Notes under the pieces: generated by a model
What the model was told of the DNA's origin: nothing
The model's database searches: none
The model's input: the letters and a program-made list of their open reading frames with translations, nothing else
In this document: piece after piece, positions 1 to 64,000 of the stretch
How the letters are laid out: each line of letters begins with the position of its first letter
Position numbering within the stretch: position 1 is the first letter of the stretch
Position numbers and translations under genes: made by a program
Assembly: GCA_022772675.1 (NCBI GenBank)
Contig: JALEZW010000013.1
Coordinates: 1-64,000, forward strand
Reading direction: 5' to 3'
DNA from: Agathobacter sp.
GTDB lineage: Bacteria > Bacillota > Clostridia > Lachnospirales > Lachnospiraceae
DNA: 64,000 nt

Positions 1-9
1 AGAATACAA

Positions 10-28
10 GGGCAGGAATTACCTGCCC
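10..28 (-). terminator. possible terminator hairpin of yjdF
   Basis: GGGCAGG-TAATT-CCTGCCC on the minus strand overlaps the yjdF stop codon. It is followed only by TTGTATTCT, so the U-tract is weak. Confidence 0.4.
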
Positions 29-435
29 CTGTGCTTCTCTTTCCTTTTCTGCTGCTTCTGCTCAAAACGGAGTTGTTTTTCCTCCTCCCGCCGCCTTCGG
101 CTTTCGGTTTTTCGCTCCGTTTTCATCTGCTCCTGCTGCAGTTTCAAGGCCTGCTGTGCTTTCGTACCGATACCGGTATTCTGCACCTGCCTTTGTATCT
201 CTCTCTGTATCCGTTTCGGGTTGTGGCTTGTTTTTTTCACTTCCGCCTCCACGGCAGGACTGAACTTCAGCCTCCCATGATTCTGGAGCACAAAAGCATA
301 AATCTCGTAATCTTTAGGCTCCGCTCCAAAGGTCACTTTACAGACGGACAGTTTGCCATCTGAGATGCGTTCAAAAACGCCCACCCAAAAGGGATCCTCA
401 AAAAATACAGTTAGTTTGCCGGATTGTTCTTCCAT
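19..435 (-). CDS. yjdF: YjdF family protein (DUF2992)
   Basis: A 138-residue protein. The N-terminal half is a compact domain beginning GKLTVFFEDPFWVGVFER. The C-terminal half is a highly charged Lys/Arg/Gln-rich helix ending KEKHRGR. This matches the YjdF (DUF2992) family in architecture and length; the biochemical function of the family is not established. The ATG follows a good GGAGGGATTTTGC ribosome site. The gene stands alone behind an RNA leader that looks like the yjdF motif, a riboswitch class reported to sense azaaromatic compounds, so a role in tolerance to such compounds is inferred from the family. The stop codon lies inside a short hairpin at the window edge. Confidence 0.85.
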   Translation of the reverse strand: MEEQSGKLTVFFEDPFWVGVFERISDGKLSVCKVTFGAEPKDYEIYAFVLQNHGRLKFSPAVEAEVKKTSHNPKRIQREIQRQVQNTGIGTKAQQALKLQQEQMKTERKTESRRRREEEKQLRFEQKQQKRKEKHRGR

Positions 436-473
436 GCAAAATCCCTCCTTATTGAGCCTTTCGGCCGGTATTG

Positions 474-582
474 CACAGAGAACGGACGACCCAAGGAGGG
501 AGGGTTACTTACACCTTTATGGTGCGGCCGGACTACCTACCGGCTCTGCAGGTGGTGCCTGCGTTTGTGTTTTTATCTCTGT
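474..582 (-). ncRNA. yjdF-motif riboswitch candidate
   Basis: On the minus strand, just upstream of yjdF, a closing stem ACAGAGA/TCTCTGT (582-576 with 480-474) encloses several hairpins: GCAGG-CACCA-CCTGC, GCCGG-TAGGTAGT-CCGGC and CACC-ATAA-GGTG. A purine/pyrimidine-rich stretch TAACCCTCCCTCC follows. Position, size and multi-stem layout fit the yjdF RNA motif known from Firmicutes. The TAACCCTCCC stretch could pair with the GGAGGG ribosome site of yjdF, which would give translational control; that pairing is inference. No covariance model was run. Confidence 0.75.
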
Positions 583-918
583 ATTTTCATCTTAGCACAA
601 CTGTCGTTATTTTTCCACGGAAATAAAACAAAAAGGAGCATTTGAAACCGAACTTCCATGCTCCCAATCGTCAAACCGAAAAATGCCTGCCCGCAGGAAA
701 GGTCTTTCTCCGATTCTTCCTATGAAGTTTTCTGCAGAAAAGAGTTCTTTTCTGAAAATATTAATCCCCCTATGTGACTACGAACAATAAACACTACAGA
801 ATAATAAATAACGCAATAATCACAAACCGGATCCATAAACCTTACTCATTCCTTCATCTTAAAACCATATGATTTACAGACTCTCTCTGCACGGAAACGC
901 TGCCCTCTGCAGTAATGG
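583..918. other. intergenic stretch, no gene seen
   Basis: Between the yjdF leader and the 3' end of the next gene there are about 335 bp. All frames are short or interrupted. A small CTGCAG-centred inverted repeat near 726-756 (TTTTCTGCAGAAAA) is the only visible structure. The yjdF promoter presumably lies here, but I see no strong -35/-10 pair. Confidence 0.5.
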
Positions 919-1434
919 CTACAGTGCCACCTCAAACTCAAAGGTCTGGTTATACTTATCCAACGCAATCTGCATTTCTGCAATCCGGCTGTCAACCTGC
1001 TCGTACTCCTTCTTGATCAGCTCCAGATCATAGTTGATGTACTGATACTCCGGTGCCGTTTTCCTGTTCTGGTAAAAGCCGGAATTGATCCTGGTTTTCG
1101 GCTGCTGCTTTCTCATTTCATCAAGCACATTTTTTCTCCGATTGAGCTGCGCCATCCGCACCAGAATCTCGTCGATGGTCATTCTGTCTGAGCCCACCAG
1201 AATGGAATTGTTCACATTATTTACGTTGATTGCATGCTTGATGCGAACAATTTTTTCATCTATCTCCGTGATGTGTCCCGCAACCTCTGTATAATCATAC
1301 TCCGGAATCACCGGCTCCTCATCCAGGGCTGCGATGTAAAGTGCGCCCTCCTGCTCCTTGTTCCTCCAGAATTCCTTGTCCTCCTGCAACTTTCTAAGAA
1401 CCTTATTTGCATATGCTGATGTCATCTTTGCCAT
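919..1434 (-). CDS. DIP1984-like hypothetical protein
   Basis: A 171-residue, mostly helical, charged protein. The ORF track starts earlier (1554), but an internal ATG at 1434 follows ACGGAGGAAAGTGTA, a far better ribosome site, so I start there. The middle has NNVNNSILVGSDRMTIDE followed by a long helix; the C-terminus is also helical and ends LDKYNQTFEFEV. This layout resembles the DIP1984/septicolysin-like family of small helical proteins of unknown function. The match rests on pattern only and is not certain. The gene is isolated, with a 40-bp hairpin repeat immediately upstream. Confidence 0.5.
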   Translation of the reverse strand: MAKMTSAYANKVLRKLQEDKEFWRNKEQEGALYIAALDEEPVIPEYDYTEVAGHITEIDEKIVRIKHAINVNNVNNSILVGSDRMTIDEILVRMAQLNRRKNVLDEMRKQQPKTRINSGFYQNRKTAPEYQYINYDLELIKKEYEQVDSRIAEMQIALDKYNQTFEFEVAL

Positions 1435-1545
1435 TACACTTTCCTCCGTAAAAAAGTTTATCTCGCTCTCACTGATGTCAGTATAATACAGTTCACACAA
1501 GCTGTCATTGAACGCATCGTTCAATAGTATGGTTAAGTATTTTAT

Positions 1546-1585
1546 ATGATACAAGGGTCAAAATACCTTTTGACCCTCATATCAT
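1546..1585. repeat. 40-bp palindromic repeat (short form)
   Basis: ATGATACAAGGGTCAAAA-TACC-TTTTGACCCTCATATCAT is a near-perfect palindrome. Its reverse complement shares the first 28 bases, bar none or one, with the sequence at 15939-15966. Its outer arm ATGATACAAGGGTCAAAA is also the arm of the 70-bp elements at 12861 and 15980. It therefore belongs to a dispersed repeat family in this genome. Confidence 0.8.
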
Positions 1586-1591
1586 TTTATA

Positions 1592-1621
1592 TTTACACCA
1601 AATATACAGAAATGCTATAAT
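1592..1621 (+). promoter_or_regulatory. promoter of Uma2 gene
   Basis: TTTACA, an 18-bp spacer, then TATAAT. This lies about 75 bp before the start codon of the Uma2 gene. Confidence 0.6.
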
Positions 1622-1697
1622 CATATACAGAGCATAAAACCGTGGATATTTCCAAAACATATCATAAATGGAACAAAAATGCGAAAGGAGTGTTACG

Positions 1698-2237
1698 ATG
1701 CCATTACCACAAGAACATATTTATACGACCGAAGATATTTATGCCCTGCCGGATGGCCAACGGGCGGAGCTGATTGACGGACATATATATTACATGGCAC
1801 CGCCAACCCGCAAGCACCAGCTCATATCCGGAGAACTCTTTACCATCATAAACAATTATATCAAATCAAAAGGGGGATCCTGTGAGCCTTATATTGCGCC
1901 CTTTGCAGTCTTTCTAAATGAAGACGACAAGAACTATGTTGAACCGGATATCAGTGTGATCTGCGACAAATCCAAGCTTACAGACAGAGGATGCTCAGGT
2001 GCGCCTGACTGGATTATCGAAATAGTCTCTCCGGGCAGCAGGCGGATGGACTATTATACAAAGCTATTTAAGTACCGCACAGCGGGAGTCCGTGAATATT
2101 GGATAGTCGATCCGGAAAAAAGCCGGATCACTGTGTATGATCTGGAACATGAAGATATGCAGGAATATTCTTTTTCTGATACTGTGAAAGTAAACATATA
2201 CCCGGATCTGTCAATAGATTTCAGCCATCTGGATTAA
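1698..2237 (+). CDS. Uma2 family (DUF820) endonuclease-like protein
   Basis: A 179-residue protein of the Uma2/DUF820 family, a PD-(D/E)XK-fold group abundant in cyanobacteria and also found in Firmicutes. Visible family signatures are VEPDISVI near residue 95, DWIIEIVSPGS near 115 and a following lysine in DYYTKLFKYR. These are the expected acidic-acidic-lysine active-site series. A conserved GVREYWIVDPE segment follows. The start is the ATG at 1698 after AAAGGAGTGTTACG, ten codons inside the track ORF. It is monocistronic, with its own promoter and a strong terminator. The cellular role of the family is unknown; nuclease activity is inferred from the fold. Confidence 0.85.
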   Translation: MPLPQEHIYTTEDIYALPDGQRAELIDGHIYYMAPPTRKHQLISGELFTIINNYIKSKGGSCEPYIAPFAVFLNEDDKNYVEPDISVICDKSKLTDRGCSGAPDWIIEIVSPGSRRMDYYTKLFKYRTAGVREYWIVDPEKSRITVYDLEHEDMQEYSFSDTVKVNIYPDLSIDFSHLD

Positions 2238-2284
2238 GAAAATCCCCGTGGTGTATTCCACACACCCCGGGGATTTTCTTTTAT
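2238..2284 (+). terminator. rho-independent terminator of Uma2 gene
   Basis: GAAAATCCCCG ... CGGGGATTTTC stem followed by TTTTATTT, directly after the stop codon. Confidence 0.9.
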
Positions 2285-2299
2285 TTCCACCCAAAACCG

Positions 2300-2578
2300 T
2301 CACGCCACATTCTTACGCTGTCTGCTGCTTTCCTTCTCAAAGTGGATAATTTCGTGATCGCAGATAATGTCCTGAAGGTCTGCCTCATATAATTCCATAA
2401 GTGCAAACATGGTATCGGCCTGAGGATAACCTTTTCCTCTTTCGTACTTGTACACGGCCTGTACGGAACCCAGCCGCAGGTATTCCCTCACCTCTTCCAC
2501 CGAAAGATGCTTCGCTTCCCGCAGCCTTCTCAGGTTGCGCCCAATCAACTTCATGTCATATTCCGGTCTGTACTTCAA
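2300..2578 (-). CDS. XRE-family helix-turn-helix regulator
   Basis: A 92-residue DNA-binding protein. The helix-turn-helix spans IGRNLRRLREAKHLSVEEV through SVQAVYKYERG, typical of Cro/C1-type domains, with YKYERGKGYP ending the recognition region. The ORF track begins at 2701, but an in-frame TTG at 2578 sits 5 bp after AAAGGAGG, so I choose it. A promoter at 2673-2701 then gives a leader of roughly 90 nt containing small hairpins (for example CTCG-CGTAA-CGAG). The regulated genes are unknown. No toxin partner is adjacent. Confidence 0.75.
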   Translation of the reverse strand: MKYRPEYDMKLIGRNLRRLREAKHLSVEEVREYLRLGSVQAVYKYERGKGYPQADTMFALMELYEADLQDIICDHEIIHFEKESSRQRKNVA

Positions 2579-2672
2579 TGCTTCCTCCTTTGTACTCGTT
2601 ACGCGAGCACGCGGTGCCAATTCACTTAAGCATCTATAGCTCTGGTGCCTTTCTTCGCCAGGCGAGTATTTC

Positions 2673-2701
2673 AATATACCATATCCCCCGCGTAAAGGCA
2701 A
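2673..2701 (-). promoter_or_regulatory. promoter of XRE regulator gene
   Basis: TTGCCT, a 17-bp spacer, then TATATT on the minus strand. It lies about 95 bp upstream of the TTG start. Confidence 0.55.
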
Positions 2702-2794
2702 GCCTTTTTCTCAATTGAACTTAAGGATATGGTCGAATGGACAAGAAAATTTTCTATACGCCCAATGAAATCTTCAGGCAGCATAAACTTAACC

Positions 2795-3301
2795 TCAAGT
2801 AAGTCCCTGTGTTCTCTCATCCGTGACAATATGTTCGATCCCGCTATGTTCACTGTTCAAATACGCTTTCAAAAAACTTGGAAACGCTTTATATTGATCC
2901 AATTCATCAATCGGAATCCAATGCATGTTCTCTTTATCTCCAAAACGGGTATAACTATTGCTGTGAAGTTCTTGTGATCCTCTTTGTTTCATGACAAAAT
3001 AAAAACATATTTCATGACAATTCATTCCCTTCAGTGTACCAGTATTTTCATTGAAAAAATTTTCGTGAATAACCGCTAAATGATCTATTTCATAGTGTAC
3101 TCCTGTTTCCTCGAACACTTCTCTCAATACAGCATCCTCTGCGCTTTCGCCCATATGTACGCCACCACCGATTGAATAGAAGTAATCCTCACGCTCATTT
3201 CCTGCAAACAACACACAGCCATCTTCAATTATAATGGCAGCGGCCCGATATCTAAACCAGTTGTTTTCTCTTGTAAAACCACAATCATATATTTTTTGCA
3301 T
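2795..3301 (-). CDS. Nudix hydrolase
   Basis: A 168-residue Nudix-fold protein. The Nudix box is complete: GGGVHMGESAEDAVLREVFE followed by ETGV, matching the GX5EX7REUXEEXGU pattern. The preceding AAIIIEDGCVLFAG strand is the usual start of the fold. The enzymes hydrolyse nucleoside diphosphates linked to another moiety, with Mg2+ bound by the box glutamates; the substrate here cannot be told. The spacing to the pyrophosphatase-like gene is about 60 bp in the same direction, so co-transcription is possible. Confidence 0.9.
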   Translation of the reverse strand: MQKIYDCGFTRENNWFRYRAAAIIIEDGCVLFAGNEREDYFYSIGGGVHMGESAEDAVLREVFEETGVHYEIDHLAVIHENFFNENTGTLKGMNCHEICFYFVMKQRGSQELHSNSYTRFGDKENMHWIPIDELDQYKAFPSFLKAYLNSEHSGIEHIVTDERTQGLT

Positions 3302-3363
3302 TATATCCCCCCTTCCCCTTAGATAAAATCTTTCATCCTTTACACTCGTAATACCGCTATTCT

Positions 3364-3699
3364 TTACATCACAATCTTACTGTCAAAATACTGTTCTTGA
3401 AAATAAATCTGCTCCCTGATCTCTTCCTTTGTAAAACTCACACCTTTAGGTGCAACAACCCATTTTTCTTCCGCATCATCATTTCTGTGTACAATTGCAA
3501 TGATCGTTCCTGTAAATTTGTCAACTACTTCATCCACGCCTAATATGTAAGCATCCTGTTCCTCTCCGTCCGGTGCCATAATACCTTCTACGTACCCATA
3601 ATTGATTGGGTAATACATATCCTTATGTTGTGGATGGTAACTGCCTAATGGTCTGTCAACTGTTACGGTTACTGTTCTGCCAATAACGGAATCTATCAT
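3364..3699 (-). CDS. inorganic pyrophosphatase-like protein
   Basis: A 111-residue protein with the sequence style of class I soluble pyrophosphatases: TVTVDRPLGSYHP, then YYPINYGYVEGI, then GEEQDAYILG, which carries the acidic metal-binding residues. It is shorter than the usual 170-residue enzyme, as are the small Firmicute members annotated as pyrophosphatase, so the activity is likely but unproven. The start is ATG 3699, preceded by GGAGGACAG; the longer track ORF lacks a comparable site. Confidence 0.7.
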   Translation of the reverse strand: MIDSVIGRTVTVTVDRPLGSYHPQHKDMYYPINYGYVEGIMAPDGEEQDAYILGVDEVVDKFTGTIIAIVHRNDDAEEKWVVAPKGVSFTKEEIREQIYFQEQYFDSKIVM

Positions 3700-3723
3700 C
3701 TGTCCTCCCTGTATTTTGAACAT

Positions 3724-3867
3724 CGGTCCATGCAGAATTTGCCTTCGGCAAATGGACCGACAATTGTGGTACATCTTCGATGTATCACTTTCTACATGTC
3801 AAGTTTTCATAGAAAACCTGACACAATCTTCGCTCAAAAAGGTAATATGAATATTGTTCATATTACC
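3724..3867. repeat. cluster of three hairpins between ppa-like and symporter genes
   Basis: Three consecutive inverted repeats: TCGGTCCAT..AATTTGCC-TTCG-GGCAAAT.GGACCGA (3724-3763), TGTCA.GTTTTC-ATAG-AAAAC.TGACA (about 3798-3823) and GGTAATATGA-ATATTG-TTCATATTACC (3841-3867). They lie in the 350-bp divergent gap. Their role is unknown. They could be terminator or leader structures, or short repeat insertions. I see no glycine-riboswitch core before the symporter. Confidence 0.5.
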
Positions 3868-4050
3868 GCAAAAGATCTTAACCGTCAATTCTGCAACACT
3901 ACTTCTTTTTCAACATATTTCGAAAAAATAATGCAATTCTGTAACAACTGTAGTATGATATGTGAGAGTTGTTTGAATGACAAAATATGGAGCGATTCGT
4001 ATGTCCGGAGTGACAAAAGTCATTCACATTATCAAATTGGAGGAGTTGTT

Positions 4051-5595
4051 ATGCAGGCTATTTTTGAATCCATCAACCAGATTTTTGCATTTATCGGCCC
4101 TCTGGCCGATTTCCTGTGGGATTTCCCGACCAATTTTGAATGGTATTCATCCATTCCGATTCTGGGAAATTTTTCCTTTGCAATTATCTTACTCTTAGGA
4201 TCCGGAATCTATTTTAGCTTCCGCATCGGTTTCATGCAGATTACACATTTCAAAAAAGGAATTCAGATCATGGCAAAGGAGCGAACGGCCAAAACCGGAA
4301 TTTCGCCCCTCGCCTCATTTCTCCTAAGTTCAGCCATGCGCGTTGGACCGGGAAATATTCTGGGTGTTACCGGAGCCATCGCAGTTGGCGGTCCGGGTGC
4401 ACTGTTCTGGATGTGGATCTCCGCATTTTTCGGTATGGCAGTGGCCTATATGGAAAGTGTGCTGGCACAGATTTTTAAGGAGAAAAAGGAGGATGAATTC
4501 GTGGGAGGACTTCCCTTCTACGGAAGAAAGCTTCTGGGAAACAAGGTTTTTGTCGGTGTTTTCCTTTCCATTCTCTATATCCTCTACGCATTCTGCTGTC
4601 TCCCGGCACAGGGCTTTAACGTGGTTTCATCGATCGGGCGTATGACCGAGATTGCCACCAGCTCTACCATAGCAGCGAATTCTGTATTTTATTACATCAT
4701 AGGTGCCTTGATTATCGTACTGACTGCAGTGATCACCTATGGCGGAATCAAAAAAGTTTCCAACTGGACCAATAAAATGGTACCGGTAATGGCGGTTCTG
4801 TACATCCTTACAGTCATTGTACTGATACTTTTAAACCTTGGTTCAGTACCTTATTTCTTTACCTCTGTATTTCAGGGCGCCTTCAAACCGGAGGCCTTTT
4901 TCGGGGGTGTATTCGGCACCGTGCTGGCTCAGGGTGTCCGGAGAGGACTGATGTCCAACGAGGCAGGACAGGGAACCATCACCATGTCAGCGGCAGCCGC
5001 TGATGCAAAGCATCCGTGCGAGCAGGGTATTTTAGCATCCATCGGTGTATTCTTAGATACCATTGTCATCTGTACCCTTTCCGGATTTGTTGTTGTCATG
5101 GCTCACTGCTGGGACGGCACAAACGGACAAGCCTGGATGGATCTGGATAAGCTGCCAAAATTCACAGAGTCCATTGCGGCACTGACGCCGGGAACCGCGG
5201 CTAATGCCATTATTTCTTTTCTGGTAACCCTTTGCTTCTGCATGTTTGCCTACACCTGCCTTCTGGGCATGATCAGCTTTTCTGAAATTGCAGCCAACCG
5301 TATCCGCAAGGACAGGAAGTTTATCAATATCATCCGTGGTCTGGCGCTGTTTGTCGCTGCATTCGGAATCTTATGTAACATTGCCGGTCTGGAACTTGGA
5401 AACCTCTGGGCATTCTCCGATCTGGGGAATATCCTGATCGTGTTCTTCAACGTGCCGATTGTCTACGTGGGAGCAAAGTACGTCATTCGCGCCACCAAAC
5501 ATTACAAGAGGCAGGATGGCACGCCTTTTACCTCTGCGGTCATAGGACGGGATGACTGCACCTACTGGGACGAGCGGGCGAAAGAAAACAAATAA
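4051..5595 (+). CDS. alanine/glycine:cation symporter (AGCS) family transporter
   Basis: A 514-residue polytopic inner-membrane protein that imports small amino acids (alanine or glycine) with Na+ or H+. It starts with IFAFIGPLADFLWDFP and then the family segment GSGIYFSFRIGFMQ. The conserved GPGNILGVTGAIAVGGPGA and SNEAGQGT motifs of AGCS/AlsT carriers are present, and there are about ten hydrophobic segments. The track ORF begins at 3730. I use ATG 4051 because TTGGAGGAGTTGTT precedes it and the family N-terminus begins there. The gene is monocistronic. Substrate preference cannot be read from sequence. Confidence 0.9.
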   Translation: MQAIFESINQIFAFIGPLADFLWDFPTNFEWYSSIPILGNFSFAIILLLGSGIYFSFRIGFMQITHFKKGIQIMAKERTAKTGISPLASFLLSSAMRVGPGNILGVTGAIAVGGPGALFWMWISAFFGMAVAYMESVLAQIFKEKKEDEFVGGLPFYGRKLLGNKVFVGVFLSILYILYAFCCLPAQGFNVVSSIGRMTEIATSSTIAANSVFYYIIGALIIVLTAVITYGGIKKVSNWTNKMVPVMAVLYILTVIVLILLNLGSVPYFFTSVFQGAFKPEAFFGGVFGTVLAQGVRRGLMSNEAGQGTITMSAAAADAKHPCEQGILASIGVFLDTIVICTLSGFVVVMAHCWDGTNGQAWMDLDKLPKFTESIAALTPGTAANAIISFLVTLCFCMFAYTCLLGMISFSEIAANRIRKDRKFINIIRGLALFVAAFGILCNIAGLELGNLWAFSDLGNILIVFFNVPIVYVGAKYVIRATKHYKRQDGTPFTSAVIGRDDCTYWDERAKENK

Positions 5596-5608
5596 TCGGA
5601 GTTTCCCA

Positions 5609-5660
5609 TTTTCGACCGTACAAAACTCTTCAGCTGTACAGATAATTTTCGGTCTTTCTT
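5609..5660 (+). terminator. weak terminator after symporter gene
   Basis: GACCG ... CGGTC with a small internal CTGTACAG and a downstream TTTCTTATTTTT tract. The loop is long, so this is tentative. Confidence 0.35.
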
Positions 5661-5692
5661 ATTTTTGACTAATTTTCGATAAAAACCCTTTC

Positions 5693-5735
5693 AAAATGGG
5701 CGATAGAGCTAAAAATTGTCTCTGCCGCCCATTTT
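5693..5735. repeat. long inverted repeat
   Basis: AAAATGGGCG.AGAG ... CTCT.CGCCCATTTT forms a stem with no U-tract on either strand. Its function is not evident. Confidence 0.45.
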
Positions 5736-5790
5736 CAGCCTGAATCCGGACTTGTGATTAATCCTTTCATAATAGGCCCTTTTCTTTATT

Positions 5791-5910
5791 TCACATGCAA
5801 AAACAGTTCTTCTCCGGCTGTGTGTCATGATTGTCCACAAAGGTTACGGCATGTTCCAGGTCCTCCCCAGTCAAAGTATCATCAAAAATGGTACTCATGT
5901 CATTTCTGAA
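5791..5910 (-). pseudogene. remnant of a GH13 alpha-amylase gene
   Basis: Hand translation of the minus strand gives a 39-codon stretch containing MSTIFDDTLTGEDLEHAVTF and then VDNHDTQP. HAVTFVDNHDTQP is the hallmark catalytic strand region of GH13 alpha-amylases (the NHD histidine-aspartate pair). The preceding FDDTL resembles the conserved lead-in to it. A stop codon follows 7 residues later, where intact enzymes continue for more than 100 residues, and nothing upstream reads as amylase. It is therefore a decayed fragment that the ORF track missed. It lies in the 400-bp gap after the symporter. Confidence 0.75.
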
Positions 5911-6000
5911 AATTTGCCGTCTTTTTAAAGAATCCCTTTAAAAACTCCCTTTAAAACTCTTTTGTTTGAGGCCAATATATAATTCTAAGTTGACAGCCGA

Positions 6001-6135
6001 TCAATGGCACCCGCGGCAGCTGCTGCAATTCCCGCCGCAGGAAGAAGACTTTCCCTTTTTCCTGTTTTTCACGAGAGTCCGGCACACCAGAACAACAAGA
6101 AGAATTAAAATGATTAGTACAACTGCAGTCCCCAC
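6001..6135 (-). CDS. FeoB-associated Cys-rich membrane protein
   Basis: A 44-residue peptide too short for the ORF track. It starts with GTG at 6135, preceded by AAAGGAGTGAGAAAT. It reads MGTAVVLIILILLVVLVC, one membrane span, then a basic RKKGKS stretch, and ends SSSCGGNCSSCRGCH. This layout (one helix, Lys/Arg linker, CxxxCxxCxxC tail) is that of the FeoB-associated Cys-rich membrane proteins that sit near feoB in Firmicutes. They are proposed to help ferrous iron export from the FeoB pore on the cytosolic side. The nearby fused feoAB supports the call. It is separated from feoAB by the divergent DtxR-type gene. Confidence 0.88.
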   Translation of the reverse strand: MGTAVVLIILILLVVLVCRTLVKNRKKGKSSSCGGNCSSCRGCH

Positions 6136-6270
6136 ATTTCTCACTCCTTTCCATGTAACATCAGACAGGTCTTTCTTTCCTATAGACCCCGTTGGGGAAA
6201 TATGCTATAATCATGTTCATTACATATATCATATGGTAATGAAAGCTGTATATTTTGTGTGGAGGTAACT

Positions 6271-6684
6271 ATGTCAGCAAAAGAATCCCATAATACCGAA
6301 TCATCCGAAAATTATCTGGAAACCATTCTGATCTTAAGTAAAAAATTACCGGTGGTGCGCTCTGTGGATATTGCAAAGGAGCTGGGCTTTAAAAAATCCA
6401 GCGTCAGCATTGCAATGAAAAATCTCCGTGCCAAAAACCAGATTACTGTCACAGATGCCGGATTTATCTACCTGACAGAGGAGGGACTTGCCATAGCAGA
6501 AATGATCTACGAAAGACATGAACTGTTATCGAAAGGGCTCATCTCCCTGGGGGTAGACCCTAAGGTTGCAGTAGAGGATGCCTGCAGAATTGAGCATGTC
6601 ATCAGTTCAGAAAGCTTTGCGGCCATTAAAGCGCATATGCATCTGTCTGATGACAAAACTCCCTCCGGTCCATCAGTCCCCTGA
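6271..6684 (+). CDS. DtxR/MntR-family metal-dependent repressor
   Basis: A 137-residue regulator. The N-terminal winged helix (ENYLETILILSKK, VVRSVDIAKELGFKKSSVS, then LTEEGLAIAE) is followed by the metal-binding/dimerisation part ERHELLSKGLISLGVDPKVA and DACRIEHVIS, which carries the Glu/His ligands of the family. There is no C-terminal SH3 domain, as in MntR-length members. It likely senses Fe2+ or Mn2+ and represses iron uptake. The start is ATG 6271 after TGGAGGTAACT, four codons inside the track ORF. It converges on feoAB with an 8-bp gap, and a DtxR-like palindrome lies in the feoAB promoter region. Confidence 0.9.
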   Translation: MSAKESHNTESSENYLETILILSKKLPVVRSVDIAKELGFKKSSVSIAMKNLRAKNQITVTDAGFIYLTEEGLAIAEMIYERHELLSKGLISLGVDPKVAVEDACRIEHVISSESFAAIKAHMHLSDDKTPSGPSVP

Positions 6685-6692
6685 TATCCCTG

Positions 6693-9032
6693 TCAGAATA
6701 ATCCGCCAATTCCATAAACCAGAAAGGCCATGAGCCATGCAATCAGGCACTGCCAGATTACCACAAAAGCGGCCCATCTGGTTCCCAGTTCCCGCTTGAT
6801 GGATGCAATTGCAGCCACACATGGTGAATATAACAGACAGAAGGTAAGAAGGCTTGCTGCCGCACGGGGTGATAAAAGCCCCACTACCGCGTTCTGTCCG
6901 CCAAAAAGAATCGTAAGTGTGGAAACCACACTCTCCTTTGCCATAATCCCGGTAATCAGTGCAGAGGAAACCCTCCAGTCCCCAAATCCAACCGGTGCAA
7001 ATACCGGGGAAATCAATCCTGCCAGAGCTGCAAGCATGCTGTTTCTGGAATCCGTTACCACATTCATGTGGATATCAAAGGTCTGCAGGAACCAGATTAC
7101 AATCGTTGCGATAAAAATCACGGTAAATGCCTTCTGTAAGAAATCCTTTGCTTTCTCCCATAACAGCTGTGCCACATTTTTCACTCCCGGCATGCGGTAA
7201 TTGGGAAGTTCCATTACAAAAGGAACCGCCTCCCCTTTAAACATGGTTTTCCGGAGTAAAAATGCCATGAGAATTCCAACTGCAATTCCACCGAAATACA
7301 ATGCTATCATAACAAGTGCAGAATGCTTTGGGAAAAATACCGCTGCAAAAAATGCATATATAGGCAGTTTTGCAGAGCAGCTCATATAGGGTGTCAGTAA
7401 AATTGTCAGCTTCCGGTCACGCTCCGACGGCAGGGTCCGGCTGGCCATTACGCCCGGAACCGTACAGCCGAAGCCAATCAGCATTGGCACAATGCTCCGC
7501 CCTGACAAACCGATTTTGCGAAGCAGCTTGTCCATAACAAAGGCCACCCGCGCCATATACCCGCTGTCCTCCAGCAGTGACAAAAACAAAAACAAAGTCA
7601 CAATGATTGGTAAAAAGCCAAGGACAGAACCCACTCCCTGGAAAATTCCATCAATCACAAGGGAATGCAGCACCGGGTTGACATGTGCCCCTGTAAGGGC
7701 GGTATCCACCAGTTTGGTCAATGCCTCTATCCCTATATTAAGGAGATCCGAAAGTGCTGCCCCAATCACACTGAAGGTCAGCCAGAACACCAGCCCCATA
7801 ATTCCGATAAAGCATGGAATGGCTGTATATTTTCCCGTGAGTATCCGGTCCATTTTTTCACTGCGGATACGCTCTTTGCTCTCCCCGGGCTTAACTACAG
7901 TCTCCTGACACACTTTATTTATGAAGGAAAAACGCATATCTGCAATGGCAGCAGCACGGTCAAGACCACGCTCCTTTTCCATCTGACAGATAATGTGTTC
8001 CAGTGCCTCCTTTTCATTCTGGTCAAGCCCCAGCTGGTCCTCAATCAGGTGATCTCCCTCTGCCAGTTTGCTGGCAGCAAACCTAACCGGAATATCTGCC
8101 TGCTTTGCATGATCCTCTATCAGGTGCATAATTCCGTGCAGGCAGCGGTGCACCGCACCACCATTATCATCTGCACTGCAGAAATCCAGCCTCTCAGGCT
8201 TTTCCTGATACTTTGCAATATGCAGTGCATGGGCAATCAGCTCGTCAATTCCCTCATTCTGTGCTGCGGAGATTGGAACCACCGGAATCCCTAACATCTC
8301 TTCCATCCGGTTCACCATAATAGAGCCGCCGTTTTCCCTCACCTCATCCATCATATTAAGAGCCAGCACAATGGGAATATCCAGCTCCATGAGCTGCATG
8401 GTCAGGTAGAGATTCCTCTCTATATTGGTGGCATCCACAATATTGATAATCCCCTTCGGATGCTCCTTAAGTACAAAATTTCTGGTGACGATTTCTTCAC
8501 TGGTGTAAGGCGACATGGAATAGATACCCGGAAGATCTGTAACCAGCGTATGACTCTTTCCACGTATTTCCCCATCCTTACGATCCACGGTTACTCCCGG
8601 AAAATTTCCTACATGCTGGTTGGATCCTGTCAGCTGATTAAATAAAGTTGTCTTACCGCAGTTCTGATTTCCGGCAAGGGCAAAAGAAAGAACCGTTCCC
8701 TCCGGCAGTGGTTTTTCTGTTTTTTTCTCATGATATTTGCCACCCTCTCCCAGTCCCGGATGGGGAATTACCTTATTCCGTTCCTTTGCCTGCACCGGTC
8801 TTTCGTCTGTCACATTTTCGATTTCAATCTTTTCTGCATCTGAAAGACGTAATGATAGTTCATAGCTTCTGATCCGAAGTTCCACCGGATCCCCCATCGG
8901 TGCATACTTTACCATGGTAATTTCCGCTTTGGGAATAATACCCATATCCAGAAAATGCTGACGCAGCTCCCCTTCCCCACCAACACTTTTTACTGTTGCT
9001 GTCTTACCGATCGGTAAATCTTTTAACGTCAT
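6693..9032 (-). CDS. feoB: fused FeoA-FeoB ferrous iron transporter
   Basis: A 779-residue protein in which a FeoA SH3-like domain (residues about 1-75, TLKDLPIGKTATVKSVGG through LRLSDAEKIEIE) is joined by a 40-residue linker to FeoB. The FeoB G domain shows GNQNCGKTTLFNQLTG (G1), a DLPGIYSMSPYT switch region and NMMDE (G4). The membrane part has Gate motifs and about ten helices, including SCSAKLPIYAFF and YSPCVAAIASI. It imports Fe2+ across the cytoplasmic membrane. The start is the ATG at 9032 after GGAAAGGGTGGAA; upstream track codons lack a site. Control by the convergent DtxR-type repressor through the site at 9088-9101 is inferred. Confidence 0.95.
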   Translation of the reverse strand: MTLKDLPIGKTATVKSVGGEGELRQHFLDMGIIPKAEITMVKYAPMGDPVELRIRSYELSLRLSDAEKIEIENVTDERPVQAKERNKVIPHPGLGEGGKYHEKKTEKPLPEGTVLSFALAGNQNCGKTTLFNQLTGSNQHVGNFPGVTVDRKDGEIRGKSHTLVTDLPGIYSMSPYTSEEIVTRNFVLKEHPKGIINIVDATNIERNLYLTMQLMELDIPIVLALNMMDEVRENGGSIMVNRMEEMLGIPVVPISAAQNEGIDELIAHALHIAKYQEKPERLDFCSADDNGGAVHRCLHGIMHLIEDHAKQADIPVRFAASKLAEGDHLIEDQLGLDQNEKEALEHIICQMEKERGLDRAAAIADMRFSFINKVCQETVVKPGESKERIRSEKMDRILTGKYTAIPCFIGIMGLVFWLTFSVIGAALSDLLNIGIEALTKLVDTALTGAHVNPVLHSLVIDGIFQGVGSVLGFLPIIVTLFLFLSLLEDSGYMARVAFVMDKLLRKIGLSGRSIVPMLIGFGCTVPGVMASRTLPSERDRKLTILLTPYMSCSAKLPIYAFFAAVFFPKHSALVMIALYFGGIAVGILMAFLLRKTMFKGEAVPFVMELPNYRMPGVKNVAQLLWEKAKDFLQKAFTVIFIATIVIWFLQTFDIHMNVVTDSRNSMLAALAGLISPVFAPVGFGDWRVSSALITGIMAKESVVSTLTILFGGQNAVVGLLSPRAAASLLTFCLLYSPCVAAIASIKRELGTRWAAFVVIWQCLIAWLMAFLVYGIGGLF

Positions 9033-9087
9033 TTCCACCCTTTCCTTTCGTACCTTTCTTATTGATGTTTCATACATCAACCATATG

Positions 9088-9101
9088 TTAGTTTAGCCTA
9101 A
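9088..9101 (-). promoter_or_regulatory. DtxR/IdeR-like operator upstream of feoAB
   Basis: TTAGTTTAGCCTAA matches the core of the DtxR/IdeR box (TTAGGTTAGCCTAA) with one change. It lies 56 bp upstream of the feoAB start and next to the end of the ttcA-like gene. Iron-dependent repression is inferred. Confidence 0.65.
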
Positions 9102-9114
9102 TTCTTTTGTTTTG

Positions 9115-10266
9115 TCAATCTCCATATGTTTCCAGAAAGTTATGACGTACTCCATCCTGTTTGTACCCGATCACGGTATTTAAGTTCACATTTTCCACAC
9201 TTCTGAATATATTTTTGGCCACATAGGGATTGTCCTTTTCCAGTGTATGGATCAGTTTCTTCACCTCTGCCCTCTTTGAGCCCTTCTCTGTTCCCCCGCA
9301 AGATGCACAATTTTCCGTAAACCTGCATGCACACTGGATAAAATGCAGATCATTGTAGCGTGCCCAGTGGATAATATCCGCTTCCCGGATCAGATAAAGG
9401 GGCCGGATCAATTCCATTCCCGGAAAATTTGTGCTGTGAAGCTTCGGCATCATGGTCTGGATCTGTGCGCCGTAGAGCATCCCCATTACGATGGTCTCAA
9501 TCACATCATCAAAATGGTGTCCCAGCGCTATTTTATTACATCCCAGCTCCCTTGCCTTACTGTAAAGATAGCCTCTTCTCATCCGGGCACACAAATAACA
9601 CGGCGATTCTGTGATATCAGCTACGGTATCAAAAATCTCCGTGCGAAAAACGGTGATGGGAACGTTTAAGATTTTCGCATTATTTACAATTCTCTCATAA
9701 TTTTCTTCATTGTATCCCGGATTCATCACCAGAAAAACGGTCTCAAAATTCTTCTTTCCATGGCGCTCCAGTTCCTGAAACAGCTTCGCCATCAGCATGG
9801 AATCCTTTCCCCCTGAAATGCAGACAGCAATCTTATCCCCGTCCTGTATCATCTCATAGGTATTGATTGCTTTGGTAAAGGGTCTCCAGATGGTCTTCTT
9901 AAATTTCTTAATTATACTGCGTTCTGCATCTGCTGCCCGCTCTGCAAAGGTATCCTTTGCTTCCGGTTTCATGAAATCCGCCAGCTTTTTCTTAAGATAT
10001 GCGCGGTATCCCCCCTCCACGCTGTAAATCTCATAGCCTTTTTCCATGTATTCTTCTGCCAGCTCATCACTTTTTTCTCCGGTATAGCAGATTAAATAGA
10101 CCGGCCGATCCTTAGGAATATCCTTCAGATGCTCCTCAAATTCCTCCCAGAAAATATTGACGGCATCCGGATAGGTTTCCCTTTCATAATCCTCCCCCCG
10201 CCTTATATCAATTATAAGCTTCTGTCTTTTATCCTCTTCCAGTTCATCCACAGTCTTACGGTACAT
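9115..10266 (-). CDS. rhodanese-TtcA fusion, tRNA 2-thiocytidine-type ATP pyrophosphatase
   Basis: A 383-residue two-domain protein. Residues 1-100 form a rhodanese domain, with LIIDIRRGEDYERE and the persulfide cysteine loop CYTGEKSDEL. Residues about 130-380 form a PP-loop ATPase of the TtcA/TilS-like class: the SGGKDSMLM loop, a CYLCARMRRG motif and a late ENCASCGG motif supply cysteines for an iron-sulfur cluster. TtcA thiolates cytidine 32 of tRNA. The fused sulfurtransferase would provide the sulfur, which is inference. A start ATG and promoter TAGACA-17-TATAAT (10299-10327) precede it. Confidence 0.85.
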   Translation of the reverse strand: MYRKTVDELEEDKRQKLIIDIRRGEDYERETYPDAVNIFWEEFEEHLKDIPKDRPVYLICYTGEKSDELAEEYMEKGYEIYSVEGGYRAYLKKKLADFMKPEAKDTFAERAADAERSIIKKFKKTIWRPFTKAINTYEMIQDGDKIAVCISGGKDSMLMAKLFQELERHGKKNFETVFLVMNPGYNEENYERIVNNAKILNVPITVFRTEIFDTVADITESPCYLCARMRRGYLYSKARELGCNKIALGHHFDDVIETIVMGMLYGAQIQTMMPKLHSTNFPGMELIRPLYLIREADIIHWARYNDLHFIQCACRFTENCASCGGTEKGSKRAEVKKLIHTLEKDNPYVAKNIFRSVENVNLNTVIGYKQDGVRHNFLETYGD

Positions 10267-10298
10267 GATTTACACACCTTTCTTTCTTTGCTGCTGTG

Positions 10299-10327
10299 AT
10301 TATACCATTGACTGCAGATACTGTCTA
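10299..10327 (-). promoter_or_regulatory. promoter of rhodanese-ttcA gene
   Basis: TAGACA, a 17-bp spacer, then TATAAT on the minus strand. The -35 region overlaps the last codons of the LuxR-type gene. Confidence 0.6.
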
Positions 10328-11077
10328 CTCTTCGTGCTCCCGCACCATCTTGAACAGCTGTACCCGGTTCCGTATTCCCAGTTTCCTGTATATATTTAAA
10401 ATGTGTTTTTTCAGAGTGTTGGTACTAATGGTCAGTTCATCGCAGATCACGGCATTTTCCTTGCCCTGCATCAGGCACCGCAGAATCGTATCTTCCCTGC
10501 GGGTCAGATTGTATTTCTCCACCGTCTCTGTGACCGTCAGTTTTTCCTTTTCCTCGCCGCCGTTCTTTTTGTACTTTTCCAGCCGGTATGCCAGATGATC
10601 CTTTAACATATCTAAAATAAAAATATCGTCATACTCAAAATTCTGCTTTCCAATGGTCCGGTAAAAGGTGATAGTCCCAAGAAAATGATGATCCTTTGCG
10701 ATTACCATCTGAAGGGAATAATGCCAGTTGTTGGGTTTATATACTTTCTTATAATACTCAGTCTGTTCTCTTACCTCATCACTCATGATATCTGTTTCCC
10801 GGTAAATCAACGCCTTGCCGCTGAGCATGATTCCCCTGCTGTAATCCAGTTCCTCATACTCCTGTGCCAGATTTCCCTCACAGTTATAGGTTACCGGCCG
10901 GTCCAGCTTCTTGTCATCCTCCATGGATGCCAGATAGAAATCCGCACTGTCATAATCAATCAGAAGTTTTAGCTGTTCCAACAGTTCTTTACGCATTTCA
11001 TCAAAATTTTCCATGGTATAAATCTTATAAATAATGGTATTTAAGATAATCCAGTCATTCGTCTCACGCATTTTCAT
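10325..11077 (-). CDS. LuxR-type regulator with N-terminal sensor domain
   Basis: A 250-residue protein. The first 180 residues look like a GAF-type sensory domain (ELLEQLKLLIDYDSADFYLA, then YSLQMVIAKDHHFLGTITFY). The last 65 residues are a LuxR/FixJ helix-turn-helix: LTRREDTILRCLMQGKENA, ICDELTISTNTLKKHILNIY, RKLGIRNRVQLF. The ligand is unknown, and no kinase partner is adjacent. ATG 11077 follows AGGAGAATACAAGG. The gene lies upstream of the ttcA-like gene but each has its own promoter, so a functional link is not implied. Confidence 0.8.
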   Translation of the reverse strand: MKMRETNDWIILNTIIYKIYTMENFDEMRKELLEQLKLLIDYDSADFYLASMEDDKKLDRPVTYNCEGNLAQEYEELDYSRGIMLSGKALIYRETDIMSDEVREQTEYYKKVYKPNNWHYSLQMVIAKDHHFLGTITFYRTIGKQNFEYDDIFILDMLKDHLAYRLEKYKKNGGEEKEKLTVTETVEKYNLTRREDTILRCLMQGKENAVICDELTISTNTLKKHILNIYRKLGIRNRVQLFKMVREHEE

Positions 11078-11133
11078 CCTTGTATTCTCCTGTAAGTTTC
11101 TGCCTCTTATTTACGCTGCCCTATTTTTTTCAT

Positions 11134-11173
11134 AAAAAAAGACGTACTTCATTTCCTGAAGTACGCCGTCTTT
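11134..11173 (-). terminator. terminator after tRNA-Gly(CCC)
   Basis: AAAGACGGCGTACTTCA-GGAAA-TGAAGTACGTCTTTTTTT on the minus strand has a long stem and a strong U-tract. It ends the tRNA transcript before the LuxR-type gene. Confidence 0.85.
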
Positions 11174-11200
11174 GGCATAGAAACCGGCTTTTTTCTATAA

Positions 11201-11271
11201 AGCAGATGACGGGAGTCGAACCCGCCTCCCCAGCTTGGGAAGCTGGTGTTCTACCGATGAACTACATCTGC
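11201..11271 (-). tRNA. tRNA-Gly (anticodon CCC)
   Basis: 71 nt. The acceptor stem GCAGATG/CATCTGC, D arm GTTC-ATCGGTA-GAAC, anticodon arm CCAGC-TTCCCAA-GCTGG (anticodon CCC) and T arm GCGGG-TTCGACT-CCCGT all form. CCA is not encoded. It is transcribed from GTGACA-17-TATAAT (11288-11316) and stopped by a strong hairpin. Confidence 0.95.
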
Positions 11272-11287
11272 ACTTATCAACTCTCTT

Positions 11288-11316
11288 ATTATAGCACTTG
11301 AATGCTTAATTGTCAC
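11288..11316 (-). promoter_or_regulatory. promoter of tRNA-Gly(CCC)
   Basis: GTGACA, a 17-bp spacer, then TATAAT on the minus strand. The MITE at 11336 begins 19 bp upstream of the -35 box. Confidence 0.75.
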
Positions 11317-11335
11317 TAAAAAATTTTAATTTTAT

Positions 11336-11531
11336 GTAACTATTCAGAACCCCTTAGAATTAGATAATCAGAATCGTCATGCTTGCATGTAAGAGGCTGA
11401 TTATCTAATTCGTAAGGTGGCTCGGATAGAGTCACTGCCCCATATATGAGCAAAATTAGCTGCAAAGCAGCGAGAAAGCACGTGAAACGTGCGGTTTTGC
11501 GAATGTATGGGGAGGGGGTCTGAATAGTTAC
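11336..11531. mobile_element. 196-bp MITE with IS66-like ends
   Basis: The terminal inverted repeats are GTAACTATTCAGAACCCC at the left and GTAACTATTCAGACCCCC at the right (read from the right end). The element is flanked on both sides by the 8-bp direct repeat AATTTTAT (11328-11335 and 11532-11539). Ends beginning GTAA with 8-bp duplications are the signature of the IS66 family. No transposase is encoded, so it is a non-autonomous derivative. Inside are nested stems: GAATTAGATAATCAG/CTGATTATCTAATTC, GCTGC/GCAGC, GCACGT/ACGTGC and CCCCATA/TATGGGG. Confidence 0.88.
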
Positions 11532-11565
11532 AATTTTATTTCACTTCACTGGCGGCTTACGGTTG

Positions 11566-12831
11566 TCAGGGCATAACCACCTGGTTCAGAATTCCAGTCA
11601 GATGTGCAATTACCACACCATAATTTGTCATGGGAATCTTCTGGGCTTTTGCCCGGTCAATCCTGGACAAAACATACTTTCGGTTAAACATACAGGCACC
11701 GCACTGGATAACCAGATCATATTTTGACAAATCTTCCGGAAAATCCGTCCCGCTCACATTCTCTATGGAGATTTTCTCTCCGAACCGTTTCCTGAGCATC
11801 CGGGGAATCTTAACCCTTCCGATATCCTCAGCCAGAGGTGCATGGGTGCAGCACTCCGCAATCAGAACATGGGACTGTTCCGTCAGGGAATCAATCTTTT
11901 TTGCCCCCTCCACGTAATAAGGCAGATCCCCCTTATAAGCAGCAAACAACACGGAAAAAGAAGTCAGCATGCTCTCCCCGGGCTTATGCTCATAGACATA
12001 ATCAAAGACCTGGGAGTCCGTAATAATAAGCTTCGGAGGCTTTGCAAGGGTTTTCAGTGCGGGAATCAGCTTGTCCGTTGTCACACTCATGATCAGACAT
12101 TTCTTATCCAGAAGTTCTCTTAATGTCTGCACCTGCGGTAAAATCAGTCTTCCTTTCGGTGCCTGGATATCCTGGGGCATCACCAGCATGACCAGATCAT
12201 TTTCCCCCACCAGATTTCCGGTAATGAGACGCTCACCAAAATTTTCCGGCATTTTCCGTGCCATTGCTTCCCGGACAGAATCCATTCCCTCGCCGGTTCT
12301 AGCACTTACGATCAGTGCCTCCTCACCGGTTTTACTCTTTAAGAATTCAAAAAGAGGTTTTGTTGGGGAAATATCTGCTTTGTTGATCACAAGAAGAACC
12401 GGGGTATTTTTCTCCCGGAAAAAATGATACCATTTGATTTCCTCTCTAAAAATCACTTCCCGGTCTGCCGGTATCATTTCTTTTGCAGTTCCAGCCTTCG
12501 CCCCCTCGCCTTCTGCTGTCCCATCCTCAGCAAATACAATCACTGCAAGGTCTGTTTTATCCGCAGCCAGCCTGGTACGTTCCACCCGCTGTTCCCCGAG
12601 AATGCTCTCGTCATCAAACCCCGCAGTATCGATAATCGTGCATGGGCCAAGGGGATGAATTTCCATGGCCTTATAAACCGGATCCGTGGTGGTTCCTGCC
12701 ACCTCCGCCACGATGGACACCTCCTGTCCGGTAAAAGCATTGATAAATGATGATTTTCCACTGTTGGTTTTTCCAAATACACCGATATGCAGCCGGTTTG
12801 CTGATGGTGTTTCATTTAAGGATCCACTCAT
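11566..12831 (-). CDS. hydF: [FeFe]-hydrogenase H-cluster maturation GTPase HydF
   Basis: A 421-residue scaffold protein that receives the diiron subcluster made by HydE and HydG and delivers it to apo-hydrogenase HydA. The N-terminal GTPase shows GVFGKTNSGKSS (P-loop), VAGTTTDPV (G2), DTAGFDD (G3) and NKAD (G4). The C-terminal third has the iron-sulfur ligands CTHAPLAEDIGR and CGACMFNRK. The residue before CGAC is glutamine, where the usual motif is often written HCxxC. It is last in the TM1266-hydE-hydG-hydF series, separated from hydG by a 70-bp hairpin repeat. HydA itself is not in the window. Confidence 0.95.
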   Translation of the reverse strand: MSGSLNETPSANRLHIGVFGKTNSGKSSFINAFTGQEVSIVAEVAGTTTDPVYKAMEIHPLGPCTIIDTAGFDDESILGEQRVERTRLAADKTDLAVIVFAEDGTAEGEGAKAGTAKEMIPADREVIFREEIKWYHFFREKNTPVLLVINKADISPTKPLFEFLKSKTGEEALIVSARTGEGMDSVREAMARKMPENFGERLITGNLVGENDLVMLVMPQDIQAPKGRLILPQVQTLRELLDKKCLIMSVTTDKLIPALKTLAKPPKLIITDSQVFDYVYEHKPGESMLTSFSVLFAAYKGDLPYYVEGAKKIDSLTEQSHVLIAECCTHAPLAEDIGRVKIPRMLRKRFGEKISIENVSGTDFPEDLSKYDLVIQCGACMFNRKYVLSRIDRAKAQKIPMTNYGVVIAHLTGILNQVVMP

Positions 12832-12860
12832 CCTGCTTTCCTCCCTTCTCTTTTCATTTT

Positions 12861-12930
12861 ATGATACAAGGGTCAAAAGGTCAGAGCTCGTTCCTGCTTG
12901 CAGGATAAAAGTTCTGACTTGTTGACCCGC
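12861..12930. repeat. 70-bp hairpin repeat, copy 1
   Basis: This sequence reads ATGATACAAGGGTCAAAAGG through TTGTTGACCCGC. It matches the reverse complement of 15980-16049 at 67 of 70 positions. It folds on itself (GGGTCAA..GGTCAGA with TCTGAC..TTGACCC), with an inner TCCTGC-TT-GCAGGA palindrome. It sits between hydG and hydF. Confidence 0.88.
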
Positions 12931-12971
12931 AGCATTCTTAATAGAAAGCCTTTCTCTTACCGTACGCGGAT

Positions 12972-14399
12972 TTAGAATCGGAAATCTCTCTTTCCCTCTG
13001 AAATATCATGGATATGTTCATAGGTTGTCTGCTTAACCTTTGGATTTGGAATGGTTTCAATTTCCCGCTCAATAAGCTCCATTCCAATTTTTCTGGTCTC
13101 AGGGCTGGCATAATCTTCCAAATATTCCTTTAAGGTCATAAGTGCATTGGGATGACAGCAGTTTAAGATCTGCATATTCTTGCATAGTGCCATAAAACGG
13201 TCACCGGTTCTGCCCTCTCTGTAGCAGGCAGTACAAAATGAGGGAATATACCCCAGCTTCATCAGCCAGTTTACCACTTCATCCAGGGTTCTCTGGTCGC
13301 TGACATCAAACTGCTCGGAAGTCTCACTGGCATTTTTCTCTGCCTCCGGATTCGCATAGCCGCCTACACTGGTCTTTGAGGCCCCACTGATCTGGGAGAC
13401 TCCAAGGGGAAGCACCTTTTCACGGACAGCCTGGCTCTCACGGGTTGAAATGATCATACCGGTATATGGCACTGAAATACGGATCAGTGCACAGATTTTT
13501 GCAAAAATGTCATCACTGATTCCATTATCGAATACGGATGGGTCAATATCATCTGCACGCTTGATTCTTGGCACACTGATGGTATGGGGCCCCACTCCAT
13601 GAACGGCCTCCAAATGCTCCGCATGCATAAGAATGCCTGCAAATTCATAGCGGTAGAGTTCCAGTCCAAAGAGTACGCCAAGTCCTACATCGTCAATACC
13701 ACCCTCCATTGCCCGGTCCATTGCCTCCGTATGGTAAGCATAATCATGCTTTGGTCCGGTGGGATGCAGCCTTTCATAGCTTTCTTTATTGTAGGTTTCC
13801 TGGAAAAGGACGTAGGTTCCGATCCCGGCATCTTTAAGCTTTCTGTAGTTTTCCACAGTGGTGGCTGCAATATTGACGTTGACCCGGCGGATTGCCCCGT
13901 TTTTATGTTTAATACTGTAAATCGTGTTGATGCACTCTAAAATGTACTCGATAGGATTGTTCACCGGATCTTCTCCCGCCTCAATTGCCAGACGTTTGTG
14001 TCCCATATCCTGCAGTGCCGTAACCTCTTTTACAATTTCCTCCTGGGTCAGCTTTTTCCTTGCAATATGCTTGTTTTTCATATGGTACGGACAGTACACA
14101 CAGCCGTTTACGCAATAATTGGACAAATACAGCGGCGCAAAAAGCACGATACGGTTTCCGTAGAAATCCTTTTTTATCTGCTGTGCCAGTTCAAAAACCT
14201 CCTGAATCCTGTCCTCATTCTCACAGGCTAACAGAACCGATGCCTCCCGGTGATTTAAGCCTTTTCGCTCTTTTGCCTTCTCAATAATGGCATCCACCAG
14301 TTCCATATTATCCTTGTTGGCATCCGCATATGCCAGTGTATCTTTAATTTCCTCGTCGGAGATAAACTCCTCCGCCTTCATTGATTTCACATCGTACAT
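12972..14399 (-). CDS. hydG: radical SAM tyrosine lyase HydG
   Basis: A 475-residue radical SAM enzyme that splits tyrosine to p-cresol and dehydroglycine and supplies CO and CN ligands to the H-cluster. The radical SAM cluster motif is CVNGCVYC (CX3CX2C) near residue 95. The C-terminal second cluster motif is CTACYREGRTGDR followed by the third cysteine in the NCCHPNAL region. Length is normal for HydG and distinguishes it from ThiH. An ATG with a GGAGGAAAAATCA-type site is used. It lies 38 bp after hydE in the same operon. Confidence 0.95.
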   Translation of the reverse strand: MYDVKSMKAEEFISDEEIKDTLAYADANKDNMELVDAIIEKAKERKGLNHREASVLLACENEDRIQEVFELAQQIKKDFYGNRIVLFAPLYLSNYCVNGCVYCPYHMKNKHIARKKLTQEEIVKEVTALQDMGHKRLAIEAGEDPVNNPIEYILECINTIYSIKHKNGAIRRVNVNIAATTVENYRKLKDAGIGTYVLFQETYNKESYERLHPTGPKHDYAYHTEAMDRAMEGGIDDVGLGVLFGLELYRYEFAGILMHAEHLEAVHGVGPHTISVPRIKRADDIDPSVFDNGISDDIFAKICALIRISVPYTGMIISTRESQAVREKVLPLGVSQISGASKTSVGGYANPEAEKNASETSEQFDVSDQRTLDEVVNWLMKLGYIPSFCTACYREGRTGDRFMALCKNMQILNCCHPNALMTLKEYLEDYASPETRKIGMELIEREIETIPNPKVKQTTYEHIHDISEGKRDFRF

Positions 14400-14437
14400 T
14401 GATTTTTCCTCCTTATCATCGTTTCATACACCCAAAA

Positions 14438-15478
14438 TCATGAAACATAGTCTCCCCTGCTTACCACCACTTCATATCCGATACTTTCCATCCGCCTCTG
14501 CATGCAGTACCGGCACTCTGCCGCCTCATCTCCGGTGCAGATTTTATTGTCATACAACAGATACTTATCTCTGACTGCCACCGGTGACAGATTGGGCATT
14601 ACCACGTTGGCACCGGCTTTAATGCCTTTTTCCCGTCCCAGGGGATGGATGGTTCCAAGGGCTGTGGTAGCCGGAAGCAGTACATGGGGATGTATCAGCC
14701 GGATGATGGAAAGAAGCCTCAGAGTATCTTCCATGGTTCCCGCTTTCTCATGCCCCAATGGTGTATCCTTCTGGGGAATAAAGGGACCGATTCCCACCAT
14801 CTGGGGCTTAAGCTCCTTAATAAACTGTAAATCTTCATATAAAGTATCCACTGTCTGCCCCGGGGAACCCACCATAAATCCACAGCCGGTCTGATAACCG
14901 ATTTCCTTCAAATCCCACAGACACTGTTTGCGGTTTACAAGGGACATTTCCGGCGGATGCAGGGCATGGTAGTGATCTTCATCCGCCGTTTCATGCCGGA
15001 GCAGATACCGGTCTGCCCCCGCATCAAAATAAGCCTGATAACTTTCCTTTGATTTTTCTCCGATTGAAAGGGTGATGGCACAATCCGGATAAGCCTGCCG
15101 GATTTTTTTAATGATTCCACAGAGCACTTCATCCGTATAAAAAGGGTCCTCTCCCCCCTGCAGCACAAAGGTCCTAAATCCCAGCTCATAGCCGTTTTTG
15201 CAGCAGGAAAGAATTTCCTCCTCCGTGAGACGATACCGGTCCGCCCTTCTGTTACTCCGGCGGATTCCGCAGTATCTGCAGTCATTTTTGCAGTAATTGG
15301 TAAACTCGATGAGTCCACGGATAAAAACCTGCTTTCCATAAATCTGATCCGCCCTCTCCCTTGCCCTTGCATGAAGATAATCCATCGTTTCCCTGTCCTC
15401 TGTGGTAAGCAGAAGTTTCAGACTGTCTTTATCGATATTCTGTTCTTTTTCTATTCTGTCAACGAGTTCCCTTAACAT
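14438..15478 (-). CDS. hydE: radical SAM H-cluster maturase HydE
   Basis: A 346-residue radical SAM protein of the biotin synthase-like family, required for building the dithiomethylamine-bridged diiron unit. The CX3CX2C motif is CKNDCRYC around residue 65, then the GGEDPFYTDE SAM-binding segment. The late EAAECRYCMQRR cysteines correspond to the auxiliary cluster region. The track start is a GTG at 15499; I prefer ATG 15478. Either way the 5' end overlaps the TM1266-like gene by 20-41 bp, implying translational coupling. Confidence 0.92.
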   Translation of the reverse strand: MLRELVDRIEKEQNIDKDSLKLLLTTEDRETMDYLHARARERADQIYGKQVFIRGLIEFTNYCKNDCRYCGIRRSNRRADRYRLTEEEILSCCKNGYELGFRTFVLQGGEDPFYTDEVLCGIIKKIRQAYPDCAITLSIGEKSKESYQAYFDAGADRYLLRHETADEDHYHALHPPEMSLVNRKQCLWDLKEIGYQTGCGFMVGSPGQTVDTLYEDLQFIKELKPQMVGIGPFIPQKDTPLGHEKAGTMEDTLRLLSIIRLIHPHVLLPATTALGTIHPLGREKGIKAGANVVMPNLSPVAVRDKYLLYDNKICTGDEAAECRYCMQRRMESIGYEVVVSRGDYVS

Positions 15479-15716
15479 TTGAATATACCGTCCTGGCACT
15501 CACGCCATCCAATCTTCCAATTTTTCCTGAAAGCGCATTGATTTCATCCTGGGAAGCATCCACTGCCACACTGATGATATTCACCCCCCGCTCCCGGTAG
15601 GGAATTCCCATACGCCCCACCACACAATCTCTGTATTCATGGAGTAACGCATTTAAAGGCTCTGCCGCCTCATCCTTCTCCACAATAATTCCGATTAATG
15701 CTATTCTTGTTTCCAT
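15459..15716 (-). CDS. TM1266-like iron-only hydrogenase system regulator
   Basis: An 85-residue ACT-like protein: METRIALIGIIVEKDEAAEP, then HEYRDCVVGRMGIPYRERGV, then IISVAVDASQDEINALSGKI. It matches the small TM1266-type proteins that are encoded with hydEFG in many Firmicutes and Thermotogae and are named putative iron-only hydrogenase regulators. They lack a recognisable DNA-binding domain, and their ligand is unknown. It is first in the operon and overlaps hydE. The start ATG follows GAGGAGAAG. Confidence 0.88.
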   Translation of the reverse strand: METRIALIGIIVEKDEAAEPLNALLHEYRDCVVGRMGIPYRERGVNIISVAVDASQDEINALSGKIGRLDGVSARTVYSNVKGTR

Positions 15717-15774
15717 CTTCTCCTCTTTTCCAATATGCCGATATGTTTCCCTTACGAATAGACTTCCTCGAACT

Positions 15775-15806
15775 AAAAAAGCTGCACCTCATGAAAGGTA
15801 CAGCTT
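15775..15806 (-). terminator. intrinsic terminator/attenuator upstream of TM1266-hydEGF
   Basis: On the minus strand, AGAAGCTGTACC-TTTCATGA-GGTGCAGCTTTTTT is a good terminator ending about 60 nt before the TM1266 start. A second hairpin, CCCTCCGGC-TGAA-GCCGGAAGGG (15812-15835), stands just before it. The only good promoter I see (15925-15954) is upstream of both, so this looks like a conditional terminator in the operon leader. Alternatively it only ends readthrough from purH. Confidence 0.65.
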
Positions 15807-15924
15807 CTAAACCCTTCCGGCTTCAGCCGGAGGGGAAAATACTATGATACATAATTCCTGTATCAAATGACTACTGTTCTTTCATGTCAACCATGATTTT
15901 CATGTCAGAGTGTCAGCTTATTCT

Positions 15925-15954
15925 ATTATATCAATGGTATGATATGAGGGTCAA
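15925..15954 (-). promoter_or_regulatory. promoter of hydrogenase maturation operon
   Basis: TTGACC, an 18-bp spacer, then TATAAT on the minus strand. The TTGACC -35 box is supplied by the short-form dispersed repeat at 15939-15973. Transcription would start near 15918, leaving a leader of about 200 nt. Confidence 0.7.
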
Positions 15955-15973
15955 AAGGTATTTTGCCCCTCAT
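15939..15973. repeat. truncated short-form palindromic repeat
   Basis: ATGATATGAGGGTCAAAAGG followed by TATTTTG matches the reverse complement of the 40-bp repeat at 1546-1585 over its first 27-28 bases. It then degenerates (CCCCTCAT). It abuts the 70-bp element at 15980. Confidence 0.7.
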
Positions 15974-15979
15974 GTGTGT

Positions 15980-16049
15980 GCGGGTCAACAAGTCAGAGCT
16001 CTTATCCTGCAAGCAGGAACGAGTTCTGACCTTTTGACCCTTGTATCAT
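15980..16049. repeat. 70-bp hairpin repeat, copy 2 (inverted)
   Basis: This is the inverted copy of 12861-12930, with 67 of 70 identities. It ends 5 bp before the purH stop codon region. The two copies therefore bracket TM1266-hydE-hydG in opposite orientation. Confidence 0.88.
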
Positions 16050-16053
16050 GGTA

Positions 16054-17235
16054 TTAGTGATGGAACAGACGGATTCCCGTAAAGCTCATGACCATTCCAT
16101 ATTTATTACATGTCTCAATGACATTGTCATCACGAACCGAACCGCCCGGCTCAGCCACATATTTCACACCACTCCTGTGAGCCCGCTCAATGTTATCTCC
16201 GAATGGGAAAAATGCATCAGAGCCTAATGCCACATCGGTATTCTTATCCAGCCATGCACGCTTTTCCTCCGGAGTAAATACCTCCGGTTTTACTTTGAAA
16301 ATATTCTGCCATGCGCCATCTGCAAGGACATCCATATAATCCTCCCCCATGTACAGATCAATCGCATTGTCACGGTCCGCACGCTTGATGCCGTCTACAA
16401 ACTGAAGTCCCAGCACCTGCGGAGACTGACGCAGCCACCAGTTATCTGCCTTGCTTCCTGCAAGACGGGTACAATGGATTCTGGACTGCTGGCCGGCACC
16501 GATACCGATTGCCTGTCCGCCCTTTACATAGCATACAGAGTTGGACTGGGTATACTTTAAGGTAATCATGGAAATAGCCAGATCAATCTTTGCCTGTTCT
16601 GTCAGTTCCTTGTTCTCTGTTACAATATTATCAAAGAATTTATCGTCTATATGCAGTTCATTTCTTCCCTGCTCAAAGGTGATACCAAATACATCCTTGC
16701 GCTCGATTGGTGCCGGTTCATAATCGGGATCAATCTGAATCACACAGTAATTGCCCTTTTTCTTCTGCTTTAAGATTTCAAGAGCTTCCTCCGTGTAGCC
16801 CGGTGCAATCACGCCATCCGATACCTCACGCTTAATCACCTTTGCCGTGGAAGCATCACAGACATCTGACAGAGAAATGAAATCTCCAAAGGAAGACATA
16901 CGGTCAGCTCCTCTTGCCCGGATATAGGCATTGGCAAGGGGTGTAAACTCAATATCCATATCATCCACCCAGTAAATTTTCTTCTCCACGTCAGAAAGTG
17001 GAAGTCCCACTGCTGCACCTGCCGGTGAAACATGCTTAAAAGAAGCTGCTGCCGGAAGTCCGGTTGCCTTCTTAAGCTCCTTTACCAGCTGCCATCCATT
17101 GAAAGCATCCAGAAAGTTTATGTATCCTGCCCTGCCGGAAAGTACCTGAATTGGCAGCTCTCCTCCCTTTTGCATATAAATTCTGGCGGGTTTCTGATTT
17201 GGGTTACAACCGTATTTTAATTCATATTCCTGCAT
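16054..17235 (-). CDS. purH: AICAR transformylase (PurH C-terminal domain, free-standing)
   Basis: A 393-residue phosphoribosylaminoimidazolecarboxamide formyltransferase, which transfers a formyl group from 10-formyl-THF to AICAR in the penultimate step of IMP synthesis. It contains the catalytic KHVSPAGAAVGLPL motif and later LGSDAFFPFGDNIERA and EPGGSVRDDNVI signatures. The N-terminal MGS-like IMP cyclohydrolase domain of normal PurH is absent. The missing step is supplied by the PurO-like gene directly upstream (90 bp), which explains the truncated architecture. The start ATG follows AAAAGGAGAATC. Confidence 0.93.
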   Translation of the reverse strand: MQEYELKYGCNPNQKPARIYMQKGGELPIQVLSGRAGYINFLDAFNGWQLVKELKKATGLPAAASFKHVSPAGAAVGLPLSDVEKKIYWVDDMDIEFTPLANAYIRARGADRMSSFGDFISLSDVCDASTAKVIKREVSDGVIAPGYTEEALEILKQKKKGNYCVIQIDPDYEPAPIERKDVFGITFEQGRNELHIDDKFFDNIVTENKELTEQAKIDLAISMITLKYTQSNSVCYVKGGQAIGIGAGQQSRIHCTRLAGSKADNWWLRQSPQVLGLQFVDGIKRADRDNAIDLYMGEDYMDVLADGAWQNIFKVKPEVFTPEEKRAWLDKNTDVALGSDAFFPFGDNIERAHRSGVKYVAEPGGSVRDDNVIETCNKYGMVMSFTGIRLFHH

Positions 17236-17325
17236 GATGATTCTCCTTTTCTCTGTACTGGTTCCTTTAAAAGTTCACACTTCACCGCCCTCACGGGTAA
17301 TACTGTGTGGACATAAGATCGTATC

Positions 17326-18039
17326 TTACACATTTTTATTCACGATTCTTGACTCATATTTTCCGGTTGCAATATCGATAAAACGGACAAACAATGACAC
17401 TTTATTGTCCTCATTCAAGTTAGACCATACCATATTGGTAAAGGTATCGATATCTCCGTCAATATCTACCCAGGCAGGCTCTCCCTCAAAGCTTGGAAGC
17501 GGATTTCCATCTCCCATATAAGTGTGGATGAAATGTCCCTCTCCGGCTATGGGGTTATGATAAGCAAAAGTATAACGGTTGCACGCATCCGGATTTCCGT
17601 TATTGCTCTTTAAAATAGACATGGCATAATTGAACTCCCCGTTTTCCACATGTAGAATTCCAGAAATACGAGGTGTATAGTTGGGAGCATCCGGCTCAAA
17701 CTCTCTTGTGCGCAGTGCCTGCTCAAAAGTCTGCTGCTTATCCATCAGCTCATAAATAGTATCGGTCTGGTCTCCATTGGTCACAATGGTCTTGTTTCCA
17801 AGAACCCGTACCGGTGCATAGATAATAAGACTTGGGTCCTCCAGCTTTGACGGATCAAAAGCCTGTGTTCTGATTCCCTCTCCATCCTCTGCAAATACAC
17901 GGTTACGGCTGTTTTCACTTCTTCCCATAATAAAGTAAGCGGTTACCGCCTTTGTCCCATCTTTGGAGCGGCCGATCACAATCCCGCGTCCCGGATAAGT
18001 TGTTGCGCTTAATTCACTGCTCAGAGCTTTCTTTTGCAT
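17326..18039 (-). CDS. purO: IMP cyclohydrolase, PurO-like
   Basis: A 237-residue protein of the archaeal-type PurO/IMP cyclohydrolase family, which closes the ring of FAICAR to give IMP. Family features are the N-terminal YPGRGIVIGRSKDGTKAV, AYFIMGRSENSRNRVF and the GNPDACNRYTFAYHNPIAGE segment. It precedes the free-standing AICAR transformylase in the same direction, so the two together replace bifunctional PurH. Its promoter is TTGACA-17-TATCAT and its start ATG follows AGGAGGGAGAAAAAC. Confidence 0.9.
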   Translation of the reverse strand: MQKKALSSELSATTYPGRGIVIGRSKDGTKAVTAYFIMGRSENSRNRVFAEDGEGIRTQAFDPSKLEDPSLIIYAPVRVLGNKTIVTNGDQTDTIYELMDKQQTFEQALRTREFEPDAPNYTPRISGILHVENGEFNYAMSILKSNNGNPDACNRYTFAYHNPIAGEGHFIHTYMGDGNPLPSFEGEPAWVDIDGDIDTFTNMVWSNLNEDNKVSLFVRFIDIATGKYESRIVNKNV

Positions 18040-18071
18040 GTTTTTCTCCCTCCTGTTTTCCTTATGTTTTA

Positions 18072-18100
18072 ATGATAAAATGATAGGTACGGATTGTCAA
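18072..18100 (-). promoter_or_regulatory. promoter of purO-purH
   Basis: TTGACA, a 17-bp spacer, then TATCAT on the minus strand, 33 bp before the IMP cyclohydrolase start. No PurR or purine-riboswitch element is evident in the short leader. Confidence 0.75.
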
Positions 18101-18130
18101 GCTTGCTTGTAAAAAAGTACCCTTATCTCC

Positions 18131-19294
18131 CTATATCTGCCTCTTAAGGGCATCTACTGCGGTGATTTCCTCCATCATACACATTTCCTTCAGATCATCC
18201 GCATTTCCATCTGAGTGTTCCACCTCTTTTGAAAAAATACGGGCAGTATCTATACGGTCCGCCAGTGTGAATTTTCCACCATTTTTCTTAAAACGGGCAG
18301 CATCCATATCCCTTATTACCAGTGTGGATACAATCGCCATCTTGGCGTAAGACAGGATGTCATAATCATAGACGGCATTCATCAGATACCGGTACACAAA
18401 GTATACCAGCAGATGCTCATAATAAAGCTCCGAATAATCCGGTGACATAAGATATTCCGTCATCAGTGTTACATAGGTATCTTCATGAAAAAGTTCCGCA
18501 AACTCTGCTTTTGTATGAATCCACTCCTCATCCAGTTCCTCCATCGTCAGAAAAAAGGAAAATCGTTCGGAAAAATCCTTATAGGACAGACTTTGTTCCA
18601 TCCTGGCCACCGACTCATTTTCACCTTCTTTCAGCTCCGGGCTGTCTGATTTATGTTCCGTGACCCGGACCCTCCACTCCTCCAGAATGGAAAAATCATC
18701 CTTTGCCTGTGCATGGTTCAAAATTCCCTGAGCCTGATCACAAAATGTAAGAAATTCCTGCATTCTCCGGGCAATCGAATGCTCCCTGTTCTGCAAGATA
18801 AAAACTGCCTCATTCTGCACCCATTCCATAAAGGAAACACAGAGCGGATCATCTTCCCCGTCATCACAGATTCCCGGCAGTTCAATATCCACAAGCTTTT
18901 CCGGTTCCGTTCTGGAAAAAAGAATGCGGCCTGCCTCCTCACAGGAGAGACTTAATCCCTTCTGTTCCACATCCCCATATGCAATGGAAAAACGCGGATA
19001 CTCCGTACACACTTCGCACAGGGCCTCTTCCCCCAGTGCCGTGTAAAGGTCACAGAGATTCTGATCATTTAACATGGCACAGCGTTTCGGTCCTTTTAGC
19101 TTGAAACGGTATCCGCCATCCTCCGCCACAAACATGCTGTCTTTTAATCTTGCTCCGAAATCACCCTCCACGCTGTTGTAGTAACCGTAGGAGTCCTCAT
19201 CAATATCAATTTCCCACCCCGCACAGCAGCTGTCCTTACACTTATCTGCAATGCAGGAAAATTCCTCATAGTACTCCGGGACACGTAAAATCAC
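18131..19294 (-). CDS. FliB-like flagellin lysine-N-methylase family protein
   Basis: A 387-residue member of the FliB/YkgJ-type family. The N-terminus has the cysteine cluster CIADKCKDSCCAGWEIDID. It is followed by CAMLNDQNLCDLYTALGEEA and LCEVCTEYPR, together a typical Cys-rich metal or iron-sulfur site. The rest is helical. FliB of Salmonella methylates lysines on flagellin. No flagellar genes occur here, so the substrate is open and annotation as flagellin methylase is family-based only. The gene overlaps the downstream end of the 107-residue membrane protein gene by 4 bp. Confidence 0.8.
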   Translation of the reverse strand: MILRVPEYYEEFSCIADKCKDSCCAGWEIDIDEDSYGYYNSVEGDFGARLKDSMFVAEDGGYRFKLKGPKRCAMLNDQNLCDLYTALGEEALCEVCTEYPRFSIAYGDVEQKGLSLSCEEAGRILFSRTEPEKLVDIELPGICDDGEDDPLCVSFMEWVQNEAVFILQNREHSIARRMQEFLTFCDQAQGILNHAQAKDDFSILEEWRVRVTEHKSDSPELKEGENESVARMEQSLSYKDFSERFSFFLTMEELDEEWIHTKAEFAELFHEDTYVTLMTEYLMSPDYSELYYEHLLVYFVYRYLMNAVYDYDILSYAKMAIVSTLVIRDMDAARFKKNGGKFTLADRIDTARIFSKEVEHSDGNADDLKEMCMMEEITAVDALKRQI

Positions 19295-19614
19295 AGTGTC
19301 TGCCTCTCTTTCTGTTCTTTCTCTGCCAGCTGTCTTTCCTCTTCCATAGCCTTGAAATCTGGATCTTCCGTACCTTTAAAATGGTTATAAGCCATGTAGC
19401 CGATACACCAGATCAGACCTGCCATGGTAGTGGAAAGAAGTATTTTAACACCACAGGAAGCCACAAGCGGAAACGTCATCCCACCCGTCCTAAAAGAGAT
19501 GGCAAGAGTATGTATTGGAAGAAGAAGCATCTTCCATAATCCGTAGTAGGCTGCCGCGATCACACCAAGGCCATAGCAGATAAGACCCAGCAGCTCATTC
19601 ATATGTTTTCTCAT
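19291..19614 (-). CDS. small membrane protein of unknown function
   Basis: A 107-residue protein with two or three hydrophobic segments (LLGLICYGLGVIAAAYYG, then FPLVASCGVKILLSTTMAGL continuing to a short third) and a charged C-terminal tail rich in Glu and Lys. I do not recognise a family. The track start is a GTG at 19650 abutting nrdG; I prefer ATG 19614, preceded by AGAGGGATCTC. It sits between nrdG and the FliB-like gene and overlaps the latter (ATGA-type), so the three may be co-transcribed. Confidence 0.6.
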   Translation of the reverse strand: MRKHMNELLGLICYGLGVIAAAYYGLWKMLLLPIHTLAISFRTGGMTFPLVASCGVKILLSTTMAGLIWCIGYMAYNHFKGTEDPDFKAMEEERQLAEKEQKERQTL

Positions 19615-19650
19615 ATATGAGATCCCTCTTTCTTTTTTAGTGTGTTTCAC

Positions 19651-20172
19651 TCATTCCATAAACAACACGATTTTTCCCTCTTCCAGGGTCTTTTTTAAAT
19701 CAATCACCCTCTGATTGGATGACCCTCTGAATTTAAGGGTAATATCCTTTTTTTCCTCCATAAAGGGGCCATCCACCAGAATATCGATAAGCGAAAGCAT
19801 CTCTTTCGTATCCTTCGTAAATTTCCGGCCGCCCTCTGTCAGGTCCCTGTCATAAATATATCCGGTAAAAGCCCAGATATTCTTATCCGGATGTTCTTTT
19901 CTCACCCTTCTTAAAAACGGCAGCAGAGTCTCCTGATTTTCCTCCTCAAAGGGTTCTCCCCCCAGCAGGGTAAGTCCTGCAATATAAGCAGGCTCCAGCG
20001 AATCCAGAATCTCCTTCTGCACTTTTTCATCAAAGGGCTCTCCATAAGAAAAATCCCATGTCTGGGGCTGAAAGCAACCCTTGCAGGCATTCCGGCAGCC
20101 GGACACAAACAAAACCGTCCGGCAGCCCAGTCCATTTGCTATATCACAATATTTGATTCCCGCATAATTCAT
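19651..20172 (-). CDS. nrdG: anaerobic ribonucleotide reductase activase NrdG
   Basis: A 173-residue radical SAM activase that installs the glycyl radical on NrdD. The cluster motif is CRNACKGCF (CX3CX2C) at about residue 26-32. GLTLLGGEPF is the SAM-binding glycine motif, and the C-terminus carries GSSNQRVID. It lies 73 bp downstream of nrdD, as expected for an nrdDG operon. Confidence 0.95.
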   Translation of the reverse strand: MNYAGIKYCDIANGLGCRTVLFVSGCRNACKGCFQPQTWDFSYGEPFDEKVQKEILDSLEPAYIAGLTLLGGEPFEEENQETLLPFLRRVRKEHPDKNIWAFTGYIYDRDLTEGGRKFTKDTKEMLSLIDILVDGPFMEEKKDITLKFRGSSNQRVIDLKKTLEEGKIVLFME

Positions 20173-20245
20173 ATACTACATATTCTTCTTTCTTAACACA
20201 TTGATACATAATACTGCAGACATTGGACAGCCGAAAACTCATAAT

Positions 20246-22432
20246 TTACAGATGCAGAACTCTCTCTTTAATTTCCTGCGTTCTTCCCTGATTCCAGAAC
20301 TGGGTGCCGATATAACCGCAGGTACGGCGGGCCACACTCATCCTTGCCTGATCGCGGTTTCCACAGTTAGGGCACTCCCAGACGAGCTTTCCGCTTCCCT
20401 CTTCCTCTACGATCTTGATTTCGCCATCATAGCCACAGGCCATGCAGTAATCACTCTTGGTATTCAGCTCAGCATACATGATGTTTTCATAAATATACTG
20501 CATAACCGCAATCACCGCATCAATGTTATTCTGCATATTCGGAACCTCCACATAGCTGATGGCACCACCCGGAGAAAGTTTCTGGAACTGTGCCTCAAAT
20601 TTCAGCTTGTCAAAGGCATTGATTTCCTCGGTCACATGCACGTGGTAGCTGTTTGTAATGTAATTGCGGTCTGTTACTCCCTCAATAATGCCAAAACGCT
20701 TCTGCAGGCATTTTGCAAATTTATAGGTGGTGGACTCAAGGGGTGTTCCATATAAACTAAAGTCAATATTTTCCTTTTCTCTCCACTCTGCACATGCATC
20801 GTTTAACCGCTGCATGACTCGCAGAGCAAAGGGAGTCCCCACTTCCGGATCCGTATGGGAAACCCCTGTCATATAACGGGTACACTCACATAGCCCCGCA
20901 TATCCCAGAGAAATAGTAGAATATCCGCCATAGAGAAGCTTGTCAATGGTTTCTCCCTTCTTAAGTCTCGCCAGCGCACCATTCTGCCATAAAATCGGAG
21001 CCACATCGCTGGGTGTGCCAAGCAGTCTCTTATGCCGGCACATCAGTGCCCGGTAGCACAAATCCAGCCTCTCATCTAAAAGCTTCCAGAATTTCTCCTC
21101 ATCCCCATTGGAAGAGCATGCCACATCCACCAGATTGATTGTCACCACGCCCTGGTTGAAACGTCCGTAATACTTTGGTTTCCCAGTCTCCGGATCCACA
21201 TACGGTGTCAAAAAGCTCCGGCAGCCCATACATGGATAGCAGTTTCCGTTTCCGTCTTTATCTACTTTCAGTTCCTTCATCTTTTTCTCGGAAATATAAT
21301 CCGGAACCATACGCTTTGCCGTACACTGGGCAGCCAGCTTTGTCAGATAAAAATATTTGGAATCCTCATGGATATTATCCTCTTCCAGTACATAGATAAG
21401 TTTCGGGAAAGCCGGTGTGATATATACCCCCTTCTCATTCTTAACGCCCTTGATTCTCTGGTGCAGCATCTCCTCAATGATTGCTGCCAGATCTGCACGG
21501 GTCTGCCCCTCCGGAACCTCATCCAGATACATGAACACCGTGATAAATGGTGCCTGCCCGTTTGTGGTCATCAAGGTGATGACCTGGTACTGAATCATCT
21601 GTACTCCCCTGTTGATTTCCTCTTTTACACGCATCTCGGCAACTTCATTGATTTTTTCTTCATTTAAGTCAAGTCCTACCTGCTTAAACTCCTCACGAAC
21701 CTGCTCCCGGAATTTCTCACGGCTGACCTGTACAAAGGGTGCCAGGTGGGAAAGGGAAATACTCTGTCCCCCATACTGGGAACTTGCAATCTGTGCAATG
21801 GCCTGTGTTGCAATATTACATGCCGTGGAAAAGCTGCGGGGCCTGTCTATTCTCGTCTCGCTGATGACTGTGCCATTCTGAAGCATATCCTCCAGATTCA
21901 CCAGACAGCAGTTATGCATATGCTGGGCAAAATAGTCCGCATCGTGGAAATGGATAATTCCCTTCTCATGTGCCTCAACAATGTCCTCCGGCAAAAGAAA
22001 ACGCTTGGTGATATCCTTGCTGACCTCTCCTGCCATATAGTCACGCTGAACACTGTTCACTGTTGGATTCTTATTGGAATTCTCCTGCTTAACCTCCTCG
22101 TTATTACACTCCAGAAGAGACAGGATCTGCTCATCCGTGGAATTTGACTTACGCACCAGAGCCCGCTTATACCGGTATGTAATATAATTTCTCGCAACCG
22201 TAAAGGCGTGTTTGTTCATCAGCTGGTTCTCCACCATATCCTGAATTTCCTCCACGCTGGGGGAACGCTTCATATTCTCGCAGGCATTCTCCACATTTTC
22301 TGCAATTTCTTTAATCTGCTCATCGGTAAGCTTCTCATAGTCAATTACAGACGCATTTGCTTTCTGTACCGCTGCCACAATCTTATTAACATCAAAAAAT
22401 ACCTCTGTGCCGCTTCTCTTAATAATCTTCAT
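20246..22432 (-). CDS. nrdD: anaerobic (class III) ribonucleoside-triphosphate reductase NrdD
   Basis: A 728-residue glycyl-radical enzyme that makes dNTPs from NTPs without oxygen, using formate as reductant in the E. coli type. The N-terminal 90 residues are an ATP-cone (IKRSGTEVFFDVNKIVAAV). The C-terminal zinc site is CMACGYDG...CPNCGN, and the glycyl radical loop is RRTCGYIGTQFWNQG. Length is normal. The start ATG follows GGAGAGGTCAGAGT. The promoter region carries a candidate NrdR box. Confidence 0.96.
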   Translation of the reverse strand: MKIIKRSGTEVFFDVNKIVAAVQKANASVIDYEKLTDEQIKEIAENVENACENMKRSPSVEEIQDMVENQLMNKHAFTVARNYITYRYKRALVRKSNSTDEQILSLLECNNEEVKQENSNKNPTVNSVQRDYMAGEVSKDITKRFLLPEDIVEAHEKGIIHFHDADYFAQHMHNCCLVNLEDMLQNGTVISETRIDRPRSFSTACNIATQAIAQIASSQYGGQSISLSHLAPFVQVSREKFREQVREEFKQVGLDLNEEKINEVAEMRVKEEINRGVQMIQYQVITLMTTNGQAPFITVFMYLDEVPEGQTRADLAAIIEEMLHQRIKGVKNEKGVYITPAFPKLIYVLEEDNIHEDSKYFYLTKLAAQCTAKRMVPDYISEKKMKELKVDKDGNGNCYPCMGCRSFLTPYVDPETGKPKYYGRFNQGVVTINLVDVACSSNGDEEKFWKLLDERLDLCYRALMCRHKRLLGTPSDVAPILWQNGALARLKKGETIDKLLYGGYSTISLGYAGLCECTRYMTGVSHTDPEVGTPFALRVMQRLNDACAEWREKENIDFSLYGTPLESTTYKFAKCLQKRFGIIEGVTDRNYITNSYHVHVTEEINAFDKLKFEAQFQKLSPGGAISYVEVPNMQNNIDAVIAVMQYIYENIMYAELNTKSDYCMACGYDGEIKIVEEEGSGKLVWECPNCGNRDQARMSVARRTCGYIGTQFWNQGRTQEIKERVLHL

Positions 22433-22517
22433 ACTCTGACCTCTCCTAAATAACGGCCCCTGGAAAAGGTATCTCTTTTCGCCGGAGCCTGATAGCTGTA
22501 AAATCTTTCGATATAAA

Positions 22518-22569
22518 CATTACACTATATCTTGTATGTTTGTCAACCATTATTCTACATTATGTGGTT
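22518..22569 (-). promoter_or_regulatory. nrdDG promoter with candidate NrdR box
   Basis: On the minus strand TTGACA (22541-22546), a 17-bp spacer and GTAATG form a modest promoter. On the plus strand ACACTATATCTTGTAT (22522-22537) resembles the NrdR box consensus ACACWATATATWGTGT and overlaps the -10 and spacer. A poorer second half-match (TCTACATTATGTGGTT, 22554-22569) is about 32 bp away, the usual spacing of paired NrdR boxes. nrdR itself is not in the window. Confidence 0.5.
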
Positions 22570-22617
22570 ATTTTTTATGTTTTCTGTTGTGTGAACAGTA
22601 ACCTGTTACAATCCTGT

Positions 22618-23547
22618 TCACAACCTGTGGTCACTGCGCAGCACGTCTATGAATTTTCCTGCCTCCGCCCACGCCTTTTTGGACTCTGGAATATTCAGAT
22701 ATGCCATCTGGAACACATGGAACATTCCCTCATAGATTGAAAGACGCACTTTCACCCCCTGGGATCTCGCTTTCGCCGCCACAGACACCGAATCACTTAA
22801 CAGCATCTCTATGGATCCCACCTGAATAAGCATCGGAGGGAATCCCCGGAAATCACCAAAAAGCGGTGAAATATAGGCATCCATGGGATCATGGTCTCCC
22901 GGGTAGTCATTCTGATAGATGAGACTCTCCCTAGTATTTCCAAACAGGGGATCCTTCTCATAATTTGTGGTATAGGATTCGCCGCTGGCGGTCAGATCCG
23001 TCCAGGGAGACATGGCGATAATCCCCGCCGGCATCGGCATATTGTGGTCCTTTAAATACATGCAGAGTGCCATTGCAAGACCACCGCCTGCAGAATCTCC
23101 GGCAAGTATGATCTGCTCCCCGAAATAGCCATTATCAAGGAGCCACTGGTAGGAGGCCACTGCATCCAATAGGGCTGCCGGATAGGGATTTTCCGGTGCA
23201 ACCCGGTAATCCGGAGTCAGAACACTGCAGCCATGGCTGACCTCATTATACAGTCCTGCAAACACATAGTAGGCATTTCGGACAGCCCCCGTATAGCCGC
23301 CTCCGTGCAGCTGCAAAATCACATAATCCGAATTGGGATTCTCCTTAAGGGATAACAGCTTCATGGTAAAATTATCCATGTCAATGGCTGTCATGTTAAA
23401 ACATGCCGGCGGAATCCATGCCGGTTCCCTTAATCGTTTCCGAAGCTCCCCGCTTTTAATTTTTTTCCCGATTTTAAAATCATTGGTCAGGTGTGACAGC
23501 ATTTCCGCAATCACACGTCCTTTTATACTTGCCTCATTTTCCATCAT
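22618..23547 (-). CDS. alpha/beta hydrolase (HSL/esterase type)
   Basis: A 309-residue serine hydrolase of the hormone-sensitive-lipase-like group. The oxyanion motif is LQLHGGGYTGAVRN, the nucleophile elbow GDSAGGGLA, and a late acid/histidine pair lies around DPMDAY and MFHVFQMA. The substrate is unknown. The track start at 23643 is too early: an ATG at 23547 overlaps the stop of the DUF6320 gene as ATGA, so translation is coupled. It is third in an acyltransferase-DUF6320-hydrolase operon. Confidence 0.88.
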   Translation of the reverse strand: MMENEASIKGRVIAEMLSHLTNDFKIGKKIKSGELRKRLREPAWIPPACFNMTAIDMDNFTMKLLSLKENPNSDYVILQLHGGGYTGAVRNAYYVFAGLYNEVSHGCSVLTPDYRVAPENPYPAALLDAVASYQWLLDNGYFGEQIILAGDSAGGGLAMALCMYLKDHNMPMPAGIIAMSPWTDLTASGESYTTNYEKDPLFGNTRESLIYQNDYPGDHDPMDAYISPLFGDFRGFPPMLIQVGSIEMLLSDSVSVAAKARSQGVKVRLSIYEGMFHVFQMAYLNIPESKKAWAEAGKFIDVLRSDHRL

Positions 23548-24209
23548 ATATGAAATCTCCGTTTCAATTCCGTTCTCGCACGCCGATCTCCTAATATCAG
23601 GGTTCCCAGAAATAAAAATACCGATGCCCCCAGTGACATCCACGCCAGATACGGAAATGTCATCACATGGCAGGCCACAAGGACAACCGGAATGATACTT
23701 AAAAGAACCGTCAAAATTTCCGCCATCATATAGCTCTGCCAGTTTCTCCGGTTTACCAGAATCAGCACCAGCAGCGTAACATCAATGGCAAGAATTCCTC
23801 CCGGAAACACATAGTCTAAGGACCATCTGTTATAACCTGTCAGATAATCAATTCCAAGAAGCAGTACAACTGCCAGAAGAATCAGGCTTACAGTTTTTGC
23901 CATATAACCGGATTTTCCCAGTACTGCCATCCGAAGAACCACATTCAGATACAACAGAATATTACCGGCAATCAGGCTCCAGGCCACATCCTTATCCACC
24001 GTATAATTGATGATTACAAGGATTGTCTCCACCACAATAGACAGAAACAGCACCAGATTTTCCAAAAAGCGAAACCGTCTGGTTACCTCAATTGCATCCG
24101 GATACCGGTTTTCTCCCTTGGTTCCGTCCGTTTCCAGCACATGCTGGCAGAGAGGACAGCGATCCGTGTCATCCAGAATCACCACATTACATTTCTGACA
24201 TCTATTCAT
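23544..24209 (-). CDS. DUF6320-type membrane protein with N-terminal zinc ribbon
   Basis: A 221-residue protein. It opens with a zinc-ribbon, MNRCQKCNVVILDDTDRCPLCQ. After RFRFLENLVLF follow about six hydrophobic spans, and it ends in a basic tail (DRRARTELKRRF). The layout matches DUF6320 proteins, whose function is unknown. Its start overlaps the acyltransferase gene by 8 bp and its stop overlaps the hydrolase start by 4 bp, so the three products are probably made together and may act together at the membrane. Confidence 0.75.
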   Translation of the reverse strand: MNRCQKCNVVILDDTDRCPLCQHVLETDGTKGENRYPDAIEVTRRFRFLENLVLFLSIVVETILVIINYTVDKDVAWSLIAGNILLYLNVVLRMAVLGKSGYMAKTVSLILLAVVLLLGIDYLTGYNRWSLDYVFPGGILAIDVTLLVLILVNRRNWQSYMMAEILTVLLSIIPVVLVACHVMTFPYLAWMSLGASVFLFLGTLILGDRRARTELKRRFHI

Positions 24210-25500
24210 AGTACACCCCGTTTGTCTCTATTTCCACATCCACACCATCTGCTGCAATTTTCCGGAAAAACGCCTTCTGCACCAGCGGTTCGGATAAAAT
24301 CGAGCTGAAGGTAAATACCAGTGTATCCTGATAGGAACAGATGGTTCCCTTTATGTCCTGTCCCTTTGACATGGCGATAAAAGCGGAAAATCCGTCCACA
24401 TGGGACTGATACAGCTCATCTATTTTAATATTCCCGATATTCGTGATTGTAGTCGTATTTGCCACTGCCGACTTCGTATAAACCACACGCATGGCTATTT
24501 TTTTGATAAACAGCGGCACCGGACGCAGGAACTTATTTCTCTGATTTGACACACTGTAGGAAAAGAGATCCTCCAGATGCTCTTTATTGATCTGGGAGTG
24601 CAGACTCTCTTTTATCAGTGCCAGAACCTCCTCAAAGGTATAGGATTCTTTCCTGGGACAAAACTCTGCCGAAACCATCACAAAGAAATTTTTTGTGGTA
24701 TCAGAGTCAAAATACGGGCGCAGATTAACGGGAACCGCCACCCGGATTGGTCGTTTTCCCGGCATCCCGTGCAAAAGTTCCTGATAAACACTCCACACAA
24801 AAACAGCCACAAAATACTCATTCAAAGAGGCGCCATAGTCATGTGCCACCTTCTTCAACTGTGTAACCGGCATTCTGCCGTGCATCACACCAAATTCCCC
24901 TGCCGGAAGCCTGTCTTCATGGATCAGATATGCTTTTTCCCGGATAAAACCGCTGGGTCTGCTTCTCTTATAGTTGCGGACAAAACTGTCCTCCCGGCTC
25001 AGGGATGTATCCACACTCAAATTGTCCCCGGTCTGCTTTGCCAGCTCCGGATGTACCAGTCTTAAATACTGATAGGTCAGTTCCCTCAAAAAATTGATGG
25101 CTCCCATTCCGTCCGTCAGAACGTGGAATACTTCCAGATTGATTCTTGTTTTGTAATAAGTAACCCGAAACAGGTAACTCCGGTTCTTATTCTGCCGGAT
25201 AAAACGGCAGGGAAACATATTTTCCTCTGTGACCCTTGGTGCTTTTTTTCCATTTTCCTCAAAATAGTACCAAAACACCCCGGTTCTTAAGCGGACATTA
25301 AATCCATCAAATTTCGGCAGTACCATATCAAGTGCCTTCTGCAGAAACTCTCTTTTAATCTCCTCTTTTAACGTCACGCTGATGCGAAATACATTGGTCA
25401 TGCTCTCCCCTGCAATGGAGGGAAAGAGATGCGCTGTATTATCCAGTTTATCCCAGCGGATCTGCCTGGAAACCGGTTTCTTATTTTTTTTATTTTTCAT
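24202..25500 (-). CDS. condensation/alcohol acetyltransferase-like acyltransferase
   Basis: A 432-residue protein of the CoA-dependent acyltransferase fold (condensation domain, WES or alcohol acetyltransferase-like). The active-site motif of the superfamily appears as FHVLTDGMGAINFLREL, the HxxxDG pattern, near residue 135. A second conserved element is PIRVAVPVNLRPYFDS. No carrier-protein or other NRPS domain is present, so it is a stand-alone acyltransferase. Its acyl donor and acceptor are unknown. It heads the three-gene operon with DUF6320 and the hydrolase. Confidence 0.78.
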   Translation of the reverse strand: MKNKKNKKPVSRQIRWDKLDNTAHLFPSIAGESMTNVFRISVTLKEEIKREFLQKALDMVLPKFDGFNVRLRTGVFWYYFEENGKKAPRVTEENMFPCRFIRQNKNRSYLFRVTYYKTRINLEVFHVLTDGMGAINFLRELTYQYLRLVHPELAKQTGDNLSVDTSLSREDSFVRNYKRSRPSGFIREKAYLIHEDRLPAGEFGVMHGRMPVTQLKKVAHDYGASLNEYFVAVFVWSVYQELLHGMPGKRPIRVAVPVNLRPYFDSDTTKNFFVMVSAEFCPRKESYTFEEVLALIKESLHSQINKEHLEDLFSYSVSNQRNKFLRPVPLFIKKIAMRVVYTKSAVANTTTITNIGNIKIDELYQSHVDGFSAFIAMSKGQDIKGTICSYQDTLVFTFSSILSEPLVQKAFFRKIAADGVDVEIETNGVYYE

Positions 25501-25596
25501 TTTAACACATGCTTTCCTATCCCGTCATAACTTTCCTGATCTATTCAAAACCTCTCCCCATACATTCGCAGAACTGCACGACAAGTCGTGCTTTCT

Positions 25597-26064
25597 TTAT
25601 AAAAACAGGCTGAATCCGGCAACACTGACAACCATCATAATCACACCTGCCAGCAGCACACCAAGCATAACGGCTGCAACGGTTGACTTAAAATCCATAT
25701 CCAGAATACTTGCTGCCAGAGTCCCGGTCCATGCTCCTGTTCCCGGAACCGGAATCCCCACGAATAAAAGCAGTGCCACAAAAAGGCCTCTTCCTGCCTT
25801 TTCCTGCAGCTTCTTTCCGCCTTTTTCCCCTTTTTCAATACACCAGGAGAAAAATTTTCCAATCACCGGCTTATCCGCGCCCCACAAAAGCACCTTTCGC
25901 GCAAACAGGTAGATGACCGGCACCGGAAGCATATTCCCGATAATTGCGATGATAAAGGAGGGAATCACAGGAAGCTTCAGTGCCTGGGAAATCGGAACGG
26001 CTCCCCGCAGCTCAATCAGCGGAACCATGGAAACAAAAAACACCCAAAGATATTTTTTTAACAT
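25597..26064 (-). CDS. small multidrug export family membrane protein (COG2426)
   Basis: A 155-residue protein of four hydrophobic segments, opening MLKKYLWVFFVSMVPLIELR and GAVPISQAL. The PxxELRGAIP-like N-terminal motif and the LFVGIPVPGTGAWTG repeat-like motif are typical of the PF06695 small multidrug export family, which shares the fold of DedA-type proteins. Actual drug export is not established. It lies 110 bp downstream of hisC. Confidence 0.82.
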   Translation of the reverse strand: MLKKYLWVFFVSMVPLIELRGAVPISQALKLPVIPSFIIAIIGNMLPVPVIYLFARKVLLWGADKPVIGKFFSWCIEKGEKGGKKLQEKAGRGLFVALLLFVGIPVPGTGAWTGTLAASILDMDFKSTVAAVMLGVLLAGVIMMVVSVAGFSLFL

Positions 26065-26174
26065 ACAAAATCCTCATTTCTTAATCTATTATTTCTTAAC
26101 CGGCAGTTATCTGCCTGCCCTGACGAACAACGAACATTGCTCCGGTTGGCATGAAACCAGTGCATTTGTATCTG

Positions 26175-27242
26175 TCATTTTCTCTCAGCCAGATAATTGG
26201 TTAGAAAAGCAATGAAGGTTTCCATCTGCTCATCCGTTCCAATCGTAATACGAAGATAATCGTTAATACGCTCCGGTCTGCTGAAATGACGCACAAAAAT
26301 ATTTTCTGCCTTTAACGCTTCGAACAGCTCCGGTCCCGGCACATCCGGGTGTTTTGCAAAGATAAAATTACTTTTGGAATCTCCGAACGCAAAACCAAGT
26401 TTCTTTAACTGCTCCTTGGTCCACTCTCTCGTCTTAATAATTTTTCCCGTTGTCTCCTCAAAATATGCCCGGTCACGGATTGCCGCTGTCCCAAGGGCGA
26501 TGGTGATACGGTCCATGGTATAAGAATTATAAGAATATTTCACATCATTCAAATACCTGATGAGAGTCGGATTGCTGATGGCAAAACCGATTCGGGAGCC
26601 TGCAAGGGATCGGGATTTGGAAAAGGTCTGTACCACCACCAGATTATCATACTTGTCAATAAGCGGCAGCGCACTCTCCCCACCAAAATCAATATATGCC
26701 TCATCCACAATGACAATGACATCCGGATTCGCCCTGATGATTTTCTCAATCTCTGCAAGTGGCAGAAGCTCGCCTGTGGGTGCATTCGGATTCGGAAATA
26801 CCACTCCGCCGTTTTCTTTTTTATAATCCGACGGCACAATGTGAAACCTTTCATCCAGTGGAATCTGTTCATAGGGAATCCGAAGCATCTGGGCCCACAC
26901 ATCATAAAAAGAATAGGTAATATCCGGAAACAGGATCGGCTTGTCCGAATTAAAAAACGTCAGAAACAGCATGGCAAGCACATCGTCCGAACCCACTCCC
27001 ACAAAAACCTGTGAGCTGTCTACCTGATAAAAATCTGCAATTCCCTTCACCAGATCGGTGACCGCCGGATCCGGATACAGACGCAGATCATCGGTGTTCG
27101 TATGTAATAAAGCCTCCCTCACCCCCGGTGCCGGCGGATATGGATTCTCATTGGTATTTAATTTAATGATATTTTTCTGTTTTGGCTGCTCTCCCGGAAC
27201 ATAAGGAACAACCTTTCGTATATTTTTTTCCCAGTTTTTCAA
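26175..27242 (-). CDS. hisC: histidinol-phosphate aminotransferase
   Basis: A 355-residue fold-type I PLP aminotransferase that converts imidazole acetol phosphate and glutamate to histidinol phosphate. Seen are LNTNENPYPPAPGV at the N-terminus, PNAPTGELLPL, DEAYIDFGGE and the PLP-lysine motif TFSKSRSLAGSRIGFA. The C-terminus has IRVRHFSRPE-like residues that bind phosphate. No other his genes are nearby, and isolated hisC copies can have broader substrate range. The start ATG lies close to a GGAGACAAAAAATTG-type site. Confidence 0.9.
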   Translation of the reverse strand: MKNWEKNIRKVVPYVPGEQPKQKNIIKLNTNENPYPPAPGVREALLHTNTDDLRLYPDPAVTDLVKGIADFYQVDSSQVFVGVGSDDVLAMLFLTFFNSDKPILFPDITYSFYDVWAQMLRIPYEQIPLDERFHIVPSDYKKENGGVVFPNPNAPTGELLPLAEIEKIIRANPDVIVIVDEAYIDFGGESALPLIDKYDNLVVVQTFSKSRSLAGSRIGFAISNPTLIRYLNDVKYSYNSYTMDRITIALGTAAIRDRAYFEETTGKIIKTREWTKEQLKKLGFAFGDSKSNFIFAKHPDVPGPELFEALKAENIFVRHFSRPERINDYLRITIGTDEQMETFIAFLTNYLAERK

Positions 27243-27281
27243 TTTTTTGTCTCCTTTTTCTTCTTCCTTTAGTTGCTGTCT

Positions 27282-30200
27282 TTATTTCAATTTACGAATA
27301 ACATCTCCTATTTCTTTTTGATTATCTGGAATATATATTAATAAATTCTCAACCTTACTTTTATTTAATTGTGCATTATTCGAGATGGACTGTCTCTCTT
27401 TCCTCAATTGTCCCTCAATATAAAATTTCAAAAATGTAAAATCATATTTGATTGTATTATCTTTGGGCATAATTGTGCCGGATACATCTGAAATATAAAA
27501 TTCTGTATTGTTATCGAATATTTGTATTGTTCCTGCTTTTGCACCTTTCCTGCTCCAGATTAATGTTTTTCCTTTTAACATTGTTTTTCCCGGAATATTC
27601 TTTTGGACAAAATACGCCGGTCCATCCGTTGCTGCTGTAAATACAGGGATATCTCCCGGATTCTGATATGCATCTTCTTTAGAGAACTGACTTCCCTGAT
27701 ATACATAAAACAAATCCATTATCCTTACAGGTTCATAAATATCAGAACTAATATCACGGGAAAAGAAGTCAACTAATTGTTCTTTGGAAATAGATCCACT
27801 CTGTAGAATTTCCATAATATTTTCTATCATCACAGGCTCTCTCTTTTCTCCTAAATATCGTTCACTATCTACGTTCATGTCAACATCAACTATATTCTCC
27901 AACTTTGAAAAAATAATCTCGCCATCCTCAATTTCAATATAATCTATTTCATCTAACTTAGCCTGTTCTGTCGCAGATAAAATGTATTCATTTTGCAATT
28001 CTTCTTTTACCAAATCAATATCACACAATTTATCCTCCAGTTCTTTCCCGTCAAGTGTACTGAAATATTCCAAGAACTTTTCTTTCAAAGTTTTGCATGT
28101 AATCTTTTTCTTATTGACGCGCTCATATTTCTCCAGCCTAAAAAAGCCCCATTTTTTCCCTGGCACGCAGTCCCAATTCCTGCCATTCCACGTTTCTAAT
28201 CGGCGAACCTGATCCCAATTTGAATCTTTTAAATAAGTTTTTGCATTCCAGGCCCTTTCCAATTTAGAAAAATATTCTAATGTATTGTCATATGATTCAA
28301 AACAAGGTTCGAAATCATTATGCAAAAATTCATTTACCTCTTTCGTTGTACCATCATTTAAAATAACTGGACTTGAGGTTATTTTATTGGTCCTATATCG
28401 ATTCTTGGAATTTGCTCTTCCATCGCACATAGAAATATACATAAATGTACTTTTATCAATTTTTCTATTATAATTAAACTCTTCAGGTGCCAATTTCTGA
28501 AGTACAATGGCATACGTTTTTTCCATTGCATAGGGTGAAAAAGTATACTCCGGCAAACTAACTATTCCTAACACATCGCATCTTGATATCATATAATCTC
28601 TTATAGGCTTATTAGTCGGATTTTCCAATATAGAATCTGGCACAATAATTATAGCAACTCCGCCATCAGATACCTTATCTATCCCTTGCATTTTTCCAGG
28701 TTTTAACAAATCTATACATTCACGTAATGCATTTGCCTCTAACGAGTTCCCATATACTTTTATACCATTTTGCATAATTTGATTTGTAGCATCTGTTACT
28801 TTTCCATAAGGAACATTTGTTAATAATAAATCTACATTTCCCAACTCGTCAGCAGATGATACACCTGTTTTTTCCCTCAATATAACCTTCTGTATAATAT
28901 CTTCATCGCATATTTCATTTTCGCCATAACATTCCATTATATCATCAAGCTCAATTGAAAACTCCCTATCAACATACACTTTTAAAAAATTATTAATATC
29001 TTCTACATTCTTAGATATTTCTCTCATTATCTCTTGTCTTGACGACAATGCCATAATATCATACTTACTATCTTTTTTAGTTTTGTATAAAAAATGCTTT
29101 TTCCAGTTAATTGAAGTATTGACTTTAGATAAATTTGTCTTACCATCTCCAACTAAATACATATTCAATTGTGCTGCCAAAACCCCATTTTTATCAAATC
29201 CATAAATGGAGTTTTTCGTTACCTGATTTATTTCATCATCAGACAAATCAAACTTTTTTCTAATAAAATGAACAAATTCATACAGAAATCCTCCCGATCC
29301 ACAAAATGGATCAACAATATTCTTATATTCCAGTTCATCTTTTGACCACTTCAAATAATTATTATATACAGCTCCAATTAATGGTCGTATTGTATGACGA
29401 GGTGTATAATATTCTCCTTGTTCTTTTTTCACATCCTTCGTTGCAAGTTCTTCATAGATAAATCCATATAAATCCATTCCTCTATCTTGTGATAACTCAT
29501 AAAGCTGAGCTGCACACTCTACATACAGTTTGGAAATCTTATTATCCTCATCACCAATTATCTCTTTTAGCTCAGTCCACATACTATATAAGATTTGTTC
29601 ATATGTTATTTGCGATGATTTTAATTTTTTTATTGCACTATCAATTTCTATGTCTTTTGTTTGGCCATACACAGAAGACAATACCGTCATAACAAAAGCT
29701 TTATTTTTCTGAATTTTCTCACTTCCTCTAATTATTCTGGCTATATTATTGATTAATCCTTTTTCATCCTGTTCTCTATTTATAGCGGTCTTCTTTGGAA
29801 ACTGTTCAAGAATAATTTTACTATTGCTATGAGATGCATCGTCAATTGGTTCGTTATTAATCAATACTTTTTCATTTCCCGTTACCAGTGAATATAATGA
29901 TAAATACACATTCTGACCATCATATACAATTAGAACCAGCTCTTTATTGTGAATCTTCTTTACAAATTTTTTTTGTTCTTCTGTTAAGGATTTACTCAAA
30001 AAACCACTTGCATATTTTCTGATTTGAACAATTCCAAGATGTAAATTACCTGTAGATTCCAGTTCAAGCAGTCCCATTAAATCCTCTGCCTTTTCTCCCG
30101 AAAAGAAATATGCATCACACGATCCCTTCCCCCTTATGCCCGAATTTGCCGAAGGAATTATACTATCCACCTCTATATATCCTGTTCTTTTAACTCTGAA

Positions 30201-30302
30201 AGAATATCCTTTATTATTCATAATAAGTCTAAAAAAACTATACACAATATCTTCATTTGTTGTCTCAGATCCATTATATTTAGGTATCAACATTCTATTC
30301 AT
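27282..30302 (-). CDS. single-chain restriction-modification protein (N6-adenine methylase with target-recognition domain)
   Basis: A 1006-residue protein, much more AT-rich than its neighbours. Residues 1-170 form an N-terminal domain that could be a nuclease (CDAYFF then GLLELESTG), but the canonical ExK is not clear. Residues about 270-640 are a HsdM-like methylase, with EQGEYYTPRHTIRPLI, motif I DPFCGSGGFL and motif IV LTNVPYG (NVPY instead of the usual NPPY/F). Residues about 830-1006 are a HsdS-like recognition domain (YVYQGSQFSKEDAYQNPGD). The order fits type IIG/type I-fused enzymes. No separate HsdR or HsdS is present. The promoter overlaps a LexA/DinR-type box. Acquisition by transfer is likely. 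Confidence 0.8.
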   Translation of the reverse strand: MNRMLIPKYNGSETTNEDIVYSFFRLIMNNKGYSFRVKRTGYIEVDSIIPSANSGIRGKGSCDAYFFSGEKAEDLMGLLELESTGNLHLGIVQIRKYASGFLSKSLTEEQKKFVKKIHNKELVLIVYDGQNVYLSLYSLVTGNEKVLINNEPIDDASHSNSKIILEQFPKKTAINREQDEKGLINNIARIIRGSEKIQKNKAFVMTVLSSVYGQTKDIEIDSAIKKLKSSQITYEQILYSMWTELKEIIGDEDNKISKLYVECAAQLYELSQDRGMDLYGFIYEELATKDVKKEQGEYYTPRHTIRPLIGAVYNNYLKWSKDELEYKNIVDPFCGSGGFLYEFVHFIRKKFDLSDDEINQVTKNSIYGFDKNGVLAAQLNMYLVGDGKTNLSKVNTSINWKKHFLYKTKKDSKYDIMALSSRQEIMREISKNVEDINNFLKVYVDREFSIELDDIMECYGENEICDEDIIQKVILREKTGVSSADELGNVDLLLTNVPYGKVTDATNQIMQNGIKVYGNSLEANALRECIDLLKPGKMQGIDKVSDGGVAIIIVPDSILENPTNKPIRDYMISRCDVLGIVSLPEYTFSPYAMEKTYAIVLQKLAPEEFNYNRKIDKSTFMYISMCDGRANSKNRYRTNKITSSPVILNDGTTKEVNEFLHNDFEPCFESYDNTLEYFSKLERAWNAKTYLKDSNWDQVRRLETWNGRNWDCVPGKKWGFFRLEKYERVNKKKITCKTLKEKFLEYFSTLDGKELEDKLCDIDLVKEELQNEYILSATEQAKLDEIDYIEIEDGEIIFSKLENIVDVDMNVDSERYLGEKREPVMIENIMEILQSGSISKEQLVDFFSRDISSDIYEPVRIMDLFYVYQGSQFSKEDAYQNPGDIPVFTAATDGPAYFVQKNIPGKTMLKGKTLIWSRKGAKAGTIQIFDNNTEFYISDVSGTIMPKDNTIKYDFTFLKFYIEGQLRKERQSISNNAQLNKSKVENLLIYIPDNQKEIGDVIRKLK

Positions 30303-30324
30303 AAATTATTTCTCCTTTTTACCT

Positions 30325-30353
30325 ATTATAGAACAAATGTTCTGATTATGCAA
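30325..30353 (-). promoter_or_regulatory. promoter of restriction-modification gene with LexA/DinR-type box
   Basis: TTGCAT (30348-30353), a 17-bp spacer, then TATAAT (30325-30330) on the minus strand. The spacer contains GAACATTTGTTC (30331-30342), a perfect match to the Firmicute LexA/DinR pattern GAACNNNNGTTC. A repressor there would block RNA polymerase. Confidence 0.75.
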
Positions 30354-30605
30354 GTTTTTTTCTATAGACATCGTTCATTATTGTTTCATGAACTCTTAGC
30401 CGGGAAAGGTGATTCCTTTATTCTATGAAAAAAAGGAGGATTGCCTCAGTTACGTGAAAATTAAGGTATCAATTCTCAGTAACAGGTCCTATGATTAGTT
30501 TAAAGGACACTATCCTAAAATGCAATAAGCAGATTGAAATAAATTATCGTTGCTGCTCACGGATTTCATACTCTGTTTCCCTCCTTTTGCGAAATCTCCT
30601 TTGCA
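30354..30605. other. gene-free stretch between galT terminator and restriction gene
   Basis: About 250 bp with no gene I can support. A 19-codon minus-strand reading frame at 30510-30569 has a good AGGAGG site but no recognisable product. No repeats are obvious. Confidence 0.5.
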
Positions 30606-30612
30606 CAACCAA

Positions 30613-30643
30613 AAACTGCCGGTTATCAAATAACCGACAGTTC
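30613..30643 (-). terminator. terminator after galT
   Basis: AACTGTCGGTTAT-TTG-ATAACCGGCAGTTTTTGG on the minus strand is a long stem with a U-tract, 75 bp past the galT stop. Confidence 0.85.
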
Positions 30644-30719
30644 CTTTAAATCGTAATCTTAAAATCCTCTACTCCGCAAGCGAGATATCATCTTACCATA
30701 CCGGGAATACCGCGACAAG

Positions 30720-32258
30720 CTATGAATGATTTACCGTGTCGATGAATTTAAGGAATGCTTCTCTGCCTTCCTCTGTACATTTATACACTCCCGCATCCTC
30801 CAGCACTTCCTTAAAGACCAGTCCGATCTCCTTATTAAGAATGTCCATGACATTATCATCGGTAATGGAAGAATACTTTGGCAGGAACTCCTCTGCCCAA
30901 TCTGCGTGGGAAGCAAGAGTCTCTGTGGAGCGCAGATCTTTTCCAGTAACCAGTGCATCGGCAAGTTCTGCCATTTCATCCTTTAATCGTGCCGGAAGCA
31001 CAGCAAGTCCCATGACTTCAATCAATCCGATATTTTCTTTCTTGATATGGTGCAGCTTTGCATGGGGATGATACACTCCCAGGGGATGCTCCTCTGTGGT
31101 AATGTTGTTTCGCAGTACCAGATCCAGTTCAAAATCATCTCCGCGTCTTCTGGCAATGGGAGTGATGGTGTTGTGGGGCTCCCCCTCCGTCTCTGCATAG
31201 ATAAAGGCATCCTCATCCGTATAGCCTCTCCAGGCAAGCAAAATCTTATCTGCCAGTTCTATCAGCCGTTCCTTATCCGGTCCGCTGATACGAATTACAG
31301 ACATGGGCCATTTTACGATTCCTGCTTTCACATCGGAAAAACCGGTAAACTGAATTTCCTTTTCCACCTGCGCTTTTGCCATGGCAAAGGTATAGTGCCC
31401 GCCCTGGAAATGGTCATGGCTTAAAATGGAACCACCTACAATCGGCAGATCCGCATTGGAACCTACAAAATAGTGGGGAAACTGCGTCACGAAATCCAAA
31501 AGTTTTCCAAAGGTTGCCCGCTCGATTTTCATAGGTGTATGTTTCGAATTAAACACTATGCAGTGCTCATTGTAGTAAACATACGGCGAATACTGGAAAA
31601 ACCAGTCGCTGTCATTGATGGTAACTGGAATTATTCTGTGGTTCTGGCGCGCCGGATGGTTTACTCGTCCTGCATACCCCTCATTTTCCTTACAGAGCTG
31701 GCACTTGGGATAGGCACTCTGCTTTGCGTTCTTTGCCGCAGCGATTGCCTTCGGATCCTTCTCCGGCTTGGAGAGATTGATGGTGACATCCAATGTCCCG
31801 TATTCCGTATCCACGGTCCACTTTCTGTCTTTTTTGATTCGCTGTCTTCTGATATAATTACTGTCACAGCTTAATTTATAAAAATAGTCTGTTGCTGCCT
31901 GAGGTGAATCATGGTGATATAAATCCCGGAATTTTGCCCGGATTTCACTGGGACGAGCCAAAAGGCATCCCATAATTTTTGTGTCAAACAGATCCTTGTA
32001 GACAATACTGTTCTCTTTCATGATGCCATGGTCATAGGCATAGGTCATCATTTCATCCAAAATCCCCTCTAAGGCTGCCTCCGCACTCTCCTGGGTCAAC
32101 GGCTGTTTTTTCTCCTGTGCAAAAAATACCTCATCGGAAATTTCATCCACACCAAACAGTTCCAGCAGACGGTTGATGGTGTACACTTTATCTGCCGGCT
32201 CCACCAGACCGGTTGCAAGGCCATAATCAACTAAATCCAAAATATTTTCCTGAATCAT
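30720..32258 (-). CDS. galT: UDP-glucose--hexose-1-phosphate uridylyltransferase (GalT, Firmicute type)
   Basis: A 512-residue class II GalT, the long Firmicute form. It exchanges UMP between UDP-glucose and galactose-1-phosphate in the Leloir pathway. Visible are CQLCKENEGYAGRVNHPARQ, YSPYVYYNEHCIV and GGSILSHDHFQGGHYTFAMA, whose HDHFQGG is the catalytic histidine triad region. It lies 50 bp downstream of galK. galE is not in the window. Confidence 0.95.
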   Translation of the reverse strand: MIQENILDLVDYGLATGLVEPADKVYTINRLLELFGVDEISDEVFFAQEKKQPLTQESAEAALEGILDEMMTYAYDHGIMKENSIVYKDLFDTKIMGCLLARPSEIRAKFRDLYHHDSPQAATDYFYKLSCDSNYIRRQRIKKDRKWTVDTEYGTLDVTINLSKPEKDPKAIAAAKNAKQSAYPKCQLCKENEGYAGRVNHPARQNHRIIPVTINDSDWFFQYSPYVYYNEHCIVFNSKHTPMKIERATFGKLLDFVTQFPHYFVGSNADLPIVGGSILSHDHFQGGHYTFAMAKAQVEKEIQFTGFSDVKAGIVKWPMSVIRISGPDKERLIELADKILLAWRGYTDEDAFIYAETEGEPHNTITPIARRRGDDFELDLVLRNNITTEEHPLGVYHPHAKLHHIKKENIGLIEVMGLAVLPARLKDEMAELADALVTGKDLRSTETLASHADWAEEFLPKYSSITDDNVMDILNKEIGLVFKEVLEDAGVYKCTEEGREAFLKFIDTVNHS

Positions 32259-32308
32259 CGCACTCTTCTCCTACAATATAAATCCTTATTCCCATTGGTA
32301 TCCAATTC

Positions 32309-33478
32309 TTAAACCAGACGGCTTGGTCCGTCTCCCACCTCTACCACATAAAATTCCGGTGTCTTTCCCACCTTCTCCTCATAAACCTTTGTCAGCTGCT
32401 CCTTAAAGGTATCAATTGCTTCATCCTTCACAATGCTGACAGTACATCCGCCGAATCCGCCTCCGGTAATGCGGGAGCCGATCACGCCGGGAATCTTCCA
32501 TGCCTCCTCTGCAAGGATATCACACTCCTCGCAGGATGTCTCATAGTCATCCCGCAGGGAAACATGGGAGGCATTCATCAGCTTTCCAAAGGTCTCAATA
32601 TCTTTATTCTTTAAAGCATCCACTGCCTTTATAGTACGCTGGTTCTCATAAACAGCATGCTTTGCACGGCGGCGGTTTGTCTCATCCTTAATGGAGGATT
32701 TATATTTCTCAAATTCCTCCTCCGTTAACTCTCCCAGACTCTTGATTCCGCATACTTCCTGCAGATCTTTCAGTGCCTGCGCGCTCTCATTTCGTCTGTC
32801 ATTGTAGGCAGAGGTAACCAGGCTGTGCTTAACCAGGCTGTTGGTTACCACAATCTTTGCTCCCTCCAGTGCAATGGGTGCATAAGTATAGGAGAGATCG
32901 GCCGTATCAAGGAAAATGGCATTGTCCTTCTTTCCCATTGCGGAAGCAAACTGATCCATGATTCCGCAGTTGCATCCATTGAAATTATTCTCTGAATACT
33001 GGCCGATGAGTGCCAGATCCTGATTGGTCACGTCAAAGCCAAACATATCCTTTAACATATATCCGGTTACCACCTCAAGGGATGCCGAGGAGGAAAGACC
33101 GGATCCATTTGGAATATTTCCATAAAGTACGATATCCAGTCCACAGTCCAGCTTCATGCCGCGTCCCTCAAATGCCCAGATCACCCCCACCGGATAATTG
33201 GTCCACTCACCATCCTCCTTGGGTTTCATCTCATCCAGGGAGATTTCAATAACCCCAGGTTTTTCAAAATTCATGGAATAAAACCGAAGGGTTCTGTCGG
33301 TGCGCTTTCTTGCTGCCATATAGGTACCGATTGTCAGTGCACACGGAAAAACATGGCCGCCGTTGTAATCTGTATGTTCACCGATTAAATTTACACGTCC
33401 CGGTGCAAAATACACACGGATTTCTCCTTCGTCTCCAAACAGTTCCCCAAACTTTGCTAATACATCATTCTCAATCAT
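32309..33478 (-). CDS. galK: galactokinase
   Basis: A 389-residue GHMP kinase that phosphorylates galactose at C1 with ATP. The galactokinase signature is GRVNLIGEHTDYNGGHVFP. The ATP loop is GNIPNGSGLSSSASLEV, and the late GHMP motif is GSRITGGGFGGCTVS. The track ORF starts at 33541; ATG 33478 follows AAAAGGAGAAGACAA and gives the standard N-terminus. Its promoter is TTGCAA-16-TATAAT, and it is co-transcribed with galT. Confidence 0.95.
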   Translation of the reverse strand: MIENDVLAKFGELFGDEGEIRVYFAPGRVNLIGEHTDYNGGHVFPCALTIGTYMAARKRTDRTLRFYSMNFEKPGVIEISLDEMKPKEDGEWTNYPVGVIWAFEGRGMKLDCGLDIVLYGNIPNGSGLSSSASLEVVTGYMLKDMFGFDVTNQDLALIGQYSENNFNGCNCGIMDQFASAMGKKDNAIFLDTADLSYTYAPIALEGAKIVVTNSLVKHSLVTSAYNDRRNESAQALKDLQEVCGIKSLGELTEEEFEKYKSSIKDETNRRRAKHAVYENQRTIKAVDALKNKDIETFGKLMNASHVSLRDDYETSCEECDILAEEAWKIPGVIGSRITGGGFGGCTVSIVKDEAIDTFKEQLTKVYEEKVGKTPEFYVVEVGDGPSRLV

Positions 33479-33552
33479 TTGTCTTCTCCTTTTCATTCTT
33501 CTTATGCACCTGTGAAAAAGCGTACCGCAGGTGCCCTTCACTTGATAATTCC

Positions 33553-33580
33553 ATTATACCAAGTGATATAAACTTTGCAA
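33553..33580 (-). promoter_or_regulatory. promoter of galKT
   Basis: TTGCAA, a 16-bp spacer, then TATAAT on the minus strand, about 75 bp before galK. Further GTTGCA motifs lie upstream (33595-33625) and might bind a LacI-type regulator, but I see no clean palindrome. Confidence 0.65.
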
Positions 33581-33637
33581 TACGCTTTTTGGAAGTTGCA
33601 ACATTCCTTTGAACTTATGCAACATAATTACATATTT

Positions 33638-34747
33638 TTATTTTTGAAAGTCCCGGATAACCTCCAGTGCCGGAAGGACATTTCCATCATAGTCAAATAA
33701 TGCCTGATTTGCCCACTCATTTCCACAGGGACCGGGATCCTTCATATACTTTAAGGATGCAGGTGTTGCCCATCCGCTGCCAGGTACCGGAATCCACGCA
33801 GGCTCCCACCAGAAAAAGCCTGATCCCTTGTCATTCTGCACACGGGCTACGCGGTTTAATAAATCCTTCGTAAACTCTGCCTGTCCCTCTTTCGTCATGG
33901 GATACTCTATCTTTGCCACCAGTTCCGGCTTTGTGGCATACCCCTTACGCTCACTGTCCCCAAGCTTTTCGTAATCTTTGTAATCCTCCATGGTATATCC
34001 CATGGAAACCTCTGCAATAATGATTTCCTTTCCATAGCGGGCTGCCATGTCATTCATGTTGTCCTCCAGCATTTGAAGTGTTCCATGCCAGAATGGATAA
34101 TAGGACATGCCGATATAGTCAAAATCCTCTCCCCGCTCCATATAATGGTCGAACCAGTCCCGGTACATCTCATTATTTCCGCCATTATCCAGATGAATCA
34201 TAAGCGGAATCTCCGCTTTTACCTCACGGCAGGCTTTGATTCCCGCACTGATAAATCTTGCAATGTTATCATAGTTGGGTTTCTGTCCCTCCGGCCAGAG
34301 CAGACCATTGGTCACCTCATTTCCCACCTGGACCATGGTAACATGAACGCCTGCATCAAGCACTGCTTGTAACGATTCTTTTGTATAGTCATAGACTGCC
34401 TGCTCCAGCTGGTCAGCGTTGTAAAAAGCCCAAGCCTTTGGCTTAATCTGTTTCCCCGGATCTGCCCAGAAATCACTGTAGTGGAAATTCAAAAGGACTC
34501 CAAACCCTGCATCGGTTACACGCTTTCCGATGGCAATGGTCTCTGCCAGATCATTGCAGCCTGCTCCGTAGGCTTCCCCACTCTCAGAATAGGGATGATT
34601 CCAAAGACGAAGGCGGATGGTATCCACATCGTAATCCTTCATAATATCCAGAATGTCTCTTTCTTTTCCCTGGTCGTAATATTTTGCGCCGCAACGCTCT
34701 AATTCCAGCATGGTTGAAAGATCCATGCCCTTAATAAATCTGCTCAC
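33638..34747 (-). CDS. GH53 arabinogalactan endo-beta-1,4-galactanase
   Basis: A 369-residue glycoside hydrolase of family 53, which cleaves beta-1,4-galactan. It begins with KGMDLSTMLELERCGAKYYD. TIRLRLWNHPY is a family hallmark, the acid/base glutamate is in VQVGNEVTNGLLWPEG, and the nucleophile glutamate is in EIIIAEVSMGYTME. There is no signal peptide, so it acts inside the cell on imported oligosaccharides. The start is GTG 34747 after AGGAGAAAAA; the earlier track ATG is too far upstream and reads through a tandem repeat. Neighbouring galKT, LacI and a GH42 gene fit galactan use. Confidence 0.92.
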   Translation of the reverse strand: MSRFIKGMDLSTMLELERCGAKYYDQGKERDILDIMKDYDVDTIRLRLWNHPYSESGEAYGAGCNDLAETIAIGKRVTDAGFGVLLNFHYSDFWADPGKQIKPKAWAFYNADQLEQAVYDYTKESLQAVLDAGVHVTMVQVGNEVTNGLLWPEGQKPNYDNIARFISAGIKACREVKAEIPLMIHLDNGGNNEMYRDWFDHYMERGEDFDYIGMSYYPFWHGTLQMLEDNMNDMAARYGKEIIIAEVSMGYTMEDYKDYEKLGDSERKGYATKPELVAKIEYPMTKEGQAEFTKDLLNRVARVQNDKGSGFFWWEPAWIPVPGSGWATPASLKYMKDPGPCGNEWANQALFDYDGNVLPALEVIRDFQK

Positions 34748-34763
34748 TTTTTCTCCTCTCCTA

Positions 34764-34823
34764 TCTAGACAGTATGTAATGAACTCCATATTGTCTAGAC
34801 AATATGTAATGAACTCCGCATTG
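34764..34823. repeat. 30-bp tandem repeat with TCTAGA palindromes upstream of GH53
   Basis: Two adjacent copies of TCTAGACARTATGTAATGAA-CTCC.. (34764-34793 and 34794-34823) agree at 27 of 30 positions. The junction forms the palindrome ATTGTCTAGACAAT. It lies 17-76 bp before the GH53 start codon, where operator or promoter sites are expected. A duplicated operator is inferred. Confidence 0.75.
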
Positions 34824-34859
34824 TCCGGTAACTCCTGTTTCAACTTCACCGTATATGAA

Positions 34860-34887
34860 AAAATCGTGCGGCAGAGCCGCACGGTTT
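34860..34887 (-). terminator. terminator after zinc-ribbon gene
   Basis: CCGTGCGGC-TCT-GCCGCACGATTTTTT on the minus strand, immediately after the 72-residue gene. It ends the unit above and separates it from GH53. Confidence 0.9.
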
Positions 34888-34891
34888 CTTC

Positions 34892-35110
34892 TTAGTCAAA
34901 ATCAAACTTATCAAACCTCTTGTTCATTGCCTTATATCGGAAGCGTACCATCTCATTTTTTTCCAAAACATCCTCTTCCGTTCCTCTGTACTGGCATCGG
35001 ATGCAGCTGTACATCTTTGTATCTTTGTCATAGAACATGTCAATATCAAGATCCCTCATAAAGCATGACGGGCATCTGTAATTTAATTTGCCTTTTCCAA
35101 GTTGAGCCAT
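34892..35110 (-). CDS. small zinc-ribbon protein
   Basis: A 72-residue protein with two CxxC pairs, YRCPSCFMRD and YSCIRCQYRG, separated by about 20 residues: a zinc-ribbon fold. The C-terminal half is basic and helical. It is not a known enzyme, and its function is unrecognised. Its start overlaps the end of the 610-residue gene by 28 bp, so they share an operon and possibly a task. Confidence 0.7.
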   Translation of the reverse strand: MAQLGKGKLNYRCPSCFMRDLDIDMFYDKDTKMYSCIRCQYRGTEEDVLEKNEMVRFRYKAMNKRFDKFDFD

Positions 35111-36915
35111 GTTGCAAATACCTCCTTATCTGAGATTGTCTTTCTGAATCCAAGCTTAAACATCGGTGAGAATGCATATCCCTCTTCGATATATCCTTCT
35201 GCTTCTGTAGACGGAGTCAGGGAAACCTTTGTCTCAATCTGTGGAACCGTTGCGCTTACGGCAGTAGCTCCCTGCAGGGATGCTTCACGGCACTTGTATT
35301 CATATTCAATTGTCTTTTCATCTCTGCCTTCGCACTTTAAGGTAATGCCTGTCATATCTTCCGGATACTCGGTGGTACCATAGCAGGCTACCATATATTC
35401 ATCTAAAGTCACCTCTGCAGAGGGATCGCTCATCTGAAGAATATGTCTTTCAATCTTGATGCTGGAAGAACCTTCCTCGAAGTACTCCTTCGTCTGCAGC
35501 TTCACAGTAAGTCCGTGGAACTCAATGGTTACAGGATTCAGAGTCAGGATTCTGGTATTTCCCTCCTGTGAAAAATGTGCGTGTGTCGGGCAGAGACATA
35601 AATCAACCTCTTCCCCATTATATTTAAGTTTCGCACTTCTTACCGTTCCCTCTCCTGCGTAATGGGTAAAGTAACCGGCACGGTATTTCTCCTGAATCAA
35701 AAATGGATAGGACGCATCCTGTACATGCTTCGTTCCGATTCCCACCGGCCACTCCAGCTTGGCAACATATGGACGAAGGTCTACAATCGCACCACCCTGA
35801 TCCATGTTGACACAGGCTCTCATAAAGGGATCGCAGTACCAGAATAACTGCTTGTCTGAACCATAGAGAATATCTCTCCACAATGCACACTCCGGTTCTG
35901 TATAGCCCTTCTTCTCTCTATAGTAGTCAGCAAACTCTGACATGGTCATGTCTACCAGCTTACCCTCTTTTTTCAGCTGTCCATAGTACTTACAGCCATC
36001 ACTGTAGGACTTTTCCAGAAGTTCATATGGGGCTTCCCAGCGTCCCATCTTATTCATCCAGCCCGGTCCAACGAACATCATATTATAGGCATATCCGTTG
36101 TTATATTTTTCCAGATCCCGGTACTGGTCAATCAGGTTATACAGATACGGATACTCCCAGGTCTTGGTATCGTAAATCATGCCGCGAAGCACATTCTGGG
36201 GATGGGTACCGAAATTGGATCCGTTTCCATCATAACACGCGATCAAATCCCGGGACAGATGCGGGATTGCCACAATTCCGCTGTCCTCTGCCTTATTTGC
36301 TGCCGGTGCATGGGTGTTCTGCTTTGACGGAATCCAAGGTGCCCATGGACCTCCGTCAAATAATGTATACCAGGAATTATTACAGGTATGGTAAGCTTTC
36401 GGACCTTCCTCCCAGCAGGTAGCAACAGCGCATTTTACACTGGGATAAGCCTGCTTGATATAGTTGATGAGATCCGCATCCATGTAGTAAGAGCCCGTGG
36501 ACTCCGGATAAAATCCGAAACGCTCATAAAACTTTTCAAATACATCATTGACAATGGCCTTCTTATCCTCCATGGAAAACATCCAGATACAGAAATCCTT
36601 TGTCTTATACTTCTCACGGAATTCCTCACAGGGAAGACCCAGAAGTGAAAGTGCAATCTCATCTCCATACACTTCATGGTCATGCTTTGCAATCTCAACT
36701 GCCTCATCATTAAACAAAGATGCATAAGTCATCTGGATTGTAACCTTAAGTCCATTCTCGTGTGCCAGTCTCTGCTGGGTTTTAAAGATATCCAGTGATT
36801 CTGTAAGTAATGCCTTATCTCCGATATCCTCTTCCTTCCCCTGTCCGGTTACAGTTGCAGAATACTCTGGAACCATCTCCGGACGATGGATAATGTTTAC
36901 AACAAATTTGTCCAT
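35083..36915 (-). CDS. uncharacterised 610-residue protein, possible GH57/38-like carbohydrate-active enzyme
   Basis: I do not recognise the family with certainty. The first ~330 residues look like a seven-stranded barrel of the deacetylase/GH57-GH38 kind: FVVNIIHRPEMVPEYSATV, HDHEVYGDEIALSLLGLP, FGFYPESTGSYYMDADLI and FDGGPWAPWIPSK. Aromatic and acidic residues are dense, as in sugar-active sites. The last ~200 residues are beta-rich (EFHGLTVKLQTKEYFEEGSS). There is no signal peptide, so it is cytosolic. The start is ATG 36915 after GGGAGGACAGAAAG, 26 codons inside the track ORF. A strong promoter with a TGCGCACTTTGCGCA palindrome and an adjacent LacI gene suggest sugar-regulated expression within the galactan block. 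Substrate unknown. Confidence 0.55.
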   Translation of the reverse strand: MDKFVVNIIHRPEMVPEYSATVTGQGKEEDIGDKALLTESLDIFKTQQRLAHENGLKVTIQMTYASLFNDEAVEIAKHDHEVYGDEIALSLLGLPCEEFREKYKTKDFCIWMFSMEDKKAIVNDVFEKFYERFGFYPESTGSYYMDADLINYIKQAYPSVKCAVATCWEEGPKAYHTCNNSWYTLFDGGPWAPWIPSKQNTHAPAANKAEDSGIVAIPHLSRDLIACYDGNGSNFGTHPQNVLRGMIYDTKTWEYPYLYNLIDQYRDLEKYNNGYAYNMMFVGPGWMNKMGRWEAPYELLEKSYSDGCKYYGQLKKEGKLVDMTMSEFADYYREKKGYTEPECALWRDILYGSDKQLFWYCDPFMRACVNMDQGGAIVDLRPYVAKLEWPVGIGTKHVQDASYPFLIQEKYRAGYFTHYAGEGTVRSAKLKYNGEEVDLCLCPTHAHFSQEGNTRILTLNPVTIEFHGLTVKLQTKEYFEEGSSSIKIERHILQMSDPSAEVTLDEYMVACYGTTEYPEDMTGITLKCEGRDEKTIEYEYKCREASLQGATAVSATVPQIETKVSLTPSTEAEGYIEEGYAFSPMFKLGFRKTISDKEVFATWLNLEKAN

Positions 36916-36948
36916 CTTTCTGTCCTCCCATTGGTAAATATCCTTATC

Positions 36949-36963
36949 TGCGCACTTTGCGCA
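36949..36963. promoter_or_regulatory. palindromic operator, LacI-type
   Basis: TGCGCACTTTGCGCA lies about 20 bp downstream of the -10 box of the 610-residue gene, in a road-block position. The divergent half-sites TGCGCA suit a LacI-family dimer. The LacI-type gene ending 86 bp away is the obvious candidate; this assignment is inferred. Confidence 0.65.
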
Positions 36964-36983
36964 ATCGGTTGTTCTATGGTTAT

Positions 36984-37012
36984 AGTATACCAAGGGCAGC
37001 TCTGCATGTCAA
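36984..37012 (-). promoter_or_regulatory. strong promoter of the 610-residue gene
   Basis: TTGACA, a 17-bp spacer, then TATACT on the minus strand, close to consensus. Confidence 0.85.
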
Positions 37013-37048
37013 TGTACAATTTTGATAGATTTAGATTGGCATTTTTGT

Positions 37049-38047
37049 CTACTGTGTCGACTCTTTTAACACTACCTCATAGGATAAAAGCGTAAGTTCC
37101 TCCGTGTCTTCCCCCTCAATCTGAGCCAGAAGATTCCTGCAGGCTTCCATTCCCAGTTCCCTTGCATGAAAGGACAGGGAAGTAATGGAGGGGATATTAT
37201 TTTCCAGTACGGAACTGTTATAAAAAGATGCAATCTTTATGTCCTGGGGAACCCGGACCTCTTTCTGCCGGAGTTTTCGTAAAACCTGCCCACAGACAGC
37301 ATCATCCATACACAGAATACAGTCTGCCCCCTTTTCCAGAACCGCTTCCACTGCTGCATCAATTGCCGCCGGGCTCTCTAAATTCCGGAATACCAGCTCT
37401 TCCGCCAGCTCTGACCCTGTCTGTATGTAAGCTTCCTGATATCCTTTCCACCGGTTCTGATTCACCACAAAGGAATCACTGCCCCCCAGCAGGGCAATCC
37501 GTTTCATATTTCTCATCAAAAGAATGGATGTCAGTTCCCTGCAGGCACTCAGATGGTCATTATCCACCTGTTTTACATTCTTATATGTGGTGCTTCCTGT
37601 TGTCACAAAAGGAATATTCTTTTTTAACAGAAGCTCTATCTGCGGATCCTTCAAAGAGGTTCGTAAAAGAACGATTCCATCCACCTTACGGTTTCTTACA
37701 ATTCTCTCCAAACCTGCCACATCATCTTTCTGACTGATGCAGAGCAGGATATCATACTCATGCATTCCTGCGATTTCCTGTATTCCGGTAAGTGCCTCCT
37801 GGAAAAAAGGAAGATCTACCAGTGCATAATTCTCCGGAATCACCACACAGAGATTATAAGTCTTGGACTGCGCCAGTCCTTTGGCAATGACATTAGGCTT
37901 ATAATCATGTTCTTCAATATAGTCCAGCACCCGTTTTCTGGTTGCCGCTCCAATCCTGCCCTTTCCCGATATGGCACGGCTCACCGTAGTCTTGGATACC
38001 CCCAGTGCTTCTGCCACATCCGCAATCGTTATAGCATTATTCTTCAT
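37049..38047 (-). CDS. LacI-family transcriptional regulator
   Basis: A 332-residue regulator. The N-terminal LacI helix-turn-helix ITIADVAEALGVSKTTVSRA and hinge (NVIAKGLAQSKTYN) precede a periplasmic-binding-protein-like sensor domain (LCVVIPENYALVDLPFFQEA, DGIVLLRTSL, CILCMDDAVCGQVL). It probably senses a sugar and represses the downstream gene through the palindrome at 36949-36963 and perhaps the GH53 and gal genes. Its start overlaps the 3' end of the L,D-transpeptidase gene by 11 bp, although the two seem functionally unrelated. Confidence 0.92.
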   Translation of the reverse strand: MKNNAITIADVAEALGVSKTTVSRAISGKGRIGAATRKRVLDYIEEHDYKPNVIAKGLAQSKTYNLCVVIPENYALVDLPFFQEALTGIQEIAGMHEYDILLCISQKDDVAGLERIVRNRKVDGIVLLRTSLKDPQIELLLKKNIPFVTTGSTTYKNVKQVDNDHLSACRELTSILLMRNMKRIALLGGSDSFVVNQNRWKGYQEAYIQTGSELAEELVFRNLESPAAIDAAVEAVLEKGADCILCMDDAVCGQVLRKLRQKEVRVPQDIKIASFYNSSVLENNIPSITSLSFHARELGMEACRNLLAQIEGEDTEELTLLSYEVVLKESTQ

Positions 38048-39749
38048 TATTTTTTTGATTGTCCTTCTTTTTTTCTTTTTTGTCCTTGCTTTCCTTCTTA
38101 GACTTCTCCGTCAGCTTTTTATATGCTGCTTCCGCCTCCTGCAGCTTTTTGTAATTCTTTACATTCTGTTTTCCGTCCGCAGATAACTTGTCATAGGAAG
38201 TTCTTGCACTGTCAATTGCATCTTTCGAATCCTTTGTTACCTCCCCGATGGCATCAATCAGCTTTGTTACCGCCTCTGCCTGCTTTTTATCCTCCTCCTT
38301 CTTTTTATCAGCTTCACTTACACTCTCCGTCCCCGGAAGTTCGTAGACCAGTACCGGATAATTTTTTTTAACGTTTTCAAAAATTACCTTTGCTGCATCA
38401 AGAGGAAGATTGATACACCCGTGGGATCCCGAATATTTGTAAATACTTCCCCCAAAACTGCTGCGCCATGTGGCATCATGCATTCCTACATTTCCCGCAA
38501 AAGGCATCCAGTAGGATACCGGGGTTTCATAATTATCTCCACGAAGAACCGCATCTTTCTTCGTATAAGTGATACCATAGGCCCCTGTGGGCGAACCAAA
38601 ATTACGGGCAAGATTTCCCGATACAAAATCCGACTCGATTACCAGTTTTCCATCTTTATAGAGAAAAAGATGCTGCGCTGTCAGGTTTATCTCCACATAA
38701 GAGTTTCCGTAGTCATTTCCCTCATGGGAATTTGCGGTCATGGAGTAATTTAAGTCTCTTGTAACGGGCTTTCCGGACTTAATCTCTTTTATAATCTCTT
38801 CCACTTCCTTATCCGTATCCACTTTCCAGCCATAATGGCTCTCCGGAATCGTCACGGTTTTCCCATAAGAAGTCTTAAGAGTTTTTGCCGAATAGCAGGT
38901 GTTATATTTTTTGGCAAGACCTTCCACATACTCCGTAACCTTTGACCGGTCAAGCACCGGCTGTACCTTATCATTCAATGAAAACCATTTTCCGAATACA
39001 GATGCATCCAAAGTCTGGGACTCTTTCCCCACCGTAAAGGTGATTACCGTTTTGGCATACTCATTCATGGTCTTTACGGCATCCAGAAGTTTGTCGTTAT
39101 CATCCCTAATCTCAGGATCTGCATAGACTCCCTCTTTGTCAAGATCCAGTGTCTCCCTGAGGCTATTCACTGCCTCTGTAACTGCCTGCTTCATCTTGTC
39201 GGCATCAATGGCAGTTCCCATAATACAGGGCTTTACCGCAAACCCGTTTACAGAATCGTAATCTGCAATGGACGCATCCACAGGTGCCGTCTGGCTCTCT
39301 TTATCCATACAGACAAGCCCGTTTATTTTCCCTTCCAGCTGTTTTTCATTAAACTTAACAATTGTCTGCCCTGTCACGATCTTCTTCTGGAAAATCTTAA
39401 CCGGCCATGCAAAAACTGGCTGTGCCTCTATCATCTGCTTAATCTCATCCCCCCACTCCGGTTCCAATGAAATCTCTTTGCCGCTTATGGTCTCCGTTTT
39501 TCCCTCTCTCGTAACAATATTCAAATGATAGGAATGAATCTCCTCCGTAATCTCATCCATCACTTTCTGTGCCGTATATCCACCGGTCTTTAATCCATCC
39601 AAAACCGTTCCCGGGAAGAAATGACTGTGAAAATAAAATGCCATTCCCAGATAGACAAACAGCACTGCAGCTGCTACGGGAATCAAAATTCCTGCCTTTA
39701 TTTTTTCCTCTTTCTTCTTTGTCTGCTCATGCATCTTTTGTTCTCTCAT
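38037..39749 (-). CDS. L,D-transpeptidase (YkuD) with PG-binding domains
   Basis: A 570-residue membrane-anchored cell-wall enzyme. One N-terminal span (AGILIPVAAAVLFVYLGMAF) is followed by two repeats of the putative peptidoglycan-binding type, about residues 60-330. The YkuD catalytic domain (VEINLTAQHLFLYKDGKLVI to VLVYELPG) has its active site in YSGSHGCINLPLDAA (HxxSHGCxN, the cysteine nucleophile). It forms 3-3 crosslinks or attaches proteins. The C-terminal 110 residues are a Lys/Glu-rich coiled coil, probably wall-spanning or wall-binding. Promoter TTGACA-16-TAAAAT. Confidence 0.92.
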   Translation of the reverse strand: MREQKMHEQTKKKEEKIKAGILIPVAAAVLFVYLGMAFYFHSHFFPGTVLDGLKTGGYTAQKVMDEITEEIHSYHLNIVTREGKTETISGKEISLEPEWGDEIKQMIEAQPVFAWPVKIFQKKIVTGQTIVKFNEKQLEGKINGLVCMDKESQTAPVDASIADYDSVNGFAVKPCIMGTAIDADKMKQAVTEAVNSLRETLDLDKEGVYADPEIRDDNDKLLDAVKTMNEYAKTVITFTVGKESQTLDASVFGKWFSLNDKVQPVLDRSKVTEYVEGLAKKYNTCYSAKTLKTSYGKTVTIPESHYGWKVDTDKEVEEIIKEIKSGKPVTRDLNYSMTANSHEGNDYGNSYVEINLTAQHLFLYKDGKLVIESDFVSGNLARNFGSPTGAYGITYTKKDAVLRGDNYETPVSYWMPFAGNVGMHDATWRSSFGGSIYKYSGSHGCINLPLDAAKVIFENVKKNYPVLVYELPGTESVSEADKKKEEDKKQAEAVTKLIDAIGEVTKDSKDAIDSARTSYDKLSADGKQNVKNYKKLQEAEAAYKKLTEKSKKESKDKKEKKKDNQKNNEE

Positions 39750-39773
39750 CTTTTTATCCTCCGTCTCATTAGT

Positions 39774-39801
39774 ATTTTACCAAAGCCGGGAGTATTGTCA
39801 A
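39774..39801 (-). promoter_or_regulatory. promoter of L,D-transpeptidase gene
   Basis: TTGACA, a 16-bp spacer, then TAAAAT on the minus strand. Confidence 0.6.
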
Positions 39802-39844
39802 TGCAGCAAATCTTTAAAGTTTTATGAACAAACGGTATTTGATA

Positions 39845-39873
39845 TTGTGAGTACTATTCTTACGTGCTATAAT
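39845..39873 (+). promoter_or_regulatory. promoter of PAP2 gene
   Basis: TTGTGA, a 17-bp spacer, then TATAAT on the plus strand, 24 bp before the start codon. Confidence 0.65.
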
Positions 39874-39896
39874 CAAAGCCGAAAGGAGCGTCCGGG

Positions 39897-40595
39897 ATGG
39901 GAAATATGATAGGTTCTGTGAAATTACGTTTATACAGTTTTTACAAAAAATATAATCATCTTCTGATACTTTTGTATTTTATTGTGTATATGGCATGGTT
40001 TTCCTATGTAGAGAAGACCGTTACCACACATTTTAATGTTGTACATGTGGCACTGGATGACTATATTCCCTTCTGTGAATATTTTGTCATTCCTTATCTG
40101 CTCTGGTTCCCCTTTGTAGCCTGGGGGGTCCTGTATATGGCATTACATAACAAAAGTGATTACTATAAGCTCTGCGCATTTTTATTTACCGGTATGACCA
40201 TCTTTTTAATTATTTCCACGGTATATCCCAATGGTCATTACCTGCGCCCGACTTATTTCAGCCACCATAATATCTGTACTATGCTCTGTGAATATTTATA
40301 TGCCACAGATACTCCTACTAATCTGTTTCCGAGTATCCATGTGTATAATTCTCTCGGCATTTTCCTTGCCGTGATCAATAATAAACATCTGAGCAAAAAT
40401 AAAACGGTCTGTCTCGTTACCCTTTTACTGACCGTAAGCATTATTTTATCCACCATGTTCATCAAACAGCACTCTGTCTTTGATGTGTGCTGTGCCTTTA
40501 TTCTTGCAGCAGTTATGAATCTTATTGTTTACCGCCACAGCTGGGCAAGGGTTCCAACCACCGGAAAAGCCGGAAATGGTCTTACTCTGGAATAA
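39897..40595 (+). CDS. PAP2-family membrane phosphatase
   Basis: A 232-residue membrane protein with five or six spans. PAP2 superfamily residues are visible: NLFPSIHVYNSLG (PSxH box, catalytic histidine) and STMFIKQHSVFDV (the SRxxxxxHxxxD-like box with the second histidine and the aspartate). The N-terminal KxxxxxxRP box appears reduced to YLRPTYF. Such enzymes dephosphorylate undecaprenyl pyrophosphate, phosphatidate or inositol lipids; the substrate cannot be told. The start ATG 39897 follows GAAAGGAGCGTCCGGG. It is monocistronic. Confidence 0.85.
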   Translation: MGNMIGSVKLRLYSFYKKYNHLLILLYFIVYMAWFSYVEKTVTTHFNVVHVALDDYIPFCEYFVIPYLLWFPFVAWGVLYMALHNKSDYYKLCAFLFTGMTIFLIISTVYPNGHYLRPTYFSHHNICTMLCEYLYATDTPTNLFPSIHVYNSLGIFLAVINNKHLSKNKTVCLVTLLLTVSIILSTMFIKQHSVFDVCCAFILAAVMNLIVYRHSWARVPTTGKAGNGLTLE

Positions 40596-40609
40596 ATACT
40601 TCCCTGCAG

Positions 40610-40643
40610 AAAAAAGTGTACGAAATATTTCGTACACTTTTTT
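40610..40643. terminator. bidirectional terminator
   Basis: AAAAAAGTGTACGAAA-TA-TTTCGTACACTTTTTT is perfectly symmetrical with A/T tracts on both sides. It serves the convergent PAP2 and MCP-like genes. Confidence 0.93.
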
Positions 40644-40673
40644 ATATCCTTACATATTACTTCCCGTCCCTGC

Positions 40674-41633
40674 TTACGCGCCTGCGGCTTTTCTTTCTAC
40701 CACATGCCGGTAAAGAGGATCCACTGCCTTCATTAACTCCCCATGGTTCTTCTGCTCTGTAGAAAATTCTTCCGTCAGATCCTCCACCTGCATCCGGTTC
40801 CGCTCCTCTGATTTCATAATTTCCTCATCCGCATTGCGCAGCACCGTAACCTGATTGGAAATCTCTGACAAATCCGGTCCTGCTGCCGCATCTATTGTCT
40901 CCTGAGCATTTCGCACCGCCTCATTACACTTCTTCATCAGCTTTGCGGTTGACACATTGTTTTCCTTTAAAAGAGTGACCAGTCTGTGTACCTGCTCCTC
41001 CAGCTCTGCAATCCGTGTATCTGCTACTGCCAGCCGCTTTCCGGCCTCCGCAACAAGCTTATCATAGTCGGATGCACAGACCCTGATATCCTCTGCCGCA
41101 GTCACAAACTGCTTTCCGGCATCCCCCAGACGTCCAGCTTCAATTGCTGCGTTAAGGGCAAGAACCCCCATCCGTTTTCCATAGCTTTCCATCTGCTCCA
41201 GGGATTCCCTTTCCGTCTCACTCTGTGTCTTTAATGCGGCCGGAAGCTCACTGAAATACTTTGACGGCGAGGTAAAATGCTTATTGTCGTCCACCAGCCT
41301 TGTCAGCTCTGTCTGGATGCCTGTAAACTGATCCAGCGCCTGGGACACCTCTCTGTCATTTCTCTCTGAAAGCTCCTTGTATTCTGCCAGCTGCCGGGTC
41401 AGGTCTGCCTCAACCTCCACATTCCCTGCTGCCAGCTCCGATGCTGTCTGAATGTTAATAGAAAGCTGATTCAGATCCGCCTCTGCCTGTTTAAAGGATT
41501 CTTCCATTTCCGCCGCTGTGGCATCAAACATATCCTTCCCGTCTGCAATCTGCTCAAAAAAGTGCTCGTCCAGCTCGGCGAGCTCCTTCATTTTTAGAAT
41601 TTCTTCCTGATTTTCTTTCTTTTTTCCGAACAT
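40674..41633 (-). CDS. methyl-accepting chemotaxis-like coiled-coil protein, soluble
   Basis: A 319-residue, almost wholly helical protein with no membrane span. Near residue 155 GVLALNAAIEAGRLGDAGKQ and FVTAAEDIRVCA correspond to the hairpin tip of chemoreceptor signalling domains (usually NALNAAIEAARAGE..G). It may be a cytoplasmic receptor or a degenerate relative used elsewhere. No che genes are near. The start is ATG 41633 after GGAGGGCAGACC. It lies 47 bp downstream of recJ. Confidence 0.8.
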   Translation of the reverse strand: MFGKKKENQEEILKMKELAELDEHFFEQIADGKDMFDATAAEMEESFKQAEADLNQLSINIQTASELAAGNVEVEADLTRQLAEYKELSERNDREVSQALDQFTGIQTELTRLVDDNKHFTSPSKYFSELPAALKTQSETERESLEQMESYGKRMGVLALNAAIEAGRLGDAGKQFVTAAEDIRVCASDYDKLVAEAGKRLAVADTRIAELEEQVHRLVTLLKENNVSTAKLMKKCNEAVRNAQETIDAAAGPDLSEISNQVTVLRNADEEIMKSEERNRMQVEDLTEEFSTEQKNHGELMKAVDPLYRHVVERKAAGA

Positions 41634-41680
41634 GGTCTGCCCTCCGTTAACATCTATTTTACAATGTCCCAATCAATTTT

Positions 41681-43441
41681 TCAACGGTAACATTTCATCT
41701 CCAGCTGCAGATTTTCATTTCCCTGATAATCATCAATTTTGGGAGAATAAACAATGGACAGCCGGATCTCATTTTTTTGTCCGTGGAGGGCATATTCCAG
41801 TTCCTTTGCCCCATACTGCTGCACAATATAATCCTGAAATGCCTGAATATCACCGAAGTAAATAACAGACACCGGCTGTCCCCCCTCCGGTTCCATGGTC
41901 ATACGCAGGACATTTTTATTTTTTCCCAGCACCCACATCCGTTTTACCGATAAATTTCTGTCGGCAAAAAGTGGAGACGGATTATCCTTTCCAAAAGGAG
42001 CCAGCTGGGAAAACTGATGCACCAGTTCCGTGGTTGCGTAACCTACAGGCATTGCCATATCGATATGAATCACAGGACAAACCTCCTCCACCGTAAGGGG
42101 ACAGGTCTCGTTAATTCGTTTCCGGAACAAATCAATATTTTCTTCCGGCAGGGAAAGCCCTGCCGCCATGGGATGTCCGCCGAATTTGGTAAACAAATCC
42201 CTGCAGGCACACATATTTTCATACATGGAATAGGCTTCTGTGGAACGGCCGCTTCCTTTTGCTCCCTCTTCACCACGGGTTAAGACAAACACCGGCCTCT
42301 CATAGATTTCCCTTATCTTTCCGGCCACCAGTCCTGCGATACTCTCATGGACATCCGGCAGAAAAAGCACCAGCACCGGATCCTTTTCGTATCCGCTTTC
42401 CCCGCAAATCCGCTTTGCCTCCTCTACCCCCTGTCTTGTAAGTTCTTTTCTCTCCTGATTCAATTCCACAAGCTCGTCTGCGATGATTTCTGCCTCCTGT
42501 TCATCCTCTGTCTCAAAAAGCCGAAGGGCCCGCCTTGCCGTATCCAGTCTTCCTGTCGCATTTACACAGGGGCCTAACACAAACCCAAAATGGTAAGCAC
42601 TGACATCCTGTGGTGCAATCCCACAGGCTGCCATTAGTGCCCGTAATCCCTTGTTTCCTGTGGTTTTGATTCTCTTTAATCCTTCCTTTACCAGAATCCG
42701 GTTGACACCTGTTAAGGACATCACATCACAGACCGTCCCCAGGGCAACAAAGTCCAGAAGTTCCTCCGCTTCCTCTTTTGGAATATCAAACAGCTCATAC
42801 AACACAGTAATTACATGCCAGGCAACTCCTGCTCCGCAAAGTTCTTTGTAGGGATAAGGGCAGGCACTCTGGTGGGGATTTACTACAGCATCTGCCATAC
42901 TTTCCTTTTCCACACGGTTTCCATCCTTTTCCTCAAAGGGAATCGCATGGTGATCCGTAACAAGAACCGTCAGTCTCTTCTCTTTTGCCCATCGGATTTC
43001 CTCCAGCGCAGCAATTCCGTTATCACAGGTAAGGATCGTATCCACCCCCTCCGCCACTGCCTCCTCCAGTAGATGAATGCTTAGGCCATAGCCATCATAA
43101 ATCCGGTGGGGAATCACTACATCCACATCTGCACCCACACGCTTTAAAGCAGTCAGAAATAAATGAGAGGAGGTGACACCATCCACATCATAATCCCCGA
43201 TGATCCGGATTTTCCGGTGGTTTCTGATTTTCTCCGCCAGCATCTCCGTCAGCTTCTTCATGTCCTTCATCTGATGGGCATCCGGGAGATCCGATAGTCC
43301 GCCCTCCAAAAAAATCCGGATATTTTCCTCTCCCACAACGTCCCGGTTCCGGATAATCCGTGCCACCACCTGATCAATCTGAAACTTTTCTCCTATTGCT
43401 TTAAAATCGGCTTTTTTTGCTGCCACCATCCACTTCTGCAT
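41681..43441 (-). CDS. recJ: single-stranded-DNA exonuclease RecJ
   Basis: A 586-residue 5'-3' ssDNA exonuclease. Conserved DHH-family motifs are IRIIGDYDVDGVTSSHLFLT, LTCDNGIAALEEI, VTDHHAIPFE and, in the DHHA1 part, FGGHPMAAGLSL. Length is normal. The C-terminal OB-like part reads APFGKDNPSPLFADRNL. It functions in recombination and mismatch repair. The start is the track ATG. Confidence 0.95.
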   Translation of the reverse strand: MQKWMVAAKKADFKAIGEKFQIDQVVARIIRNRDVVGEENIRIFLEGGLSDLPDAHQMKDMKKLTEMLAEKIRNHRKIRIIGDYDVDGVTSSHLFLTALKRVGADVDVVIPHRIYDGYGLSIHLLEEAVAEGVDTILTCDNGIAALEEIRWAKEKRLTVLVTDHHAIPFEEKDGNRVEKESMADAVVNPHQSACPYPYKELCGAGVAWHVITVLYELFDIPKEEAEELLDFVALGTVCDVMSLTGVNRILVKEGLKRIKTTGNKGLRALMAACGIAPQDVSAYHFGFVLGPCVNATGRLDTARRALRLFETEDEQEAEIIADELVELNQERKELTRQGVEEAKRICGESGYEKDPVLVLFLPDVHESIAGLVAGKIREIYERPVFVLTRGEEGAKGSGRSTEAYSMYENMCACRDLFTKFGGHPMAAGLSLPEENIDLFRKRINETCPLTVEEVCPVIHIDMAMPVGYATTELVHQFSQLAPFGKDNPSPLFADRNLSVKRMWVLGKNKNVLRMTMEPEGGQPVSVIYFGDIQAFQDYIVQQYGAKELEYALHGQKNEIRLSIVYSPKIDDYQGNENLQLEMKCYR

Positions 43442-43500
43442 TGTTTTTTCTCCGTTCGTATTTTCTGCTGCAGTTCCTGTATACCCTGTTTCTTTTCTCC

Positions 43501-44754
43501 CTACCGCAATTCTGCAATCCGTGATACTCCTACATAGATATCCGAAATCTTATACCAGGTCGGATAATCCACAACTCCCGTTACCGGCAGCCCGAATACC
43601 GACTGGAATTTTTCCACAGCCTCTCTGGTTCTGCTTCCGTAAATCCCATCTGCGGTAACGGTGGGAATCGCCGGATAAGCACGGGAAATACGTGCCAGCT
43701 GTTCCTGCAGCTGACGTACCTTTGGCCCGCTGGCCCCGATTCCCAGGTCATATCCCGGCCAGGATGCCGGAATCCCGGAGATTCCCTCTGCTGTATTGAT
43801 ATACATGTCGTTCCCATAATAGCTGCGCAGGATATCAATGGCAGAATATCCCTGGTCTCCCAAATACTTGCTGCCCCACTGGGACATCCAGTTTGGACAG
43901 GTCACTCTCTGTCCGTCACAGTACTGGGTTAAGATTGGCTGCTGTACATTGGGACGGGAGAGATAATTTTCAAACATCTCATCCACTACCCGGGAGATAC
44001 TCTGGAAAAAATTTCTCCCGTACATAAATTTATGGTCGTATGCGGTTGAGGAGGTTATCGTAAAGGCATAGCCTTTTCCCCGATACCACTCCGTATACAC
44101 CCGGTTTAATGTAAAAGACATGATTGCCAGAATGTTTGCCCGCAGGGTTGCATCCGGCCAGGTGGCATAAATCTCCGAAGACGCCACATTTTTGATGTAA
44201 TCTCGGTAACGCACATAATAATTGGCGGCAGTGGTATCTCCCGGTGCCCCGTCATGCACCACCACATATTCCGGGATCACCACCCGGCTCAATACAATCT
44301 CTCCGGTTTCCTCCACCGTCTTAATCTCTGACTCCGGAATTTTCGGCGGATATTCCGCATAAAGGGTGTGTGCCGGAATCACAATGGTATCAATGGGATT
44401 TCCCGGGGCATCCTCCGGTTCCATCCTTACCTCCTGTGTCGCCTCTTCCCCGGGAAGGATATCAATCGCCGAAACCGTAATGTTCCGATAGCCTGGGGCC
44501 TGCACCACAATCGTATATTCCGAATACGGCTGCTCTTCTGACGGCTCCATGGAGTACTCCAGTGGCGGAGCATTAAGCGTAATTTCCTCAGTGTTGCCCG
44601 AATCATCGGTACCCACCTCCTCTAATGTTTCCTCCGGATTTCCGGTATAGGAAATCCGGATTTTCGCCCCCTGTACCGGTGTACCAGTTGACTCATTAAT
44701 CAGATGGATTTTCAGTGTTCCCTCATCCACCAGATTTGCCCTAGCATTGTCCAT
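43501..44754 (-). CDS. SpoIID/LytB-like protein with peptidoglycan-binding domain
   Basis: A 417-residue protein. Residues 1-125 look like a carboxypeptidase-regulatory-like beta domain (LINESTGTPVQGAKIRISYT). Residues about 160-320 resemble the SpoIID/LytB fold (RANILAIMSFTLNRVYTEWY, CPNWMSQWGSKYLGDQGYSA). The C-terminal 75 residues are a PG_binding_1 domain (VRQLQEQLARIS, TADGIYGSRTREAVEKFQ). No signal peptide or membrane span is visible, odd for a wall enzyme. It may be exported by another route, packed into spores, or the catalytic part may be inactive. It lies 59 bp upstream of recJ. Confidence 0.72.
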   Translation of the reverse strand: MDNARANLVDEGTLKIHLINESTGTPVQGAKIRISYTGNPEETLEEVGTDDSGNTEEITLNAPPLEYSMEPSEEQPYSEYTIVVQAPGYRNITVSAIDILPGEEATQEVRMEPEDAPGNPIDTIVIPAHTLYAEYPPKIPESEIKTVEETGEIVLSRVVIPEYVVVHDGAPGDTTAANYYVRYRDYIKNVASSEIYATWPDATLRANILAIMSFTLNRVYTEWYRGKGYAFTITSSTAYDHKFMYGRNFFQSISRVVDEMFENYLSRPNVQQPILTQYCDGQRVTCPNWMSQWGSKYLGDQGYSAIDILRSYYGNDMYINTAEGISGIPASWPGYDLGIGASGPKVRQLQEQLARISRAYPAIPTVTADGIYGSRTREAVEKFQSVFGLPVTGVVDYPTWYKISDIYVGVSRIAELR

Positions 44755-44818
44755 GACTGCTCCTTTTATTTTACTGCAGTCTTTTCACCTGCAGCTCTTT
44801 TTATTCATGGTATGCATC

Positions 44819-44847
44819 TTGTAAAAAAATGATTCCATTGCTATACT
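44819..44847 (+). promoter_or_regulatory. promoter of flavin reductase-like gene
   Basis: TTGTAA, a 17-bp spacer, then TATACT on the plus strand. Confidence 0.6.
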
Positions 44848-44899
44848 ATACGTAATAATAGAATGATTCAAAGCATAGAAAATACAAAAGGAGGTCTTT

Positions 44900-45409
44900 A
44901 TGCACACATTTCAACCATATCCAATTGATGCTCTGGAGTTTGACCCTTTTACCAAAATCGGGAAAGAATGGGCTCTGGTTTCCGCAGGAGACAAAAATAA
45001 ATACAACACCATGACGGTAAGCTGGGGAGGTGTTGGCGTACTCTGGGGTAAAAATGTCGTTTTCATTTTTATCCGGGATTCCCGCTACACCAAAGAGTTT
45101 CTTGATAAAGGAGAATTATTTTCCCTCTCCTTCTTAAGTGAGCAGTACCGGGATTCTTTAAACTACTGTGGCAGCCACAGCGGACGTGACGATGGCGATA
45201 AGTTTGCCAAAGCAGGACTTACACCGGCATTCCGCCACAGCATTCCATACCCGGATGAGGCAAATCTGTTATTCCTGTGTAAAAAGATGGCCGCTGTCCC
45301 CATTACGGAAGACAGTTTCACAGATGCTTCCATTATGTCCAAATGGTACAGCGACCACGACATGCACATGATGTATGTGGGGGAAATCATTGAGGTTGCC
45401 GCCCGATAA
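44900..45409 (+). CDS. flavin reductase-like FMN-binding protein
   Basis: A 169-residue protein of the flavin reductase/flavoredoxin-like fold: DKNKYNTMTVSWGGVGVLWG and IFIRDSRYTKEFLDKGELFS form the split-barrel FMN site. FSLSFLSEQYRDSLNYCGSH follows. Electron partners are unknown. The ATG follows AAAGGAGGTCTTT. It is monocistronic, converging on ilvN. Confidence 0.85.
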   Translation: MHTFQPYPIDALEFDPFTKIGKEWALVSAGDKNKYNTMTVSWGGVGVLWGKNVVFIFIRDSRYTKEFLDKGELFSLSFLSEQYRDSLNYCGSHSGRDDGDKFAKAGLTPAFRHSIPYPDEANLLFLCKKMAAVPITEDSFTDASIMSKWYSDHDMHMMYVGEIIEVAAR

Positions 45410-45422
45410 ATAAGTCTTTTTG

Positions 45423-45929
45423 TTATTTACACTCTGTACTGATAGACTCAATTGCCACAGCACCACCCCGCACCACTGAGATGTGTTTAAATTTTTTCTT
45501 AAGGAGCGCAACCAGATCATCATGTTTGCGCTCCGTTCTTTTGCACTCCAGCATAACACTGTGTTCACCGATATCTACCACATCCACACGCATCGCCTGG
45601 GCAATCTGGAACACCTCCGTCATCTGTGCCGCTGTCAGATCTGTGATGGTCACAAACATCAGCTCCTTCATGCGAAGGGGTACATTGGTCAGGTCAATAA
45701 CTTTAATCACCTCAACCATACAATTTAACTGCTTTTTTATCTGTTCAAAGGTAATATCGTCACTGCACACCCCGATGGTCATACGGGAAATGCTCTCATC
45801 CTCCGTAGTACCAACGGTCAGTGACTGTAAATTATAGGATTTCGCGGAAAACAGTCCGGAAACCTTGGCAAGTACCCCTACCTGATTTTCAACATATAAC
45901 GCAATCCAGCGTTTTTTCATTTCAGACAT
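45423..45929 (-). CDS. ilvN: acetolactate synthase small subunit
   Basis: A 168-residue regulatory subunit. The N-terminal ACT domain (WIALYVENQVGVLAKVSGLF, SAKSYNLQSLTVG) binds branched-chain amino acids for feedback inhibition. The C-terminal domain activates the catalytic subunit. It lies 12 bp after ilvB, clearly one operon. Confidence 0.95.
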   Translation of the reverse strand: MSEMKKRWIALYVENQVGVLAKVSGLFSAKSYNLQSLTVGTTEDESISRMTIGVCSDDITFEQIKKQLNCMVEVIKVIDLTNVPLRMKELMFVTITDLTAAQMTEVFQIAQAMRVDVVDIGEHSVMLECKRTERKHDDLVALLKKKFKHISVVRGGAVAIESISTECK

Positions 45930-45941
45930 GATTCTCCCCTC

Positions 45942-47663
45942 CTATTTTAAAATCATTTCACTCATGGGATTGCCTCCCTTGACCATGGGAAGCACCAGTT
46001 CCTCCGTTGCAATCATAAATTCAATAACGGTGGGCGCATCCCTATGCTTCTTTGCCTCGGCAAAGGCGGCCGGAATCTCTTCCTCCTTTGTGACTCGGAT
46101 TCCATATGCACCGTAGCTTTCTGCCAGCTTCACGAAATCCGGTACATAGGGTGGACAGGCTTCATTGGGTCCTTTGCAGTCTGCCGGACAACCGGGTCGC
46201 CTTCTCAGACAGGTGGCACTGTAACGCTTTCCGTAAAACAGTTCCTGCATCTGCCGTACCATTCCAAGATAGTAATTGTTAAGCAGGCAGATGGTAATGG
46301 CAGTTCCATTGGTTACCGCAGTGGCCATCTCCTGAATGTTCATCTGAAATCCGCCGTCACCGGTAATGCAGACTACATCCTTATCCGGATTGGCAAGCTT
46401 GGCACCGATTGCCGCCGGAAAACCAAAGCCCATGGTGCCAAGGCCCCCGGAGGTGAGAAGCTTACTTCCTCTGTCCAGCTCTAAGTACTGGGTTGCCCAC
46501 ATCTGATGCTGTCCCACATCCGTCACATAGATGCCATGGGGATATGCCAGATTGATCTGCTCCATGATCATCTGGGGACTCATGCCCCGGTCTCTTCGCA
46601 TGGCAAGAGGATTTTCCTTTTCCCAGGCTTTGATCTGTTCCTGCCACCCGGTTGTTTTCTTGGGCTCAGCCCACTCTAAAAGCTTTTCTAATGCCGTTCC
46701 TGCATCTGCAACCACAGGAACATCCACCACCACATTTCTGGAAATTGATGCAGTATCCACATCAATATGTACGATTTTCGCATGGGGTGCAAATTCATTC
46801 AGGTCACCGGTAATCCGGTCGTTAAAACGGGTTCCAATGGAAAAGAGAACGTCACACTCGCTGACCGCCATATTGGCAGCGTATCTGCCATGCATTCCAC
46901 AGTTTCCCACATATAAAGGATGGGTGGTAGGAATTGCCCCCTTTCCCATAATGGTTGTAACAACCGGAACATTCTCTCTCTCGGCAAACTCCTGCAGCTT
47001 TTCCCCGGCACCGCTTAAATTCACACCTCCTCCTGCCAGAATCAGAGGCTTCTTTGCAGACTTTAAAAGCTTATAGGCACGCTTCAGCTGTCCCACATGA
47101 ACACCGCTTATGGGCTTATAGCCCCGGATATCCACATGCTCCGGATAACCGGCAGGTCCTGATGCTGTCTGAATATCCTTTGGAATATCAATAAGCACCG
47201 GTCCCGGTTTTCCCGTTCTTGCAATATAAAATGCCATCTTGATAATTTTCCCAAGCTCCTCCCGGTTTCTGACCGTCACACCATACTTGGTGATGCTTCT
47301 GGTCATGCCCACAATATCCACTTCCTGAAAAGCATCATTTCCAATCAGACCTAACGGTACCTGACCGGTAAAACAGACAAGGGGAACACTGTCATAATGT
47401 GCATCTGCAAGACCGGTAATAATGTTAGTGGCACCCGGCCCGCTGGTGACCAGACAGACTCCAACCTTTCCCGTTGATTTGGCATAGCCTTCTGCCTCAT
47501 GGATCAGTCCCTGCTCGTGGCGGGGAAGTACCAGCCGGATGTCCTCTGTCTTATACAGTTCGTCAAACAGATCCGTAACGGTACCGCCGGGATACCCGAA
47601 AATCGTATCCACCCCTTCCTCTTCCAGTGCCTTTACGAATAATTTTCTTCCTGTGATGTCCAT
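45942..47663 (-). CDS. ilvB: acetolactate synthase large subunit, with Cys-rich insertion
   Basis: A 573-residue ThDP enzyme that makes acetolactate or acetohydroxybutyrate for valine, leucine and isoleucine. The catalytic glutamate is in LPRHEQGLIHEAEGYA, and the ThDP motif is ITGDGGFQMN followed by LLNNYYLGMVRQ. After KRYSAT there is an insertion CLRRRPGCPADCKGPNEACP, four cysteines, before the usual PDFVKLAESYGA. The common enzymes have only a short loop there. It might bind a metal or cluster near the active site. The start ATG follows AAGGAGGTTATAGATTTT. No T-box leader is present in the 40-bp gap upstream. Confidence 0.95.
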   Translation of the reverse strand: MDITGRKLFVKALEEEGVDTIFGYPGGTVTDLFDELYKTEDIRLVLPRHEQGLIHEAEGYAKSTGKVGVCLVTSGPGATNIITGLADAHYDSVPLVCFTGQVPLGLIGNDAFQEVDIVGMTRSITKYGVTVRNREELGKIIKMAFYIARTGKPGPVLIDIPKDIQTASGPAGYPEHVDIRGYKPISGVHVGQLKRAYKLLKSAKKPLILAGGGVNLSGAGEKLQEFAERENVPVVTTIMGKGAIPTTHPLYVGNCGMHGRYAANMAVSECDVLFSIGTRFNDRITGDLNEFAPHAKIVHIDVDTASISRNVVVDVPVVADAGTALEKLLEWAEPKKTTGWQEQIKAWEKENPLAMRRDRGMSPQMIMEQINLAYPHGIYVTDVGQHQMWATQYLELDRGSKLLTSGGLGTMGFGFPAAIGAKLANPDKDVVCITGDGGFQMNIQEMATAVTNGTAITICLLNNYYLGMVRQMQELFYGKRYSATCLRRRPGCPADCKGPNEACPPYVPDFVKLAESYGAYGIRVTKEEEIPAAFAEAKKHRDAPTVIEFMIATEELVLPMVKGGNPMSEMILK

Positions 47664-47703
47664 AAAATCTATAACCTCCTTAGGAACTCCTACCTTTATT
47701 CTG

Positions 47704-48654
47704 TCAGATCAGTCCGAATCTTCGTAATAAGAAAATCCAGAATGTCAGGGTAAATGCCGACAGGAGCGTCGTCGTAACAATTACGCTGGCGGTCAGTACC
47801 CCGTCATTTTTCATATTTTTAGCCATGATAAAACAGCTGGGTGTGGTAGGGGATGACAGCATAATTAATATCGCTATCATTTTCTCTCCGTGAAATCCCA
47901 TATATGCTGCAACCGGCAGAAAGATAAGTGGCTGAATTACCAGCTTTATGGCCGCTGCCCATGCTGTTGGCTTTATTTTCGCAAGGGCTTTTTTCCCTTC
48001 GAAGCCTGCGCCGATTACAATGAGTGCCAAAGGTGTTGCCAGCTGTGCCACGGAATTAATCGTTTTATCAATGATTGTTGGAAACTGAATCCCTGCCAGT
48101 GCCACGGCCATACCAAGAAAAATCGAGATAATAATCGGGTTCTTTATGATATTTACACATGCCTCCTTAATTTTCCCGGATTCTCTTGTGCCATCTTCAT
48201 TCTGTGCCTCAAAGGTCAGAACAATAACCGAATAAATATTATAAAGAGGCACTGCCCCAATAATCATAAGGGGACCCATGGCTGATTTTCCATAAATATT
48301 ACTGATAAATGCAAGTCCCATAACTGCTGCACTGCTGCGAAAAGAAGACTGAACAAAAGCCCCCCGGATGCTGTCATCCTTTACAAACAGCTTTGCAGCT
48401 CCCCAGATTGCCCAGAAACAGACGGTGCTTGCAATCGCGCAGAACAAAACAAATTTCAGGTCGAATACCTCTCTTATATTTACCGATGAGATATCCCGAA
48501 AGAGCATAAACGGCAGTGTCACCTTAAAATTAAAACGGTTGGCAACCGTTACAAAATGTTCATCCAGCATACCGATCTGGTGCAGGAACCATCCAATTAC
48601 CATAACAAGGAAAATGGGAAATGTTACGTTGATACTGAATAAAAAATCACTCAT
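47704..48654 (-). CDS. AEC-family auxin efflux carrier-like transporter
   Basis: A 316-residue membrane protein with about ten spans in two five-helix halves: FPIFLVMVIGWFLHQIGMLD at the start and SSPTTPSCFIMAKNM in the second half, which is characteristic of AEC carriers (malate, auxin or other organic acids). The substrate is unknown; adjacency to ilvBN suggests a keto acid or branched intermediate, but only weakly. The start overlaps the dihydrofolate reductase stop as ATGA. Confidence 0.85.
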   Translation of the reverse strand: MSDFLFSINVTFPIFLVMVIGWFLHQIGMLDEHFVTVANRFNFKVTLPFMLFRDISSVNIREVFDLKFVLFCAIASTVCFWAIWGAAKLFVKDDSIRGAFVQSSFRSSAAVMGLAFISNIYGKSAMGPLMIIGAVPLYNIYSVIVLTFEAQNEDGTRESGKIKEACVNIIKNPIIISIFLGMAVALAGIQFPTIIDKTINSVAQLATPLALIVIGAGFEGKKALAKIKPTAWAAAIKLVIQPLIFLPVAAYMGFHGEKMIAILIMLSSPTTPSCFIMAKNMKNDGVLTASVIVTTTLLSAFTLTFWIFLLRRFGLI

Positions 48655-49148
48655 GACCTCTTCACTCTTTCGTACTTATAGAAGTGAAATTCCAGATCAA
48701 AATAGGTCTGTTCCTCACTGTCCTCCGTAATCTGCCATTCCGGCAGTTCATCCAGATTCGGGAAATAGGCATCCGCATCATAGGCAAAATCAATCTTTGT
48801 GATATGTGCCACATCACACTCATCCAAAAGTTCCCGGTAAATCATCTCCCCGCCGATTACATAGATATCCTCACTGTTGTATTTCTCCAGTTCCTTATGT
48901 AATTCCTCCAGGCTGTGAACAACCAGGGCATCCTTTACCTGATAGGACGGATTGTGTGTCAGAACAATATTGGTACGGTTCTTAAGAGGTCTTCCCTCCG
49001 GAAAACTCTCTAAGGTCTTCCGTCCCATCACCACAACCTTTCCTGTTGTTGTCTCCCGGAAAAACTGCTGATCCATGGGAATTCTCACCAACAGTCTGTT
49101 ATTTTTTCCAATTGCCCAATTACTGTCAACTGCCGCAATGATATTCAT
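48651..49148 (-). CDS. folA: dihydrofolate reductase
   Basis: A 165-residue enzyme that regenerates tetrahydrofolate with NADPH. Conserved elements are MNIIAAVDSNWAIGKNNRLL, GKVVVMGRKTLESFPEGRPL, and IYVIGGEMIYRELLDECDVA (the GGxxIY motif). It lies 93 bp downstream of thyA, the usual pairing since ThyA oxidises the folate cofactor. Confidence 0.95.
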   Translation of the reverse strand: MNIIAAVDSNWAIGKNNRLLVRIPMDQQFFRETTTGKVVVMGRKTLESFPEGRPLKNRTNIVLTHNPSYQVKDALVVHSLEELHKELEKYNSEDIYVIGGEMIYRELLDECDVAHITKIDFAYDADAYFPNLDELPEWQITEDSEEQTYFDLEFHFYKYERVKRS

Positions 49149-49241
49149 TTTTTTCCTCCCTGCATAGTCAAGTCTTTTACTTTATTTTTCAAGAAATTTT
49201 GTAACAGGTCAGCCAGATTATGAACGAAACCAGCTGCATTT

Positions 49242-50090
49242 CTAAATTGCCACCGGAATATTCTTAATCTGGGGTCCGGCCACATAATCGGTGATGGTAA
49301 TGTCATCCACTGTAAACTGATAGAAATCCCTGATATCAGGATTCAGCGAAAATTTCGGTGCCGGATGCTGCTCTCTTGTAATCAGTTCCTCCACCAGTGG
49401 TATGTGCCGGTCATAAATATGGGCATCCGCAATCACATGCACCAGCTCTCCCACCCGCATGTCACACACCTGTGCCAGCATATGCATAAGCACCGCATAC
49501 TGGCAGACATTCCAGTTATTTGCCGTAAGAACATCCTGGGAGCGCTGATTTAAAATCGCATTTAACGTCAGCTTATCATCGCCCTTTTTCTGGGTGACAT
49601 TAAAAGTCATGCTGTAGGCACAGGGATACAGATTCATCTCATGCAGATCCTGATGCACGTAAATATTCGTCAGAATCCTTCGGCTGAAGGGGTTGTTCTT
49701 AAGATCATAAATAACCCGGTCCACCTGATCCATCATCCCCTCCGGATACTGATGCTTCTGTGCCATCTGATACCCATAGGCTTTTCCGATGGAGCCATCC
49801 TCATCAGCCCACTCATCCCAGATGGTACTGTTTAAATCATTTATATTATTGGACTTTCTCTGCCAGATCCAGAGCATTTCCTCGGTACAGGTCTTAATTG
49901 CCGTCTTCCTTAAGGTAATTGCCGGAAACTCCTTTGACAGATCATAGCGGTTTACCACTCCGAATTTTTTAATGGTATAGGCACTGGTTCCGTCCTCCCA
50001 GTGGGGACGAACCTTCTCCCCCTCCGTGCTGGTTCCGTTTTCCAGTATATCCTTACACATGTCTACAAAAACTTTATCTGCTAAACTCAT
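49242..50090 (-). CDS. thyA: thymidylate synthase ThyA
   Basis: A 282-residue thymidylate synthase that methylates dUMP using methylene-THF. The catalytic cysteine lies in LYPCAYSMTFNV (classical enzymes have PPCH). RSQDVLTANNWNVCQYAVLM and HVIADAHIYDRHI are the dUMP-binding parts. The sequence is somewhat divergent from E. coli ThyA but of the normal size class. The upstream region contains 16-bp tandem repeats. Confidence 0.93.
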   Translation of the reverse strand: MSLADKVFVDMCKDILENGTSTEGEKVRPHWEDGTSAYTIKKFGVVNRYDLSKEFPAITLRKTAIKTCTEEMLWIWQRKSNNINDLNSTIWDEWADEDGSIGKAYGYQMAQKHQYPEGMMDQVDRVIYDLKNNPFSRRILTNIYVHQDLHEMNLYPCAYSMTFNVTQKKGDDKLTLNAILNQRSQDVLTANNWNVCQYAVLMHMLAQVCDMRVGELVHVIADAHIYDRHIPLVEELITREQHPAPKFSLNPDIRDFYQFTVDDITITDYVAGPQIKNIPVAI

Positions 50091-50117
50091 AATTTCCCCT
50101 ATTTTCCAAATAATTTT

Positions 50118-50188
50118 CTATCTGTACAATTTCCTGCCGGTACAATTCTCTGTTGGTATAATTCTCTGTCAGTACAATTTTCTATCTG
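50118..50188. repeat. 16-bp tandem repeat upstream of thyA
   Basis: Four consecutive 16-mers of the form CTGYYRGTACAATTYT (50118-50133, 50134-50149, 50150-50165, 50166-50181) plus a partial fifth. They differ from one another at two to five positions. They lie 28-98 bp before the thyA start, so they overlap the expected promoter or leader. Confidence 0.8.
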
Positions 50189-50289
50189 TTTGAAATGGTT
50201 ATATGCTTTGTCTTTATACAGGCATCACAAATCTGCGCACTGAGATACAGCACATTTACATTCCATTATACCAATTCTTTCTAAAATGT

Positions 50290-51204
50290 CTATGAGAAAA
50301 TTTGCTGTACAATCATTTTATATTCCGGCAGTGACTGGCATTTCTGAATCATCTTTAAATTCTTTTCCCGATTGGGAAAATGTCTGGTCAGATAAAACCA
50401 GAGTTCCTTCAAATGAAAGACCGCATCCTTTTCCGACTGGAAATTACAAAGACAGCCTTCCAGAATCTCATCGTGGAAAGCACGCAGGCTGTCTTTTCCT
50501 GCAGCGGGCATTCCCTTAATCTCTCCCACCAGCCCGGGATTTTCCAGAAGTCCCCGGCCTATCATCACACGGTCAATTCCGGGGAATCTGTCTGTAACTG
50601 CCTTATAATCTGTAACGCTGCAGATATCCCCGTTATAACAGAGAGGCACCTTAATCTTTTCTGCTGCATGGGCAAAGGCTTCCATATGAACCGGATTTTT
50701 ATAGTAATCCTTCTGAAGTCTCGGATGAATGATAAGTTCCTCAAAAGGATATCTGGCATAAACCTCACAAAGTCTGTTCCATTCTTCTTCCTGTTCCATC
50801 CCGATTCGCGTTTTTACGGAAATGGGAAGGGGTGACTCCGAAAACACCGCATCCAGAAGCCTGTCCATTTCATCGGGGCTGGAAAGAAAACCGGCACCTT
50901 TTTTCTTGGATACAACGGTCCCTGATGGGCATCCAAAATTCAAATTCACGCTGGTAAAGCCCATCTGTTCCAACTGTTTTATCATCATAAGAAACTCGTC
51001 TGCCCGGTTTCCGATCAACTGGGGGACAAGATTTATCCCCCTGTTATTTTCCGGAGCAAGGTCTCTTAGAATTTTTTTATTCATCCTTTTGGCCGCGGGA
51101 ATAAACGGGGTAAAATATTTATCCATATAGGGGAAATGATTTGCGAAGGCATTGCGCACAATATAACCGGTGATTCCCTCCATGGGTGCCAGATAAAATA
51201 ACAT
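50290..51204 (-). CDS. dus: tRNA-dihydrouridine synthase
   Basis: A 304-residue FMN enzyme that reduces uridines in tRNA D loops. It starts LFYLAPMEGITGYIVRNAF, has SVNLNFGCPSGTVVSKKKGA with the catalytic cysteine, and KTRIGMEQEEEW. The FMN phosphate region is DRVMIGRGLLENPGL. The start is ATG 51204 after CAGGAGAAAGAAA, 18 codons inside the track ORF. It lies upstream of thyA in the same direction. Confidence 0.93.
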   Translation of the reverse strand: MLFYLAPMEGITGYIVRNAFANHFPYMDKYFTPFIPAAKRMNKKILRDLAPENNRGINLVPQLIGNRADEFLMMIKQLEQMGFTSVNLNFGCPSGTVVSKKKGAGFLSSPDEMDRLLDAVFSESPLPISVKTRIGMEQEEEWNRLCEVYARYPFEELIIHPRLQKDYYKNPVHMEAFAHAAEKIKVPLCYNGDICSVTDYKAVTDRFPGIDRVMIGRGLLENPGLVGEIKGMPAAGKDSLRAFHDEILEGCLCNFQSEKDAVFHLKELWFYLTRHFPNREKNLKMIQKCQSLPEYKMIVQQIFS

Positions 51205-51359
51205 TTTCTTTCTCCTGACTGCTCTTTGTGGCTGCCAGTACTTATTGATTTGTGGCACTGGATTCAGCTTTCAAATTTTGCGAAAATATATCATGATTTT
51301 CAAGTCTGAATCCATTATAGGAATTTTGGAAGAAAAAGAAAAGGTTTTTTTGCTGGAAA

Positions 51360-51388
51360 TTGACAACTTTTTGGGGAAAGCCTATAGT
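51360..51388 (+). promoter_or_regulatory. promoter of TVP38/TMEM64 gene
   Basis: TTGACA, a 17-bp spacer, then TATAGT on the plus strand, 37 bp before the TTG start. Confidence 0.75.
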
Positions 51389-51425
51389 AAATATTATCAG
51401 CATACAGTTTTACAGGAGGTACAGT

Positions 51426-52136
51426 TTGGAAAATAAAGATAAAAATACAAACCGAAAATACATTGCGAAAATTGTCATCGCAATTCTGACATTACTGCTG
51501 GTTGTGGTGATTGCCTATTCTATCGGACGCCCGCTGGTACGTTTCGTTTCCGATCCGGCCAAATTCCGGGACTGGGTAAATGAGAAAGGATTCCTGGGTG
51601 TTCTGGCATTCATCTCCATGAATATCCTCCAGGTACTTCTGGCGGTCATTCCCGGTGGTCCCTTTGAGGTTGGTGCCGGCTACGCCTTTGGCATTGTCCG
51701 TGGAACACTCATCTGCGATTTTTCCATGACACTGGCAGGAATTATTATCTTTTTATTCGTGCGCCGGTTTGGAATGCGCTTTGTGGAATTGTTTGTCAGT
51801 CGTGAAAAGGTAGAATCTGTCCATATATTAAAAAGTTCCAGGAAATCAGAAAGCATTATTTTCCTGCTCTTCCTCATTCCCGGAACGCCAAAGGATCTTT
51901 TGTCCTATCTGGTGGGACTTACAGATATGAAACTGTCACACTGGATTTTCATCTCAGCCATAGGACGCATACCCGCCATCTTTCTTTCGGTCCTGAGCGG
52001 CAATGCACTGAATGAGTCCGACTATGTAAAGGTGGCAGTCATGTTTGCCGTGATGATCGTACTATCTATCTTCGGAGTTGTGTTCTACAATATAAAAAAT
52101 AAAAAAGAATCCGATACGGATTCCACGAACAATTAG
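51426..52136 (+). CDS. TVP38/TMEM64 (VTT/SNARE-associated) family membrane protein
   Basis: A 236-residue membrane protein. After one N-terminal span the VTT domain follows: LLAVIPGGPFEVGAGYAFGI, FVRRFGMRFVELF and FLIPGTPKDLLSYLVGLTDM are the family core, similar to DedA. In other bacteria related proteins affect lipid scrambling or selenite/nisin tolerance; the role here is unknown. I use the TTG at 51426, which follows ACAGGAGGTACAG; the track start lies within the promoter. It is monocistronic, with a strong terminator after it. Confidence 0.88.
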   Translation: MENKDKNTNRKYIAKIVIAILTLLLVVVIAYSIGRPLVRFVSDPAKFRDWVNEKGFLGVLAFISMNILQVLLAVIPGGPFEVGAGYAFGIVRGTLICDFSMTLAGIIIFLFVRRFGMRFVELFVSREKVESVHILKSSRKSESIIFLLFLIPGTPKDLLSYLVGLTDMKLSHWIFISAIGRIPAIFLSVLSGNALNESDYVKVAVMFAVMIVLSIFGVVFYNIKNKKESDTDSTNN

Positions 52137-52203
52137 ATTTCTGCCTAGTTTTCGCAGATTCCCAGCAACGGATTTACAAATTCCACGAACATATTACTAT
52201 TTC

Positions 52204-52233
52204 AAAAAGAGGACGGAAATTCCGTCCTCTTTT
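52204..52233. terminator. terminator between TVP38 and PAS-like genes
   Basis: AAAAAGAGGACGG-AAATT-CCGTCCTCTTTT. It is functional on both strands for the convergent genes. Confidence 0.9.
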
Positions 52234-52318
52234 GATACAGGAATTGCTTCGCAAGTCTACGCTTCACTCCGGTGGCTGCAGAACAGACATCCACCGGATG
52301 TATTGCCCCCTGCAATTT

Positions 52319-52789
52319 TTAATAAGGAGCTCGGCAGACTCTCTGCTGTCCCATGCTTCCTTCAATTACCCTGTTCAAACAAATCTCACAAATATCACCA
52401 TCTCTGTCTTTTACGCGGATAACGTGTGTAGATACCCACTGATACTGACCATTTCTGCCTTTCTGATACTGTTTGGAATATACTTCTCTTTTCCCCTGCC
52501 CCAATTTTCGCAGCAATCTCTCTCTGGAAAAATTATCCAGAAAAGATCTCTGGTAATTTGGATGAATATACTCCACCCCAAAATCAATCAGGTCATCATA
52601 CTTTCCGGTAGCCGGAAAATCCCCTGCCAAAAAGCCGTCATCCTTGATCATCATGTAAGTATTCTTGGTCAGATTTGCCGAAATAATCATTGGAAAAGCT
52701 TCCGACACCGCTTCAAAAACCGATAAAACTTCCTCCATGCTGATTCCATTCAGCGCCTCAAACTCTTTAAATGATTTCGCAGCCCTCAT
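52319..52789 (-). CDS. stand-alone PAS-like domain protein
   Basis: A 156-residue protein resembling a single PAS domain from bacterial signalling proteins: SVFEAVSEAFPMIISANLTK, YIHPNYQRSFLDNFSRERLL, then QYQWVSTHVIRVKDRDGDI. It lacks an output domain, and the stop comes soon after the last PAS strand. It may be a detached fragment of a larger GGDEF or kinase protein or a real small sensor. The start is ATG 52789 after GGGAGGTGCAAATCAG. It sits immediately downstream of the tRNA-Gly pair. Confidence 0.62.
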   Translation of the reverse strand: MRAAKSFKEFEALNGISMEEVLSVFEAVSEAFPMIISANLTKNTYMMIKDDGFLAGDFPATGKYDDLIDFGVEYIHPNYQRSFLDNFSRERLLRKLGQGKREVYSKQYQKGRNGQYQWVSTHVIRVKDRDGDICEICLNRVIEGSMGQQRVCRAPY

Positions 52790-52881
52790 CTGATTTGCAC
52801 CTCCCATAGTAAGCTATTTGACTATTCTCCATAACACCATTATAAACAAATTTTTTACATTTGCATAGTCCCTTTTTTACT

Positions 52882-52919
52882 AAGAAAAGCACTGCTGGCT
52901 GCAGTGCTTTTCTTTTTTT
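52882..52919. terminator. terminator downstream of tRNA-Gly pair
   Basis: AAGAAAAGCACTGC-TGGC-TGCAGTGCTTTTCTT with T or A tracts on both sides. It ends tRNA transcription on the minus strand. Confidence 0.8.
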
Positions 52920-52923
52920 AAGA

Positions 52924-52996
52924 AGCGATAGACGGGGCTCGAACCCGCGGTCTCGACCTTGGCAAGGTCGCGCGTTACCAACTACGCCACTATCGC
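52924..52996 (-). tRNA. tRNA-Gly (anticodon GCC), copy 1
   Basis: 73 nt. Acceptor GCGATAG/CTATCGC, anticodon arm CGACC-TTGCCAA-GGTCG (GCC), T arm GCGGG-TTCGAGC-CCCGT. CCA is not encoded. It is identical to the copy at 53022-53094. Confidence 0.96.
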
Positions 52997-53021
52997 ATAT
53001 ATCCAATATGAAGTTTTAAAG

Positions 53022-53094
53022 AGCGATAGACGGGGCTCGAACCCGCGGTCTCGACCTTGGCAAGGTCGCGCGTTACCAACTACGCCACTATCGC
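53022..53094 (-). tRNA. tRNA-Gly (anticodon GCC), copy 2
   Basis: Identical in sequence to copy 1 and 98 bp away, in the same orientation. It is transcribed first, from TTGACA-17-TATTAT at 53132-53160. Confidence 0.96.
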
Positions 53095-53131
53095 ATATGT
53101 TCGCTTTGTTCTCTTGACGAGCACAAGTAAG

Positions 53132-53160
53132 ATAATATCAGAAACTCGAACCAATGTCAA
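53132..53160 (-). promoter_or_regulatory. promoter of tRNA-Gly(GCC) pair
   Basis: TTGACA, a 17-bp spacer, then TATTAT on the minus strand. Confidence 0.8.
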
Positions 53161-53243
53161 CTACTTTTTTAAATATATCCATTATCAGTTCTATTCTCTT
53201 TCCCATATACATAAAATATATAAAACCAAACCGGAGGCAGCTT

Positions 53244-53684
53244 ATGAGTGCAAAAACAAAAATTGTCGTTCTTCATATGAAAAAATTAATTTTTACAGGT
53301 GTTATGACTGCACTGGGGATTCTGATCATTGTAATGCTCATCCTTTTATTCGGTCATTCCTCCAATGATGACAGTAATCAGGAATCCGTTGACACCATGT
53401 ATATTCCCGGCATATATACCTCTTCTGTCACCATTGACGGAACTCCCTTTGATGTCCAGGTTGCGGTGGATGAAAACCATATTAACTCCATCTCCCTCAT
53501 GAATCTTGATGAGAGCGTGGAAACCATGTATCCACTGATCCGACCTACTTTGGACGAACTGGCAAAACAGATTATTGACAGTCAGTCTATCTCAGACATT
53601 ACATATTCCAAGAATAACCAGTACACCTGCCGAATGCTCGTGGATGCTGTCTCAGAGGCACTAAAAAAGGCATCGCCCCAATAG
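53244..53684 (+). CDS. membrane-anchored FMN-binding-domain-like protein
   Basis: A 146-residue protein with one N-terminal span (LIFTGVMTALGILIIVMLIL) and an extracytoplasmic domain. The domain reads YIPGIYTSSVTIDGTPFDVQ, VAVDENHINSISLMNLDES, then a helical end CRMLVDAVSEALKKA. This follows the FMN_bind pattern (G.Y....., G...V.V..d..I..I, ...AV..AL). The usual SGAT flavin-attachment threonine is not present, so flavin binding is doubtful. The start is ATG 53244 after CCGGAGGCAGCTT, 30 codons inside the track ORF. Confidence 0.65.
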   Translation: MSAKTKIVVLHMKKLIFTGVMTALGILIIVMLILLFGHSSNDDSNQESVDTMYIPGIYTSSVTIDGTPFDVQVAVDENHINSISLMNLDESVETMYPLIRPTLDELAKQIIDSQSISDITYSKNNQYTCRMLVDAVSEALKKASPQ

Positions 53685-53693
53685 GCGGTGCCT
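53666..53693 (+). terminator. terminator of FMN-binding-like gene
   Basis: AAAGGCATCGCC-CCAATA-GGCGGTGCCTT overlaps the stop codon. The U-tract is short. Confidence 0.6.
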
Positions 53694-53705
53694 TCGCATT
53701 CCGTA

Positions 53706-53954
53706 TTATTCTTCCGTCTCTGTATTTAAATCTGACAGGTAATCAGAAACTGCAGAAACGTTGGTGTAGAATGTCTTTGCAGGCTTATGGGAATCGTAAT
53801 ACTGATACCCGGAATATCCTGCCCATCCGACTAACGCAGCTAAAATTACCCATGCACAGGCAATTCCTGCCACACGCTCTGCCTTCTGCTTTGCCATTTC
53901 TTTTTTACGGTTTGCTTTTTCTTTTTTATGTTGTTCTACCTTTGCCTGACTCAC
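53706..53954 (-). CDS. small membrane protein with coiled-coil N-terminus
   Basis: An 82-residue protein. A Lys/Glu-rich helix (KVEQHKKEKANRKKEMAKQK) is followed by one span (GIACAWVILAALVGWAGYSG) and a short tail. No family is recognised. Many Lachnospiraceae encode such basic-helix single-span proteins; the function is unknown. An ATG with an AGGAGAGATGTAAC-type site begins it. Confidence 0.6.
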   Translation of the reverse strand: MSQAKVEQHKKEKANRKKEMAKQKAERVAGIACAWVILAALVGWAGYSGYQYYDSHKPAKTFYTNVSAVSDYLSDLNTETEE

Positions 53955-54116
53955 GTTACATCTCTCCTAAATTCATTATGTATTATAAAGACTATAGTAC
54001 ACATTTTTCTCTCAAAATGCAAGCCCCGTCTTTTTCAAACCACCGGCTGCATATGGCCAATGCCATGCAGACGGAAACTATGCCCACCCCTGAACATAAC
54101 AGTGACTCTCTGCCTA

Positions 54117-54917
54117 TTACATGGACCTGGATATATCCAGACACTTCATCATTGCCTCAAAGACACCGCTTCGCATCCCCTTTTCCTCCAGAACGCGGAC
54201 TGCCTGAATTGTGGTTCCGGCAGGGGAACATACCATATCCTTAAGTTCTCCCGGATGCTTTCCTGTCTCTAAAACCATTTTCGCACTTCCTAAAACTGCC
54301 TGGGAGGCAAATTTATATGCCTGTGCTCTTGGCATCCCTCCTGCCACTGCTGCATCTGCCATGGCCTCGATAAACATAAAGACATATGCCGGAGAGCTCC
54401 CGCTGACAGCAGTCACCACATCCATCAGGTGCTCTGCAATCACCTCTGTTTCAGAAAAACCGCTGCAGAGATTACGAATTTCCTCCATATCCGCCTCCGT
54501 CACCTGATTTCCGGCACACATCCCCATCATTCCAGCCCCCACCATACAGGGTGTATTTGGCATGGTACGGATGACCTTCTGATTCTCTCCCAGAAGTTCA
54601 GCAAACCAGGCAAGAGTCTTTCCCGGTGCGATGGATACAAGTATTTTTTCCTCCGTCAGGACATCCTTGATTTCCCGAAGTACCTCCTCATAAAACTGTG
54701 GCTTTACCGCCACAAATAAAATATCTGCAAAGGCTGCGACTTCACGATTATCTGTCGTGATCTGCACACCATATTCCTCTTTCTTCTTTTGTAGTGTTTC
54801 CCTGGTCCGACAGGAAATCATCATTTCCTGTGGCTCACACTTTCCGGAATCCAGAATTCCCGCCATCATGGCCGTTCCCATATTGCCACAACCAATAAAA
54901 CCGATTTTTTTATTCAT
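54117..54917 (-). CDS. proC: pyrroline-5-carboxylate reductase
   Basis: A 266-residue enzyme, the last step of proline synthesis. The N-terminal Rossmann motif is IGFIGCGNMGTAMMAGIL, then VAVKPQFYEEVL, RTMPNTPCMVGAGM and the ProC signature SGSSPAYVFMFIEAMADAAV. KDMVCSPAGTTIQAV is also diagnostic. It is monocistronic. Confidence 0.96.
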   Translation of the reverse strand: MNKKIGFIGCGNMGTAMMAGILDSGKCEPQEMMISCRTRETLQKKKEEYGVQITTDNREVAAFADILFVAVKPQFYEEVLREIKDVLTEEKILVSIAPGKTLAWFAELLGENQKVIRTMPNTPCMVGAGMMGMCAGNQVTEADMEEIRNLCSGFSETEVIAEHLMDVVTAVSGSSPAYVFMFIEAMADAAVAGGMPRAQAYKFASQAVLGSAKMVLETGKHPGELKDMVCSPAGTTIQAVRVLEEKGMRSGVFEAMMKCLDISRSM

Positions 54918-55123
54918 GCTGTTCCTCCTCGTATTCTTCGCTGATCCAGCCTCTCCTAGTTTCTCGTACAGCCTTAAATTAGTTACAGTAGAGGCTGCAC
55001 CATTCGCAAAGCATCTGTGATGCCTCCCCTAGTATACCATTATCCTATCTCGATTTCTACCTCTGTTTCAGTAACTGTACATATGTCCCCTTCCTCTGAA
55101 GAAATCTGCTTTGAAGTCTATCC

Positions 55124-55152
55124 TTGTATCCCGGAACCATAAATGCTATACT
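55124..55152 (+). promoter_or_regulatory. promoter of HipA-like gene
   Basis: TTGTAT, a 17-bp spacer, then TATACT on the plus strand, 39 bp before the ATG. Confidence 0.7.
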
Positions 55153-55190
55153 ATATTGCAAAGAAATTGCGTGCTTGAGGAGGTGGCAGC

Positions 55191-56105
55191 ATGCGCTATC
55201 TGATGTGTAAAAATACGAAAGTATTAAATTTAGATACCTATGACATACTTGCGGGCGGGCTGCTTCCGGGTTATGTTAAGAAGAATCATCCATCGAAAGA
55301 GACCTATCATGTCTGGATGAAAAGCAGATATTCCTCTTCCTCGAATACGTTAGCTCGTAAATTGCAGGGCATACAGTTCGGTCAGGGTAATCGTTGCCGC
55401 ATCAATCGATTGACTCACGCATTAAGTTTCACTGACTGCTATTGGGAAAAAGATGAAACTGAGACGGTTATGTTTCAGGATATTAGTCCATATTACACCA
55501 GATTTTGGGATGGTTTGTCCGAATTTAACGGCGAGGCAGCACCAACTCTGTATACGGATGGCTGCCTGCCCAAGAAGTGGCTGCAGTCCGGTGAATTGTT
55601 CAAGCAGGGGGATTTGTCTCTGGAGATTGAGTGTATCAACCTCTGTAAAGCATGTGGGATACCCGTAGAGGATGGATATATAACAACAAACGGTATCTGT
55701 GTTACCAATTTCACATCTGATATGATTATGTTTGAAAATGCGAAAGCGTCCGGGGAATTTGATGAATATGACTTTACCGATGAAGACATCGTGAGCAAGT
55801 TTGGAAAGTCAGGTGTACAGATGTTAGTGATTGACGCCATTATCGGTAATGGCGACAGGCATGCCGGAAACTTTGGGTATTTGCGCAATGCGGATTCCGG
55901 CGCATATATTGGTATGGCTCCTCTGTATGATTTTGACCATGCATTAGATTCAACAGCGACTGACAAGCCGGATATTCTGATTTCGGATATGCTGCAGGCC
56001 TGCAAAGCCTACACAGATGAAATATCCCGTATTTGCAATATTTCACTGAAATGCGACAACAACATCTTTCACAAACGGGCACAATTAATACTCGATTTAA
56101 TATGA
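55191..56105 (+). CDS. HipA-like Ser/Thr kinase, orphan
   Basis: A 304-residue protein whose C-terminal half has the HipA/CtkA kinase-like core: LVIDAIIGNGDRHAGNFGYL (catalytic D and N) followed by IGMAPLYDFDHAL, the DFD metal-binding motif. The N-terminal half (DILAGGLLPGYVKKNHPSKE, KWLQSGELFKQGDLSLEIEC) resembles related stand-alone members rather than E. coli HipA. There is no adjacent HipB-type antitoxin. Toxin, signalling or repair roles are all possible. Its own promoter and terminator make it monocistronic. Confidence 0.78.
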   Translation: MRYLMCKNTKVLNLDTYDILAGGLLPGYVKKNHPSKETYHVWMKSRYSSSSNTLARKLQGIQFGQGNRCRINRLTHALSFTDCYWEKDETETVMFQDISPYYTRFWDGLSEFNGEAAPTLYTDGCLPKKWLQSGELFKQGDLSLEIECINLCKACGIPVEDGYITTNGICVTNFTSDMIMFENAKASGEFDEYDFTDEDIVSKFGKSGVQMLVIDAIIGNGDRHAGNFGYLRNADSGAYIGMAPLYDFDHALDSTATDKPDILISDMLQACKAYTDEISRICNISLKCDNNIFHKRAQLILDLI

Positions 56106-56125
56106 CAGTGACAATTAGCCTAATG

Positions 56126-56158
56126 AAAACCCCACGAACTGCCATTCGTGGGGTTTCG
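56126..56158 (+). terminator. terminator of HipA-like gene
   Basis: GAAAACCCCACGAA-CTGCCA-TTCGTGGGGTTTCGC. A strong stem. Confidence 0.88.
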
Positions 56159-56260
56159 CTTTGTGCCAACTTGGACACTAATCTCATTTTAAGCCTAGTA
56201 TGGCATATGCCAATATTTTTTGCAATATTCGTTTTTGCAAATTCACTGTGTTGGGGTACA

Positions 56261-57493
56261 TTAACTACGGTAATCTCCGTTAATCTTTACATAATCATAA
56301 GTCAGGTCACAGCCCCATGCCTTTGCGGAAGATTCCCCCTGATGTAAATCAATATTGATATAAATCTCATCCTCACCGAGAATAATTTTCGCCTCATCCT
56401 CAGAAAAATCAACTCCGGCACCATTTCTGCAGACTGCCACGCACCCCTTTGCCGAAGCCAGATCCACATCTACTTTATTGATATCAAAATCCGCCTCTGC
56501 ATAACCGATGGCGCAAAGAATTCTTCCCCAGTTGGCATCTTCGCCAAACATTGCACACTTAAACAGCGGGGAACGGATGACACTCTTTGCCACTATGATT
56601 GCAGTATCCTGATCCGGCGCACCGTTACAGGTACACTCTAACAGCTTGGAGGCACCCTCTCCATCCTTTGCCAGCATCCTGGTAAGGGTCATGAGTACCT
56701 GATACAATGCCTTACGGAAAGTCTCGTACTCCTCTCCCTCCTGTGTGATTGGAGTGTTTCCTGCCATACCGTTTGCCATAATGCTGACCATATCGTTTGT
56801 TGAGGTATCACCATCAATACTCAGACAGTTATATGTCACCTTAACGATTTCTGACAGTGCCTTCTGAATCAGTTCGGAAGAGATTGCAATATCCGTTGTG
56901 ACAAAGTTTAAAGTCGTAGCCATATTGGGATGAATCATACCGCTTCCCTTTGCCATACCTCCCACCGTACAGGTCTTTCCGTCAATTGTAAAGGAAACAG
57001 CCGTCTCCTTTGCATAGGTATCCGTTGTCATAATGGCATTGGCAGCCTTTCCGTGATTCTCCGGCGAAAGTCCCTCTGCCAATTCCTTCACATGATCCCT
57101 GATGGGCTCAATGGGGAGTCTCTGTCCGATGACACCGGTAGATGCAACGATTACCTCTTCCGGGCGGATTCCCAGTTCTGCAGCAGCAAGTTCACACATC
57201 ATCTGTGCCTTTTCTTCTCCGTCAGCATTACAGGTATTGGCATTCTTACTGTTTGCAATAACCGCACGGGTCTTATTGCCGGTTGCCTTAAGATGAGCTT
57301 TGGTTACAAGAATCGGTGCTCCCTTAACTTTATTTGTCGTATATACGGCTGCCGCAGTACATTCCCTCTCTGATAATATCAGTGCCAGATCATTCTTATT
57401 CTTATCCTCATTCAGCCCACAGTTTACACCATTTGCCGAAAATCCCTTTGCAGCACAGACACCCCCGTCTACCTGCTTCATATCTAAATCCAT
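56261..57493 (-). CDS. argJ: bifunctional ornithine/glutamate N-acetyltransferase
   Basis: A 410-residue ArgJ that moves the acetyl group from N-acetylornithine to glutamate. The autocleavage site is in KGSGMIHPNMATTLNF, with the nucleophile threonine of MATTL. Other signatures are SFTIDGKTCTVGGMAKG, LSIDGDTSTNDMVSIMANG and MFGEDANWGRILCAIGY. It is 56 bp downstream of the citrate synthase gene; the pair links 2-oxoglutarate/glutamate supply to arginine synthesis. No other arg genes are here. Confidence 0.95.
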   Translation of the reverse strand: MDLDMKQVDGGVCAAKGFSANGVNCGLNEDKNKNDLALILSERECTAAAVYTTNKVKGAPILVTKAHLKATGNKTRAVIANSKNANTCNADGEEKAQMMCELAAAELGIRPEEVIVASTGVIGQRLPIEPIRDHVKELAEGLSPENHGKAANAIMTTDTYAKETAVSFTIDGKTCTVGGMAKGSGMIHPNMATTLNFVTTDIAISSELIQKALSEIVKVTYNCLSIDGDTSTNDMVSIMANGMAGNTPITQEGEEYETFRKALYQVLMTLTRMLAKDGEGASKLLECTCNGAPDQDTAIIVAKSVIRSPLFKCAMFGEDANWGRILCAIGYAEADFDINKVDVDLASAKGCVAVCRNGAGVDFSEDEAKIILGEDEIYINIDLHQGESSAKAWGCDLTYDYVKINGDYRS

Positions 57494-57549
57494 TTTCTTA
57501 CTCCTATCTTTTTCTTCATGTCAATCTTATGATATAAGGGTCTGTAAGT

Positions 57550-58887
57550 CTACTCTCTTTCCTGCATCACACTCTTGTAGGCAGGACGGATAATCTTGCT
57601 GCTTCCAATCAGTTCCTCCAGTCTGTGGGCACTCCAGCCGGCGATTCTTGCAATGGCAAAAAGCGGAGTAAAAAGTTCTGAGGGAATACCCAGCATATCA
57701 TAGACAAATCCGCTGTAGAAATCCACATTCGGGCTGACACCCTTAAAGATATGGCGTTTTTCTGCAATAAGCTCCGGAGCCAGTTCCTCGATCAGCGTAT
57801 AAAGATGCATATCCTTCTGTCTCCCTTTTGCCTCTGCCAGATGTTCCACATAGCTGCGGAATACCCGCTCTCTCGGGTCGGAAAGGGAGTAAACAGCATG
57901 TCCCATACCATAGATGAGTCCCTTATGGTCAAAGGCTTCTCCGTTTAGCAGCTTTGACAGATATGCCCTGACCTCATCCCGGTCATCCCAGTCCTTTACA
58001 TGTTCACGGATATCGTCCATCATCTGCATTACCTTGATATTGGCACCGCCGTGCTTCGGTCCCTTAAGAGAGGACATGGCAGCTGCAACTGCGGAATAGG
58101 TATCGGTTCCTGCAGATGTCACAACCCTTGTGGTAAAGGTGCTGTTATTTCCACCGCCGTGTTCCATATGAAGCATCAGGGCTACGTCCAAAACCTGTGC
58201 CTCCAGCTGGGTATACTTCATGTCCGGCCGCAGCATGCGAAGGAAATTCTCTGCCGTGGAAAGCTTCGGATCCGGTCTGTGGATATACATACTGGAATCA
58301 TTTTCATAATGGTTGTATGCGTGATAGCCATATACTGCCAGCATCGGAAAATTCGCAATCAACTGCATACACTGGCGGATGTTATTTTCCACAGAAGAAT
58401 CTGTAGTATAGGGATCATAGGCTGCCAGTGTCAGGATACTGCGGGTCATGGAATTCATGATGTCCTTAGAGGGCGCCTTCATGATAACATCACGGGTAAA
58501 GTTTGTGGGAAGCGTCCTGCTGTTTCCCAGAACCTCACAAAATTCTGCCTGCTCCTTTTCATTTGGCAGTTCTCCGAATAAAAGCAGATATGCTGCTTTC
58601 TCAAATCCAAATTCATCCGGCTTCAGATTCCTGATTAATGTCTGGACATTATAGCCTCTGTACCACAGTTCTCCGTCACAGGGAATCTGATTTCCGTTCT
58701 CATCACTTTTAAAGGAAACAATCTTAGAAATTCGGGTAAGACCTGTCAATACCCCTTTTCCATTGACATCCCGGAGACCTCGGTTTACTCCATACTCCTG
58801 AAACAGACCATCTGAGATGGTATCATTTTCAATACACATATTCTGTTTTGATTCTGCGTAGGTTGTTAATAAATCTTTATTCTCCAT
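57550..58887 (-). CDS. gltA: citrate synthase
   Basis: A 445-residue citrate synthase. Active-site residues are recognised in LHMEHGGGNNSTFTTRVVTS, YGMGHAVYSLSDPRERVFRS and SPNVDFYSGFVYDMLGIP (His, His, Asp). It condenses oxaloacetate and acetyl-CoA in an oxidative half TCA branch towards glutamate. It has the long N-terminus of Clostridial forms. The start is the track ATG. Confidence 0.95.
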   Translation of the reverse strand: MENKDLLTTYAESKQNMCIENDTISDGLFQEYGVNRGLRDVNGKGVLTGLTRISKIVSFKSDENGNQIPCDGELWYRGYNVQTLIRNLKPDEFGFEKAAYLLLFGELPNEKEQAEFCEVLGNSRTLPTNFTRDVIMKAPSKDIMNSMTRSILTLAAYDPYTTDSSVENNIRQCMQLIANFPMLAVYGYHAYNHYENDSSMYIHRPDPKLSTAENFLRMLRPDMKYTQLEAQVLDVALMLHMEHGGGNNSTFTTRVVTSAGTDTYSAVAAAMSSLKGPKHGGANIKVMQMMDDIREHVKDWDDRDEVRAYLSKLLNGEAFDHKGLIYGMGHAVYSLSDPRERVFRSYVEHLAEAKGRQKDMHLYTLIEELAPELIAEKRHIFKGVSPNVDFYSGFVYDMLGIPSELFTPLFAIARIAGWSAHRLEELIGSSKIIRPAYKSVMQERE

Positions 58888-59038
58888 GCTTCACTCTCCC
58901 ATCTGTATTTTTCCATTATATCCTAATTGCCCCATAAAAAAAAGCTTTTCATAAAATTTTAACATTTGATTTATGAATGGAAATGACGGGCGAACCGTTC
59001 CCACACCTGCTGCATACCTTAAAAGAAAAAGGCTTTTC

Positions 59039-60724
59039 ATGGACTGTGACACCCTCATCCGTTCTAATAACACCTATGATATCCTGATTTCCCGCGAATC
59101 CACGGAGATTTTCCCTGTTCCTGTGGAATGTACACAGGAAATCGGTGACAATTATCTGGTAGATTATTTTGACCGTTCCACAGTTGGTCCCCTAAACATC
59201 TCCGAATACGGTTATTCTGTCATCCCCAAATGCTATGGACTCTTAGATACTCTTGCACTGGAAGAAAGCAGAATTATTCAGCTTCAAAATCAGACTGCCG
59301 TTGCGCTGAAAGGACAGGGAGTACTGATTGGCATAATTGACACCGGTATTTCCTATGAACTGCCCTGCTTCCGTAATTCCGACGGCAGCACCAGGATCCA
59401 CGCAGCATGGGATCAGTCAATTCCTGCCACAGAACCGTCACAGCTGCCCGAGGGCTTCCTGTACGGTACAGAGTATTCTTCCGATGACATAAACGCGGCA
59501 CTCCGCAGTGAAAATCCAAAAGAACTGGTTCCACTTTCCGATGAAAACGGACATGGAACCATGCTTTCCAGCATCATTGCCGGCAGCGAAGATCCGACTG
59601 CCGGTTTTACCGGAGCCGCTCCCTATGCAGAGCTTATTGTTGTAAAATTAAAACCTGCCAAACAGTATCTGAAAGAATTCTACTATATTCCCGCAGGGAC
59701 CGATGTCTATCAGGAAAATGACATCATGGCGGCAGTCTCTTATCTGGATCAGACGGCCAGGAAATCCGGAAAACCTCTTGTTATCTGCCTGGGACTTGGC
59801 ACCAATAACGGAAGCCATTCCGGTTCCGGGAACCTGTCAAATTTTCTAAACGATATCGGCAGCCGCTGGCGCAGGTGCATTGTCACTGCCACCGGAAATG
59901 AGGCAAATGCCAGACACCATTTTTATGGGAAAAGTGACGGCAAAAACACAATTGAAATGGAAATTAATGCAGATCAGAAAATGAACGGCTTTTATCTGGA
60001 GCTGTGGGCAAGTGCCACGGAAATGTTTACTGTTTCCGTCCGTTCTCCGGGAGGAACCACACTCTATGGACCAAACTACTCGGAAAATTCCCATACTGAA
60101 CGGGAATTTATTTTTGAAGGAACCCGGGTGGAAATTGATTACTGGCAGGATGCACGCACCCGTGGAAATCAGCTGATCTTTATCCGTTTTACGGAACCCT
60201 CTGCCGGAATCTGGACGGTATTTGTCACTCCCGGAACAACGATCACCGGAACCTTCCATGCCTGGCTTCCCATGAGTGGAATGTTAGAGCGGGATATCAT
60301 CTTTCTAAGACCGGATCCGGATGTAACGCTGACCGGACCATCTGCAGCAGAAATCCCCATCGGTGTCGGCGGTTATAACCCGGGCTCCGGCGCACTGTAT
60401 TTAAATTCCGGCAGGGGTTACTCCCTTTCCTCCGTTGTAAAACCGGATTTTACTGCTCCAGCCGTATCTGTGTCTGCCATCGGAAGGCTTGGAAATCCAG
60501 TAACCATGACCGGAACCAGCGCCGCAGCTGCCATTACCGCCGGTGCCTGCGCCCAGATTATGGAATGGGGAGATGTCAGAGGGAAGAGACCTCTGCTTAA
60601 CTCTGTAGTGATTGGAAATATACTGGTGCGGGGCAGCGTAAGAAGCCAGGATATCTCTTATCCGAATACCTCCTGGGGATATGGGAAAATGAATGTATAT
60701 GATGCAATGATGAGATTATTCTGA
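59039..60724 (+). CDS. S8 subtilase, Csp-like
   Basis: A 561-residue serine protease. The catalytic triad is present: IGIIDTGISYELP (Asp), DENGHGTMLSSIIAGSEDP (His) and MTGTSAAAAITAGACAQI (Ser). An internal jelly-roll-like insertion (residues about 300-430, including NTIEMEINADQKMNGFYLEL) resembles Clostridial CspA/B/C proteases of spore germination and related bacterial subtilases. There is no signal peptide. The start is ATG 59039 after AAAAAGG; the track ATG is 22 codons earlier without a clear site. Confidence 0.88.
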   Translation: MDCDTLIRSNNTYDILISRESTEIFPVPVECTQEIGDNYLVDYFDRSTVGPLNISEYGYSVIPKCYGLLDTLALEESRIIQLQNQTAVALKGQGVLIGIIDTGISYELPCFRNSDGSTRIHAAWDQSIPATEPSQLPEGFLYGTEYSSDDINAALRSENPKELVPLSDENGHGTMLSSIIAGSEDPTAGFTGAAPYAELIVVKLKPAKQYLKEFYYIPAGTDVYQENDIMAAVSYLDQTARKSGKPLVICLGLGTNNGSHSGSGNLSNFLNDIGSRWRRCIVTATGNEANARHHFYGKSDGKNTIEMEINADQKMNGFYLELWASATEMFTVSVRSPGGTTLYGPNYSENSHTEREFIFEGTRVEIDYWQDARTRGNQLIFIRFTEPSAGIWTVFVTPGTTITGTFHAWLPMSGMLERDIIFLRPDPDVTLTGPSAAEIPIGVGGYNPGSGALYLNSGRGYSLSSVVKPDFTAPAVSVSAIGRLGNPVTMTGTSAAAAITAGACAQIMEWGDVRGKRPLLNSVVIGNILVRGSVRSQDISYPNTSWGYGKMNVYDAMMRLF

Positions 60725-60857
60725 TTCTCTAATTCTAAAGGGGTTCCCAGTAAAGCTGCCAGAATTTCTCATATTTAGAAAAATCTGCCTATTTCTGCCC
60801 GATTTCATACTATCCTGAACAGATACCAGTACACCGGGTAAAAAATTTCTTACGTAT

Positions 60858-60958
60858 TGAACGAGGATGCGGTTTCGAGAGTGCAGGTCAAAAAACGAAG
60901 ACGCAGCGGGCTACGTCAAGGCTTTTTGACCTGTGCTATCGGAATCGCAGACCGTTCA
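60858..60958. repeat. 101-bp long imperfect palindrome
   Basis: The left arm TGAACG.GG.TGCG.TT.CGA.AG..CAGGTCAAAAA pairs with a right arm TTTTTGACCTG.GCTATCGGAATCGCAGACCGTTCA around a short centre. It lies in the 276-bp gap between the subtilase and hemerythrin genes. The phrase GGATGCSGWTTCGARAGT recurs at about 63595-63612. The ORF track places a false gene here (60857-61078). Confidence 0.75.
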
Positions 60959-61000
60959 TATTCACTAGAAACTTTTTATTCGGTGTCTGGGATTCAACAA

Positions 61001-61423
61001 TTACAGCCGATCCGGGTTCTCTGTTATAAAAATATACTCTGCAACCGAACGGTCGAAGGCTTTGATATGCTGGAATAACCAGTCAACCACATTCTTCTTT
61101 ACCTGATCCACAAATGCATCAGTGGGACCCTCGGATTCATCTAAGAACGCCTCCAGCTCCTTTAAGTTCTTCTTGAACTCCTCATGCTTTGCCTTATGTT
61201 CTTTAAGACCCGGATATCCCACATCCTCCTGCAGCTTTTCCTCTGCGGAAAAATGAAAATCCGTGTACTCTGCCAGATAATCCAGCATCTGGATTGCCTT
61301 TACTTTTCCTGCGCCCTCCTCACAGCTGTCCACAAACTTTTTAATCCGGTCAATCAGTTCCTTATGCTGGGAATCAATCAACTCATTTTTCGTAATCAGA
61401 TTATCATCAAACTCAATTGTCAT
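61001..61423 (-). CDS. bacteriohemerythrin
   Basis: A 140-residue four-helix protein with the diiron ligand set: DSQHKELIDRI, DFHFSAEEKL, EHKAKHEEF and WLFQHIKAFDRSV. It binds O2 or senses iron and oxygen. In anaerobes it probably protects against oxygen or supplies oxygen-sensitive enzymes; the exact role is unknown. It is monocistronic. Confidence 0.94.
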   Translation of the reverse strand: MTIEFDDNLITKNELIDSQHKELIDRIKKFVDSCEEGAGKVKAIQMLDYLAEYTDFHFSAEEKLQEDVGYPGLKEHKAKHEEFKKNLKELEAFLDESEGPTDAFVDQVKKNVVDWLFQHIKAFDRSVAEYIFITENPDRL

Positions 61424-61497
61424 AGTATGCTCCTCCTCAAAATATCTGTATCTTTTTATTTTTTATTATAACTCTTCTATAAAACAGACGCAACCTG

Positions 61498-63546
61498 TTA
61501 CCTGTTTTTCCCTGAAGTTTTTAGACAGGCAACACCATATCCCTCCAGCTGCAGCGTTCCATCCACAGGCTCACCGGTTAACAGATTCAGTCCCTTCACT
61601 CCGGAAATCGTCTTTTTCTCCGTTGTATCATTTAATAGGAATCTATAACACACATCATCTGCCTCTCTCGTATGGCACTCCACTCCATCCGGAAGACACA
61701 GTACCGGAATTTCAGCCCTCTTAAGTGCCTGTGCATAAAGATGCCGCATGGACTCCTGAGCCAGTCGTGCTGCTACGTAGACTGCCGTACCTTTCCCACT
61801 CTTTCTCCCGGTAACTGCCGCCATTCCCTTATAATAATCATTCTCGTAGGTTCCGGAAATTTCCGTTCCATCGGCCACACGTAGAACCTCTGCGTAGTCC
61901 CGCACTTCCCCCTCTGAGCCATCGGTAAAACGGACTTTATTTCTATCCTTCGGATACAGGGTATCAATCTCCTCGCTGATTACGCCAAACAAATCCCTTA
62001 AACCATCTCCCGGAAAACCACCCAGATAATTCAGTGTATTTTCATCCACATAGCCGGTCAGATAGGTTGCAATCAGCTGTCCACCTTTTTCCACAAAAGC
62101 TTTCAGTCTCTCAGACACATTTGGATGGAGCATATAAAGCATCGGTGCTGCAATGACGGCATAATCCTCATAGGAATCCTCGCTGGAAATGACATCCACA
62201 TCCAGGCCGAATGAAGACAGATCGCGGTATGCATTCATGCACTCCTCAGGATAATTTTTCGTGTCCTGTGCCAGCCCTCGCATATCCTCAATAGCCCACA
62301 TGCTGTCCCAGTCAAAGATCACTGCCACCTTCGCTTTCACCACTGTTCCTGCTACTTCTTTTATTTTCTTAAGTTCCTGTCCCAGTTCTTCCACCTCACG
62401 GAAAACTCTGGTATCATCGGTTCCAAGGTGATCCACAACCGCACCATGGTACTGCTCAAAGGATCCCCGGCCCTTCCGCCACTGAAAATACTGCACAGTA
62501 TCCGAGCCCAGTGCCACCGCCTGGAAAGATGCAAGTTTGTGCACTCCCGGCCGCTGCATCTTATTATACGGATGCCAGTTGACAAGGCCCGGTGCACTCT
62601 CCATCATCATAAAGGGCTGTTCTTTTTTCATAGAACGCATCACCGCATGGTCAAAGGCATTTTCCGTCATAGTATCAGCAAAAGGCTCCTCATCGTTGTG
62701 AAAACGAGGATAGGAATCCCATGAAATTACATCCAGTTCCTCCGACATTTTTCTATAATCCAGTCCCGGAAAAAGTTTCATGAAATTAGTGGTAATGGGA
62801 ATATCCGGTGTCCGCTCTCTTAAGATGGCAGTCTCCGATTTCATATAATCCGTCATATTCCAGGTAGTAAAACGCTTCCACTCCAGATTGAGTCCCATAA
62901 TGCTGTATTCCCCGTTCTGGTATGGCGGTTCGATTTGCGAAAAATCATTATACTCATGGCTCCAGAACTTTGTCCACCATGCCTGATTCAGTTTCTCAAT
63001 ATCGTGGTCAAATTTCTCTGCAAGATAATTCTGAAATCTTTTTACACAGTGCGGACAATAACATTCCCCACCAAATTCATTGGAAATATGCCACATCAAA
63101 AGTCCCGGATGGGAACCGAATTCATCCACCAGCCTGTTCAATATAATCGAAACCTTTTCCCGGTAAACAAGCGCACTCATGCAATGGTTGTGCCGCACTC
63201 CGTGGTGGGCCCGCACTCCGTATGCGTCCACACGCATTGCCTCGGGATATTTCTCATCCAGCCATGCCGGACGTGCCCCGGATGGTGTGGCTAATATGGT
63301 ATAGATTCCATTTGCATACAGTTCATCCATGATCTGATGAAGCCATTCAAAATGAAATTCTCCCTCCCTGGGTTCAAAGGTGGACCAGGAAAAGACTCCC
63401 AGAGTTGCACAGTTCATACCTGCCTTTTTCATCATGCGGATATCCTCTTTTAAGATATCCGGCCTATCCAGCCACTGCTCAGGGTTATAATCTCCTCCAT
63501 GCATGATTCCATCAATTTTCGGAAACAGTAACTTTCTCTCCATCAT
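61498..63546 (-). CDS. GH42 beta-galactosidase
   Basis: A 682-residue glycoside hydrolase of family 42. The N-terminal barrel begins IMHGGDYNPEQWLDRPDILK. The acid/base glutamate is in LLMWHISNEFGGECYCPHC, which also contains the zinc cysteines, and the nucleophile is in QPFMMMESAPGLVNWHPYNK. The trimerisation domain (VKAKVAVIFDWDSMWAIEDM) and the C-terminal beta domain follow. No signal peptide, so it cleaves imported galacto-oligosaccharides. It fits with GH53 and galKT 26 kb away. Confidence 0.94.
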   Translation of the reverse strand: MMERKLLFPKIDGIMHGGDYNPEQWLDRPDILKEDIRMMKKAGMNCATLGVFSWSTFEPREGEFHFEWLHQIMDELYANGIYTILATPSGARPAWLDEKYPEAMRVDAYGVRAHHGVRHNHCMSALVYREKVSIILNRLVDEFGSHPGLLMWHISNEFGGECYCPHCVKRFQNYLAEKFDHDIEKLNQAWWTKFWSHEYNDFSQIEPPYQNGEYSIMGLNLEWKRFTTWNMTDYMKSETAILRERTPDIPITTNFMKLFPGLDYRKMSEELDVISWDSYPRFHNDEEPFADTMTENAFDHAVMRSMKKEQPFMMMESAPGLVNWHPYNKMQRPGVHKLASFQAVALGSDTVQYFQWRKGRGSFEQYHGAVVDHLGTDDTRVFREVEELGQELKKIKEVAGTVVKAKVAVIFDWDSMWAIEDMRGLAQDTKNYPEECMNAYRDLSSFGLDVDVISSEDSYEDYAVIAAPMLYMLHPNVSERLKAFVEKGGQLIATYLTGYVDENTLNYLGGFPGDGLRDLFGVISEEIDTLYPKDRNKVRFTDGSEGEVRDYAEVLRVADGTEISGTYENDYYKGMAAVTGRKSGKGTAVYVAARLAQESMRHLYAQALKRAEIPVLCLPDGVECHTREADDVCYRFLLNDTTEKKTISGVKGLNLLTGEPVDGTLQLEGYGVACLKTSGKNR

Positions 63547-63589
63547 TATTTCTCCTTTTTGTTTTTTCGACAGTTACTCCGGTACATGA

Positions 63590-63668
63590 AACGTGGATGC
63601 CGATTCGAAAGTACCGGTCGCTTTTTATCCGGTGCACCGGAGACACCTCTTTTTCATCGCGATGTTCT
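63590..63668. repeat. possible second copy of dispersed element
   Basis: ACGTGGATGCCGATTCGAAAGTACCGG resembles the left arm of the 60858-60958 palindrome (GGATGCSGWTTCGARAGT), but the rest diverges and the palindrome is weak. Tentative. Confidence 0.35.
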
Positions 63669-64000
63669 TTACATGACCCGGCTTGCATGGCAGGTAAAAT
63701 ACAAAATCTGGTATTCCCCTGATATTTTTCTTAACAGCTCTTCCCCACGCTCCAGTTTATCTTCATCCAGATTCACAAAGGGGTCATCCAGTATCAGGAA
63801 GGGTTTTTCCTCCGGATACATAGCATCCACAAGGGCCAGGCGCATACAGATGCCCAGCAGATCTTGGTAACCGGCAGACAGCCACTTTGCCTCCCGCATC
63901 TCGCCCTGTTCCTTCATATGCACTTCAATATTGGCATCCACCATCCAGTTTTTCTCATCATCCCCGGTAAGAAGACTGTAGTACTTTCCAAAACCATTTT
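63669..64000 (-). CDS. AAA/SMC-like ATPase, C-terminal part (truncated by window edge)
   Basis: The last ~110 residues of a larger protein, open to the window end with no stop upstream of the track ATG (NGFGKYYSLLTGDDEKNW precedes it). Visible are the ABC/SMC signature LSAGYQDLLGICMRLAL and the Walker B/D-loop PFLILDDPFVNLDED. This is the C-terminal lobe of a Rad50/SbcC or YhaN-like ATPase. It ends at a normal TAA. The N-terminal half and partner lie outside the window. Confidence 0.85.
   Translation of the reverse strand, partial: NGFGKYYSLLTGDDEKNWMVDANIEVHMKEQGEMREAKWLSAGYQDLLGICMRLALVDAMYPEEKPFLILDDPFVNLDEDKLERGEELLRKISGEYQILYFTCHASRVM

Follow-up and report, generated by a model that had tools for sequence, protein, structure and literature searches.

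The window, that is, the whole 64,000-nucleotide stretch of DNA that was analysed, contains a minus-strand operon in the order TM1266-hydE-hydG-hydF, preceded by a structured leader (Table 1). The maturation genes hydE, hydG and hydF serve to assemble an iron hydrogenase's active site. A sequence-only reading of this region had described a near-consensus promoter, two leader hairpins and a terminator about 60 nt ahead of TM1266, and had seen no second good promoter between terminator and gene; all of these features were recovered. The promoter (-35 TTGACC at 15954-15949, 18-nt spacer, -10 TATAAT at 15930-15925, minus strand) outscored every other promoter site across 14900-16700. The distance from the terminator U tract to the TM1266 ATG (15716) is 58 nt, and no promoter-like site was found on the minus strand of this interval. 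The terminator hairpin (15808-15777) was overlooked by a simple terminator scan, and its energy of -20.2 kcal/mol was taken from RNAfold. The 147 nt of leader that precede the U tract folded better than each of 200 dinucleotide shuffles (z = -4.97).

Table 1. Features of the TM1266-hydEGF locus, in window coordinates.
Feature	Position	Strand	Basis or remark
Promoter TTGACC-18-TATAAT, extended -10 (TG)	15925..15954	-	11/12 consensus matches
Conserved RNA operator (putative), CUGACAUGAAAAUCAUGGUUGACAUGAAAG	15879..15908	-	only R1 match in whole genome; covariation; no Rfam match
Antiterminator 5' strand (15885-15879, 15877-15873)	15873..15885	-	overlaps operator 3' half
Spacer hairpin 1, UGAUAC/GUAUCA (DNA TGATAC/GTATCA)	15845..15865	-	not conserved; missing in relatives' leaders
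Spacer hairpin 2, CCGGC-UGAA-GCCGG	15812..15835	-	not conserved; missing in relatives' leaders
Intrinsic terminator	15775..15808	-	hairpin 15808-15777 and U tract 15780-15775
TM1266-family regulator, 85 aa, proposed operator-binding protein	15459..15716	-	TIGR03959 E 6.8e-33; PF21699; predicted NikR C-domain fold
hydE	14438..15499	-	TIGR03956, 604.6 bits
hydG	12972..14399	-	TIGR03955, 935.3 bits
hydF	11566..12831	-	TIGR03918, 524.8 bits

Upstream regions of 80 TM1266-encoding loci were gathered and compared. Their leaders had almost no overall similarity, yet they had one common element, a 30-nt operator with the consensus C-UGA-NNNN-RAA-R, a variable hairpin, and Y-UGA-N'N'N'N'-RAA-G. A blastn search with the whole window leader returned repeat ends only, since the leader has diverged too far for its relatives to be found in this way. 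In the window, the operator half-sites are 15908-15897 and 15890-15879, and the helix pairs 15904-15901 with 15886-15883. Model R1 had a single match in the whole window genome, at 15908-15879 (E 3.6e-7). No Rfam family matched the window operator at gathering or relaxed thresholds, and none matched over the operator in the loci of eight relatives. The literature searched contained neither a mechanism for TM1266 nor an RNA motif before hyd genes; subscription papers and supplements lay outside this search, and an earlier listing without a name is possible. As judged from these sequence comparisons, the 30-nt element is a previously undescribed RNA operator.

The first alignment (23 sequences) showed double changes at all four helix pairs and at the capping pair. 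In a 51-sequence alignment, 98% of 306 pair cells were standard, double-change cells numbered 101 as against 29.5 in shuffles, and pairing collapsed to 23-48% when the helix register was slid. Both sets had been chosen partly by requiring pairing; the fair covariation test used a skeleton that fixed unpaired letters only and required no pairing. Of 16 skeleton matches within 400 nt 5' of TM1266, 15 had 4/4 pairs, as did 19 of 20 sense-strand matches elsewhere; a single match, with 2/4 pairs, was found on the antisense strands of these regions. Leaders of relatives without a shared covarying structure would have refuted the sequence-only reading; the covarying 4-bp helix across 51 sequences removes this objection. 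Some of the sequences that were scored had also served to train models R1 and R2, and the fold energies disregard the non-canonical pairs that the UGA/RAA loops are expected to contain.

The two half-sites agreed at 5.9 of 8 non-helix positions on average and were identical 12-mers in one case. Both strands of the helix have the form YU(G/A)A-N4-RAA-R; because they read alike, the folded operator has dyad symmetry. We rejected a DNA operator, since the half-sites repeat in direct orientation and have inverted centres that covary, the loops range from 6 to 52 nt, and matches fall on the sense strand only (45 of 45 in model searches of both strands of the 80 TM1266 loci). The two spacer hairpins were likewise rejected as the sensor, being unconserved spacer between operator and terminator. 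A promoter scoring at least 9, with its -10 ending 5-25 nt 5' of the operator, was present in 11 of 34 relatives' leaders (2.0 expected from shuffles). The operator is thus the first thing transcribed in many leaders.

The -35 hexamer of the window promoter falls in the terminal part of a dispersed Clostridiales-1-like repeat, and the near-consensus match of the hexamer is therefore partly due to repeat insertion. The sub-threshold match to Clostridiales-1 RNA (RF01699; 15940-16048, minus strand; 35.4 bits, gathering score 48) lies directly upstream of the leader and supplies the -35 region; the operator and leader themselves have no match. As a dispersed repeat, RF01699 is distinct from the operator and has no association with hyd genes. 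Dispersed palindromic repeats with ends ACCTTTTGACCCTCATATCAT were observed at 15940-16048 (minus), about 12869-12950 (minus) and near 1567 (plus), and more than 15 RF01699-like sub-threshold copies occur in the window genome. In this group RF01699 resembles a mobile repeat that is able to provide a -35 box from its end. Other RNAs noted were an azaaromatic (yjdF) riboswitch (RF01764) at window positions 466-586 (minus, 69.4 bits) and, at the TM1266 loci of two close relatives, ZMP/ZTP riboswitches (L031:287-364 and L034:202-297). The upstream neighbour in both relatives is an AICAR formyltransferase gene; no ZTP riboswitch was detected in the window copy.

The sequence-only reading had found no strong antiterminator pairing by eye. 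This was wrong: in the minimum-free-energy fold of the window transcript before the terminator, a 12-bp antiterminator joins 15885-15879 to 15797-15791 and 15877-15873 to 15804-15800, and its 3' strand is the terminator 5' arm and loop. When the full terminator was included, the operator helix and terminator formed in place of the antiterminator. The arrangement recurs in relatives. An intrinsic terminator hairpin follows the operator in nearly all of 42 leaders examined, at a variable distance (spacer 7 to 86 nt), and the operator 3' half with the next ~14 nt pairs with the terminator 5' arm and loop. Duplexes between an operator and its own terminator averaged -13.1 kcal/mol, compared with -10.3 kcal/mol when terminators were swapped between leaders; none of 20,000 permutations reached the own-duplex mean. 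In transcripts folded up to the terminator loop, the antiterminator was present in 22 of 24 leaders. The earlier proposal that hydE/G/F expression is set by conditional termination, possibly through an uncharacterised RNA or the TM1266-like protein, thus gains comparative support, from both the covarying element and the mutually exclusive terminator and antiterminator pairings. That the window leader is a transcription attenuator is well supported; signal-dependent read-through is inferred. Since operator and antiterminator use the same nucleotides, whatever stabilises the operator should promote termination.

A second site was found at hydG. In many relatives an operator copy ends immediately 5' of the hydG Shine-Dalgarno sequence, e.g. 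CUGACCGGAAAG-AAGA-CUGACCGGAAAG, and overlaps the hydG ribosome-binding site. The window genome has no operator at its hydG ribosome-binding site. Binding at the hydG copy would block initiation, an effect of the same sign as termination in the leader.

Among 293 genomes of the class, all but one of the matches at E<=0.0015 lay before TM1266, hydE, hydF or hydG. A phylum-wide sample searched with model R2 gave a similar distribution; over the genome-wide searches, nearly all strong matches stood ahead of hyd maturation genes or within TM1266 operons that contain nifH/nifD-like or FecCD-transporter genes. Genomes of the Desulfovibrio class, in a second phylum, have the operator before TM1266-hydE and at hydG. 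Two further contexts were found. In rumen Lachnospiraceae (L056, L058, L059, L078, L081, L086 and L091) the operator lies between TM1266 and a nifH/nifD-like pair. In FecCD-transporter operons (L063, L094 and L239) it lies beside TM1266, before or after it; nifH-like is found further on in L063 and hydE further on in L094 (Loigolactobacillus rennini). These three loci, which share the operator, combine TM1266 with genes for a FecCD permease, an ABC ATPase and either a nifH-like product or HydE. Many of the genomes compared are metagenome-assembled.

Weak matches within coding sequences (G045, G612, G558, L133, L246, L247, L248 and L253) had no hyd context and were judged to be false positives; G612 and G558 are without TM1266. 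Loigolactobacillus rennini has a second, apparently orphan operator copy with its own terminator (L232:1501-1529), which adjoins an integrase gene in convergent orientation and is not followed by a hyd gene. In Roseburia inulinivorans, whose genome has a solitary TM1266, a weak operator-like match (E 0.0026; L231:1501) closely precedes the start of a lipoprotein/ABC transporter gene.

Co-occurrence of operator and TM1266 was determined in hydG-upstream loci of genomes with full-length hydG, using model R2 at E<=0.02. The operator was present in 29 of 51 loci from TM1266-positive genomes and in 3 of 29 loci from TM1266-negative genomes (Fisher p 4e-5). In the phylum sample, TM1266 is encoded by all 10 additional genomes whose operator stands in context. 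In G427 and G455 the operator is far from TM1266, yet TM1266 is encoded elsewhere in the genome. Strong operators occur in two TM1266-negative genomes, G050 and G205, both of which likely have assembly explanations: the G050 contig ends 296 nt after hydG and TM1266 of its congeners lies further downstream, and G205 is a 93% complete assembly. Labels of TM1266 absence depend in general on assembly completeness. Many TM1266 genomes have no detectable operator. TM1266 residues were tried as a discriminator of operator-bearing loci and discarded, as the differences between loci with and without the operator were weak and uncorrected. The operator recurs across many anaerobes, and its near-restriction to genomes that encode TM1266 suggests that TM1266 works by binding RNA, for which there are no binding data; the co-occurrence could also reflect shared ancestry.

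The window TM1266 is a clear member of its family (TIGR03959/PF21699, "iron-only hydrogenase system putative regulator"), scoring 112.3 bits against a curated cut-off of 60.8; the family name gives no mechanism. Its predicted structure (pLDDT 95) was compared by Foldseek, which returned T. maritima TM1266 (2NZC) and then NikR C-domains (probability 1.00, E about 1e-5); a sequence profile matched the NikR sensor domain at E 0.074. The crystal entry 2NZC contains four chains. No DNA-binding (ribbon-helix-helix) domain was found in the 85 residues, where the only domain detected was TM1266-like. According to the structural model, the protein carries the NikR C-terminal sensor (ACT-like) fold; this concerns the fold only, and metal binding is inferred. 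In FecCD operons, TM1266-like domains are apparently fused to an ABC ATPase (396-aa and 359-aa frames). The apparent fusions lie at L094:3795-4886 (Loigolactobacillus rennini) and at G385:C1:95236-95457. They are reminiscent of ligand-sensing domains on importers and consistent with a ligand-sensing role for the TM1266-like domain.

The operator, its covariation and dyad symmetry, the switch pairing, the gene contexts and the co-occurrence with TM1266 were all established by computation. We consider it probable that the leader is an attenuator acting through the new 30-nt operator, bound most likely by the TM1266 protein encoded downstream; binding, direction of regulation and signal are inferred. 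The main rival, which we regard as unlikely but cannot dismiss, is that a new class of riboswitch uses the operator as its aptamer for a small ligand, for example an H-cluster precursor, iron or another cofactor, with attenuator and hydG site operating without any protein. Its small conserved internal loops, and an architecture that combines an attenuator with a ribosome-binding-site copy, would be typical of riboswitches, and the hyd maturases, nifH/nifD-like genes and FecCD importer could share a metabolite. Against an aptamer, however, the operator is nearly absent from hydG-bearing genomes that lack TM1266, and dyad-symmetric, loop-length-tolerant sites repeated within one operon fit a dimeric or tetrameric protein better. 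There was also no match to any Rfam riboswitch.

A different protein, such as HydF or a general RNA-binding protein, might bind the operator, with TM1266 only modulating it or being co-regulated. Operators that stand before hydE with TM1266 on another contig indicate that adjacency is not required, which leaves room for this idea; TM1266, however, is the recurring neighbour of the operator even in the nifH-like and FecCD contexts, and we hold another binder to be improbable. Least credible of all is an ordinary 5' untranslated region whose terminator merely stops upstream transcription, with no regulation. Intergenic intrinsic terminators are indeed common and the -35 box owes part of its sequence to a dispersed repeat, but covariation, matched antiterminators and the same operator at hydG starts speak against such an explanation.

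In the TM1266-dependent attenuator that we favour, half-sites YUGA-N4-RAAR at the 5' end of the transcript would pair through a 4-bp helix, with UGA/RAA internal loops of the tandem-GA type on either side and a variable hairpin as cap. When the operator is free, its 3' half would pair with the terminator 5' arm, and the resulting antiterminator would allow transcription of hydE/G/F. When the operator is held by its binder, the antiterminator could not form, the terminator would fold and transcription would stop. At hydG, the bound copy would block translation, so that at either site the bound state would be the repressing one; this direction of regulation is deduced from structure. TM1266 would accordingly be an RNA-binding autorepressor, and its sensor fold of the NikR type without a DNA-binding domain makes it probable that it represses its own operon upon a metal or cofactor signal. 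By inference, such an autorepressor accounts for the symmetry, the co-occurrence, the context swaps and the missing DNA-binding domain. In its full form we only lean towards the proposal, namely that TM1266 is a NikR-type sensor without DNA-binding domain that acts as a repressor by gripping an RNA operator of two-fold symmetry and so sets the supply of [FeFe]-hydrogenase maturases, or elsewhere of a nitrogenase-like reductase and FecCD importer, upon a metal or cofactor signal.

If this is correct, the TM1266 family, named as a putative regulator without a DNA-binding domain or known target, gains a concrete RNA target, and the operator would define a regulatory RNA class for biohydrogen maturation in gut and rumen anaerobes. 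Through the shared operator, hydrogenase maturation is also linked to nitrogenase-like and FecCD-transporter operons that are as yet uncharacterised, which gives a hint of the chemistry of these operons.

NikR, the nickel-responsive repressor, has tetrameric C-domain sensors. TM1266 has the C-domain fold in common with it, but lacks the ribbon-helix-helix domain, and its proposed target is RNA. Protein-controlled attenuators with a co-acting ribosome-binding-site target are known from the PyrR, TRAP and L10 leaders. From general knowledge, without alignment, these leaders resemble the present one in having mutually exclusive RNA structures that end in an intrinsic terminator, and in that a single factor encoded by the operon could have several target sites within it. 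They differ from it in RNA sequence, structure, regulated genes and regulator fold, the present element being a dyad-symmetric helix between UGA/RAA loops. Attenuators as such are a known kind of control, within which the operator and the proposed type of regulator are new.
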